DNA of 41,520 nt, taken from NCBI GenBank assembly GCA_024682655.1, contig JAIKYZ010000082.1:1-41520 (forward strand). Reading direction: 5' to 3'. The notes below the pieces were generated by a model. The model saw only the letters and a list, made by a program, of their open reading frames with translations, was not told the DNA's origin and made no database searches. Numbering within the stretch: position 1 is the stretch's first letter; each line of letters starts with the position of its first letter. Positions 1 through 41,520 of the stretch are shown here, one piece after another. Both the position numbers and the translations under genes were made by a program. This DNA is from Treponema sp. Lineage in GTDB: Bacteria; Spirochaetota; Spirochaetia; Treponematales; Treponemataceae.

Positions 1-180
1 ACAAGAAGGGCCGTCTTTTAGAGCTTGTAAAGTTCCCGGCCAACTTGTAACTGCTTCTGCATAAGAAAATCTTTGGGCTTTTGCATAAGGAATGCCTCGA
101 AAAACATTACATCCACTTTCCTGACTTCCACTTACTGGCCCACATTTAGTTTGTAAAGTAATCATAATTCCTTTAAACAT
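1..180 (-). CDS. Carboxylesterase type B, N-terminal fragment cut by the window edge
   Basis: Translating the minus strand from the ATG at 180 gives 60 residues reading into the window edge. They contain GPVSG, then NVFRGIPYAKAQRF, then a Trp and a DGPSC end. This is the standard opening of type B carboxylesterases / para-nitrobenzyl esterases (alpha/beta hydrolases that split carboxylic esters), where a G-x-V-x-G strand is followed by F-x-G-I-P-Y-A and a Cys near residue 60. The catalytic Ser, Glu and His lie outside the window. Neither the ATG at 180 nor the one at 165 has a well-spaced Shine-Dalgarno; AAAGGA lies only 3 nt before the second. A three-hairpin repeat begins about 40 bp upstream of the gene. 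The family is fairly sure from the motif; the substrate is unknown. Confidence 0.8.
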   Translation of the reverse strand, partial: MFKGIMITLQTKCGPVSGSQESGCNVFRGIPYAKAQRFSYAEAVTSWPGTLQALKDGPSC

Positions 181-220
181 TGTACAGGATTTTTTAGAAT
201 TTTTCTGATAAATAAGTTCT

Positions 221-341
221 TTAAAATCAAATACCGCAGGTTGTTTCAACAACCGAGGATATTTGATTCGCAATATAAGAGTTTCGCAAGAAACTCTAAG
301 TTAAATTGAATGGCGATATTTTAGCCATTCAATTTAAACCT
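221..341. repeat. 120-bp three-hairpin repeat, copy A
   Basis: One of three near-identical copies (others at 33901 and 34708), all in the same orientation. It holds three successive stem-loops. The first has arms AATCAAATA (225-233) and TATTTGATT (260-268) around an inner GGTTGTT/AACAACC hairpin. The second is an 8-bp stem AGAGTTTC/GAAACTCT (278-297) with a GCAA tetraloop. The third is a 12-bp stem (303-314 with 324-335) with a 9-nt loop. It lies 40 bp upstream of the leftward carboxylesterase gene. No coding potential was seen. It could be a small non-autonomous mobile repeat or a leader RNA; its identity is unknown. Confidence 0.9.
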
Positions 342-364
342 TGGGACAATTTTGAGTCAAATAA

Positions 365-411
365 AAAATCCCGCCCATTCCTGATTTTCAAATCATCGTG
401 AGCGGGATTTT
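365..411 (-). terminator. Intrinsic terminator of the perR-dfx-hrb/rbr operon
   Basis: AAAATCCCGC (365-374) pairs with GCGGGATTTT (402-411). Read on the minus strand the GC-rich stem is followed by a run of T. It lies 26 bp past the stop codon at 437, as expected for the end of the leftward operon. Confidence 0.85.
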
Positions 412-436
412 AACAAAGGTCTACTAAATATTTTTA

Positions 437-1651
437 TTAGTAGTTGTTTTCGCTGATTTCAAAGAAGGCTTTTGGATGTGCGCAAACTGGACAAACTTCT
501 GGAGCTTTTGTTCCAACTACAATGTGTCCACAGTTACGACATTCCCAAACTTTTACTTCACTCTTTTCAAAAACCTGCTGCATTTCAACATTATTCAAAA
601 GAGCGCGATACCTTTCTTCGTGGCGTTTTTCGATTGCTGCTACACCGCGGAATTTTGCTGCAAGGGCTGTAAAGCCTTCTTCTTCTGCAACTTTTGCAAA
701 TTCATCGTACATATCTGTCCATTCATAATTTTCGCCATCGGCTGCGGCTGCAAGATTTGCTTTTGTATCGCCAATTCCACCCAATTCTTTAAACCAAAGT
801 TTTGCGTGTTCTTTTTCGTTATCAGCTGTCTTTAAGAAAATTGCTGAAATCTGTTCAAAACCTTCTTTTTTTGCTACTGAAGCAAAGTAAGTATACTTAT
901 TTCTTGCCTGACTTTCTCCGGCAAATGCTGTCTGTAAATTTTTTTCTGTTCTTGTTCCTGCGTATTTATTAGCCATTGTTTTCTCCTCTGAAACTGATTC
1001 ATTAATTATTTTCTGTGAATTATCACTATCTTCAGCGCTTTGATAAATTGGTTCAAAATCTTCTGCGCTGTGTCCGCATAAAGGACAGGTAAAATCTGCT
1101 GGAAGTTCTTCTTCCATGTATTCATAACCACAGATTTTACACCGCCAACCAATAATTTTTTTAGAAGCTTCAATCTTAACTTTTGGCTTTACATTATTTT
1201 GATAATCTGCATAAGTCATTGGTGGATTTGCACTTGTAATTTCTGCATCCTCAACTTGAGCTATAAAAAGGGTGTGACTACCCAAATCACTTTTTGAGAG
1301 AACTTTACAAGTCAAAAGAGAACAGCTATTTGTAAGAATATAAGGACAACCATTTTTATCTGTTTTGTATTCATAATCTGCAAATTTATCTACATTTCTT
1401 CCACTCTGATATCCAAAATGTTTGAAAAGTTCAAAATTGGCACTTTTATCCAGAACCGAAAGACTAAAAACTCCACTTTCTTTGATTAAATCACAAGTGT
1501 AATTTTGATTTAATACCGAAATGGCAATTCTAATTGGATCTGATGCAACTTGAATACAAGTATTAGTTATACACGCATTTATTTTGCCAGCGCTCTTTGA
1601 TCCGAGCAGAAAAAGCCCGTAAGAAAGATTATAAAATGCCTTGTTATCCAT
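437..1651 (-). CDS. Flavin reductase / rubredoxin / rubrerythrin fusion protein
   Basis: 404 residues from the ATG at 1651, which has AGGAGC 7 nt upstream; an upstream in-frame start at 1681 lacks this. Residues 1-165 are an FMN-binding flavin-reductase-like domain. Residues 170-202 are a rubredoxin knuckle pair (Cys171, 174, 189, 192). Together these match high-molecular-weight rubredoxin (Hrb). After a polar linker, residues 226-360 are a ferritin-like diiron domain with E245 in AGES, the E-x2-H at E279-H282, and the E-x2-H at E341-H344. Residues 370-404 are a C-terminal rubredoxin (Cys371, 374, 387, 390). The last two parts form a complete rubrerythrin, an NADH-dependent peroxidase. The fusion would put electron donor and peroxide-reducing centre in one cytoplasmic chain. 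A ribosome-binding site and ATG sit exactly at the joint (see 974-988), so rubrerythrin may also be made alone. It is the last gene of the perR-dfx cluster. Confidence 0.92.
974..988 (-). promoter_or_regulatory. Internal Shine-Dalgarno and ATG at the Hrb-rubrerythrin joint
   Basis: On the minus strand GAGGAG is followed by AAAACA and an in-frame ATG at 976. From there [14 protein letters not shown], a typical rubrerythrin N-terminus, begins, giving a 179-residue product. The Glu-Glu-Lys just before the Met in the fused chain is simply the Shine-Dalgarno translated. Spacing and sequence are near ideal. Confidence 0.7.
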
Positions 1652-1701
1652 TAATTTTGCTCCTAAAAAAATATATTTCAAAACCCGAATTTTTCAGGTT
1701 T

Positions 1702-2079
1702 TTATTTATTTGCCCAAAGTCCGTGAAGGTTACAATAAGCGTATGCTCTTACAACTTTATCGCCTTCTGCCAAGGCAAAGACTGCTTTTGCTTCCTGACC
1801 TGCTTTTAAGTTAATAATCTGCATTGATTTTTCTGTTTCCAAAGCAATCCATTCAATAAAATGTTTTTCTTCCATTGGATGGGCAACTGAACCAACAGCA
1901 ACTTCAACAAGATTTCCTTTTTCTGTTACTACAGGTACATGTTTTTCTACAGCGGCATCGGTAGTATTTGCCTTAATTTCTACCATTTCCTGTCCGCAGC
2001 AAATTGTATCTACGCCTGTATCTTTAAGCATAGCAACAACCTTTCCACATACTTTACATTTGTAAAATTTCATTTCCAT
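1702..2079 (-). CDS. dfx: Desulfoferrodoxin (superoxide reductase)
   Basis: 125 residues. The N-terminus has a desulforedoxin-type iron site (FYKCKVCG then TICCG, four cysteines in the Cx2C...CC pattern). The C-terminal part carries the superoxide reductase centre, with HxxxxH-type ligands in HPMEEKHFIEW and the closing C-N-x-H-G-L-W motif (YCNLHGLW). The family reduces superoxide to peroxide without making oxygen, using electrons from rubredoxin. The start at 2079 has AGGAG five bases upstream; an ATG two codons later is spaced too far. It lies between perR and the rubrerythrin fusion, whose peroxidase would remove the peroxide formed. A weak hairpin ending in T (about 1681-1701) follows the stop and may reduce transcription into the next gene. 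Confidence 0.95.
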   Translation of the reverse strand: MEMKFYKCKVCGKVVAMLKDTGVDTICCGQEMVEIKANTTDAAVEKHVPVVTEKGNLVEVAVGSVAHPMEEKHFIEWIALETEKSMQIINLKAGQEAKAVFALAEGDKVVRAYAYCNLHGLWANK

Positions 2080-2115
2080 ATCTTCTCCTATAAATACAAT
2101 ACTTTTGTATTCTTT

Positions 2116-2511
2116 TTAATGATTTTCTTTACAACAATCAGGACAGATTCCGTCAAAAACAATATTGTGATTAACAGATTGAAATCCTAATTTTCCAAGT
2201 TTTTTTTCGGTTTCAATTACCTGCGAAGGACAAAATTCAGGAACATCATAAACTTTATTGCATTTTCTACAATAAAAATGATAATGCTGAACTAAGGTGC
2301 TGTCAAAATGATCAGCTCCATCTGGAACCGAAATTCTAAGTAAATTACCGTTATCTACCAGAAGGTTTAAATTTCTATAAACCGTTCCCCTACTAATGTG
2401 AGGATCAACTTTTCTGGCTTCATCGTAAATCTGATCAGCGGTAGGATGACTTTTATTTCCATCCATGATGTCTAAAATTAAGTTTCTTTGTGCCGAATTT
2501 CTGTTCTGCAT
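2116..2511 (-). CDS. perR: Fur-family peroxide-responsive repressor (PerR-like)
   Basis: 131 residues from the ATG at 2511, which has GGGAG upstream; a TTG five codons earlier is in frame but less likely. The N-terminal winged helix includes the Fur-family signature HPTADQIYDEARKVDPHISRGTVYRNL. The C-terminal metal-binding part has HFDSTLVQHYHFYC, a Cx2C (CRKC) and a second CPDCC pair, matching the structural zinc site and the His/Asp regulatory metal site of PerR/Fur proteins. It is first in a cluster with superoxide reductase and rubrerythrin, which favours PerR over Fur or Zur; the metal specificity is inferred from that context. Likely autoregulated through the AT-rich palindrome upstream. 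Confidence 0.88.
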   Translation of the reverse strand: MQNRNSAQRNLILDIMDGNKSHPTADQIYDEARKVDPHISRGTVYRNLNLLVDNGNLLRISVPDGADHFDSTLVQHYHFYCRKCNKVYDVPEFCPSQVIETEKKLGKLGFQSVNHNIVFDGICPDCCKENH

Positions 2512-2569
2512 AAAAAAATCTCCCAAAATCGTAAATCCCAGGAAGAATTAACTTCCTTCCAACAATTAT

Positions 2570-2636
2570 AGAATAGCATGGAAATTTTGATTTGTAAATA
2601 GTAATAAGTCCTATTATTAATAAAATTTTATTATAA
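2570..2636 (-). promoter_or_regulatory. perR promoter with a candidate Per/Fur operator
   Basis: On the minus strand TTTACA (2598-2593) and TATTCT (2575-2570) are separated by 17 bp. Just upstream lies an AT-rich palindrome at 2614-2636 whose core AATAAAATTTTATT (2619-2632) is perfect. PerR boxes are AT-rich 15-bp palindromes of TTATAAT-type arms, so this is a reasonable candidate. Background AT content makes chance similarity possible. Confidence 0.4.
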
Positions 2637-2670
2637 GAGCCGCCGTTTTTTTTTAAGAAAAAAATTAATT

Positions 2671-3126
2671 CTACTCTGTTGATTTATAGTTCACGGTCAA
2701 TTTGAAGGGCATTTTTCCCGCTTTATAAGTTACTTTAAAATCTAAAAGTCCAGACTGGATTTTCCCCTGCAGAGAATAACCGGTAATCTGATAATTTCCG
2801 TCAGAGGAAGTAAATTTTCCAAGTTTTAATTCTTTTCCCTCTTCTATATCACTAAGCTCTACGTTTTTAATTTCAAAAGAGGCAACTTTCATTTTTTCGG
2901 AAAATACAAAATCTGGAAGAATAATATTTACATGATTTTCATCAACTTCTGTAATTTTTACAATTGGTTTTACATCTGGACCAGAAGAGCCCGGGCCTGA
3001 CTTTACTGTCATTGAATATCCAAAGGAAACTTCATATTCCCCAAAAATATCTCTTTCCTGGGCAAAAATAAATGAAGTTTCAAAAAAGATAAAAAGAATT
3101 GCTGTTAAATAAATGATTTTTTTCAT
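2671..3126 (-). CDS. Secreted calycin-like beta-barrel protein
   Basis: 151 residues from the ATG at 3126, which has GAGGG five bases upstream. Residues 1-22 form a signal peptide (MKKIIYL, a hydrophobic stretch, then FAQ before the cleavage site) with no lipobox Cys. The mature part is rich in beta strands. The stretch around VNIILPDFVFSEKMKVASFEIKN resembles calycin-like domains found in small envelope proteins of Bacteroidetes, where L-P-x-F is followed by a G/S-x-M and an I-x-V strand. It follows the double ATPase gene by 14 bp, so it is probably co-transcribed with the ECF transporter and may bind the same ligand outside the membrane. Family assignment is by memory of the motif and is moderate. 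Confidence 0.6.
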   Translation of the reverse strand: MKKIIYLTAILFIFFETSFIFAQERDIFGEYEVSFGYSMTVKSGPGSSGPDVKPIVKITEVDENHVNIILPDFVFSEKMKVASFEIKNVELSDIEEGKELKLGKFTSSDGNYQITGYSLQGKIQSGLLDFKVTYKAGKMPFKLTVNYKSTE

Positions 3127-3140
3127 ACAAACCCTCACAA

Positions 3141-4514
3141 TTAATTATTTATAATTCCATCTTGAATATGAATTTTACGGTCGCATAAAGCTGAGATACA
3201 TCTTATATCATGTGTAATAGTAATCATAGTATTATTTTCCTGACGATGAATTTCATTTAATACTTTCATCATTTTTTTCAGGGCTCCATAATCCTGACCA
3301 ACGGTTGGTTCATCAAGTAAAAGAAGTTTAGGCCTTTGAGCTAAAATTGCCGCAATTGTAACCCGTCTTTTTTGTCCTTCCGAAAGAGAATGGGGATGTC
3401 TTTCTAAAATTTCATCTAATTCAAATTTATGGGCAAGGTCCAGGGCGTAATTTTTATCTTCTGCGCCAAAAAGAATTTCATCTTTTACGGTGGACATAAA
3501 AAGCTGGTAATTTGGATTTTGATAAACAATGCCAACCGCCTTAAACCACTTTTTACCTGCCCTTTTACCAAATTTTGGGTTGATATTTTGGATTATTTGA
3601 CCTGAATCTGCTTTTTGTAGACGGCCAATTATACTTAGGAGAGTTGTTTTTCCACAGCCATTTTGACCGCAGAGTAAAATTCTTTCTCCCCGGTAAATCT
3701 TACAAGAAATTCCTTTAAGAATTTCCCTGCCGGCAAAAGATTTTTTTAAGTCCTTTATTTCAAGAAGACAATCTTCAAAAGATAATTTATTTTCAGCCTC
3801 ATCTTTTATTATGTCTGTCTGACTTTTTAAATAAGTCTCTTTATCTTTGATTTCTTTTACACTTTTATTTTCTAAAGACCAGATTTTATCAACATAAGGA
3901 AGAACAAGATCTAATCTGTGTTCAACAAGTAAGATTGCTTTTCCTTTAGTTTTTAAGTCAGTAAGTAAATCTAGTAATTTTTTTGCACCCTCTAAATCTA
4001 AATTTGCAAAGGGTTCATCAAAAATCAAGATTGGAGTTTCCATTGCAAGAGTGGAAGCTGTAACAAGTCTTTGTTTTTGACCCCCGGAAAGACTTCTACA
4101 TTTCCAGTCTTTTCCTAATTCCAAAAGTGGACACAATTGATCCAGGGAACTTTGAATTTTTTCTCTTTCAAAGCCTAAATTTTCACAGGCAAAGGCAATT
4201 TCGTCTTCAACCTGCTGATGAATAATTTGGCTTTCGGCATTTTGTAAAACTGAGCCTACTTTTCTGGAAATCTGGCTCATAGTCTTTCCGTTTATATTTT
4301 CGCCGTCGATTAAAATATCCCCTTCAATCTGACCAGAAATAACTCTTGGAATTACCCCGTTGATTAGGGAGAGGAGAGTTGATTTTCCACAGCCAGAAAA
4401 ACCCGAAAGTAAGGTAATTTCCCCGTAATTAATCTGCATTTTAAGATTTTCTAAAATATTTTGAGGAGAATTAAAATATCTGAAGGATTTTAAATCAATT
4501 TCAACTGCTTTCAT
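3141..4514 (-). CDS. ECF transporter energy-coupling protein with two fused ATPase domains
   Basis: 457 residues with two complete ABC ATPase domains. Domain 1 has Walker A SGFSGCGKST (about residues 38-47), signature LSGGQKQR and Walker B ILIFDEP. Domain 2 begins near residue 247 and has Walker A CGQNGCGKTT, signature LSEGQKRR (the second Gly changed to Glu, common in one half of such pairs) and Walker B LLLLDEP, then an ITHD H-loop. Separate A and A' subunits are usual in ECF transporters; here they are one chain, as in YkoD-type proteins. The start overlaps the end of the T-component gene by 4 bp, indicating translational coupling. It powers uptake of a vitamin-like or other small substrate with the two membrane genes upstream. 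Confidence 0.92.
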   Translation of the reverse strand: MKAVEIDLKSFRYFNSPQNILENLKMQINYGEITLLSGFSGCGKSTLLSLINGVIPRVISGQIEGDILIDGENINGKTMSQISRKVGSVLQNAESQIIHQQVEDEIAFACENLGFEREKIQSSLDQLCPLLELGKDWKCRSLSGGQKQRLVTASTLAMETPILIFDEPFANLDLEGAKKLLDLLTDLKTKGKAILLVEHRLDLVLPYVDKIWSLENKSVKEIKDKETYLKSQTDIIKDEAENKLSFEDCLLEIKDLKKSFAGREILKGISCKIYRGERILLCGQNGCGKTTLLSIIGRLQKADSGQIIQNINPKFGKRAGKKWFKAVGIVYQNPNYQLFMSTVKDEILFGAEDKNYALDLAHKFELDEILERHPHSLSEGQKRRVTIAAILAQRPKLLLLDEPTVGQDYGALKKMMKVLNEIHRQENNTMITITHDIRCISALCDRKIHIQDGIINN

Positions 4515-5206
4515 TTAATCACCAGCCCGGCCAAAAGACAGCCTGCAAAAATCACTATAAAAATCAGAGAAAAAATAATATCCGAGCCTTTTATTTTGAT
4601 TGATTTATAGTTTGTTGCCTTAATGTCAGGACAAATAAAGGCCCTGGTTTCTACCGATAAAGTTAAGGTATCTGAAATATTAACCAGTCTTACAATTAAA
4701 GGAATCAAAAAAGCCCTGTAAATAACCTGGGGTTTCCAAAAAGAAGTTGCTCCCCTGGTTTTCATGGCATTTTTAATCTGATTAATTTCTGAATTTAAAA
4801 CCGGAATAAAAGAAAGGGTGATTAACATTCCCAAAGTTACCAGTCTTGGACAATGTAAATCCGATAAATTTCTAACCAGATTTACAGGTGGAAGAGAAAG
4901 TCCTGGAATAACTGCAATTACAAGTCCTCCCAGGCGAACTGCCATCTGAATTACAAATTCAAGGTTTCTTCCGCTGGAAAAATAAAAAATCACCGAAAAA
5001 ATTGTCTGATAAATTATAAAAAATGGAAGAATTTTTAAACAACTTTTCCAGTAACCAAAAAAGAAGAAAGAAATATAAACTGCCGCCAGAAAAATCGGGC
5101 CAAAAGGAGATCTAGCCATTAATAAAGAGCCCAGAAAAATCAAAAAAGAGGCAGAAATACTTATTAAGGGGTAAAGTGGATTTTTGACGTGAAAAGCGTC
5201 TATCAT
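4511..5206 (-). CDS. ecfT: ECF transporter transmembrane (T) component
   Basis: 231 residues, with about five hydrophobic segments spread from residue 10 to the C-terminus. Two short basic motifs, MKTRGA (about 150) and VETRAF (about 190), match the paired A-R-G-type coupling motifs with which EcfT contacts the two ATPases. It overlaps the S-component gene by 4 bp and the ATPase gene by 4 bp, so the three are one translationally coupled unit. Confidence 0.88.
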   Translation of the reverse strand: MIDAFHVKNPLYPLISISASFLIFLGSLLMARSPFGPIFLAAVYISFFFFGYWKSCLKILPFFIIYQTIFSVIFYFSSGRNLEFVIQMAVRLGGLVIAVIPGLSLPPVNLVRNLSDLHCPRLVTLGMLITLSFIPVLNSEINQIKNAMKTRGATSFWKPQVIYRAFLIPLIVRLVNISDTLTLSVETRAFICPDIKATNYKSIKIKGSDIIFSLIFIVIFAGCLLAGLVIK

Positions 5207-5763
5207 TGTTTTAATACTCCGGCCTTTGTTAATTCTTTTGAAATTTTAATTCCCAAAAATGAACCCAGGGCAGCCACTAAAATTGAAGCCAATACAAAAA
5301 CCAGGGCCAGAATCTGAAATCCCTGTCCAAAGAAAAGATCAAACATTTCTTTAGAAAATAAGCGGTAGTAAAGAGCATTAAAAGGAAGTGTCATTGGAAT
5401 AAGAAGCCAGCTGGCAAAAAATACAGCCTTATTTGATTTATATCCCCTAAAAATCAAAATTATCAGAATTTCTAGGATAAGGCCTGTTAAAAGACTTGAA
5501 ACAAACATTACTGGCGCCATAAAAAGTTCAAAAAGGCCCGTAAATAAAGAGAAAAATAAAATACTTCCTGTTTTTCTAACTTTCATCAAAGCAATAGCAG
5601 GAAAAAGTGAAAATTGGAAAGCGGTTACAAGCTGGGCAAGACCAAAAATGTATATGTGGGAAACAATTGCCATTACCGCAGCGGTACACAAAGCTACTGC
5701 CGAAATTATGGCAAGAAAAATAATATCTTTTACTGTGAATTTTTCAAATATTTTATCAGACAT
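5203..5763 (-). CDS. ECF transporter substrate-binding (S) component, substrate unknown
   Basis: 186 residues with six likely membrane helices (near 13-33, 37-55, 62-80, 83-105, 110-130 and 148-170). First gene of a tightly overlapping S-T-AA operon, which is the main reason for the call. Gene order and the fused ATPase resemble the thiamine-precursor ykoEDC type, but the sequence alone does not let me name the substrate. An operator-like palindrome, GTTAG-N6-CTAAC, lies 30 bp upstream. Start at 5763 (MSDKIFEK) follows AGAGG with suitable spacing. Confidence 0.72.
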   Translation of the reverse strand: MSDKIFEKFTVKDIIFLAIISAVALCTAAVMAIVSHIYIFGLAQLVTAFQFSLFPAIALMKVRKTGSILFFSLFTGLFELFMAPVMFVSSLLTGLILEILIILIFRGYKSNKAVFFASWLLIPMTLPFNALYYRLFSKEMFDLFFGQGFQILALVFVLASILVAALGSFLGIKISKELTKAGVLKQ

Positions 5764-5780
5764 AAAAACCTCTAAGCTGG

Positions 5781-5809
5781 AATATAATAAAAGTTAGGCC
5801 ATTCTAACA
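5781..5809 (-). promoter_or_regulatory. Operator GTTAG-N6-CTAAC in the ECF operon promoter
   Basis: GTTAGGCCATTCTAAC (5793-5808) is an inverted repeat of the same form found at xylA (two copies) and pyrK-pyrD. On the minus strand a -10-like TATATT (5786-5781) or TATTAT (5789-5784) lies just downstream, so the site would cover the -35 region. A lone GTTAG half-site is also present about 28 bp further upstream. Confidence 0.55.
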
Positions 5810-5860
5810 GATTAAAAAATATTTGTCTAACAAATGAAATTTTTGGACTGAGGATAAAAA

Positions 5861-6538
5861 TTATTGATTAATTGATTTATAAAGCATGCAGGGACGTCCA
5901 CCAGTTTCGTAGTTTATATCCTCTACCAGCAATTTTTGTTCAAGCAGATAAGTCAGGTAATGGCGAACCGTAACAATCGAAAGTCCCAGTTTTTCTGCAA
6001 TCATATCTCCGCTATGCCAGCCTTTATTTTCTTCAAAATAAGTTTGCATTAATTTAAGAGTTTTTTTCTGAATTCCCTTTGGATAATCTTTTTCCTTTTG
6101 TTTAAGATTGTTTGAAATGATATTATCTACACTTCTTTGATCTAACACAGTGTTTGCCTTTAAGGCTTTATTTTTTGAAGCAAATTTTTCCAGGGCCACC
6201 TGAAATCTTTCGTAGGCAAAGGGTTTAATTAAATAATCAATAACTCCCAGGTGCATAGTTTCTTCCAGGGTTGAAGCATCGTTTGCGGCAGTTACCATTA
6301 TTACTTCAGATTTGATTTTTAATTCACGGATTTTTTTTAGGGTTTCAACCCCGGTCATTACAGGCATAAAAACATCCAGAACAATTAAATCAACAGAATT
6401 TGACTGTAAAAATTCTATTGCCTCCTGACCGTTTCTGCAGGTAGCAATAACCGAAAAATCTTTATTTTTACAAATGTACTGTTCATTAATCATGGCAACC
6501 ATTGGGTCGTCTTCGACTATAAGAACTTTGTAAGCCAT
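5861..6538 (-). CDS. Response regulator of the CitB/DcuR/MalR type
   Basis: 225 residues from the ATG at 6538 with GAGAGG upstream. Residues 1-120 are a CheY-like receiver with the acidic pair (E9, D10), phospho-acceptor D55 in LIVLDVFMP and the Lys in IKPF. The C-terminal 90 residues hold a helix-turn-helix (LGLSIVTVRHYLTYLLEQ) followed by a short basic wing ending GRPCMLYK, typical of regulators paired with CitA/DcuS kinases that sense carboxylates or similar metabolites. It follows the kinase gene by 40 bp and is probably the second gene of that operon. Target genes are unknown; the ECF operon immediately downstream is a candidate by proximity only. Confidence 0.9.
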   Translation of the reverse strand: MAYKVLIVEDDPMVAMINEQYICKNKDFSVIATCRNGQEAIEFLQSNSVDLIVLDVFMPVMTGVETLKKIRELKIKSEVIMVTAANDASTLEETMHLGVIDYLIKPFAYERFQVALEKFASKNKALKANTVLDQRSVDNIISNNLKQKEKDYPKGIQKKTLKLMQTYFEENKGWHSGDMIAEKLGLSIVTVRHYLTYLLEQKLLVEDINYETGGRPCMLYKSINQ

Positions 6539-6578
6539 CAAAAACCTCTCTTTTAAGAACTGATGCTTTCTAAAAAAC

Positions 6579-7829
6579 TTACTTAAACCTTATCATAAAA
6601 GAGCTGCCTTTTCCAACTTGTGATTCCAAAGTAATTGAACCTCCAAGACTTTCGACCAGCTGCTTTGTATGATATAAACCTACCCCGCGTCCACTTCCCT
6701 TTGTGGAAAATCCATTTTCAAAGATTTTTTCCTTTATCTCGTCTGGAACGCCAGGGCCTGTATCTTTTACTGTAATTAATAATTCTCCTGCTTTTGTAAA
6801 AACTCCAAAAGTCAATTCTTTGCTTTTTTCGCAGGAAGAAGCGGTATTCATTGCATCAAGAGCATTATCTATAAGATTTCCTGTAATAGTTACCAAAGCT
6901 TCTGAAGGAATATCAATATCACTGGATTTAAAGGTAATTCCTTCCTGTAAAATGAATTTTACATTACATTCAGAAGCCCGGGCAATTTTACCAATTAATA
7001 AAGCTGCAAAAGAAGAATTATCAATTGTGTTCATAACCTTACTAACAGTTTCTCTTTGAATTATTGAAATATTTTCTATGTAAGAAACGGCCTTATCGTA
7101 CTGACCTATTTGAATTAATCCCAAAATTACATGTAATTTATTTGTAAAATCATGATTATTTGCCCTCATTGAATCAACAAGGAATTTAGTTCCTTCAAAA
7201 TCTTTTGTGAACTCCATAAATTCTCTTTTGATTTTTTTAAAAAGGTAGGCAGAAATAATAAGTTCAAGAATAACGGCAATCAAAACTACAATCACAAACA
7301 TGCTGATAGTTCTAACTGTGACAGAAAACATAGAAGTTTTAAGTCTGATTGTCATAATAAAACCTGAATATTTTCCAAGGGAATCATAAATTGCAGAGTA
7401 AGTTCTTCTTTGTGGACCAGAGGGGCCCTTATTATCTTCTGTGTAATAACCTTTTGGATGAGAAGCAAAATCTGGGTAAGTTCCATCGTACTGAGTATTA
7501 ATTAAAAAGTGATTTGTATGGTAAATTCGGTTGTTATAATTATCGACTATGGAAATTACATCTACATCCGGGATTTCTGCCACAATAGAATCCATATAAT
7601 CGCATAATTCTTCCTGACTATAATCTTTTGTAAAATAATATAACCTTGTAATTAAGTCTGAAGTATCCTGTAAACTCTGATCAAAAGCCTTTTTATTAGA
7701 ATTAATATTGATTAGGGCTCCGCCAATTGTCAAAAGTACAGTTGTTACAATTATCAAAATCAACTGACTTCTCTGAATCTCTTTACGGATAGAATACAAT
7801 TTTCCTCTATTATTAGCTTTCTTTTCCAT
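6579..7829 (-). CDS. Sensor histidine kinase of the CitA/DcuS type
   Basis: 416 residues. Membrane helices near 21-43 and 170-195 flank an extracytoplasmic sensor region of about 120 residues with a PDC/PAS-like beta pattern (VDVISIVDNYNNRIYHTNH, then GKYSGFIMTIRL). The phospho-acceptor is His226 in NNHDFTNKLHVILGLIQ, a Spo0B-like H-box characteristic of this kinase family. The catalytic domain shows N (NLIDNALDAM), G1 (DTGPGVP) and G2 (GRGVGLYHTKQLV) boxes. Start at 7829 has no Shine-Dalgarno; a -10-like TATAGT lies 6 bp upstream, suggesting a leaderless mRNA. The ligand is not evident. Confidence 0.92.
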   Translation of the reverse strand: MEKKANNRGKLYSIRKEIQRSQLILIIVTTVLLTIGGALININSNKKAFDQSLQDTSDLITRLYYFTKDYSQEELCDYMDSIVAEIPDVDVISIVDNYNNRIYHTNHFLINTQYDGTYPDFASHPKGYYTEDNKGPSGPQRRTYSAIYDSLGKYSGFIMTIRLKTSMFSVTVRTISMFVIVVLIAVILELIISAYLFKKIKREFMEFTKDFEGTKFLVDSMRANNHDFTNKLHVILGLIQIGQYDKAVSYIENISIIQRETVSKVMNTIDNSSFAALLIGKIARASECNVKFILQEGITFKSSDIDIPSEALVTITGNLIDNALDAMNTASSCEKSKELTFGVFTKAGELLITVKDTGPGVPDEIKEKIFENGFSTKGSGRGVGLYHTKQLVESLGGSITLESQVGKGSSFMIRFK

Positions 7830-7835
7830 ACCAAC

Positions 7836-7844
7836 ACTATAACA
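7836..7844 (-). promoter_or_regulatory. Extended -10 promoter abutting the kinase start codon
   Basis: On the minus strand TG-T-TATAGT (TATAGT at 7841-7836) is followed by 6 bases and then the ATG at 7829. With transcription starting about 7 nt after a -10 box, the mRNA would begin at or next to the ATG. No Shine-Dalgarno is present. The same layout is seen at 35884. Confidence 0.5.
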
Positions 7845-7960
7845 TTAAAAAAACTTTTAAAAAGCTTTTTTAAGTTAAAAAAATTTTATAAGTATAAAAA
7901 ATATTTTTAAAACTTTCTTAAAATTTCTTTTTTTTTGAGGGAACGCTAGTATGTAGCCGT

Positions 7961-7997
7961 GAGTTGGAAGGAAGGAGAAATAAATAATTCCAAACTC
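7961..7997 (+). promoter_or_regulatory. Leader hairpin upstream of the PQ-loop/SGNH gene
   Basis: GAGTTGGAA (7961-7969) pairs with TTCCAAACTC (7988-7997) with one bulge. The loop contains AAGGAG, while the true Shine-Dalgarno GGGAG (7998-8002) directly follows the stem. Such a fold could modulate ribosome access. Low certainty. Confidence 0.3.
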
Positions 7998-8011
7998 GGG
8001 AGATAATTGAA

Positions 8012-8968
8012 ATGGAATATGCACATCTTTTTGAAGCATTTATGTTGATTTGTTTTGGATTTTCATGGCCATTAAATGTAATTAAAGCTTACAAGGCTAG
8101 AACTGCAAAAGGTACAAGCCTGGCTTTTATAATTTTGATTGTAACCGGTTATCTTGCTGGAATTACAGCAAAGATTATCAACGGACAGTTTAATTACGTT
8201 CTTGCAGTTTACTTTATAAATCTTGCAATCGTAATGTTAAATATTTTTGTTTATATAAGAAATAAAGCTTTGGATAGAAAAGCTAAAGTAAATAAAACTT
8301 TGAAAGTAGAAAATATCAAAGTTGAACCAGAGGAGGAAAATATGAACTACACTAATTCTTTGGATAAGTACATCAATAGAAAAGATGAATCTGTTGAGAT
8401 GAAGAACTCAGTTATTTTAATGGGATCTTCAATGGACAAAAAAATTCCTGTTGCAGAATTGGGACAGTCTTTTGCATTCAACTTTAAGATTTACAACCAC
8501 AGTGACGAAAAACTTTCTCTTACAAATGCAGAAGATTATTTTAATCAGAATATTGCAGGTCTTGCTCCAGAAGGAATCTTACTCCACCTTGGTGACAACG
8601 ATGTAAAACTCTTCAGCAGCAACACTTCAGGTTTTGACAGCTACTACTTAAATCTTATAAATGAAATTAAATCAGTTAATAAAAACTGTAGAATCGCTTT
8701 GATTTCTGTAAACAATCCAGAAAACGACAAAACTATTGTTACAATGAATGCACACATTAAGGCAATCGCTCAGGCTGCAAACGTTGACTTTGTAAACATC
8801 GAAAATGCTAAACTCTGGAATCCAAAAGCAACAAAAGCAGCCGCAGACTTTGCTTACGGTATGGGCTTGAAAATTAGAAAACCACTCCGTGATGTTGCAG
8901 AAATCCTTTACTCTTGGGCATACAATGAACTCTCCGATGAAAAGGCTTCACAAGCTTTAGTTGGATAA
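8012..8968 (+). CDS. PQ-loop (SemiSWEET-like) membrane domain fused to an SGNH-hydrolase-like domain
   Basis: 318 residues. Residues 1-85 contain three hydrophobic helices with the PQ-loop-like stretch WPLNVIKAYKARTAKGTSL after the first, as in SemiSWEET/MtN3-type small transporters, which work as dimers of three-helix bundles. Residues 111-318 resemble an SGNH/GDSL hydrolase. VILMGSS fits block I with Ser, and HLGDND fits block III (G-x-N-D). The usual C-terminal D-x-x-H is not recognisable (ADFAYGMGLK), so catalysis is uncertain. At the joint a perfect AGGAGG and ATG (8331-8344) could start the second domain separately (208 residues). Start at 8012 has GGGAG 9 nt upstream. Function unknown; followed by a strong terminator, so probably monocistronic. 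Confidence 0.65.
   Translation: MEYAHLFEAFMLICFGFSWPLNVIKAYKARTAKGTSLAFIILIVTGYLAGITAKIINGQFNYVLAVYFINLAIVMLNIFVYIRNKALDRKAKVNKTLKVENIKVEPEEENMNYTNSLDKYINRKDESVEMKNSVILMGSSMDKKIPVAELGQSFAFNFKIYNHSDEKLSLTNAEDYFNQNIAGLAPEGILLHLGDNDVKLFSSNTSGFDSYYLNLINEIKSVNKNCRIALISVNNPENDKTIVTMNAHIKAIAQAANVDFVNIENAKLWNPKATKAAADFAYGMGLKIRKPLRDVAEILYSWAYNELSDEKASQALVG
8331..8344 (+). promoter_or_regulatory. Internal Shine-Dalgarno and ATG at the PQ-loop/SGNH joint
   Basis: AGGAGG followed by five bases and an in-frame ATG at 8342. In the fused chain this reads Glu-Glu-Glu-Asn-Met, an acidic joint created by the ribosome-binding site itself. It parallels the arrangement at 974-988. Confidence 0.65.
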
Positions 8969-8995
8969 GCCCTTGTATTTTATATATTTTACACT

Positions 8996-9024
8996 TGGCA
9001 GATCGCTCCCCGGTCTGCCTTTTT
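8996..9024 (+). terminator. Intrinsic terminator after the PQ-loop/SGNH gene
   Basis: GGCAGA (8996-9001) pairs with TCTGCC (9013-9018), followed by six T. It lies 28 bp after the stop codon. Confidence 0.85.
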
Positions 9025-9343
9025 TAGTTAAAAAAAAACAAAAATTTAGGTTAAATAAAGATAATTAAGATAAAATTCCTATTGCATAAAATTAAATAAA
9101 GTTCTATGTTTTTTCAGACAGAAAAAGTCTTTCGAATCACTGGTTTTTTGAGAGTTTTACTGATAATAAATTTTTGAAAGATTACAAAAATTTAAAATTT
9201 TTTTTTACAACTAGGGACTACAATAACAGTGAAAATAATTATTAAAAAATAGATTCATACAATTAAAATAGCAATTTAACAATTCCACACATTATTTCAA
9301 TAAGTTACAAATATATAATTTCTTTTGATCTTAGGAGCATATC
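9025..9343. other. AT-rich intergenic stretch upstream of the chemoreceptor gene
   Basis: 319 bp with very high AT content and no ORF. It must hold the chemoreceptor promoter, but no clear -35/-10 pair or repeat stood out. TAGGAGC at its right end is the ribosome-binding site of the next gene. Confidence 0.6.
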
Positions 9344-11527
9344 GTGAAAGGTTCTATTAAGACTAGTTTAATTACTTACTTAGGTATTGGAATGCTTAGC
9401 ATTTCCATAGTTATGACAATTTTAATTGGTCGTACAGTGTACAAAATGAATAATGAACAGATTCATAGCAGCATTGTAACTTTAACAGAAATGAAAGCTC
9501 AAGAAGTAGAAAAACAGCTTTCTAACATGGTTTACACAGCAGAAACCTTAAGTGGTACATTGGGGGGTACATGGGCTATTCCTCCTCGTCAGCGACGTTC
9601 AGCAGTTGAGCAGGAAATTCGTGCCCTTGTAAAATCAACTCAGATTGACTCAGCCTGGGCTTATTGGATTCCAAATATGTTCGACAACCGAGATGCAGAA
9701 AAAGTTGATATGGATAACAACCCAAGCGGACAGTTTAAGGTTCATTACATTAAAGACCGCAGTGGAAAAATCAAGAATGAAACAGTTTCTGAACTTACCT
9801 CTCAGGAAATTGTAGACAGAACTAATACCTGGGCTACAACCTTAAGTGAACCAAAAGAAATCCTTCTTGATGGACAGAAGGTACTTAGTATTAAGGCTTT
9901 CTCAAAGATTATCAACTCACTTGGACAGAGTGTTGGTGTTGCCGGTGTTGACCTTGTACTCAAAAATCTTGAAGGAACTTTGGACGGTTCAAATATTTAT
10001 AAGAACACTGTATGTCAGTTCCTTACTTCTAACGGAAAAGTAATTGCCAGCAGCGACGGTTCAAGAACAAACTCAACAAGTAAATATTTTACTGATTCAA
10101 AGCTCAAATCTTACTTTATAAATGAAGACGGCTCTGTAAACTGGGATAATTCAAGTTTCTATACAGGAAGTGGAAAAGACACTCAATTCGTAGCTATTGC
10201 AAGAACTACTGTAGATAATGCAGGTACAGTCTGGTATTTTACCTCATCAACTCCAGTATCAGAAATAAATAAAAGTACTATTGCAACAATCTCTAACATA
10301 GTAGTTGCCTTTGTTTTACAGATTATGATTGTACTTGGAATTGTATGGTTCTCTGTAACTAAACTTACTAAACCACTTAAAGATTCTGTAAAAGCCCTTA
10401 AGAACATTTCTGAAGGTGACGGTGATTTGACTGTAAGACTTTCTGCTAATCACAATAACGAAATTGGAGAAATGGCCGAAAGCTTTAACAAAACAATGGG
10501 TAAGATTGGTGATTCCATTAAAGAAGTAAAAGTTTCTTCTGATGAAATGAGTAATGTTGGTCAAGAACTTAACAACTCTATGGACGAAACTGCTTCGGCA
10601 ATCGAAACAATCACAGGAAGTATCCAGTCTGTACAGAATCAGATGCAGGAATATTCAGCAGGTGTAGAAGAAGCAAAAGCCGTTGTTGAACAGATTGTAA
10701 AGAACATTTACGTTTTGAACGAAAACATTGATGACCAGGCTGCAAGCGTTGAACAGTCTTCAAGATCAATTGAAGAAATGACAGGAAATATTGCTTCGGT
10801 TAGCCAGATTCTTCAGAAAAATAAGGCTTCTATGGACAGTCTTGAATCTGCCAGTGAATTGGGTCAGGCTTTAATTAATCAGACTGCAAGTTTAAGTACA
10901 GAAATTGAAGGTAAATCTCAGCACCTTTCTGAAGCTTCGCTTGTAATTAAAACAATTGCCAGCCAGACTAACCTTCTTGCTATGAATGCCGCAATTGAAG
11001 CCGCTCACGCAGGTAAAGAAGGACAGGGATTCGCAGTAGTTGCAGATGAAATTAGAAAACTTGCAGAAGAATCAAGTGTTCAGGGAACAAAGATTCAAAC
11101 AGCTTTGAAAGAAGTTTCAGATATTATTCAGTCTGTTACAAAATCTACTCAGGCCGTACAGCAGCAGTTCAATACAATTTTTGATCTTACAAAGGTTGTA
11201 TCAGAACAGGAAACAGAAATTGACCAGGCAATGCAGCAGCAGAATCAGAATAGTGAACAGATTCTTGATGCAATGAAACAGATTAATTCTATTACTCAGA
11301 ATGTTAAATCTGGTTCAAATGAAATGATGGAAGGTAGTAAACAGGTTAGCTACGAAATGGATTCTATTGCTAAGATGACAGGAACTGTAAACTCAAATAT
11401 GAAAGACATGAGCAGCAAGACAGAGTTGATTACAAGTTCTGCCCAGAAAGCAAATGAATGTGTAAGCAAAAACACAGAAAGTATCCGTAAGCTTAAGGAA
11501 GCAATGGATAAGTTCAAAGTTGAATAA
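9344..11527 (+). CDS. Methyl-accepting chemotaxis protein with an extracytoplasmic Cache-type sensor
   Basis: 727 residues starting at GTG, with TAGGAGC five bases upstream. The first membrane helix spans about 10-33. A long periplasmic region of 270 residues has the layout of a double Cache domain (AWAYWIPN, VGVAGVDL, WYFTSSTP). The second helix is near 312-336, then a HAMP domain (LTKPLKDSVKALKNISEGDGDLTVRL). The cytoplasmic helical hairpin has the highly conserved tip at about 537-577 (IASQTNLLAMNAAIEAAHAG and the following GQGFAVVADEIRKLAEES). It would signal ligand binding to CheA/CheW and thus the flagella. Gln/Glu pairs flanking the tip are candidate methylation sites. The secreted protein gene begins 25 bp downstream, so they are probably co-transcribed and may share a ligand. 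Confidence 0.95.
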   Translation: MKGSIKTSLITYLGIGMLSISIVMTILIGRTVYKMNNEQIHSSIVTLTEMKAQEVEKQLSNMVYTAETLSGTLGGTWAIPPRQRRSAVEQEIRALVKSTQIDSAWAYWIPNMFDNRDAEKVDMDNNPSGQFKVHYIKDRSGKIKNETVSELTSQEIVDRTNTWATTLSEPKEILLDGQKVLSIKAFSKIINSLGQSVGVAGVDLVLKNLEGTLDGSNIYKNTVCQFLTSNGKVIASSDGSRTNSTSKYFTDSKLKSYFINEDGSVNWDNSSFYTGSGKDTQFVAIARTTVDNAGTVWYFTSSTPVSEINKSTIATISNIVVAFVLQIMIVLGIVWFSVTKLTKPLKDSVKALKNISEGDGDLTVRLSANHNNEIGEMAESFNKTMGKIGDSIKEVKVSSDEMSNVGQELNNSMDETASAIETITGSIQSVQNQMQEYSAGVEEAKAVVEQIVKNIYVLNENIDDQAASVEQSSRSIEEMTGNIASVSQILQKNKASMDSLESASELGQALINQTASLSTEIEGKSQHLSEASLVIKTIASQTNLLAMNAAIEAAHAGKEGQGFAVVADEIRKLAEESSVQGTKIQTALKEVSDIIQSVTKSTQAVQQQFNTIFDLTKVVSEQETEIDQAMQQQNQNSEQILDAMKQINSITQNVKSGSNEMMEGSKQVSYEMDSIAKMTGTVNSNMKDMSSKTELITSSAQKANECVSKNTESIRKLKEAMDKFKVE

Positions 11528-11552
11528 TAAGTTTTTTATATAGAGGATTATT

Positions 11553-12122
11553 ATGAAGAAATCATTTTTAGCATTTTTAGTATTTGGATTTGTATTTAGT
11601 GCAGGCCTCTTTGCCCAGGTAGACATTCCTATTCCAAAAGGCCAGGTACAGATAATTGACGATTTTGAAAACGGAAACTACTGGATTTGGGCTGGTTCAG
11701 ACTGGGATCAATGGGGTGGACATAAAGTTTCTTCCGGTGCCGACCTTTATAAAAAATGGGTTTCAGAAGGTAAATATTCAATGCAGTTGGTTATGGATTC
11801 TGTAGAACCTGGAAACGACGGTTCATGGTTTTACGACGGTGGACAAGACCTTTCTGGCGGAAAATATATTGTCTGTGATTTTTATAACCCTACTCCAATT
11901 AATCACAATGTTGCAATAGTTTTGCAGTGTACCGATAACTGGAACTGGAATCAATCAGACTTCTTTATGCTTCCTCCTGGAGAACATACAATTGTCTTTA
12001 AGGTTGAACACTTAAACGAACACTTTGATGAAGTAAAAAGAATCAACATTTCAGACTATGTAAACGAAAAGCACGAAGGAGACACAAGTATTTTTGTAGA
12101 CAACATCAGGTTAATTAAATAG
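11553..12122 (+). CDS. Secreted CBM-like (jelly-roll) protein
   Basis: 189 residues. MKKSFLAFLVFGFVFSAGLFAQ is a signal peptide without a lipobox Cys. The mature part starts near a DDFENGNYW motif and is rich in Trp and Tyr (WIWAGSDWDQWGG, WNWNQSDFF), with a closing strand TSIFVDNIRLI. This is the pattern of family-11-like or related carbohydrate-binding modules, where D-D-F-E-x-G opens and D-x-I-x-L closes a jelly roll. No catalytic domain is attached. It follows the chemoreceptor gene by 25 bp with GAGGATT as ribosome-binding site, and is followed by a terminator. It may present a sugar to the receptor or act alone on the cell surface; both are inferences. Confidence 0.65.
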   Translation: MKKSFLAFLVFGFVFSAGLFAQVDIPIPKGQVQIIDDFENGNYWIWAGSDWDQWGGHKVSSGADLYKKWVSEGKYSMQLVMDSVEPGNDGSWFYDGGQDLSGGKYIVCDFYNPTPINHNVAIVLQCTDNWNWNQSDFFMLPPGEHTIVFKVEHLNEHFDEVKRINISDYVNEKHEGDTSIFVDNIRLIK

Positions 12123-12154
12123 AAGAAACTTGTAAAAAGACGAATTTATAATTC

Positions 12155-12205
12155 AAAAAAGCCCTAAAAGTGGACAATAAAGTTCAATTTTAGGGCTTTT
12201 TTTTT
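12155..12205. terminator. Bidirectional terminator between convergent genes
   Basis: AAAAGCCCTAAAA (12157-12169) pairs with TTTTAGGGCTTTT (12188-12200), with T runs on both strands. It can end the rightward chemoreceptor unit and the leftward transcript of the large unknown gene. Confidence 0.88.
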
Positions 12206-12280
12206 ATTTAGGGTTTATTACAAACCCTAAAAACGGCTGTGTCAAGGCCTTGAGCGTTGCGTGCCTTGACTAGACGTATT
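12201..12280 (-). ncRNA. Structured 3'-UTR element, left copy
   Basis: On the minus strand, starting at the stop codon of the large unknown gene, lie two hairpins. The first is GTCAAGGC...GCCTTGAC (12270-12241), the second TTTAGGGTTT/AAACCCTAAA (12231-12207), and then the terminator above. About 80 bp align with the element at 18298-18379. The second stem shows a compensatory change (T-A here, G-C there), and the first a G-C to G-U change, both allowed only in RNA read in the sense of the preceding gene. It matches no RNA family I recognise. Confidence 0.6.
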
Positions 12281-15200
12281 GGAGATATATTGTTGTTTCT
12301 TCTTTTTCCAATTCTTGAATAAGAAGTTCATAGTTATTTTTTACTTTCTGGCTATTATCATTTTTATAGAAATCTTGGGACCAAAATACTCCACCACGAA
12401 TATTTCCATCCATTTTTTCTTTTATATGAGAAAAAGATTTTCCTACAATACCGGCAGCCTCAGCCCATTGCCATATTTCTTTTAGAGGTTTTAGAGAAAT
12501 TTCTTTTGTACTGGATTTTGAAATATCCAATCCATAACGGTCTTTTACCCATTTCTTTTGTCTTTCAAATTCTTCTTCTATTTCTTTTTTACGACTCTCG
12601 TAGTATTCCTCTGGTGCAGAAGATGAATATTTTTTACAGTCTTCAAGCTGCTTTAGAGAAGTTTTTTTCCATTCATAAATCTTCTTTGCCTCTTGAATTG
12701 GAGAATAAAGTTCAAAAAGATCTGAAATAAATAAAGAGGCAAAATTTCCTGCAAAGTAAATATTTTTAAAGGCTTTTTCAAAATATGAAACCACAGCATT
12801 TAGACCATTACTCTCCTGTCCCTGGATATATTTGTAATATTCCACTTTTGCCCGATAATAGTAGTAATAAAAGTCCCCGGTATTGTCTGCTAATTCATCA
12901 CGAATAAATTCTGCGAATTTTTCTTCCAAATCAACATCAATATATTTCTTTTCCTGTCTATAATATTCAGGGAATTTTTCTCTCATCCTCCAAAAAGCCT
13001 CTTTTACCAGGTTTGAATTATAATGACGTAATTTTTTTAAAAGACGGTCATCTTTTTCTTCGCTGTACCAAAAATATTCTTCCCAAAAGCATAAATCATA
13101 AGAATGTGAATTTTTTAAATCCTGACGCAAGAGATAATCAAAAGCATTATTTACCGGATTAACTTTATATTCTTTTGGAGAATAAAAAGTATAAGCAAGA
13201 ATTCCTTCTACAATTTTAGAAATAATTTTTTCTGTATCATCTTCAAAATATGGACTTACTGCCTTATAAAAATTACACAAAAGATAGTAATTAAAATAAT
13301 CACTTCTATATTTTTTTATAGTTTTATTAGATACTTCTCTTGGAAAATAAGAATCATCAGAAATTATGCAATTAAAAACATAAGCAGAAGCGGAAGGATT
13401 GCTTTTGATATCTTTACTTTTATGTTTTGTGTCAATAAAGTATGCCAGTTTAGAAAAGGAATCCTTGCCATCCAGTCCTAAAGCTTCTATTTCCCTCTTC
13501 AAATCAATATTTGCGCACTTCATAGAAGGTTTATAAAGAGAGCCTTTTTTTTCGAAATATCTTTTTACAAAATGTTTTACAAGTGTAAAATTTCGCTTAA
13601 TTTCTTGGTCTACAATAGATTTTTGTAAGGAATAATCAAATTCATCTGGATTTATAATTTTTTTAGCAATGTAAAGATTCAGCGAATATTCAAGAATTTG
13701 TTTTTGCGAAAGCCCACGGGGAATCAAGTTAGTAATATTAGAGCGCAAATACATAAAAAAATCATAGAGAAACTTATAAAAGGCAGAAACTATAGAATGG
13801 GCAAAGGGATTTTTTTCCATCAAGCCTGAATATTCATATTTATCTAAAAGACTGTTTGAATTATTAAAAGTATAGTTATCATTTAAGTGAAATATATCGT
13901 AAATGATTGTGACTACAGTCTTTGGAAGGCCTGTAAGACATTTATTTAAAACCTGAGTAAAATCCCAAAGATTTATTGGTTTAAAGGTATTTTTTCCGTC
14001 GAATTTTCTTTTGCTTTTTCCACTTTCTTCATCAAAATACCAGTCGTCTATTCTAGATGGTATTTTTTCAAGATTTAAAGAAGGCTCTCTAAGACAATCT
14101 AAAAATCTAGACCAGCAAGAGTGTTTCCAGGACAGAGAAAAAGCTTCATCTTCCCGCTTTATTTTAAAATCTAAAACTTTTTTTCGTATTTCTATAAAGG
14201 CCTTTTCTATAAAATCAAAAGAAGTCTTGTAATAGGAATATTTATCACAATCTTCTGTAATCTTTTCTTCCACTGCAGATTTTTTTGCAATTTCAAGATT
14301 TTCTAAACACAGATCAATACAGGTAAGAAAGCCTTTATTTTCAAAAACCCCTGTTATTTGAGCTACAAAATCATTAAAGGCCGAATTTGAAAAATCATCT
14401 TTTAGAGTTTCATTTTCAAAAGCTATAAAACTCTTTGTTTTTGCTTCTTCTTTCATAATAAAGGCAGAATCATTTACAAGAGATTTCATAAAATCAAACC
14501 ACATACGAGTGTTTAAGGCTTCTTTATATTTTTCTGCAAAAGATTTAAGTGTTGAAGAAATTTCTGATAAGGCATTAGAAAGGGCTTTTTCTTCATCATT
14601 AAAAGAAGAGAAATTTGCATTATTGTAGCCATTTCGTTCCCAAAGGTTTTTAAGGGCATCTTCCATTTTTTCTAAATCAGAAATCTGCTCAATTTTTTCG
14701 CCATTTGATTTAATTGAATTTGTAAGTCCGATTAATCCATTTACAAAGGCAATAAAAAAGGAATTATTTTTAGCTCCATTTTGCCACTGTATTTTTTGAA
14801 GGAGTCCTCTAGTTCCATTCAATTCATAGTCAGACAAAATTGAAAGGCTATCTGCATCAGAATCCTTAAAGTTTTCTTTAATTTTTGTAAATATTTTTGG
14901 TGAACGTAAAACTTCAAGAGCTTCCCAAAAAGCTTCGTTTTTCTCTGATTTTTCTTCGCCATTAGACCATTTTTGGTGATAGCAGGATTTTCTGAAAATT
15001 TCGGACCATTTATTTTCCTTAATTTTTTCTTTTTTGGAAATTTCGTAATCGTTAATTCTCTGGCAAAGGTGAGAATAAAAATCAAAAAGATAGTAAATTG
15101 TATCTGCTAAATCCTGATAGGTCTGGAAAATCTCTTCTTTGAATTCTTTTTTAAAATCTTTTTTAAGTTGATTTAAATCACTCGGAAATTGAATAAGCTC

Positions 15201-15818
15201 ATTGATTTTTGCAGGGTAAGAAAAATCAATAAGTCTAATTCGAATAAGATTTTTAACCTTATCACAAATTTCTGAAAGTTCTTTTTTATCTTCATTTTCT
15301 TTATGGTATTTTAATCGAAGTGGCAAAATCTGATATGAAAAAATTTGGTATACAGAATTTATAAAAACGTCTTCACTTAAAGATTCAGGCAGTTCACCAT
15401 AATCAACATAGCTAAAATAATTTATCCAGTCTGTACTTTTAGTTTTATAATCTGGGACTTCATTTTGCTTAGACCCATAATTAATTACCTGCAAATTGCG
15501 CTTATCATTCTTTTCAATAAAATCCTTAATTCCCTTATCGGTTTGACTTGCCATAAAAAGAGACTGGCCACTTGGAATTATTTTTTTTACAATATATTCC
15601 AGAATATCCCTCTGGCGGCCTTCAAAATGTACAAAAAGTTCACGATTAACAGTACGGTCGTTACCAGAAAGTAGATTTTGATATTTAGTTACAGATTCAT
15701 CCTCTCTAAAGGCTACAGGTGACTCTTTTGAAAAAAAAGAAAGTCCTATTGTATCTGCTTCCAGTTTTGTAATTTCTTCAATTGTCAGATTTCTGAATTC
15801 TTCGTGTATCGTTTTCAT
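12270..15818 (-). CDS. Large protein of unknown function, alpha-helical, 1182 residues
   Basis: I recognise no family. The chosen start is the ATG at 15818 (MKTIHEEFRNLTIEE); a GTG at 15872 would add 18 residues but has a poorly placed ribosome-binding site. There is no signal peptide and no convincing membrane helix, so it should be cytoplasmic. The chain is rich in Lys, Glu, Phe and Tyr, with long predicted helices throughout. Near the C-terminus, a run of tyrosines (FYYYYYRAKVEYYKYIQG) followed by NAVVSYFEKAFKNIYFAGN has a TPR/Sel1-like helical-hairpin feel, and a charged coiled coil (RKKEIEEEFERQKKWVKDRY) follows. No Walker, nuclease or peptidase motif was found. It is monocistronic, divergent from the HicA-like/MATE unit, and ends directly in a structured 3' element. 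Confidence 0.75.
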   Translation of the reverse strand: MKTIHEEFRNLTIEEITKLEADTIGLSFFSKESPVAFREDESVTKYQNLLSGNDRTVNRELFVHFEGRQRDILEYIVKKIIPSGQSLFMASQTDKGIKDFIEKNDKRNLQVINYGSKQNEVPDYKTKSTDWINYFSYVDYGELPESLSEDVFINSVYQIFSYQILPLRLKYHKENEDKKELSEICDKVKNLIRIRLIDFSYPAKINELIQFPSDLNQLKKDFKKEFKEEIFQTYQDLADTIYYLFDFYSHLCQRINDYEISKKEKIKENKWSEIFRKSCYHQKWSNGEEKSEKNEAFWEALEVLRSPKIFTKIKENFKDSDADSLSILSDYELNGTRGLLQKIQWQNGAKNNSFFIAFVNGLIGLTNSIKSNGEKIEQISDLEKMEDALKNLWERNGYNNANFSSFNDEEKALSNALSEISSTLKSFAEKYKEALNTRMWFDFMKSLVNDSAFIMKEEAKTKSFIAFENETLKDDFSNSAFNDFVAQITGVFENKGFLTCIDLCLENLEIAKKSAVEEKITEDCDKYSYYKTSFDFIEKAFIEIRKKVLDFKIKREDEAFSLSWKHSCWSRFLDCLREPSLNLEKIPSRIDDWYFDEESGKSKRKFDGKNTFKPINLWDFTQVLNKCLTGLPKTVVTIIYDIFHLNDNYTFNNSNSLLDKYEYSGLMEKNPFAHSIVSAFYKFLYDFFMYLRSNITNLIPRGLSQKQILEYSLNLYIAKKIINPDEFDYSLQKSIVDQEIKRNFTLVKHFVKRYFEKKGSLYKPSMKCANIDLKREIEALGLDGKDSFSKLAYFIDTKHKSKDIKSNPSASAYVFNCIISDDSYFPREVSNKTIKKYRSDYFNYYLLCNFYKAVSPYFEDDTEKIISKIVEGILAYTFYSPKEYKVNPVNNAFDYLLRQDLKNSHSYDLCFWEEYFWYSEEKDDRLLKKLRHYNSNLVKEAFWRMREKFPEYYRQEKKYIDVDLEEKFAEFIRDELADNTGDFYYYYYRAKVEYYKYIQGQESNGLNAVVSYFEKAFKNIYFAGNFASLFISDLFELYSPIQEAKKIYEWKKTSLKQLEDCKKYSSSAPEEYYESRKKEIEEEFERQKKWVKDRYGLDISKSSTKEISLKPLKEIWQWAEAAGIVGKSFSHIKEKMDGNIRGGVFWSQDFYKNDNSQKVKNNYELLIQELEKEETTIYLQYV

Positions 15819-15825
15819 AATGCCT

Positions 15826-15854
15826 ATAATATGCCTTTTTTTAAACTTTGAAAA
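15826..15854 (-). promoter_or_regulatory. Promoter of the large unknown gene
   Basis: On the minus strand TTTTCA (15854-15849), 17 bp, TATTAT (15831-15826), then only 7 bases to the ATG at 15818. No usable Shine-Dalgarno. This suggests a leaderless mRNA and supports the ATG start over the upstream GTG. Confidence 0.4.
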
Positions 15855-16007
15855 AGGTGAATTTTTAATCACTTTTTTTTGATTTTTTCCACCTTCATTA
15901 ACTATAAGAATGATATAAAAGTCCCTTTTTTACAATAAATAAAAATTTAATTAAATTGGTGCCAGCTTTAGGATTTTTATCCTGGAAAAAATTTTAAGGA
16001 GGTCGCT

Positions 16008-16271
16008 ATGTCGGCAGAGGAATTTGAATCGTTGAAAAAGGAACTTAAGGTATTATTGGCAGGTTACAAAAAATTAACCCCAGCAATGATAAGTAAGTTA
16101 GCAGAATTGGGATTTATTCTTGTAAGAAGAAAAAATCATTATATGTTTGATTACTTTTTAAATGGTAAAAAACTTCGCTTTGAAGTTGATAAAACCCCGG
16201 GCGATTTCCGTTCTGGAATTAAAACCGCCTGTGTAATTTCTCGTGTAATTAAAAGAGAAGCAGGTCTTTAA
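16008..16271 (+). CDS. Small HicA-like (dsRBD-fold) protein
   Basis: 87 residues with a strong AAGGAGG six bases... upstream of the ATG. The middle part, LTPAMISKLAELGFILVRRKNHYMFDYFLNGKKLRFEVDKTPGDFRSGI, follows the HicA pattern: helix, G-F strand, basic residues, a His on a strand, a further strand, then a helix. In HicA mRNA-interferase toxins the key residue is the His in G-S-H; here it is K-N-H. No HicB antitoxin gene is adjacent, so it may not be a toxin. The MATE gene follows by 29 bp, probably in one transcript. The call rests on a remembered pattern and is tentative; a plain unknown small protein is the alternative. Confidence 0.45.
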   Translation: MSAEEFESLKKELKVLLAGYKKLTPAMISKLAELGFILVRRKNHYMFDYFLNGKKLRFEVDKTPGDFRSGIKTACVISRVIKREAGL

Positions 16272-16300
16272 TAAATTTGTTCTAAAAAAGGAGTAAGAAA

Positions 16301-17623
16301 ATGGACAAAATTTTTAATTCACTAAAAAAGCTTGATAAAAAGCTCTTTCTTTCACTATTAGTTATGGGTTTATGCCCTACAATCTACACAACACTTAGAG
16401 TATTTTTTCTAGGGCAATTACCTGGAGAATGGGCATTTTCTATTGCAGGACAACTTTCCTGGGTAAATTTGATTTATGAGATATTGAATGAAGCAATTAT
16501 TCTTCCTCTATATTTCTTTATTGGCAAAGTTGTTGAAAATAAATCCGAATATACAAATCGAATAAAAAGCGGAATGATTATTTCTTTCTGTATTTATGCA
16601 CTTTGTTCACTTTTAATCTGCATTTTTACAAATCCTCTTCTATCAGCAATGGCAACCAGTAAAGATATTATTAATCAGTCAAGCGTTTACATCAGAATCG
16701 AAAGTATTGCAAACATATTTTCCCTGCTGGCAAGTTTTCTTCTTGTCTGCCTTGTAAGTCTTGGTAAATCTAAATACTTATATCTTCTTACAGCTGTCAG
16801 AATGGTATTGAGCCTTATTTTTGATACATTCTTTGTTTCAACTCTCAAAATTTCTGCAAATCTTGGGGTTAATGGAATTGGATACAGCAACATAGTTGTT
16901 AATCTCATTTTATTCTTACTTTCTTTGCTTCTGATTTCAAAAGAAGGATATTCAGTTTTCAAAAAAGAAAAGATTTCATTTACCTGGGCAAAAGATTTTA
17001 TCAAAATTGGTGGAATTTCGGGACTCGAATCTTTTGTAAGAAACATTGCTTATATGCTCATGATTAGTCGTATGGTTAATATGGTTAATGAACAGGGAAC
17101 TTACTGGGTTGCAAATAATTTTATCTGGGGCTGGCTCTTACTTCCAATCAATCAGCTTGGAGAATTAATCAAACAGGAAGTTTCTAGAAATAAGGATGCT
17201 GTAAAAAATAATACTTTGGGATATTTTGCAGTTACTGTCATTGTTTGTCTTGTATGGTTAATTACAATTCCATTCTGGAAAACTTTTATGACAAATGTTC
17301 TTCAATTTTCTGATGTAGATAAACTTTTTAATCTTGTAATGGTTTTACTGGGCTTCTACGTTTTATATGCCCTTCAAAATATTTTTGACTGCATCTTTTA
17401 TGGTCTTGGTAAAACAAACTATATGCTTTTTGAATCTGTTGTTACAAATACAATTTATTACGGAATAGCATTTATTCTTTATCTTGCAGGAGTTTGGACT
17501 CCAAGCCTTACAGGAATTGCCCTCCTCTTTGGATTTGGAAATGCCTTTGATTCTATAGTTTCTGGAGGGGGCTTTGCCTATCTTCTTAAAAAAGAAAAAA
17601 TCAATATTCTGGAGGTAGAATAA
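16301..17623 (+). CDS. MATE-family efflux transporter
   Basis: 440 residues with about twelve hydrophobic segments in two halves. The second half begins near 225 with WAKDFIKIGGISGLESFVRNIAYML, a position where MATE proteins have G-x-P/S-x-x-x-E-x-x. The family exports cationic drugs or metabolites using Na+ or H+ gradients. AAGGAG precedes the ATG with suitable spacing. The stop codon overlaps the start of the histidine-phosphatase-like gene by one base, so the two are coupled. Substrate unknown. Confidence 0.85.
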   Translation: MDKIFNSLKKLDKKLFLSLLVMGLCPTIYTTLRVFFLGQLPGEWAFSIAGQLSWVNLIYEILNEAIILPLYFFIGKVVENKSEYTNRIKSGMIISFCIYALCSLLICIFTNPLLSAMATSKDIINQSSVYIRIESIANIFSLLASFLLVCLVSLGKSKYLYLLTAVRMVLSLIFDTFFVSTLKISANLGVNGIGYSNIVVNLILFLLSLLLISKEGYSVFKKEKISFTWAKDFIKIGGISGLESFVRNIAYMLMISRMVNMVNEQGTYWVANNFIWGWLLLPINQLGELIKQEVSRNKDAVKNNTLGYFAVTVIVCLVWLITIPFWKTFMTNVLQFSDVDKLFNLVMVLLGFYVLYALQNIFDCIFYGLGKTNYMLFESVVTNTIYYGIAFILYLAGVWTPSLTGIALLFGFGNAFDSIVSGGGFAYLLKKEKINILEVE

Positions 17624-18291
17624 TGAAGTTACAATCAATTTACGCTCACATGCAGGAAGGGGCTTTAAAAGTCCCACAAGATCAAAATTGCAAAATTGTA
17701 TTTAGACATTCAATCAGGGAAAAAATAGACTCAGGGGTTGGAAAAACTGTTAGCCTGACAAATGAAGGTATTGAATTATGCAAAACTTTTGGAAAAGGCC
17801 TTGAATATGATATTGGCTTTGTTGCTTCAAGTTCCTGTCTAAGAAATATTCAAAGCTGCGAATATATTTTGATGGGCGCCAATAAAGGACGAAATATTAT
17901 TTTAGCTCCAAATGCATTAGAAGGTCCACAAACCCAGGAGAGTACACTGAGTTATAAAGTTTTTGAAGAATATAATTACAATAATCGGGAAATAATCTTC
18001 AAACTAAAAAATGAAGGACTTCCAGGATTCAACAGTATAGAAACAGCTGCAGGTATTATGCTTGATTTTATCTTTTCAAATGGAAACGAAAAAAAGAAAG
18101 TTGATTTATTTTGTACCCATGACTTTCAGATGGCAATTCTTTATGCTTATCTCTTTGATTTTGCAAAGACAAAAAAGAGTCTTGAAGATAATAAATGGCC
18201 TATGATGATGGAAGGTATGATTTTTTGGGGAAATAGAAATCACTTCTACTGCAGCTGGAGGGGACAAAATAAAGAATTTAGCCAAAATTAA
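17623..18291 (+). CDS. Histidine phosphatase superfamily (phosphoglycerate-mutase-like) protein
   Basis: 222 residues. IVFRHSIREK (about residues 26-35) carries the R-H-x-x-R catalytic core, where the family's usual R-H-G has become R-H-S. VSLTNEGIELCKTFGKGL matches the L-T-x-x-G helix that follows. FVASSSCLRNIQS matches the S-S-x-x-x-R-x-x-x-T/S stretch, and DLFCTHDFQM supplies the second catalytic His. The chain is thus a plausible phosphatase or a related phosphoryl-transfer enzyme in the cytoplasm. It starts at the last base of the MATE stop codon (TAATG) with GGAGG upstream. Substrate unknown; coupling to a MATE gene suggests modification of an exported compound, an inference only. Confidence 0.78.
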   Translation: MKLQSIYAHMQEGALKVPQDQNCKIVFRHSIREKIDSGVGKTVSLTNEGIELCKTFGKGLEYDIGFVASSSCLRNIQSCEYILMGANKGRNIILAPNALEGPQTQESTLSYKVFEEYNYNNREIIFKLKNEGLPGFNSIETAAGIMLDFIFSNGNEKKKVDLFCTHDFQMAILYAYLFDFAKTKKSLEDNKWPMMMEGMIFWGNRNHFYCSWRGQNKEFSQN

Positions 18292-18297
18292 TTTCTA

Positions 18298-18379
18298 AGT
18301 ACGACCGGTCAAGGTACGCTTCGCTCAAGGCCTTGACTTCGCCGTTTTGAGGGTTTTGTAATAAACCCTCAATAAAAAA
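18298..18379 (+). ncRNA. Structured 3'-UTR element, right copy
   Basis: Starts 7 nt after the stop codon of the histidine-phosphatase-like gene. Hairpin 1: GTCAAGGT (18308-18315) with GCCTTGAC (18330-18337). Hairpin 2: TTGAGGGTTT (18347-18356) with AAACCCTCAA (18363-18372). It then runs into a terminator. It is the reverse-oriented partner of 12201-12280, with covarying bases in hairpin 2. Both copies stand in the same place relative to a gene: stop codon, two hairpins, terminator. Confidence 0.6.
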
Positions 18380-18425
18380 GGCCTTTTCCACAGGAGATAA
18401 AATCCTGAGAAAAGGGCCTTGTTTT
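18378..18425. terminator. Terminator between convergent genes
   Basis: AAGGCCTTTTC (18378-18388) pairs with GAAAAGGGCCTT (18409-18420) with one bulge; A/T runs flank both sides. It separates the rightward MATE unit from leftward xylA. Confidence 0.75.
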
Positions 18426-18441
18426 AGAATCTTAAAACAAA

Positions 18442-19761
18442 TTATCTAAAAAGTACGTTGTTTACAACTTCTTCAAGATATTCCTGACGTCCAGAACCTG
18501 GTAAATCAGGCTTTTTCATCTGACAGGCATGGTCAGAAAGTTCTTTAAGACTTGTCTTCTTTGCACGAATCTTTTTACCAATTTCTGTTTTTTCAAAACT
18601 TGAGTATTTTTCTTTTATAAAGTCATCAATTCTACCGTCTTCAATAAGTTCGGCAGCCTTAATAAGTCCAAGAGCAAAAGTATCCATACCAAGAATATAT
18701 GCATGGAACATATCTTCATAAGTATAAGAAGGACGGCGGTTTTTAGAGTCAAAGTTAAATCCACCTGTTACTCCACCAGCCTTTAATACTTCGTACATGG
18801 CCATTGTTGCATCATAAACATTGCAAGGGAATTCATCTGTATCCCAGCCAAGTAATGGATCACCCTGGTTTGCATCAATTGAACCTAACATTCCATTGAT
18901 TGCAGAAATTCTTAATTCATGCTGGAAAGTATGTTGGGCTAAAGTAGCGTGGTTTGCTTCAATATTCATCTTAAAATCTTTATCAAGACCATACTGACGC
19001 AAGAAACCAATAGCAGTTGCAGCATCAAAATCATACTGGTGCTTCATTGGCTCCTTTGGCTTTGGTTCAATATAGAAGTCCCCTTTGAATCCAATGCTGC
19101 GGCCATAATCAACAGCCATGTGCATAAGATTTGCAATATTTTCCTGTTCAAATTTTACATCTGTATTTAAAAGTGTTTCGTAACCTTCGCGGCCACCCCA
19201 GAAAACATAGCCACGGCCACCTAATTTTACTGTTATATCAAGAGCTTTTTTTACCTGAGCTGCGGCAAAACAATAAACATCTGCTGAGTTTGTAGAACCA
19301 GCTCCGTTCATAAAGCGTGGGTTACCAAACATATTTGCTGTACCCCAAAGACACTTAATGTCAGTTCCCTTAGTTTTTTCAAGAATGTAATCAGAAATTT
19401 CGTCAAGGCGTTTATTTGTTTCGTTGATATCATCAGCTTCTGGAACTAAATCAACATCATGCCAGCAGTAGTATTTAATTCCCAATTTTTTCATGAATTC
19501 AATACCGGCATCTACTTTGGCCTTTGCATGTTCCATTGTACCAGGGGTCTGTCCAAAAGATTTATCAGCTGTACCACGACCAAACATATCAACACCATTG
19601 GCTCCCAAATTGTGCCACCAGGCCATAGCAAAAGGAAGGTGTTCTTCCATAGTTTTGCCCATCAATCTTAATTCAGGATTGTAATACTTAAAAGCAAATG
19701 GATTATTACTTTTTTTTCCCTCATATTTAATTTCAGGAATATTTTTGAAAAATTCGCTCAT
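18442..19761 (-). CDS. xylA: Xylose isomerase
   Basis: 439 residues, the length of class II xylose isomerases, with the family's motifs in order. YYCWHDVDL gives catalytic His101 and Asp104; [33 protein letters not shown] and DANQGD supply the two-metal-site Glu, Asp and His residues. One small oddity is LAQHTF where LAGHTF is usual. It converts D-xylose to D-xylulose in the cytoplasm (also glucose to fructose). AGGAGG lies nine bases before the ATG at 19761. No xylulokinase gene lies beside it. The promoter has two GTTAG-N6-CTAAC operators placed for repression, so it is likely inducible. Confidence 0.97.
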
Positions 19762-19788
19762 TTTTTGAGCCTCCTTATCTTAGGCTTT

Positions 19789-19836
19789 GTTAGTCTCTTC
19801 TAACTTAATATAGTTAGTTTATCCTAACAAAGTCAA
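19789..19836 (-). promoter_or_regulatory. xylA promoter with two GTTAG-N6-CTAAC operators
   Basis: On the minus strand TTGACT (19836-19831) and TATATT (19812-19807) are 18 bp apart. One palindrome, GTTAG-N6-CTAAC (19813-19828), fills the spacer exactly; the second (19789-19804) covers the start of transcription. Their centres are 24 bp apart. Both positions would block RNA polymerase, so a dimeric repressor is expected. The regulator is not encoded in the window as far as I can tell. Confidence 0.75.
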
Positions 19837-19890
19837 TAAATAAAGAGGGATTTTTCTTATCTTAATTTTTTTTCAGATTTCAAGGTCAGC

Positions 19891-20403
19891 TTAGAGCCAA
19901 TCAACAGTCTCGGCTAAAGATTTGCGTCTAAAATGATTTGGCAAAGGTTCAAAACCCGGAGCAGCATAACCTAAATCCAAAAGCATCAAAACTTCTTCAT
20001 TTTCTGGAAGGCCCAGTAAATCGTGTAATTTATCGGGATCAAAATTATTCAACCAGCAGTTATCAACTCCCGCATTAGCAGCCGCAAGACACAAATGTGT
20101 AGCAACAATAGTCGCGTCTTCTATTCCAGAAGTTCTTTTTCCACCTGGATAAGGAAAAGCGGCATCTTTATCAAAAGCCACCAGTAATACTGTTGGTGCA
20201 CCGTAACGGCAGGGAGTAGCCTGATCAATTAAAGCAAGTTTTTCTGCCGATTGAAGAACATAAACATGTGCTTCCTGAAGATTTTTAGCGGTAGGAGCCA
20301 ATCTTCCGGCTTCCAATATTTCTTCTATGATTTTTTTATCAACCTGTTTTCCATCGTATTTTTTACAGGAATAACGATTTTTAACTACTTCTTTAAAATC
20401 CAT
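19891..20403 (-). CDS. Nitroreductase-family oxidoreductase
   Basis: 170 residues from the ATG at 20403 with AAGAGG upstream; a GTG two codons earlier overlaps that site. The N-terminal RYSCKKYDGKQVDKKIIEEILEAGRLAPTAKNLQ is the FMN-phosphate-binding signature of nitroreductases (R-x-S-x-R/K-x-F/Y ... A-P-S/T-x-x-N). The C-terminal half has GVDNCWLNNFDP and the closing R-R-K-S region. The length suits the short, single-domain subgroup. It would reduce quinones, nitro compounds or flavins with NAD(P)H as a homodimer. It is divergent from pyrK-pyrD and shares that intergenic region. Confidence 0.88.
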   Translation of the reverse strand: MDFKEVVKNRYSCKKYDGKQVDKKIIEEILEAGRLAPTAKNLQEAHVYVLQSAEKLALIDQATPCRYGAPTVLLVAFDKDAAFPYPGGKRTSGIEDATIVATHLCLAAANAGVDNCWLNNFDPDKLHDLLGLPENEEVLMLLDLGYAAPGFEPLPNHFRRKSLAETVDWL

Positions 20404-20494
20404 ATTCACCTCTTAATTTATTATAAAGGAATTTAATTAATTCTCTCTAGAGAATTTCACTCATTTAAATTTTTGTTTAAATATTTTGAATTCA

Positions 20495-20537
20495 GTGACC
20501 AATTTAAGTAAATTTGATATAGTTAGCAGCTGCTAAC
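20495..20537 (+). promoter_or_regulatory. pyrK-pyrD promoter with a GTTAG-N6-CTAAC operator
   Basis: A perfect 16-bp palindrome, GTTAGCAGCTGCTAAC (20522-20537), directly follows an extended -10 (TGATATAGT, -10 TATAGT at 20517-20522). A -35-like GTGACC lies at 20495-20500, 16 bp upstream. The location fits a repressor site at the transcription start. Same motif as at xylA and the ECF operon. Confidence 0.6.
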
Positions 20538-20569
20538 ATATAAGGGCAAAAAAATTTTATGGAGTATTT

Positions 20570-22489
20570 ATGGACTTAGCTGAAATAGATGAAAATGGTA
20601 AGGGTTTATTATTTTTTGGTGACACAAAAGTCGATATAGTAAAAAAAATCGATGGTCAGCCAAATGTATATTTTTTACAGACAAGTTTTGAACTTGAAAG
20701 AAAAGAACAGGTAACTCCAAAAGCTGGACAGTTCTACCTTCTTAAAAGTAAAAAATCCAATGTAAATTACAATCGACCAATCAGCGTTTATCATGCTGAA
20801 GACAAAATCAATAGTAAGGGTAAAAAAGAAATTACCGTCCAATTTATGATTTTGGAAAAGGGCCAGGGTACAATAGAACTTTGCCATATGAATCCAGGAG
20901 AAGAAATGGTTCTTATTGGACCACTTGGAACTCCATGGCCAGAAGCCGACAAAGAACTTTTAAAATCAAAAAGCCCAAAAATTGCTATTGTAGGCGGAGG
21001 AATTGGAGTAGCACCAGTTGCAAATCTTGCTTCTACCCTACCCCAGGGCTCTTATGATTTTTACGCATCATTTAAATCTGGCTCTTATGGTTTGGAAAAT
21101 GTAAAAGCCGCAAATCTTAAAATCACAACTGATGATGGTTCTGTTGGAATTCATGGAATGTTACCTGCAGCCTTTTCTGAAGAAGCAATAAAAGAAGCCG
21201 GCTATGAATTAATTTATGCTTGTGGACCTACACCTGCACTTGCCTATGTAAAAAATGTTGCAGAAAAACTTGGAATTAAATGCTGGATAAGTATGGAACA
21301 CAGAATGCTCTGTGGTTTGGGTGCTTGTCTTGGCTGTATGATAGAAACTAAAGAAGGCCTAAAACGCTGTTGTAAAGACGGGCCTGTTTTTGATGCAGCA
21401 ATTCTTGAATTTCCTAAACCACCTGCCCGTCGTAAACCTCTTGAAAAAGATGAAGAACCAGATATTTCTACCCAAATTGCGGGAATTAAATTTAAAAATC
21501 CGGTAATCGCCTCAGCGGGAACTTTTGCCTATGGACAGAATTTTAGGGGCGTTGCTGATGTTAGTGACTGGGGCGGCATCTGTTCCAAGGGAATTACCTA
21601 TGAGCCAAGGGTTGGTAACAAGGGAGAAAGAAGCCTTGAAGTTGCCGGTGGAAATATGAATTCAATCGGTTTACAAAACCCTGGAGTTCCTTATTTTATA
21701 GAAAACCTTTTACCTGGAATGCTGGGACTTGGACCTGTAACAATTGCAAATCTTGCCGGAAGTGATATTGAATCTTATGTAGAAGGTGCAAAACTTCTGG
21801 ATAAAACAGATGTTGATATGATTGAATTAAACATTTCTTGTCCAAACATTAAAGCGGCTGGCCTTGCCTGGGGAATGAGTGCCGAAACCGCTTACTATTG
21901 TGTAAGTTCAGTTCGCGTAGCCACAAAAAAGCCTCTTATGGTAAAACTTAGCCCAAATGCACCTGACAATAGACCAATCGCCCTGGCCTGTATTAAAGCC
22001 GGTGCCGATGCAATCAGTATGATTAATATGATTCACGGAGTTGCAATTGATATTGATAAGGGAAAACCTTTCTTTAACAATGTCCACGCAGGATATTCTG
22101 GCCCTGGATTAAAACCTCTGGCCCTTAGAATTGTTTACGATGTAATAGAAGAAATCAATAAACTTCCACCAGAAGAAAGAGTACCTGTAATTGGAATTGG
22201 TGGTATTACAAACTGGAAAGACGCCGTAGAATTTATTATGGCAGGTTGTACAGCAGTAGAAATTGGTCAGGCTAAATTTACAAATCCTAAAGTTGCCCTG
22301 GACATTCAAAATGGACTCAAAGAATTTATGAAATCTCACGGATATCATAATCTTGAAGAAATGAGGGGAATTGCCCAGGTAAAACATCAAAATGAACTTG
22401 GTTCAGGTAACGAAAAAGCCCATTACAAAGAATTAAAAGATATGGTTTTAAGTTATCTTCCAGTTTTGCCAAATTCAAGACAAAAATAA
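20570..22489 (+). CDS. Dihydroorotate dehydrogenase: fused PyrK electron-transfer and PyrD catalytic domains
   Basis: 639 residues. Residues 15-285 are PyrK-like: an FAD-binding barrel (NYNRPISVY), a pyridine-nucleotide domain (IAIVGGGIGVAPV) and a [2Fe-2S] site with Cys248, 253, 256 and 267/268 (CGLGACLGC). Residues 300-635 are class 1B PyrD: an FMN-binding barrel with NSIGLQNPG, ELNISCPN carrying the catalytic Cys424, and VIGIGGI. In Firmicutes these are two polypeptides that form a heterotetramer using NAD+. Here the joint is a short Pro/Lys/Glu linker with no internal start. The enzyme oxidises dihydroorotate to orotate in pyrimidine synthesis. An operator-like palindrome sits at the promoter. 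The start is preceded by TGGAG. Confidence 0.95.
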   Translation: MDLAEIDENGKGLLFFGDTKVDIVKKIDGQPNVYFLQTSFELERKEQVTPKAGQFYLLKSKKSNVNYNRPISVYHAEDKINSKGKKEITVQFMILEKGQGTIELCHMNPGEEMVLIGPLGTPWPEADKELLKSKSPKIAIVGGGIGVAPVANLASTLPQGSYDFYASFKSGSYGLENVKAANLKITTDDGSVGIHGMLPAAFSEEAIKEAGYELIYACGPTPALAYVKNVAEKLGIKCWISMEHRMLCGLGACLGCMIETKEGLKRCCKDGPVFDAAILEFPKPPARRKPLEKDEEPDISTQIAGIKFKNPVIASAGTFAYGQNFRGVADVSDWGGICSKGITYEPRVGNKGERSLEVAGGNMNSIGLQNPGVPYFIENLLPGMLGLGPVTIANLAGSDIESYVEGAKLLDKTDVDMIELNISCPNIKAAGLAWGMSAETAYYCVSSVRVATKKPLMVKLSPNAPDNRPIALACIKAGADAISMINMIHGVAIDIDKGKPFFNNVHAGYSGPGLKPLALRIVYDVIEEINKLPPEERVPVIGIGGITNWKDAVEFIMAGCTAVEIGQAKFTNPKVALDIQNGLKEFMKSHGYHNLEEMRGIAQVKHQNELGSGNEKAHYKELKDMVLSYLPVLPNSRQK

Positions 22490-22528
22490 AAAAAGGCCGC
22501 TGATTCAAAGCGACCCCAAGAAATCAAA

Positions 22529-22558
22529 GGTCTGTAGAAATAATCTACAGGCCTTTTT
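22529..22558. terminator. Bidirectional terminator between convergent genes
   Basis: CTGTAGA and TCTACAG form a tight hairpin with loop AATAA, followed by GGCCTTTTT; upstream AAAAAGGCC gives a T run on the other strand. It lies between the ends of pyrK-pyrD and the NlpC/P60 gene. Confidence 0.85.
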
Positions 22559-22559
22559 C

Positions 22560-23069
22560 TTATTTTGCGGCAGGAGGTAAAAGTCTACCGTAACAATAAA
22601 AATGCCTCTTCCAATAAGGAGCTTCTATATCCGCAATTTTAACCCCTTTACGGTCTCCGGAACTCATGGCACTTATAAAAACCCTTTTTCCATTCAAAAA
22701 ATAATCGGGTCTTTTATAATTTGTATATATTCCGCAATAAATTCCTACATGACTGATTTTTCCGCCGGCCCAGAAAAATATTAAATCGCCGGGTTCTTTT
22801 TCGGAAGCTGGAATCCTTTTACAAACTTCAAGCATTTCATCTGCAGTTCTTGGAAGTTTTTTGCCCAGGGCTTCAAGATACACATATTGAACAAAACCAG
22901 AACAATCAAAACCTTCTCTGGTTGTTCCTCCCCATTTGTAAGGAGTACCTCCACAAGAAAGAGCAAGATCAATTACCGCCTGCCTTTTAGCTGTAGTTTT
23001 TGCAAAAAGAGGCAAAGAAAAATAAATAAAAAGTATAAATAAGGTTATAAGAATTCTGTAAGTTTTCAT
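22560..23069 (-). CDS. Secreted NlpC/P60 peptidoglycan endopeptidase
   Basis: 169 residues. A signal peptide (about 1-23, ending LFAK) precedes a single NlpC/P60 domain. Catalytic Cys56 lies in the canonical FDCSGFVQYVY, after GTPYKWGGTTREG; His107 lies in KISHVGIYCG; and the third polar residue is likely in the YWKRHF region. The family cuts D-Glu/meso-Dap-type bonds in stem peptides. No additional wall-binding domain is present. AAAACTTACAG-type sequence precedes the ATG, with no strong Shine-Dalgarno. It is monocistronic and divergent from the phosphoesterase gene. Confidence 0.93.
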   Translation of the reverse strand: MKTYRILITLFILFIYFSLPLFAKTTAKRQAVIDLALSCGGTPYKWGGTTREGFDCSGFVQYVYLEALGKKLPRTADEMLEVCKRIPASEKEPGDLIFFWAGGKISHVGIYCGIYTNYKRPDYFLNGKRVFISAMSSGDRKGVKIADIEAPYWKRHFYCYGRLLPPAAK

Positions 23070-23241
23070 AAGTAGGGTAATTATAGCAAAAAAAGGTCAA
23101 TTTGTTCATCACTCAAAGTAAAATTATTTACTTATAAATATAGCCCCTGCTATCACTTTTTCTTTTGTATTTAAAAAATATGAATATATAATGTAAATGA
23201 GAAGTTAAATTCTTAACAAAATAATTTATAAGGAATAAAAT

Positions 23242-24408
23242 ATGAATTCTTTAAAAAAACATCACCTTTTGGGCATTTGTGCCACAATCTTTTCAATTAT
23301 TATCTTCATTTGGTTTACTAACATTATTGGTATGCTGGGAACTTTTCACTGGCACATTGGTTATCACAACATCTACAGATTTTTAATTGCCATTACAATT
23401 ATTCTTCCTTCCCTTTTGATTTTAAGTTTTATTTTCAAAAAGAAATTCCTGACAATTCTGGTATGGTTTTTTTCAATCTTTGATATTTTAGTTTGGGCTG
23501 GATTTTTTATTGCCCTGCAGACTTTAGCTTCAAAAAGAGTTGATAATTCTGGAATGAATATCATCAGTCAGACAGAAGAAATTCCTTTAAGTCCTGACCA
23601 TTCAGATGATTCAATTTTACACCTTGCCTTTGCTTCAGATCCTCACTGGGGCGCCAGTACATCAGATCCTCAAGCTAGAATTGATATCTTAAAAGCAATG
23701 AACGCTGCCGATTATGATGCAGTTTATTTTTTAGGCGATATTGTTGATATGGGTATGATTGCTTCCCAGTACACTCTTGCAGTTAATGATTTAAGAACTT
23801 ACGCAGGCGATACAAGAATGCGTTTAATTCCTGGAAATCACGATGCAATTTTAAACGGACTTCCAATTTTTAAAGCAACTTTCATGGATAAAAATGATAA
23901 ATACACTTTTAGAATGGACAGAGATTCTGTTCATCTTCTCTTTATCAATATGCTTTGGGATACCGCTGAACTTGATAAAAAACAGGTAAAATGGTTGATT
24001 CAGCAGCTGGAAGAAATTCCTCAGGAAGATACTGTAATTGTAATTTCCCACTGTTATGCCCTTTCTTCTGGATATTATGACGAAAATGCCGGTAAAAACT
24101 GGGGAGATTTACCAGATGTAATGGCTAAACTTTGTCCAATCTTAGAAAAATACAAGGTTGATCTTCACATGAGCGGTCATGACCACTTCTTTGAATATCT
24201 TGAAAAAGATGGTGTAAATTACCTTGTTTTAGGTGCAATGGGCGGAAAACTGGACGACAACTTTGTTTACTACTCTCCATACTCTAAATGGCTTGATAAT
24301 AAAACTTTTGGTTACGTTGATATGAGATTCTACAAGGACCACCTTGATTTTGACTGCATTAGTAACGAAGGAACTATTATTTATTCAAAAACAATTAAAA
24401 CAAATTAA
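23242..24408 (+). CDS. Membrane-anchored calcineurin-like metallophosphoesterase
   Basis: 388 residues. Three or four hydrophobic helices occupy residues 8-100. The phosphoesterase domain then shows all metal-binding motifs: D-x-H in ASDPHWG, GD in LGDIVDMG, GNHD in IPGNHDA, an HC in VISHCYAL and GHDH in MSGHDHFFEY. Such proteins hydrolyse phosphomonoesters or diesters, and membrane forms often act on lipid or envelope substrates. The YhhN-family gene follows by 25 bp, so both may act in membrane lipid handling, an inference. AAGGAA precedes the ATG. Confidence 0.9.
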   Translation: MNSLKKHHLLGICATIFSIIIFIWFTNIIGMLGTFHWHIGYHNIYRFLIAITIILPSLLILSFIFKKKFLTILVWFFSIFDILVWAGFFIALQTLASKRVDNSGMNIISQTEEIPLSPDHSDDSILHLAFASDPHWGASTSDPQARIDILKAMNAADYDAVYFLGDIVDMGMIASQYTLAVNDLRTYAGDTRMRLIPGNHDAILNGLPIFKATFMDKNDKYTFRMDRDSVHLLFINMLWDTAELDKKQVKWLIQQLEEIPQEDTVIVISHCYALSSGYYDENAGKNWGDLPDVMAKLCPILEKYKVDLHMSGHDHFFEYLEKDGVNYLVLGAMGGKLDDNFVYYSPYSKWLDNKTFGYVDMRFYKDHLDFDCISNEGTIIYSKTIKTN

Positions 24409-24433
24409 AAATACTCATTAAAGGAGGTAAAAA

Positions 24434-25141
24434 ATGGAAAAACTGGCAATTATTTTTGCAATTATAGGAATTATAATACAGGGAATTTTTATTTTCTCTG
24501 AGTATAAAAACAATTTAAAAGCGGCTGTTTTCTTAAAAGGTTCAGCTTCTCTTATGTTCTTATTAATTGGATATTTTGGTTACACAATGGTAAAGGAAAA
24601 TTTCCTTACTTCCCTCTCCCAGGCCGAAATTGTTTTTGCAAGAAGAATTACTTTAGGTCTCCTTTTTGGTCTTTTAGGGGATGTAACATTAAATATCCGC
24701 TATTTAGTAAAAAAACTGGAGCAGAAGATTTTCCTCCTGGGTATTGCTTTATTCCTGACCGGCCATATTTTTTACCTCCTGGCCTTAATTCCTCAGGCCG
24801 TAAATCTGTGGCTTTGTGTAATCATCGGAACAGTCTTAGCGGCAGCCCTTTTAATTTACATTTGTCTTACAATAAAAGTAAAACTAGCCTTTAAGATTTT
24901 TGGGGTGGTTTATATTGGGGCCGTAATGATAATGACCGTAATAGCCCTGGGAATTGCAATTGGAAATCCTTCTGCTAAATCAATTATTTATGCCATTGGA
25001 GCCTTTCTTTTTACCGCTTCCGACATAATTTTGATTTTTAATACCTTTAAGGATGACTCCAAATTCTACCTTAGAGTAGTTAATTTAGCCCTTTACTACC
25101 TGGGCCAATTACTAATTGCGGGCTGTCTTTACTTTATTTAA
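24434..25141 (+). CDS. YhhN-family (TMEM86/lysoplasmalogenase-like) membrane protein
   Basis: 235 residues with eight hydrophobic segments. LGLLFGLLGDVTLNI and FLLGIALFLTGHIFYLLAL carry the conserved G-D and G-H-x-x-Y positions of the YhhN/TMEM86 family, whose studied animal members cleave the vinyl-ether bond of lysoplasmalogens. AAAGGAGG precedes the ATG. Plasmalogens occur in anaerobes, so the role is plausible, but enzymatic activity is not shown by sequence. Probably co-transcribed with the phosphoesterase. Confidence 0.8.
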   Translation: MEKLAIIFAIIGIIIQGIFIFSEYKNNLKAAVFLKGSASLMFLLIGYFGYTMVKENFLTSLSQAEIVFARRITLGLLFGLLGDVTLNIRYLVKKLEQKIFLLGIALFLTGHIFYLLALIPQAVNLWLCVIIGTVLAAALLIYICLTIKVKLAFKIFGVVYIGAVMIMTVIALGIAIGNPSAKSIIYAIGAFLFTASDIILIFNTFKDDSKFYLRVVNLALYYLGQLLIAGCLYFI

Positions 25142-25142
25142 T

Positions 25143-25571
25143 TTATTCGAAATCTTCAAAATTAGAGTGAATATTGATTTTTTTTCTCTCTGATCTTTTA
25201 GCTTTTGATTGAGATCTATTTTTCTTTTGAGAAAAATCAGAAACAGTAAGAATGGACATTGTTTTTTCTGAACTCTGTCTTCTTACCCTGGCCTCGGCTG
25301 ATAATCCACTTGCAGCCGGGGCTTTTTTTATAAGAATATCATTTGCAGAATTAAGATGTAATGAATAATAAATATCCGATTCCTGGCCAAGATATAAAAC
25401 AACCTTTTCCAGATTTTTATAACTCAGACCCGCTTTTTTCTTTCCATCAAGATTAGAAATATCCCTGATTTTTTTTACAAGGATGGCCTCAGTAAACATT
25501 TGTTTTTCTTTAAGGCTTTTTAAGGCCTCAAGTATTTTTTCTTCCAGCAGATTAAGTTCATTTCCATTCAT
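25143..25571 (-). CDS. Small basic protein of unknown function
   Basis: 142 residues, no recognised family. Residues 1-85 look globular, with helices and a KKAGLSYKNLEKVVLYLG stretch that could be winged-helix-like. The C-terminal 50 residues are low in hydrophobics and rich in Lys, Arg and Ser (KKNRSQSKAKRSERKK), probably disordered and nucleic-acid-binding. There is no signal peptide. It converges on the YhhN gene with 1 bp between stop codons. The start at 25571 is preceded by GGAGGCTTC. It is real-looking because of that ribosome-binding site and normal codon use. Confidence 0.65.
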   Translation of the reverse strand: MNGNELNLLEEKILEALKSLKEKQMFTEAILVKKIRDISNLDGKKKAGLSYKNLEKVVLYLGQESDIYYSLHLNSANDILIKKAPAASGLSAEARVRRQSSEKTMSILTVSDFSQKKNRSQSKAKRSERKKINIHSNFEDFE

Positions 25572-25712
25572 AATTATTTGAAGCCTCCTCTATTTACTAA
25601 AATATACTGATAAATTCTGCTACTTCAAATAAAAAAATAAATTTTTAAATATTTAAACAAATTCCAAAATTCAGATTGACGGATTTTTCTGCTAATAGTA
25701 TTATATAAAAGT

Positions 25713-25790
25713 ACACTATATATAGCGTTTTTTTTCTTGAAAAAATTATAAAAAACACTATTGACAAAAAGAATATAGTGTGAATTTAAA
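25713..25790 (+). promoter_or_regulatory. nrdD promoter with two NrdR-type boxes
   Basis: ACACTATATATAGCGT (25713-25728) closely matches the NrdR box (acaCwAtATaTwGtgt). A second, half-conserved box ends ATATAGTGTG (25766-25781). Box starts are 53 bp apart, close to five helical turns. TTGACA (25761-25766) and TTTAAA (25785-25790) form a likely promoter with the second box between them. NrdR with ATP/dATP represses ribonucleotide reductase genes, so this placement makes sense. Confidence 0.7.
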
Positions 25791-25825
25791 ATTCAATACT
25801 TATATATCAAATTGGGTGGGTTTTT

Positions 25826-27988
25826 ATGAAAATTATTAAACGTAATGGTGAAGAAGCAATTTTCGATGTACAAAAAATTATCAATGCTATCGAAAAGGCA
25901 AATGCTGCAGTTCCAGAAACAGACCGCATTTCAGAGGCTTATATTCAGGCCGTATCAGCAAAAGTAAAAGATGCTTGTTACGCAAGTAAAGTTGAAATGA
26001 ACGTAGAAGCAATTCAGGATCTTGTTGAAACAGAATTAATGCGCATTGGAGCCTTTCACATTGCCCGTGCTTACATCACTTATCGTTACCGTCACGCACT
26101 TATGCGTAAACAAAATTCTACAGACCAGCAGATTCTTTCTTTACTTGAATGTGCCAACGAAGAAGTAAAACAGGAAAATTCAAATAAAAACGCTACAGTT
26201 GTTTCTGTTCAGCGTGATTATATGGCTGGTGAAGTTTCTAAAGATATCACACGCCGTTTTCTTTTAGATGAAGACATTGTAAATGCTCATAACGAAGGAA
26301 TTATCCACTTCCACGATGCAGATTACTTTGCTCAGCACATGCACAACTGTGACCTTGTAAACCTGGAAGATATGTTACAGAACGGTACTGTAATTTCTGG
26401 AACAAAAATCGATACTCCTCACTCTTTCTCTACAGCTTGTAATATTGCAACACAGATTATTGCACAGGTTGCCTCAAGTCAGTACGGTGGACAGTCAATT
26501 TCTTTGACTCACCTTGCTCCTTTTGTAGACGTTAGCCGTAAAAAGTTAATAAGAGAACTCAATAAAACTGTTGAGGAAACAGGAGTTACTTTTACAAAAG
26601 AACAATTTGACACAATTGTAGAACGCCGTCTTGCAGATGAAATTACTCGTGGTGTTCAGACAATTCAGTATCAGGTTGTAACTCTTATGACAACAAATGG
26701 TCAGTCTCCATTTGTAACAGTATTTATGTACTTAAACGAAGCTCGTAATGAACAGGAAAAAGCTGACCTTGCCCTTATTATTGAAGAAGTACTTAAACAG
26801 CGCTACAAGGGTGTAAGAAATGAAGCAGGCTACTGGGTAACTCCAGCCTTCCCAAAACTTATTTATGTACTTGAACCAGATAACATCGAAGAAGGTTCAA
26901 AATACTATTACCTTACAGAACTAGCTGCAAAATGTACTGCAAAACGTCTTGTACCAGATTATATTTCAGAAAAGAAAATGTTCGAACTTAAGGAAGGAAA
27001 CTGCTATACCTGTATGGGCTGCCGTTCATTCCTTACAGTTTACCGCGACGAAACTGGAAAACCAAAGTTCTACGGTCGTTTCAACCAGGGTGTTGTAACT
27101 CTCAACCTTGTAGATATTGCCTGTTCAAGTGGCCGTGACATTGATAAATTCTGGAAGATTTTTGATGAACGCTTAAATATCTGTTACAGAGCCCTTATGG
27201 CCCGTCACAATCGTCTTATGGGAACTCCATCTGACGTTGCCCCAATTCTCTGGCAGAATGGTGCACTTGCCCGCCTAAAGAAGGGTGAAACAATCGATAA
27301 ACTTTTATTCGGTGGATATTCAACAATTTCTTTGGGATATGCAGGTCTTTGTGAATGTGTTCGTTATATGACTGGTAAACCTCATACAGACCCTTCTGCA
27401 ACTCCATTTGCTCTTGAAATTATGAGACATTTAAACGATGCATGTAAAGAATGGAAAGCAAAAGAAAATATGGACTTCTCACTTTATGGAACTCCACTCG
27501 AATCAACAACTTACAAATTTGCAAAGTGTTTAAAGAGACGTTTTGGTGAAATTCCGGGGGTTACAGACAGAAATTACATTACAAACAGCTATCACGTTCA
27601 CGTAACAGAAGATATTGATGCTTTCTCTAAACTTACTTTTGAAAGCCAGTTCCAGGAACTTAGTCCAGGTGGTGCAATTTCTTACGTAGAAGTTCCAAAT
27701 ATGGAAAACAATATTCCAGCAGTTATGGCTCTTCTTAAACATATTTACGAAAATATTATGTATGCAGAGTTAAATACAAAATCTGACTGCTGCCAATGTT
27801 GTGGTTATACAGGCGAAATTCAGGTAGTTGAAGATGAAGACGGTAAATTAATCTGGAAGTGTCCACAGTGTGGAAATACTGATCAGAGTAAGATGAATGT
27901 TGCCCGAAGAACTTGTGGTTACATTGGAACTCAATTCTGGAATCAGGGTAGAACTCAGGAAATTAAGGAAAGAGTTTTACACCTCTAA
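25826..27988 (+). CDS. nrdD: Anaerobic ribonucleoside-triphosphate reductase
   Basis: 720 residues. Residues 1-95 are an ATP-cone (MKIIKRNGEEAIFDVQKI) for allosteric control. The central part has HNEGIIHFHDADYF and GNCYTCMGCRSF with active-site cysteines. Near the C-terminus, CCQCCGYTGE and WKCPQCGN form a zinc site. RRTCGYIGTQFW carries the glycyl radical at Gly698. The enzyme makes deoxynucleotides without oxygen and needs activation by the radical-SAM protein encoded just downstream. NrdR-type boxes precede the gene. GGGTGGG-type sequence serves as a weak ribosome-binding site. Confidence 0.97.
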   Translation: MKIIKRNGEEAIFDVQKIINAIEKANAAVPETDRISEAYIQAVSAKVKDACYASKVEMNVEAIQDLVETELMRIGAFHIARAYITYRYRHALMRKQNSTDQQILSLLECANEEVKQENSNKNATVVSVQRDYMAGEVSKDITRRFLLDEDIVNAHNEGIIHFHDADYFAQHMHNCDLVNLEDMLQNGTVISGTKIDTPHSFSTACNIATQIIAQVASSQYGGQSISLTHLAPFVDVSRKKLIRELNKTVEETGVTFTKEQFDTIVERRLADEITRGVQTIQYQVVTLMTTNGQSPFVTVFMYLNEARNEQEKADLALIIEEVLKQRYKGVRNEAGYWVTPAFPKLIYVLEPDNIEEGSKYYYLTELAAKCTAKRLVPDYISEKKMFELKEGNCYTCMGCRSFLTVYRDETGKPKFYGRFNQGVVTLNLVDIACSSGRDIDKFWKIFDERLNICYRALMARHNRLMGTPSDVAPILWQNGALARLKKGETIDKLLFGGYSTISLGYAGLCECVRYMTGKPHTDPSATPFALEIMRHLNDACKEWKAKENMDFSLYGTPLESTTYKFAKCLKRRFGEIPGVTDRNYITNSYHVHVTEDIDAFSKLTFESQFQELSPGGAISYVEVPNMENNIPAVMALLKHIYENIMYAELNTKSDCCQCCGYTGEIQVVEDEDGKLIWKCPQCGNTDQSKMNVARRTCGYIGTQFWNQGRTQEIKERVLHL

Positions 27989-28009
27989 TAAAAATGCAAA
28001 TTTTACAGT

Positions 28010-28038
28010 CCCGTGTTTTATGGCACGGGATTTTTTTT
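28010..28038 (+). terminator. Terminator-like hairpin between nrdD and nrdG
   Basis: CCCGTG (28010-28015) pairs with CACGGG (28024-28029), followed by A and eight T. It lies between the two genes of one functional unit, so partial read-through would give fewer activase than reductase transcripts. Confidence 0.8.
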
Positions 28039-28049
28039 CGGAGACACAG

Positions 28050-28544
28050 ATGTATTATGGAAATATTAAAAGTTTTGATGTAGCAGACGGGCTTGGAGTT
28101 AGAGTTTCGCTTTTTGTGAGTGGATGCAGAAACTGCTGTCCAGGATGTTTTAACGAGGCTACCTGGGATTTTAATTATGGCCAGGAATTTACAAAAGAGA
28201 CAGAAGATAAAATCCTTGAACTCTTAAAACCCTCTCACATTCAGGGCTTTTCTTTACTGGGCGGAGAACCCTTTGAAGAAGAAAATCAGGAAGTTCTGGC
28301 CCCTTTTCTTGAAAGAATTAAAACAAGCTATCCAAATAAAGACATCTGGTGCTGGACCGGCTATATTTTGGAAAAAGACCTGCTCCAAGGTGGCCGAAAA
28401 AATACTCCATACACAAAAAGAATGCTTTCCTGCATAGATACACTAATAGACGGGCCTTTTATTCAAAGCCAGAAAAATCTTATGTTAGAATTCCGAGGTT
28501 CTGAAAATCAAAGAATCTTAAAACTTAGGGAAATGGGCTTGTAA
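28050..28544 (+). CDS. nrdG: Anaerobic ribonucleotide reductase activating protein (radical SAM)
   Basis: 164 residues from the ATG at 28050, with GGAG seven bases upstream; longer in-frame readings run back into nrdD and are not credible. The radical SAM motif is Cx3Cx2C in SGCRNCCPGCFN. LLGGEPFEEEN is the G-G-E-P SAM-binding motif, and DTLIDGPFI is typical of NrdG. It uses SAM and a 4Fe-4S cluster to create the glycyl radical of NrdD. It starts 61 bp after nrdD across a terminator-like hairpin. Confidence 0.95.
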   Translation: MYYGNIKSFDVADGLGVRVSLFVSGCRNCCPGCFNEATWDFNYGQEFTKETEDKILELLKPSHIQGFSLLGGEPFEEENQEVLAPFLERIKTSYPNKDIWCWTGYILEKDLLQGGRKNTPYTKRMLSCIDTLIDGPFIQSQKNLMLEFRGSENQRILKLREMGL

Positions 28545-28554
28545 TAAATTCAGA

Positions 28555-30705
28555 TTAAATATTACCTTCTGCAATCTGTCGTCTATAATATTCCAGGAAT
28601 ACTTCTTGAGACATAGGAGCCTTAAAATAATAGCCCTGAATCATATCGCAGTTGTAGTTTCTTAAGTAATCTAACTGTTCTTTTGTTTCTACGCCTTCTG
28701 CAACAACCATAAGCTCTTTTAAGTGGGCTAATTCCAGAATATGGCGCAAAAGTTCATTTCCACCAGGTTCACCAATATAATCAATAAGAGATTTATCCAG
28801 TTTCAATTCATCAAAGGGAAGAATATTAAGGATTTCCATAGAGGAAAGTCCACTTCCAAAATCATCCATATGAATTTTAAAGCCTACTTCTTTTAAATTC
28901 TGAGACAATTCTTTTATCTGTTTATTTTTTGTAGAACTTGTTTCTGTAATTTCAAGAGGTATATATTCAATTGGAATTCCTCTTTCCTGAATAATTGCCT
29001 TATATCTTTCAATCATTCCTTTATGGTAGAGGGAATTTCTAGAAAGATTTACAGAAATAGGAACAATCTTTAAACCTTCATCCATAATAAATTTTACAGT
29101 ATCGCAAACTTTTGTAAAAACAAATTCATCAAGTCTTACAATTAAACCGTCATTTTCAAATACATAAATAAATTCAGAAGGAGCAATAACTCCATCATCT
29201 TTTACCCAGCGAACCAAAGCTTCTGCCCCAACCATTTTTTCTGTAAATGAATCAAATTTTGGCTGAAACCAAACCTTAAACTGATTTGTTTTAATTGCAT
29301 TTTCAAAGGCAGATTCAAACATCTGTTCCTTTATTAATTTCTTTGCAAAATTACCATTATAAGATTCGACCACCTTATCGTAATTATGAAGAACAGACTT
29401 AGCAGCCTGCAAAGCACGGTCACAAATTAAATTTACAGGAAGGCTTTTATCTACATCACCATAAAAACCATACTTTACAACAACATTTTTTATTGGAGCA
29501 TTGTTTATTGCAATTGCAGTCTGATTCTTAAGATATTCTTTTCCCTGATTATTTTCTGAAGGGAAAACAGTAACAAACTGGTCTCCACCGTACCTTGCAC
29601 TAATTCCCTTTGGTCCCCTTTCTTCAAATTCCTTAGCAAAATATTTTAAAAACTCATCACACTTTTCTTTTCCGTACACACTATTTAAGAACTTAAAGTG
29701 TTCAATATCTGCAACTAGAACATCGTAAGAAGAATAAGCATGATCTTTAAAGAGTTTTTCTACAGTTGTATAGAAAGCATCTCTAGAAAGAATACCAGTC
29801 AGAGGATCATGTTTTATCATATGGTAAACAATGGCATTTTCAATCTGACTAAAAATTACAAGACCATTTACAACAAAAAATAAAAGAATAACAATAAGAA
29901 ATTCAAGTAAGCTATCTCTTAAATTAAACCATCCATCAACAGGTTCAACAGCCAGATACCAGTCATCACCTGGAAGTTCAATCTTAACAACAACATTTTC
30001 TGAAATAGATTTATTTACGTTTGAATATATATAACCATTTTCATCACTAATATTGTATTCATCAAAATCTTTCCATACTGCAAAATGATAATTGTTTAAT
30101 GAAGGATATAAACTTGTTGTTACATTTCTTTTAAATACTTCCCAGTTTACAACAGCAATTGAAAAACCTCTGAATTTTCTGTCAGTAAAAGCAGGATTTC
30201 TTATGATAAGACCAGTACCACCTTCAATCAGATTCAAAGGGCCTGCTACAATTATACTTTGCTCTTCAATAGCTCTCAGGGCATCTTTCTGCTGTTCAGG
30301 ATCGTTTAACATATCAAAACCGATAGTTGATTCATAAACTGACTTGGGATAAGCTCTGGAAACAATTCCATTTGGAGCAAGATACAAAGACCCCATTGTT
30401 TTTATATCACGGATTAATATTTCACCAAGAACTTCAAAATCTCTATAAAATACATCATCATACTTTATATATAAATTTTTAAGGACCCCTGTAGAATCAA
30501 TACTTTTATTCAATTCAACAGTAATATTTGTCTTGATACTTTCAGCAAAAAGTTTTGCTGCATCTTCTTTTTCATTAATTATACGTTGTCGAATAGAAAT
30601 CAAAACAAAGTTAGCAACTACAAGACTAATCATTCCAACAATAGTTATGAGGCCTTTTTGAGTTCGAGACATTTTAATTTTGCTACCATTTTTTCTATTA
30701 ATCAT
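28555..30705 (-). CDS. CHASE-GGDEF-EAL cyclic-di-GMP protein, probably a phosphodiesterase
   Basis: 716 residues from the ATG at 30705, which follows AGAGAG; an ATG nine codons upstream has no well-spaced site. A membrane helix near 20-40 is followed by a periplasmic CHASE-like sensor (SLYLAPNGIVSRAYPKS, IVAGPLNLIEGGTGLIIRNP) and a second helix near 265-285. The GGDEF domain reads RYGGDQF, so the catalytic Glu is Gln and cyclase activity is doubtful. The EAL domain is complete: AEALVRW, EITET, MDDFGSG, LKLD and AEGVET. The likely net activity is cyclic-di-GMP hydrolysis gated by an external signal, with the degenerate GGDEF binding GTP. It is the leftward neighbour of the iteron array. Confidence 0.92.
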   Translation of the reverse strand: MINRKNGSKIKMSRTQKGLITIVGMISLVVANFVLISIRQRIINEKEDAAKLFAESIKTNITVELNKSIDSTGVLKNLYIKYDDVFYRDFEVLGEILIRDIKTMGSLYLAPNGIVSRAYPKSVYESTIGFDMLNDPEQQKDALRAIEEQSIIVAGPLNLIEGGTGLIIRNPAFTDRKFRGFSIAVVNWEVFKRNVTTSLYPSLNNYHFAVWKDFDEYNISDENGYIYSNVNKSISENVVVKIELPGDDWYLAVEPVDGWFNLRDSLLEFLIVILLFFVVNGLVIFSQIENAIVYHMIKHDPLTGILSRDAFYTTVEKLFKDHAYSSYDVLVADIEHFKFLNSVYGKEKCDEFLKYFAKEFEERGPKGISARYGGDQFVTVFPSENNQGKEYLKNQTAIAINNAPIKNVVVKYGFYGDVDKSLPVNLICDRALQAAKSVLHNYDKVVESYNGNFAKKLIKEQMFESAFENAIKTNQFKVWFQPKFDSFTEKMVGAEALVRWVKDDGVIAPSEFIYVFENDGLIVRLDEFVFTKVCDTVKFIMDEGLKIVPISVNLSRNSLYHKGMIERYKAIIQERGIPIEYIPLEITETSSTKNKQIKELSQNLKEVGFKIHMDDFGSGLSSMEILNILPFDELKLDKSLIDYIGEPGGNELLRHILELAHLKELMVVAEGVETKEQLDYLRNYNCDMIQGYYFKAPMSQEVFLEYYRRQIAEGNI

Positions 30706-30779
30706 AAGCACTCTCTTTATCTTATTAATCATATCCTATAATTTCCGATTTTGTTATTGACTTTCATTTTTAACAAATA

Positions 30780-30788
30780 ATTATAGCA
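30780..30788 (-). promoter_or_regulatory. Extended -10 promoter of the GGDEF-EAL gene
   Basis: TGCTATAAT on the minus strand (TATAAT at 30785-30780) with no strong -35 at 17 bp. It lies 50 bp from the first iteron, so initiator bound to the array could affect it. Confidence 0.45.
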
Positions 30789-30837
30789 CAATTTCTAAAC
30801 AATATAGTCTATCAAATTTGTAAAGAGAAAAAAAATA

Positions 30838-31315
30838 CGACTACTAATATCCACCTGAACTAAAAGCTTTAGGGTTATGACTACCAATATCCACTGTTTA
30901 AATTTATAGACAGAATTTTGAATGACTACCAAAGTCCATTTTTCAATTTGTATGAATTTTTAAACACTTTCTTTGGACTTAGGTAGTCGTAAACTATCCT
31001 TTTTTGGGATTTTTGGACTTAAGTAGTCGTTAGTCTATGGACTTTGGTAGTCGACTACTAATATCCACCCTTCCCTACCCTAAAAAGGTGATTGGCCGTC
31101 TAAAAAATTCAAAAGAACTACCAAGGTCCACAAATTCTGTCTACAAAGTTCGGAAAGCAGAAAAGACTACCAATATCCACCTTAATATGTTTAAAATTTT
31201 AAACTGTGGATTTAGGTAGTCGTAGAAAAGATGGACTTTAGTAGTCGTAATTTCTAATAGTAGAGATAATAAAGTTAAATACAGGGATTTTGATTTTCTT
31301 GGATATTGGTAGTCG
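30838..31315. repeat. Iteron array 1: twelve copies in +++---+++--- order
   Basis: Consensus GACTAC-Y-N-A-W-R-TCCAC. Plus copies start at 30838, 30878, 30923; minus copies 30974-30989, 31014-31029, 31038-31053; plus copies 31052, 31116, 31164; minus copies 31207-31222, 31232-31247, 31300-31315. The sixth and seventh meet back to back at GTCGAC (31050-31055). Spacing is irregular. The array lies just past the stop of the Rep gene, so it is the likely initiator-binding part of a replication origin. TATCCAC in several copies also resembles part of a DnaA box. Confidence 0.88.
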
Positions 31316-31325
31316 TAAGTCCAGC

Positions 31326-32303
31326 CTACTCCAGACCCATTTCTTTTAATTTTTCAAGAATTCTATAATTATTCAGATCTCCAAAATCAAATGGGAGTTC
31401 CTGCTGTCTATTAATTATTTCTTCAGCTTCGGCCCACTCTTTTGGATATTTTTCTTTGTAATAATTGACTTCCAGTAATTCAGAATTTATTTCTTCTTTT
31501 TCGTCTATTTCTTCTTGAGAATCAGTATTTGCAATCTTAAGGATTTCAGTTTGAACGCAGGTAAAATTAAAGGCAACAGTTTTATGATTTTCCATTACCT
31601 TTTGATATGATATCTGGAAATTCTTATTTACACTGTTTAATTCCTCCAGAGGATTCTTTATTACCTTTGTGATGAAATTATTCATTCTGTCTTTATAGGC
31701 ATCTTTGTCAATTTTGAACATTGTTTTTATTGCATCAACATTCAGAGTAAAAGTCCAGGTATTTGCAGCGTTTCCATAACGGCCTTTCATGTTGTAATAA
31801 GAATTAGCAATTTCAAAAAATCTTAAAGCATAAAAAGACTGCAGTTCTCCAATAGTTTTAATATTCATTGCAGAAAACTGTTTTATCTCTTTCCACTCAA
31901 TAATTGCCATTCCAATCTGCTGATTAAATTCAAGTTCAATAAGATCTTTTTCCTTGTCGTAAGAAGCATAAGAAAACCAGGTATAGGCTTTATATTTTTC
32001 TTCAGTATTTTCAACCTGAATTACCGAAGTTGATAATTCTTCTACAGCTCTTTTTACCTGTTTATAGGTATTTGCACCTTTTGAGATTCCTAATTTATTG
32101 ATTGCTTCAGAAATAGAAAAAGTAGATTTAAAATGATGTAGTTTTATATTTTCATTTAAGGTGTTTTCTGGATAGTGATCTATTTTTAAAATACAATAAG
32201 CTATTAATTTTCTTGCTAATGGACTACAAGTATAAATTCCACGACTTATGGCATTAGACTGAATAACTATTTCTTTGTCTTTTATAGCCGTTAATTTGTT
32301 CAT
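31326..32303 (-). CDS. Plasmid replication initiator, Rep_3 family
   Basis: 325 residues. The N-terminal IVIQSNAISRGIYTCSPLARKLIAYCI matches the opening of Rep_3/RepB-type initiators (L-s-x-x-x-r-K-L-x-x-x-x-I). A first winged helix is followed by FYALRFFEIANSYYN and WTFTLNVDAIKTMFKI, the A/Y-x-R-x-Y/F-E region and second winged helix that binds iterons. The C-terminal 60 residues are acidic and probably loosely ordered. The protein would bind the flanking GACTAC...TCCAC repeats to open the origin and, as a dimer, repress its own gene. Start at 32303 has AGGGA upstream. Confidence 0.92.
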   Translation of the reverse strand: MNKLTAIKDKEIVIQSNAISRGIYTCSPLARKLIAYCILKIDHYPENTLNENIKLHHFKSTFSISEAINKLGISKGANTYKQVKRAVEELSTSVIQVENTEEKYKAYTWFSYASYDKEKDLIELEFNQQIGMAIIEWKEIKQFSAMNIKTIGELQSFYALRFFEIANSYYNMKGRYGNAANTWTFTLNVDAIKTMFKIDKDAYKDRMNNFITKVIKNPLEELNSVNKNFQISYQKVMENHKTVAFNFTCVQTEILKIANTDSQEEIDEKEEINSELLEVNYYKEKYPKEWAEAEEIINRQQELPFDFGDLNNYRILEKLKEMGLE

Positions 32304-32370
32304 TTTCCCTGTAATCCTAATTTTAAATTTCTTTTTTGGTGGAAGGAATTTTATAAATTTAATTAATTAT

Positions 32371-32398
32371 TATTTAACAGCGCTGTAAGTCTTTGTAA
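32371..32398 (-). promoter_or_regulatory. rep promoter with a palindromic operator
   Basis: On the minus strand TTACAA (32398-32393), 16 bp, TAAATA (32376-32371). The perfect 10-bp palindrome ACAGCGCTGT (32377-32386) lies in the spacer directly next to the -10. A plausible autorepression site that differs from the iterons. Confidence 0.45.
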
Positions 32399-32422
32399 TA
32401 TAATAAATTAACATCCCCAATT

Positions 32423-32754
32423 GCTACTAAAGTCCACTTTTTCAACTACTAAAGTCCAAAAAGCTGCTACTTTTGTCCACCCTTACGACTACCGACATCC
32501 TTTTTACCGGATAAGAAGTTAATCGACTACTTAGATAATAACATGGGTAGTTGATAAATTCAACTGAAGTGGAAAAATTTATTGATAAGTATATTTTCTG
32601 AAAGGATTTTGTAAACTTTGTTAATTAATTTTTACTTTATTGAGTTTTATTTGTCTAGGATTTTTTTTTGCGACTACTTAAGTCCACCGTAATTTTTGCC
32701 AGATGACTACCAAGGTCCACTATTTTCCTAAAAAAAAGACTACCGAAGTCCACT
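32423..32754 (+). repeat. Iteron array 2, seven plus-strand copies upstream of rep
   Basis: Copies at 32423, 32444, 32466, 32486, 32671, 32704 and 32738, all in plus orientation. The first four are degenerate (for example GCTACTTTTGTCCACC and CGACTACCGACATCC) and the last three are good. A partial copy (CGACTACTTAGATA) starts at 32524. An AT-rich gap of about 150 bp separates the two groups. This could be the incompatibility or handcuffing locus that partners array 1. Confidence 0.82.
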
Positions 32755-32770
32755 AATTGCCCGGTAGTCT
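32731..32770 (-). terminator. parA-operon terminator built from an iteron
   Basis: On the minus strand AGACTACCG (32770-32762) pairs with CGGTAGTCT (32745-32737), followed by seven T. The second arm is the GACTAC half of the iteron at 32738. It lies 23 bp after the stop of the small DNA-binding gene. Confidence 0.85.
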
Positions 32771-32792
32771 TATATCTTAAGAAATTTTATTT

Positions 32793-33116
32793 TTAATCAT
32801 CACTATTCCGTATTTCTACAAGTCCGCCTTTATTTAACCTGTATTTATTTGTCATAACATCATTCATAAGATGGGCCATTGCAATTTCAATTCCCTGGGT
32901 TGTATTTAAATCATGTTCAATAAAAAATTGTTTCCAGGCCTTTCTTGTAGATTCTTTTACCAGCATTGTAAGGTGAACTGGTTTTTCCTGTCTTTCTTCA
33001 ACGAATTTTTCTGCAGGTGGAGTACTTTTTTTTGAAACTCCTGTATTCATTAAATCGCCAAAAACATCTGTATTTCCTGCTAATTCATCGGCTGTGATTG
33101 TTTTTTTAGAAGCCAT
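32793..33116 (-). CDS. Small partition/copy-control DNA-binding protein, ribbon-helix-helix-like
   Basis: 107 residues. Residues 1-45 are polar and probably flexible, as in the N-terminal arms that stimulate ParA ATPase. Residues 46-85 (VHLTMLVKESTRKAWKQFFIEHDLNTTQGIEIAMAHLM) have the strand-helix-helix pattern of MetJ/Arc/CopG dimers. It follows parA by 12 bp and has AGGAGG upstream. This order (ParA then a small partner) is standard for plasmid partition. The partner would bind a centromere; TAGGTATA-type clusters upstream of parA are candidates. Called by pattern and context. Confidence 0.72.
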   Translation of the reverse strand: MASKKTITADELAGNTDVFGDLMNTGVSKKSTPPAEKFVEERQEKPVHLTMLVKESTRKAWKQFFIEHDLNTTQGIEIAMAHLMNDVMTNKYRLNKGGLVEIRNSDD

Positions 33117-33128
33117 TCAGTGTTCCTC

Positions 33129-33887
33129 CTACTTTAAGTCTTTTGCAAGTTCTGCAAGGGTTTCAAGAGTTTCTTTTTTTGTACCGCTGAATTCCTGAAT
33201 TGTGATATGAGCACTCTGGGCTTTTCTATATGCCTGGTCTACTGGAATTACATAAAGTTTATAACCATGGTCTTCCAGAGGTTTGAATTGCTGCAGGATA
33301 ATTGACTGCTGGGCTATACGGTCATCTTTTGCGTTAAATACAATTTTGTTGAAAAGAGGTCTTGGATCATCTTCATCAAGATTGTCGTTTATAAAAGTCT
33401 TAAGTCTGTCATTAAAAATCTGAAGTCCGTCTTTAGAAAATTCATCCAGCTGAAGAACTGCTATGATTTCATTTGTTGCATAAAAAATTGAACGTTCAAA
33501 ATTTCCAAAAGAGGGTGATGTATCAATTACACAGTAGTCATAATTTTTTGCAACTTCTTTTAAGGTCTTTTTGATTTTTCCCTGATTTCCGCCAGCCTTG
33601 TTTTCGCTGTATTCCTTGAGGTCTCCGCCTAATCCTGCTGTAGGAATTATCGAAAGATTTTTGATACTTGAATCAATAAGACAATTTTCTAAAGTACATC
33701 TTCCGTTAAGAAGATCTGCGAATTCATAAGTCATTGTCTGTATTCCAAGCCAGGTTGTTGCGTTGCCCTGAGGGTCTGCATCTATAAAAATTGTCTTTCC
33801 AATTTTTGATAATTCAACGGCTAAAGATACGGCTGTTGAGGTTTTTCCTACCCCACCCTTCTGTAAAGCAACTGTGATGATTTTCAT
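33129..33887 (-). CDS. parA: ParA-family partition ATPase
   Basis: 252 residues from the ATG at 33887, which has AGGAGG immediately upstream; a longer reading frame runs back into the three-hairpin repeat and is rejected. The deviant Walker A is KGGVGKTS with the signature first Lys; FIDADPQGNAT is Walker A', and YCVIDTSPS is Walker B. No N-terminal DNA-binding domain precedes the motif, so it is of the short type, where the partner protein does the repression. It drives segregation of the replicon by forming gradients on the nucleoid. The three-hairpin repeat copy B abuts its ribosome-binding site. Confidence 0.95.
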   Translation of the reverse strand: MKIITVALQKGGVGKTSTAVSLAVELSKIGKTIFIDADPQGNATTWLGIQTMTYEFADLLNGRCTLENCLIDSSIKNLSIIPTAGLGGDLKEYSENKAGGNQGKIKKTLKEVAKNYDYCVIDTSPSFGNFERSIFYATNEIIAVLQLDEFSKDGLQIFNDRLKTFINDNLDEDDPRPLFNKIVFNAKDDRIAQQSIILQQFKPLEDHGYKLYVIPVDQAYRKAQSAHITIQEFSGTKKETLETLAELAKDLK

Positions 33888-33900
33888 AAAAATTCCTCCT

Positions 33901-34020
33901 TTAAAATCAAATACCGCAGGTTGTTTCAACAACCGAGGATATTTGATTCGCAATATAAGAGTTTCGCAAGAAACTCTAAATTAAATGAATGGCGATATTT
34001 TAGCCATTCAATTTAAACCT
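33901..34020. repeat. Three-hairpin repeat, copy B, abutting the parA ribosome-binding site
   Basis: Same element as at 221, differing by one deletion and one substitution at the base of the third hairpin. It ends exactly where the parA Shine-Dalgarno begins (33891-33900). If the parA transcript starts upstream, its 5' leader would contain all three hairpins. Confidence 0.9.
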
Positions 34021-34083
34021 CCCAAAAATATGCTTTTTTAATTTCTTAGTTTTTAACAGTATAAAATATTTTACAAAAAAAAT

Positions 34084-34210
34084 CTATACCTATATACCTA
34101 AATTATTATTATAAATATACCAAAGTACCGCGCGAATAGGTAAAAGAATTATATAAAACTAGGTAGAAAATATATATAAAAATACCGCAATACCGCAAAG
34201 ATAGGTATAA
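34084..34210. repeat. Left cluster of ATACC/ACCGC repeats, candidate partition site
   Basis: ATACCTATATACCTA (34086-34100) is the exact reverse complement of TAGGTATATAGGTAT at 35063 and 35140. ATACCGCAATACC (34182-34194) is the exact reverse complement of 35150-35162. Also ACCGCGCG near 34127. It could be a centromere for the ParA system. Binding is inferred only from position and repetition. Confidence 0.5.
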
Positions 34211-34707
34211 AATAAAACAGGCCCTAGGATTGATTTTGACGCGTTTTATCCCTTTTTCCGGGGTAATTATTCAATTTTGTCAAAAGACCCCCTTTTTTTT
34301 GAAGATTTGGAAAAATTGAAATTACTGGAATTTTAACTGGGAAAAGCCTTTGTCTTTAAAGTGTTTTTTACAGCTTTTCTCATTTTAATCCTTCAGTAAG
34401 GTTATTTTTGATTTTACTCTGCTTATTAGGATTTTTTTACTTTATTGATTGGGCTTATTGATTTTGTGTTTTATGTGGGAAAAGAAATTTTAGGGCTCTT
34501 TATTTTTAATTGTGAAGAAAATTATTTTGAATTAAATCCCCCTGTTATAATTATTTTTCTTTTCACCATTGCTTATGTGATTTTACAGGTAAAAGAGACT
34601 TGAGGTCTTTCTCATTTAATTTTTTTACCACATCTGAAATTTTCCTGGACCTTGAGAAAATCTGGGCCTTTATTTATTTTCCAGACTTAACAGCTGTGAA
34701 GCATAAA
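34211..34707. other. Non-coding AT-rich stretch in the replicon
   Basis: About 500 bp between the left repeat cluster and repeat copy C. It has T-rich tracts and the phrase TTTTATGTGGGAAAAG-like segments, but no ORF, no iteron and no clear hairpin. It may simply be the AT-rich part of the partition or origin region. Confidence 0.5.
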
Positions 34708-34825
34708 TAAAATCAAATACCGCAGGTTGTTTCAACAACCGAGGATATTTGATTTGCAATATAAGAGTTTCGCAAGAAACTCTAAGTTAAATTGAATGGC
34801 GATATTTCAGCCATTCAATTTAAAC
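34708..34825. repeat. Three-hairpin repeat, copy C
   Basis: Third copy, same orientation as the others, with two substitutions: T for C after the first stem and C for T in the loop of the third stem. It lies between the two inverted TAGGTATA clusters, near their axis of symmetry. Confidence 0.9.
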
Positions 34826-35060
34826 ATTTTTTAATTTTTTAGTATGGGGTTTTAATTTAATTTACAGTTTCTAATTTTATTTTAAATATCCCTGTCCTCA
34901 ATTTTTATTTAAACCCTTGCTGGCTGGATATTTTTTCGGGAAGAAAAATCAATTTTTTATTGGCACACTTTTTGCTGATATTTATTTTTTCAGATTATTT
35001 GATTAAGATTTGTAATTGTCCGAGGTAGAGAATATATCTTGTTCTGATTTTTATATTTAG

Positions 35061-35175
35061 AATAGGTATATAGGTATAACGGTAAATAGGTATATACCGC
35101 CAAAATAAGTAAAATATAAGTAAAGTTAATATATAAACTTAGGTATATAGGTATTGCGGTATAAAATACCGGTTA
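35061..35175. repeat. Right cluster of GGTATA/GCGGT repeats, candidate partition site
   Basis: TAGGTATATAGGTAT occurs exactly at 35063-35077 and 35140-35154, with further GGTATA, GGTAAA and TATACCGC units between. Inverted with respect to 34084-34210, the two clusters being symmetrical about roughly 34.62 kb. Confidence 0.5.
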
Positions 35176-35224
35176 AAATACAGTTAAAAATCCACGAAGC
35201 TCCTTTTTTGATAGAGTAGGGGAG

Positions 35225-35240
35225 TGGACTTAGGGAGTCG
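35225..35240 (-). promoter_or_regulatory. Single iteron overlapping the ribosome-binding site of the HD gene
   Basis: TGGACTTAGGGAGTCG is an iteron read on the minus strand with one change (GGTAG to GGGAG). The change creates AGGGAG, the only good Shine-Dalgarno for the ATG at 35246. An initiator bound here could cover the start of this gene. Confidence 0.65.
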
Positions 35241-35245
35241 TAACT

Positions 35246-35845
35246 ATGAAAGTAGATGAACGTTTACAAAAACAAATTGATTTTATTCTTGAAATTGATA
35301 AAGAAAAAAATATCTTCAGGCAGACCCATCTTACAAATCATGGAAGAAATGAGAATGACTCTGAACACGCCTGGCACATGGCTGTAATGGCCTATCTCTT
35401 AAAAGAATATTCAAATGAAGAGATTGATATTGGTAAGGTTATGATTATGTGTCTTCTCCACGATATAGTTGAAATTGATGCAGGAGATACTTATGCCTAT
35501 GATGAAGAAAATAAAAAAAGTCAGAAGGCTAGGGAAGAAACTGCAAAAAACAGAATTTATTCTATTTTGCCCCAGGATCAGTGCCAGGAGTTAAAAGCTC
35601 TTTTTGAAGAATTTGAAGCCTGTCAAAGTCCCGAAGCAAAATTTGCCCGGGCAATGGATAATTTTCAGCCTCTGCTTTTAAACAACAGTAATGGTGGTAG
35701 TGACTGGACAGAACATAAAGTTTCTTTTGAAAAAGTTATGGGTCGCCAGAGTGGAACAAAAAAAGGTTCCCAAAAACTTTTTGAGCTTACAAATCAGATT
35801 CTTAATGACAATCTGGAGAAGGGGAGTCTCTATAAGGAAAATTAA
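35246..35845 (+). CDS. HD-domain hydrolase, YfbR/HDDC2-like nucleotidase
   Basis: 199 residues. The HD metal-binding motif is complete: H32 or H41 region (TNHGRNENDSEHAWHMA), H72-D73 in LLHDIVEIDAGD and a later Asp in RAMDNFQPLL. The arrangement E-N-D-S-E-H and L-H-D-x-x-E matches YfbR/HDDC2-type 5'-deoxynucleotidases, which dephosphorylate dNMPs. It lies at the edge of the replicon module, its ribosome-binding site embedded in an iteron-like sequence. A link between nucleotide supply and replication is possible but inferred. A kinase gene follows after 51 bp with its own promoter. Confidence 0.83.
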   Translation: MKVDERLQKQIDFILEIDKEKNIFRQTHLTNHGRNENDSEHAWHMAVMAYLLKEYSNEEIDIGKVMIMCLLHDIVEIDAGDTYAYDEENKKSQKAREETAKNRIYSILPQDQCQELKALFEEFEACQSPEAKFARAMDNFQPLLLNNSNGGSDWTEHKVSFEKVMGRQSGTKKGSQKLFELTNQILNDNLEKGSLYKEN

Positions 35846-35874
35846 TAACATAAAAATTAAAATTCTTTTTTTTT

Positions 35875-35889
35875 ATACTATGTTATAAT
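35875..35889 (+). promoter_or_regulatory. Extended -10 promoter abutting the LytS-type kinase start
   Basis: TG-T-TATAAT (TATAAT at 35884-35889) with 7 bases before the ATG at 35897 and no Shine-Dalgarno. The transcript would start at about the A of the ATG, a leaderless layout. The -35 region is weak, as is usual with an extended -10. Confidence 0.55.
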
Positions 35890-35896
35890 TATCCAA

Positions 35897-37252
35897 ATGA
35901 AAAATAATATTGTAAATAAAGCAGGTTTTATAATTCAACTTCTGCTAATCTATACAAGTTTCTTTCTTTGTGATTATTTTGATTTCTTTACTTTACCAGC
36001 ATCATTTATAGTAAATATTTCAATGGATTATGTTGCTATGGGAGTTTGTGCAATTTTATACGGTGCTACCATGGCTCTTCCTACAAAAGTTAAAGCAGAT
36101 AGACTTTTTATGCTTATGATTTTTGTAGAAACTGTAATAATCTTTTCTGATGAATGTGCCTGGTTATTTCAAGGTCAGCCTAAATTTTCAATGGGAAATC
36201 TGATTACAAACTTTGTTTTCTATAATGGAGCCCTGGCTCTACCTTTGGTCAGTTGGTTTTACCAGATAGAAGTTTTAAAACTCAAAAATGAAAAGACAGA
36301 AAAATTTAATAAAATCATTCTTATTATCTGTATTATCTATGAAACTTCTTTGATTTTTAATAATTTCTTTGGATTCTTCTTCTCTGTTGATTTTACAACC
36401 GGTATTTATTCTCGTTCTAAATACTTCCTTATTTGTGTAATTCCAACTTATGCTCTGGTTGTTGTTTCTCTCTATTATGTTATCCGTTCAAAAGCCAGTG
36501 CAAGAATTAAGATTCCTTTTATCATTATTAACATTACACCATATATTTCAGCTACTATTCAGATTTTTACCTTTGGACTTTCCTTCCAATATATAACTGC
36601 TTTACTTGCTATTATTCTTGTTTACACAAATGTTCAGTCATCCCTTAGAGTTAATTTACAGAATGCAAAAACTCAGTTGATGGTAAGTCAGATTCAGCCA
36701 CATTTTTTGTTTAACACCCTGGCCACAATTCAGGCCCTTTGTGAAGAAGATTCAAAATTAGCCGCCGAAACTATCAATAAATTTTCAAGGTATCTTAGAG
36801 GAAATATTATGGCTCTGGATGATAATTATCTGGTGCCTTTTGAAAAAGAAATTGAACATGTTAAATGCTATGTCGATATTGAAAAGTTAAGATTTGATAA
36901 TGTAGAAGTAAGCTTTAATTTACAGGATACAGATTTTTATATTCCATATCTTTCTATTCAACCGATCGTAGAAAATGCAATAAGACATGGAGTTAGAATC
37001 AGAGATGAGGGTATGATTAAAATTGAATCTTACAAAAACGAAAATTATCATGTTGTTACTGTAAGTGATAATGGTAAAGGTTTTGATGTTGATACCCTGC
37101 AAAAGAATCTTATTAACGGTAATGTTGATGAACACGTTGGAATTAGAAATGTTTATCAGAGAATCCTCAGTATTTGCAATGGAAAGATGGAGTTTGTAAG
37201 TTCTGAGAAATTCGGCACTAGTATAACCATAAAAATTCCTTTAAAACATTAA
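35897..37252 (+). CDS. LytS-type sensor histidine kinase with a multi-helix membrane sensor
   Basis: 451 residues. Seven hydrophobic helices occupy about 10-245, with no large extracytoplasmic domain. The His-kinase domain has QIQPHFLFNTLATIQAL (phospho-acceptor near residue 268), the signature of the LytS/YehU class, then a HATPase domain with PIVENAIRHGV (N box) and DNGKGFD (G box). A small hydrophobic or membrane-derived signal is likely, given the sensor type. The response regulator gene follows by 31 bp, in one unit. The start seems leaderless. Confidence 0.9.
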   Translation: MKNNIVNKAGFIIQLLLIYTSFFLCDYFDFFTLPASFIVNISMDYVAMGVCAILYGATMALPTKVKADRLFMLMIFVETVIIFSDECAWLFQGQPKFSMGNLITNFVFYNGALALPLVSWFYQIEVLKLKNEKTEKFNKIILIICIIYETSLIFNNFFGFFFSVDFTTGIYSRSKYFLICVIPTYALVVVSLYYVIRSKASARIKIPFIIINITPYISATIQIFTFGLSFQYITALLAIILVYTNVQSSLRVNLQNAKTQLMVSQIQPHFLFNTLATIQALCEEDSKLAAETINKFSRYLRGNIMALDDNYLVPFEKEIEHVKCYVDIEKLRFDNVEVSFNLQDTDFYIPYLSIQPIVENAIRHGVRIRDEGMIKIESYKNENYHVVTVSDNGKGFDVDTLQKNLINGNVDEHVGIRNVYQRILSICNGKMEFVSSEKFGTSITIKIPLKH

Positions 37253-37283
37253 TAGAAAAACATTAAGGAAACATTAAAGGAAA

Positions 37284-38093
37284 ATGAAACTCATTTGTGT
37301 TGATGATGAAAAAATCATCCTGAAAAGTCTTGTATCTAAATGTAAAGAAATAGATTTTGTAGATGAAGTCTTTTCTTTTTCCAGTGGATTAAAGGTTCTT
37401 GAATTTCTAGATCAGAATCCAGATTGTATAATTGATGCCGTAATTCTTGATATTGATATGCCTGATATTACAGGACTTTCTCTCGCAAAAGAAATAAAAA
37501 AAAGAAATCAATTTATAGAAGTAATTTTTGTTACTAGTTTTAGTCAGTACGCTATCGAAGCATTTAAAACCCGGGCCTCTGGCTATCTTTTAAAACCCAT
37601 AAATAAAGAAGATTTACTTGAAGAACTTGAGAATGTTCAGGCAAAGAGAAATATAGATATAATTTCTGTGGGTAATAAAAAACCGGCGGGAATATATGCC
37701 CAGACTTTTGGAAATTTTGATCTTATAGTAAATGGAAATCCCGTTGAATTTGCCTGGAAAAAATCAAAAGAAGTTCTTGCTTATTTAATTGACAGGGGTG
37801 GTTCAATTGTTACCAGAAAAGAACTTGCAGCGGTAATTTTTGACGACCGGGAATATAGTAGAAGTAATCAAACCTATCTGTCTAAAATTGTGATGAGATT
37901 GCAAAAAGATTTAAAAGCAGTAAATGCCTCTGATATTTTTGTTAAAGGAAAGGACTCTTATAGTGTTAATCCTAGAATAATTACCTGTGATGCCTGGGAT
38001 TTTTTAAATGGAATTGGAAAAGAAAAGTATCACGGTGAGTATATGCTTCAATACAGTTGGGCCGAACTCAGCATTGCAAAATTCGAAAATTAG
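37284..38093 (+). CDS. Response regulator with a SARP-like winged-helix output domain
   Basis: 269 residues. The receiver spans 1-125, with acidic D7-D8, phospho-acceptor D56 (VILDIDMP) and Lys in LLKPIN. After a linker, residues 140-240 start with QTFGNFDLIVNGNPVEFAWKKSKEVLAYLIDRGG, the opening of SARP/BTAD-type winged helices that bind direct repeats. This receiver plus SARP layout pairs with LytS-class kinases instead of the usual LytTR output. TTAAAGG precedes the ATG. Three direct AACATTAA units (37245, 37259, 37270) just upstream are candidate binding sites. Targets unknown. Confidence 0.88.
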   Translation: MKLICVDDEKIILKSLVSKCKEIDFVDEVFSFSSGLKVLEFLDQNPDCIIDAVILDIDMPDITGLSLAKEIKKRNQFIEVIFVTSFSQYAIEAFKTRASGYLLKPINKEDLLEELENVQAKRNIDIISVGNKKPAGIYAQTFGNFDLIVNGNPVEFAWKKSKEVLAYLIDRGGSIVTRKELAAVIFDDREYSRSNQTYLSKIVMRLQKDLKAVNASDIFVKGKDSYSVNPRIITCDAWDFLNGIGKEKYHGEYMLQYSWAELSIAKFEN

Positions 38094-38249
38094 TTTTTTT
38101 TGATGATTTTAGAAAAAAAAACAAAAAAAATTAAAAAAAATTGCAAATTTTTTCTAAAAATACCCACATCTTTCAACACAATATGCTATAATAATAAACG
38201 TATAATGATTTTATACAACTCTCCTTTAATGTTTTTTATTTAACATGAT

Positions 38250-38289
38250 TGGGAACCTGTAAAGTTTTTACGGGTTCCCATTTTTTTTC
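38250..38289 (+). terminator. Terminator after the kinase/regulator unit
   Basis: TGGGAACC (38250-38257) pairs with GGTTCCCA (38273-38280), followed by eight T. It lies 160 bp past the regulator stop; the intervening 160 bp are A/T tracts with no ORF. Confidence 0.88.
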
Positions 38290-38310
38290 TTCAAATTAAA
38301 TATTGTAGAG

Positions 38311-38326
38311 TGGATATTGGTAGTCG
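38311..38326 (-). promoter_or_regulatory. Single iteron upstream of the metQ-like gene
   Basis: TGGATATTGGTAGTCG is identical to the iteron at 31300-31315. It lies 3 kb outside the replicon module and 58 bp upstream of the -35 of the metQ-like gene. Confidence 0.75.
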
Positions 38327-38383
38327 TTTCTTTTCCATTCAAAAATCAAATTTATCGGGCTCTAATGCTTTCCTCATATTGAA

Positions 38384-38412
38384 TTGACACTTTATTAACA
38401 AATTATTATAAA
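38384..38412 (+). promoter_or_regulatory. Promoter of the metQ-like gene
   Basis: TTGACA (38384-38389), 17 bp, TATAAA (38407-38412): the clearest sigma-70-type promoter in the window. Confidence 0.8.
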
Positions 38413-38448
38413 GATGAAAAGAGAAATCATTTAAATAAGGAGTTTCTT

Positions 38449-39228
38449 ATGAAAAAAATTATTGCATTTGCTACAATTTTGATGGCAGCAGTATCTGTAT
38501 ATGCAGACACAAAACTTAAGGTTGGAGCTACTCCAGAGCCACACGCAGATCTTTTAAATCTTGTAAAAGATGATCTTGCAGCAGAAGGAATTGAACTTGA
38601 AGTTATCGAATTCCAGGATTATGTAATCCCTAACGAAGCTGTTGAATCTGGCGAAATTGATGCTAATTATTTCCAGCATCTTCCATATCTTAATTCTTTT
38701 AATGATGAAAGAGGTTATCACCTTGTAAATGCTGGTGGAATCCACGTTGAACCATTTGCAGTTTATTCATCAAAAATTAAGGACCTTAAAGATCTTAAGA
38801 AAAAGGCAAAGATTGCTATTCCTAATGATCCAACAAATGAAGGCCGTGCACTTCTTCTTCTTCAGGATGCTGGTTTGATTACTCTTAAAGAAGGTGCTGG
38901 TTTACAGGCAACACCTCAGGATATCGCTGATAATCCTTTAAAGATTAAATTCAAGGAAATTGAAGCCGCTTCTCTTCCTCGTGTACTTCAGGATTTTGAT
39001 GCAGCTGTTATCAACGGAAACTACGCAATTCAGGCTGGTTTAAGTGCACTTAAAGATGGACTTTTTGTTGAAGGTTCTTCTTCTCCATATGTAAATGTAA
39101 TTGCCGTAAAAGAAGGTAATGAAAATAATGATGCAATCAAAGCTTTAGTTAAAGCTCTTCAGAGTGATAAAGTTAAAGAATACATCACAAATAAATATCC
39201 TAATGGCGAAGTTGTAACAGTATTCTAA
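38449..39228 (+). CDS. MetQ/NlpA-family methionine-type substrate-binding protein
   Basis: 259 residues. The signal peptide is MKKIIAFATILMAAVSVYA followed by D, a signal peptidase I site without a lipobox Cys; MetQ proteins are usually lipoproteins. The mature part has family motifs: VGATPEPHADLL, DYVIPNEAVESGEIDANYFQHLPYL, IAIPNDPTNEGRALLLL and DAAVINGNYA. The ligand is likely D/L-methionine or a related amino acid. No MetN or MetI gene is adjacent, so it must work with a transporter elsewhere. The gene has its own strong promoter and terminator, and AAGGAG precedes the ATG. An iteron lies upstream. Confidence 0.92.
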   Translation: MKKIIAFATILMAAVSVYADTKLKVGATPEPHADLLNLVKDDLAAEGIELEVIEFQDYVIPNEAVESGEIDANYFQHLPYLNSFNDERGYHLVNAGGIHVEPFAVYSSKIKDLKDLKKKAKIAIPNDPTNEGRALLLLQDAGLITLKEGAGLQATPQDIADNPLKIKFKEIEAASLPRVLQDFDAAVINGNYAIQAGLSALKDGLFVEGSSSPYVNVIAVKEGNENNDAIKALVKALQSDKVKEYITNKYPNGEVVTVF

Positions 39229-39252
39229 TAGATACTAATTCTGCCAGAAGAT

Positions 39253-39310
39253 AAAAAAAGGTCCTTCATCTTAATGCTCTGTAAGAGATGCAAAAGTGAA
39301 GGACCTTTTA
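39253..39310. terminator. Bidirectional terminator between convergent genes
   Basis: AAAAGGTCCTTCA (ending 39268) pairs with TGAAGGACCTTTT (39297-39309), with A/T runs on both sides; it separates the metQ-like gene from the leftward ABC operon. Confidence 0.88.
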
Positions 39311-39330
39311 ATTTTTAACATTAGAACTTT

Positions 39331-40122
39331 TTATTTTGTTAAATCAGTTCCGAAGTATTTTTCAGAAATTGCAGCAAGTTCTCCAGATTCTTTTAGTTCC
39401 TGGATTGCCTTATCAACTGCAGCCTTTAAGCTTTGGTTTTCAGGTCCTTTTCTAATTGGGATTGCAACTTTACTAGAATCTTCTGTCAGGGCAGCTACCT
39501 TAAAATTGTTTTCTGGTTGAACTTTCAGATAATAATAAAAAGTAGCGTTGTCATTAAGGGTAGCATCAGCTCTACCTTGTTCAACTAATTCCAGAGTCTG
39601 GTCAAAACTGTCGATTGTAATTACCTTGGCTCCGTAACTTTCAGCCAGGCTGGCATAAGTAGAACCAATTGAATTTGTAGAAGTTTTGCCCTTTAAATCC
39701 TGGTAAGATTTAATTTCTTCATTGTCTTTTCTTACGATTAAAGCTGTGTGGGTATAAGCGTAAGGTTCCGAAAAATCATATTTCAAAGATCTTTCATCTG
39801 TAATTTCAACTCCATTACAAGAAATGTCGTAACGTTTAGCGTCTAGTCCTGCAAAAATTCCATCCCAGTCTACTTCAATGAAATTTGCTTTTACGCCAAG
39901 TTTTTGGGCAATCTTCTGTCCAACTTCAACGTCATAGCCAACCAGTTGATTATTTTCATCATGGTAAGTCCAAGGGGCCCAGGCTCCTTCCATAGCAATT
40001 GTTATATAGCCCTTTTCTTTAATCTGGGCTAAAGTGTCTTTTTGATTTTCAGTCTTTTTAGTACAGCTAAGGCTAATAAAAGCGGTGGCGGCAATTATCA
40101 AAATTGTAAGTGTTTTTTTCAT
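39331..40122 (-). CDS. Polar amino-acid ABC transporter substrate-binding lipoprotein
   Basis: 263 residues. A lipoprotein signal peptide ends in SLSC with Cys20 as lipidation site. The SBP_bac_3 fold is shown by GYITIAMEGAWAPWTYHDENNQLVGYDVEVGQKIAQKLG and DISCNGVEITDERSLKYDFSEPYAY. The family binds polar amino acids, often cystine or glutamine; the exact ligand is not evident. It is the last gene of a permease, ATPase, binding-protein operon, 15 bp after the ATPase. AAGGAG precedes the ATG. Confidence 0.93.
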   Translation of the reverse strand: MKKTLTILIIAATAFISLSCTKKTENQKDTLAQIKEKGYITIAMEGAWAPWTYHDENNQLVGYDVEVGQKIAQKLGVKANFIEVDWDGIFAGLDAKRYDISCNGVEITDERSLKYDFSEPYAYTHTALIVRKDNEEIKSYQDLKGKTSTNSIGSTYASLAESYGAKVITIDSFDQTLELVEQGRADATLNDNATFYYYLKVQPENNFKVAALTEDSSKVAIPIRKGPENQSLKAAVDKAIQELKESGELAAISEKYFGTDLTK

Positions 40123-40137
40123 AGTTTTCTCCTTAAA

Positions 40138-40878
40138 CTAATGATTTTCTGTGATGGTTTTTAAGAATTCTTTTGTTCTTTCCTCTTTTGGATTTTCAAA
40201 AAATTCCCTTGTAGTATTACTTTCTATAATTTTTCCGTCTTCCATAAAAATAATTTTATTTGAGACTTTTTTAGCAAAATTTAATTCGTGGGTAACAATA
40301 AGCATTGTCATTCCTTCGTCGGCCAGTTGTTTAATTACATTTAAAACTTCGCCAATTAATTCCGGGTCCAGGGCTGATGTAGGTTCATCAAAGTAGATAA
40401 TTTCTGGATTACAGGCTAAGGCTCTGGCTATTGCAACTCTCTGCTGTTGTCCTCCAGAAATCTGATATGGATAGGATTCTAATTTATCTGCCATACCTAC
40501 TTTTTTTAGAACTTCAATTGCAGTTTTTTCTGCCTCATTCTTTTTAATTTTTCTTACGGTTATCAAACCTTCTGTAACATTTTTAAGAACATTTTTATTC
40601 CTGAATAGATTAAAATTCTGGAAAACAAAGCCTGTCTTCTGCCTTAATCTCAGTATGTCCTTTTTATTCATTGAGGAAAGATCAAATTCTTGGTCATTAA
40701 ATTTAAGCTTTCCCTTATCTGCTTTTTCCAAAAAATTAATGCAGCGTAAGAGGGTAGTTTTTCCTGAACCGGAAGGTCCAACAATTGCTATTACATCCCC
40801 TTTTTGGACAGTTAAATCTATTCCTTTTAGAACTAAAGTCTGACCAAAAGTTTTTTGAAGATTTTTTATTTCCAGCAT
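40138..40878 (-). CDS. Polar amino-acid ABC transporter ATP-binding protein
   Basis: 246 residues. Walker A is GPSGSGKTT, the Q-loop lies in GFVFQNFNLF, the signature is ISGGQQQRVAIARAL, Walker B is IIYFDEPTSALDP, and the H-loop His is in IVTHELNFA. These are classical PAAT-family (GlnQ/ArtP-like) motifs. It starts immediately after the permease stop codon, with AGGAGATA as its ribosome-binding site. It drives import with the binding protein downstream. Confidence 0.95.
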   Translation of the reverse strand: MLEIKNLQKTFGQTLVLKGIDLTVQKGDVIAIVGPSGSGKTTLLRCINFLEKADKGKLKFNDQEFDLSSMNKKDILRLRQKTGFVFQNFNLFRNKNVLKNVTEGLITVRKIKKNEAEKTAIEVLKKVGMADKLESYPYQISGGQQQRVAIARALACNPEIIYFDEPTSALDPELIGEVLNVIKQLADEGMTMLIVTHELNFAKKVSNKIIFMEDGKIIESNTTREFFENPKEERTKEFLKTITENH

Positions 40879-40879
40879 C

Positions 40880-41520
40880 TTATCTCCTTAAAACGTCTTC
40901 AAAAACGTTCAGTTTCTTTTCGCCAAATCTCTGGAACTTAGTCAAAATTGTAGAAATCAAAAGGTAAATCAAAGCAACTTCTATATATAAGGCCAGAGGT
41001 TCATAAGTTCTTGCTACAATTCTTTGAGTGGCCATAAACATTTCTGTAACGGTAATATTTGCTGCCAGAGAAGTTTCCTTTACCATAGCAATCAATGAAT
41101 TTGAAAGAGGTGGAAAGGCTGTTCTGAAAGCCTGTGGCAATACAATTTTTGTCATTACCTGAAAATAATTCATTCCTACACAGTAACCAGCTTCTATTTG
41201 TCCTACCGGTATAGATTCCAGGGCGGCTCTCATTGTTTCTGCCGAGTAGGCACCTTCATTTAAGGAAAATACCAGTATTGCAGCAGGAAAAGGATCAATC
41301 ATAATACCAAGTTTTGGAAGTCCATAAAAAACAACATAAAGTTGTACTAAGATTGGAGTTCCTCTGGCTACCCAAATATAAAATCTTGCAAGGTCTTTAA
41401 GAATTTTTACATGAGAATATTGAACTAAAGCGGTAAAAATCGCTATCAGCAGAGCAAAGAAAAAAGATATAAGTGTTACTTGAATTGCTTGCAGATTCCT
41501 TCTGGAAGATTATTATTCCA
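40880..41520 (-). pseudogene. Polar amino-acid ABC transporter permease, 5' end apparently frameshifted
   Basis: From about 41490 leftward the frame is intact and typical: LQAIQVTLISFFFALL, FYIWVARGTPILVQLYVVFYGLP and the EAA-type loop ESIPVGQIEAGYCVGMNYFQVMTKIVLPQAFRTAFPPLSN. Upstream, this frame meets two stop codons (41515-41510) before any good start. The neighbouring frame reads WNNNLPEGI, which is what precedes LQAIQVTL in relatives. A one-base deletion around 41491-41497 would explain this. It may be a sequencing error, a true disruption, or an internal start. The gene's extreme 5' end is beyond the window. The remaining protein has four or five membrane helices. Confidence 0.7.

Follow-up and report, generated by a model that had tools for sequence, protein, structure and literature searches.

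The region from position 30,838 to 35,245 carries an intact Rep_3/iteron and ParA module, which likely provides both the replication origin and the segregation site of a second replicon, circular and chromid-like, on which initiators have probably been exchanged. The window, i.e. the whole stretch of DNA analyzed, is one entire contig of 41,520 bp from a Treponema sp. genome assembled in 151 contigs. All constituents listed in the preliminary description (Rep_3 initiator, ParA, small partner, two iteron arrays, and candidate centromere clusters) were confirmed. Of the two explanations it had offered, a chromid or megaplasmid is favored by the GC-skew steps in relatives, a closed circle in the relative G024, and the location of dnaA elsewhere; capture of a plasmid by the chromosome is not supported.

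The initiator gene (rep, 31,326..32,303, minus strand) encodes a 325-aa protein with the two winged-helix domains WH1 and WH2 expected of an intact Rep_3 initiator (Pfam PF01051, 1.5e-21; PF21205, 4.6e-07). A sequence search against solved structures gave no match, and a search against viral contigs no confirmed one. With a mean pLDDT of 63.7, the structure model is of modest confidence; it matched RepE (2z9o, E value 1.9e-08, TM-scores of 0.29/0.38) as well as Pi (2nra). Decay of rep or parA in close relatives, named beforehand as evidence to the contrary, was not observed: the rep reading frame is open and free of stops in all six relatives, five of these six have a type-A ParA, and both genes are under strong purifying selection (dN/dS versus the independent metagenome-assembled genome L017 of 0.04 for rep and 0.024 for parA).

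The iteron GACTACNNANRTCCA has 15 exact matches in the window versus a mean of 0 in eight block shuffles, and all 15 are intergenic. As expected for a Rep_3 iteron replicon, arrays lie beside rep, and the motif adjoins rep in 6/6 relatives. Array 1 (30,839..31,314, downstream of rep) comprises 12 copies of GACTACNNANRTCCA with at most one mismatch in both orientations; array 2 (32,422..32,752, plus strand, upstream of rep) comprises six copies with at most two mismatches and is likely the origin and rep operator. Outside the arrays, a single iteron with one mismatch (35,225..35,239, minus strand) is located just before an HD_3-domain gene, and an orphan exact copy (38,311..38,325, minus strand) is intergenic before an NlpA lipoprotein gene. 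The idea that orphan iterons form a conserved regulatory site was dropped because the extra-module copies of the relatives RUG517, JC4, C6A8, and G004 sit within predicted ORFs. DnaA boxes are common, though not universal, in Rep_3 iteron origins. None was found here: 30,838..35,245 contains no exact TTATNCACA, a search that a diverged box would escape, and DnaA-box-like sites are not enriched in the window (49 versus 53 expected).

The ParA ATPase (33,129..33,890, minus strand; Pfam PF13614, 1.5e-34) contains a deviant Walker A motif (KGGVGKT), has no N-terminal DNA-binding domain, and matches Soj/ParA chains, as is typical for small ParA proteins of type I (Walker). Its start is likely the ATG at 33,890 and not the TTG at 33,953; the TTG extension would enter a host repeat at 33,902..34,018. 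The adjacent gene (32,793..33,116, minus strand) codes for a small partner of 107 aa that gave no Pfam match and aligned with genes adjoining related rep genes (12 rows). Its model shows two helices at high pLDDT, and the C-terminus is predicted to be ribbon-helix-helix-like on the basis of a weak fold match. Since the match to CopG (TMt 0.77) had an E value of 2.9, and the fold search returned nothing with E up to 0.001, naming the partner by its fold was rejected as too weakly founded. The partner is likely a centromere-binding protein.

Two centromere-like clusters were assigned by their repeated words, cluster 1 at 34,041..34,240 (TACCTA and GCGGTAT) and cluster 2 at 35,021..35,220 (TAGGTATA and CGGTA). 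Words of the TACCTA/TACCG type occur eight times in 160 bp near 34,061..34,240 and nine times near 35,021..35,220, versus a maximum of four in 30 shuffles; these candidate centromere words also precede parA at five type-A loci. Their absence ahead of parA in the relative RUI232 speaks against the proposed reading. A conserved element, ACGCGTC-N6-AATYCTAG (34,224..34,244, minus strand), lies upstream of parA. It was found in 22 copies in 18 of 196 genomes of the genus, and parA follows in 21/21 testable copies. The element provides a short sequence marker for locating such modules in fragmented metagenome genomes.

A three-hairpin repeat of 117 bp is found at 33,902..34,018 (plus strand), with further window copies at 222..339 and 34,708..34,825. 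It was rejected as a replicon component and is regarded as host-wide because 44 copies with 93–100% identity are listed across the own genome. On the window contig the repeat is present at 97–100%, and many other own contigs also carry it. The dispersed repeat had been taken as a sign of long co-residence; it says nothing about the age of the replicon and merely fits residence in this host.

In the proposed mechanism, Rep would bind the two iteron arrays flanking rep and open AT-rich DNA there, and this binding would start bidirectional replication from the module. Array 2, upstream of rep, would likely also mediate self-repression of Rep. Segregation would depend on ParA and its small partner, which would move the replicon by acting through both of the repeat clusters that precede parA.

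GC-skew steps were computed with 40-kb arms and are given in G−C per kb. In six of seven relative contigs the largest step lay at most 2 kb from the module (RUG517 C6, 50.3; C6A8 C11, 32.2; RUI232 C28, 33.3; G004 C7, 60.5; JC4 C12, 58.5; G024 C19, 74.9), and in the seventh, JC4 C3, it was about 8 kb off (45.6). Three dnaA-bearing stretches gave steps of 60–73 within 6 kb of dnaA, versus 18 and −8 in two origin-free control stretches. In RUG517, G004, and G024 the step at the module (50–75) is comparable with that near dnaA on another contig (60–73). The free change-point test gave p = 0.001 for JC4 C3 and RUG517 C6; for G004 C7, JC4 C12, and G024 C19 the placement comes from the step ranking. 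In C6A8 the free test (p = 0.04) pointed to kb 35, yet the cumulative minimum was at the module. The skew of RUI232 was not significant (p = 0.115), its short right arm rising only to about zero, and neither was that of own contig C34 (p = 0.37), which carries a second Rep_3 gene near the contig end. In the window only the cumulative minimum (kb 34) coincides with the module; the skew was not significant at the fixed module site (p = 0.14) or in the free test (p = 0.19), which put the change at kb 7, away from the module.

Terminal overlaps were absent from the window and from ten other contigs or contig pieces, including G024 C19. The latter is nevertheless a circle of 123,654 bp, because one 800-codon exporter gene is divided exactly between its ends: the join yields 641 + 158 codons plus one codon split by the join, whereas seven other contigs gave at most 181 codons. 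Homologues in JC4 and C6A8 have the two exporter halves one codon apart, matching this join. Among the contigs examined for closure, C19 of G024 is the only one that closes, by this split gene; the window contig is open and not longer than 41.5 kb. Reciprocal best hits between C19 and the window are nrdD (95% identity), xylA (89%), pyrKD (87%), and nrdG (83%).

Other features of the window agree with a chromid. Pfam assigns replication and partition proteins of plasmid type, and the GC content (33.3%) is near that of 20-kb samples from three other own contigs (33.5–35.4%), the chromosomal status of own contigs being judged by dnaA alone. A location of the window on the chromosome carrying dnaA and rRNA operons, which would have spoken against a separate replicon, was not found as far as checkable: dnaA of the own genome is on a different contig (C26), and an Rfam search of the window contig gave no rRNA match, hence no rRNA operon of the kind carried by rrn plasmids. 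No tRNA was detected on the window or on the scanned replicon stretches of relatives; this carries little weight because dnaA control stretches of 79–120 kb also had none.

The genes beside the module serve the synthesis of DNA building blocks and the use of xylose; they comprise nrdD (anaerobic ribonucleotide reductase; 25,826..27,988, plus strand), nrdG (its activating enzyme; 27,897..28,544, plus strand), a pyrK-pyrD fusion (pyrKD; 20,570..22,489, plus strand), and xylA (18,442..19,761, minus strand). Their description as important metabolism was borne out only in part: a further anaerobic reductase (an nrdD paralogue) and a second pyrKD (on contig C145) are encoded in the own genome, and xylA, the sole copy found in this genome, is accessory. 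Within the genus, nrdD was found in 42 of 59 genomes; RUG517 (C8) and G004 (C4) have it on the contig with dnaA, and G024 on the circular contig. Beyond rep, the partner gene, and parA, only pyrKD is common (at least 55% identity) to the window and the JC4 and C6A8 replicons.

The nrdD genes on dnaA contigs of RUG517 and G004 would fit a main chromosome that captured a rep-par plasmid, with the metabolic genes as ordinary chromosomal neighbors, as would the nonsignificant skew of the open window contig and a plasmid-type ParA inside the single-contig 2.74-Mb genome G043. That ParA is encoded near gpsA- and ffh-like genes, as read from the proteins, and no Rep relative was found in the 40-kb stretch searched. 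Capture is nonetheless improbable in view of the skew steps at the relatives' modules, the four same genes on the circle of G024, the strong purifying selection acting on Rep and ParA, and dnaA on another own contig. A chimeric contig, or a plasmid of another organism binned here by mistake, is conceivable for a genome in 151 contigs but highly improbable: L017 has the identical gene order nrdD-nrdG-EAL-rep-partner-parA on the nrd side, the host-wide 117-bp repeat occurs on the window contig and on many other own contigs, and the GC content lies close to that of own contigs.

A more serious alternative is that the block of xylA, pyrKD, and nrdDG moved as cargo between unrelated plasmids in different species, with no exchange of initiators. 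With a cutoff of 55%, the window and G024 C19 have only four reciprocal best hits in common, and whether nrdD and pyrKD lie on a replicon contig varies from relative to relative. This reading is rather unlikely when set against three observations on the initiators. RUG517 C6 and G004 C7 have 64 reciprocal best hits (at least 55%) in common in long collinear runs, yet their Rep proteins, 74% and 37% identical to that of the window, belong to different Rep_3 branches. RUI232 holds an initiator of another family, RepA_C (70% identical to that of G024), adjacent to a Rep_3 initiator, and the two repeat sets, as read from the sequence, abut. Finally, a GGDEF-EAL gene lies directly downstream of rep in the window (28,555..30,732, minus strand), and a relative of it lies downstream of the RepA_C initiator of the G024 circle, with a small ORF in between.

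Since the circle of G024 holds four of the same genes with a different starter, the replication starter has probably been exchanged, and RUI232 looks like an intermediate of such an exchange. Initiators would have been swapped on a lasting replicon, probably by fusion of two replicons followed by loss of one starter. Going further, we tentatively consider that treponemes of this genus maintain a long-lived second chromosome with a replaceable starter: type A or type B of Rep_3, or the unrelated RepA_C, would drive what are recognizably the same replicons, RUI232 being a double-origin intermediate. The parA-linked element recurs with all three initiator types, so that segregation, and not initiation, would define the identity of the replicon.

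The module resembles the mini-F RepE and R6K Pi iteron plasmids in its WH1 + WH2 Rep_3 initiator, its iterons on both sides of rep, and the model match; it differs in its own iteron GACTACNNANRTCCA, its own par operon with the conserved upstream element, and DnaA boxes that are not enriched. The Rep_3 initiator of Treponema saccharophilum pTSrrn (NZ_AP025291) is 34% identical. Its report describes an 8.4-kb, high-copy plasmid with the sole rrn operon and no partition system (PMC10645730); the window differs in having par genes and in lacking rRNA, and pTSrrn contains no window iteron at up to one mismatch. The earlier view that such replicons are uncommon in these spirochaetes calls for correction in view of large plasmids of T. 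saccharophilum (pTS1, 424 kb; pTS2, 382 kb) and T. succinifaciens (pTRESU01, 166 kb), whose ParA proteins are 36%, 47%, and 40% identical to that of the window. In all three, a small gene follows parA and a longer gene comes next or one gene on; the latter has a RepA_C score in pTRESU01 and no Rep_3 score in pTS2 and pTS1. None of these plasmids was among the best 15 of 174 matches for pyrKD, the best 8 of 127 for nrdD, or the best 8 of 180 for xylA.

The best plasmid match of the window nrdD was to the 361-kb Butyrivibrio proteoclasticus replicon NC_014389 (60.7%). Rumen Butyrivibrio chromids (BhuII, 92 kb; BPc2) are described as circular second replicons of about 90–190 kb with metabolic genes (PMC5716241); they belong to a different phylum. 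Among the titles and abstract openings searched, none reported a chromid in rumen Treponema. Spirochaetota are counted among chromid-bearing phyla in PMC12456017, the main text of which does not contain the word Treponema.

The location of genes such as nrdD-nrdG differs among relatives, some having them on the contig with dnaA and others on a second replicon. The initiator is the usual basis for typing plasmid-like second replicons. If the initiator family of one replicon can change while its genes stay, such typing would misjudge how old second chromosomes are and how they are related, and RUG517, RUI232, G024, and G004 would provide a natural series for studying initiator exchange.

The stretch makes up contig G000:C84 in full (41,520 bp) in a genome of 151 contigs and 2.74 Mb. 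Its rep-par module, read along the minus strand, starts with parA (33129-33890) and the gene at 32793-33116 for a partner of 107 aa. Next come iteron array 2 at 32422-32752 and rep at 31326-32303, followed by iteron array 1 at 30839-31314. Pfam analysis detected both Rep_3 domains in Rep, and a structure model with a modest mean pLDDT of 63.7 matched RepE and Pi in the PDB. The iteron GACTACNNANRTCCA occurred in 15 exact copies in the window, all of them intergenic, versus a mean of 0 in eight shuffles. A 117-bp three-hairpin repeat (window positions 222-339, 33902-34018, and 34708-34825) is host-wide, with at least 44 copies of 93-100% identity across the genome, some in tandem. The same genome contains a second Rep_3 module with its own parA and partner on a 26-kb contig (G000:C34), whose Rep is 33% identical to that of the window; this contig is likely a second extra replicon.

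The preliminary description had named decay of rep or parA in close relatives as an argument against its reading; the rep frame was open and free of stop codons in all six relatives. Rep proteins of at least 70% identity were found in 7 of 200 genomes of the genus (own genome included), and the six named relatives are all Treponema. The JC4, C6A8, RUG, and RUI strains among the genomes compared are, judged from their names, presumably of rumen origin. Versus L017, an independent metagenome genome with the nearest Rep (95% identity), Rep had a dN/dS of 0.04, ParA one of 0.024, and the partner one of 0.29. L017 also repeats the nrd side of the arrangement, nrdD-nrdG-EAL-rep-partner-parA, where EAL denotes the GGDEF-EAL protein gene. 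In RUI232, Rep of the window's branch (type A) is present without type-A ParA and partner.

The same module was located on contigs of 194 kb (JC4 C3), 153 kb (RUG517 C6), 98 kb (C6A8 C11), and 62 kb (RUI232 C28). Any two of the first three have 28 to 51 reciprocal best hits in common at ≥55% identity, and the three are therefore regarded as one replicon with shuffled gene order. Near their modules lies a gene for a UmuC-like translesion polymerase (JC4 C3 131155-132543, PF00817; orthologues at C6A8 C11 13295-14683 and RUG517 C6 95228-96616), and short UmuC-like ORFs were seen by inspection near the module of G024.

A 95% match to nrdD pointed to this latter genome, in which contig C19 (123,654 bp) shares nrdD, xylA, pyrKD, and nrdG with the window as reciprocal best hits (83-95%), together with a relative of the GGDEF-EAL gene (46%). 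The contig closes into a circle, a single gene being interrupted by its two ends. Direct joining of these ends gave an ORF of 800 codons, composed of 641 and 158 codons plus one codon restored at the join; the same test with seven other contigs gave at most 181 codons. In homologues of the split gene on the Rep contigs of JC4 and C6A8, the two halves lie one codon apart, matching the join. GC skew along the contig is lowest at the rep-par module (approximately 100 kb) and highest near 54 kb, the pattern that a circle should show.

Skew steps were determined as the change in G-C per kb between 40-kb arms. In RUG517, C6A8, RUI232, G004 C7, JC4 C12, and G024 C19, the largest rise was no more than 2 kb away from the module; the initiator is a Rep_3 of another branch (type B) in G004 C7 and JC4 C12, and RepA_C in G024 C19. 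In JC4 C3 the largest rise was approximately 8 kb off the module. The dnaA stretches of RUG517, G004, and G024 served as controls and gave steps of 60 to 73 within 6 kb of dnaA, versus 18 and -8 in two origin-free stretches. Thus, each of these three genomes has two such places: the surroundings of dnaA and a plasmid-type module. A free-site shuffle test, applied to JC4 C3, RUG517 C6, C6A8, RUI232, and the window, gave p = 0.001 for each of the first two. For C6A8 it gave p = 0.04 but placed the change point at kb 35, although the cumulative skew minimum there coincides with the module. The test was not significant in RUI232 (p = 0.115), in which the right arm is short and the skew climbs only to about zero there. 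In the window the cumulative minimum lies at 34 kb, but neither the free-site (p = 0.19, best at kb 7) nor the fixed-site test (p = 0.14) was significant. A plasmid-type ParA gene was observed within the single-contig 2.74-Mb genome G043 (C1 773829-774569), with no Rep relative in the 40-kb stretch; it is possibly a truly captured element.

No tRNA genes were found in the window, JC4 C3, C6A8 C11, RUG517 C6, G004 C7, JC4 C12, G024 C19, or the first 60 kb of RUI232 C28. Their absence is weak evidence because tRNA genes are sparse, and none were found in the dnaA control stretches (79-120 kb) or in 120 kb of RUG517 C9 either. Rfam searches of the window, JC4 C3, C6A8 C11, and the first 120 kb of RUG517 C6 revealed no rRNA, the sole match being a cobalamin riboswitch on RUG517 C6.

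Upstream of parA, the window contains the element ACGCGTC-N6-AATYCTAG (34224-34244). Exact copies number 22 across 18 of 196 genomes of the genus, versus a single match for the reversed control pattern. For 21 copies, a ParA match in the same orientation starts approximately 150 to 340 bp downstream; the other copy is too near a contig end for this test. This distance is greatest in the window, at 334 bp, where the gap contains a copy of the 117-bp host repeat. The element accompanies RepA_C modules as well as Rep_3 modules of both types (A and B) and is tied to parA regardless of the initiator family. It is not universal, with a variant in L017 and a partial match by eye at the module of G024 itself.

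The initiator of G024 C19 belongs to RepA_C (PF04796, 2e-08) instead of Rep_3. In RUI232 C28 (48143-52159), a Rep_3 gene with iterons and a RepA_C gene adjoin on the same strand, 890 bp apart, and two abutting repeat sets were seen by inspection between them. This RepA_C is 70% identical to that of G024 and has its own partner and ParA; the two initiators side by side may constitute a natural double origin. RUG517 C6 and G004 C7 share 64 reciprocal best hits at ≥55% identity, many at 90-100%, with Rep proteins 74% (type A) and 37% (type B) identical to that of the window, respectively. JC4 harbors both Rep types on separate contigs, and nine genes of RUG517 C6 match JC4 C12 at ≥55%. The simplest reading is that replicons fused and one initiator was then lost. 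For the window and G024 C19, transfer of a cargo block between plasmids still stands as an alternative because they have just four genes in common. Exchange of replication modules is familiar from plasmids in general; the series described here was not found in the titles and abstract beginnings of the literature matches listed.

Secondary replicons are already known in Treponema: T. saccharophilum carries pTS1 and pTS2, and T. succinifaciens carries pTRESU01. The initiator of the T. saccharophilum rrn plasmid is a Rep_3 protein with 34% identity to that of the window; this plasmid differs from the window in size and cargo and, according to PMC10645730, lacks a par system.

With regard to the metabolic genes, the nrdD family of the window occurs in 42 of 59 genomes of the genus, and nrdD shares a contig with dnaA in RUG517 and G004. 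The genome of the window encodes a second anaerobic ribonucleotide reductase on C122 (NCBIfam PRK08270), and its contig C145 carries a further pyrKD. Two pyrKD paralogues lie in tandem in RUG517 (C9 10822-14617) and G004 (C2 73828-77607); in JC4, C6A8, and the genome of the window, one of them lies on the Rep contig and the other on a different contig. The xylA copy of the window is the only one found in its genome, and the gene was present in 3 of 11 genomes searched (own genome and two at 55%); that of G024 is 88% identical. Given the nrdD distribution, the second reductase, the second pyrKD, and the patchiness of xylA, "chromid-like" is a fair label for the replicon, short of "essential".
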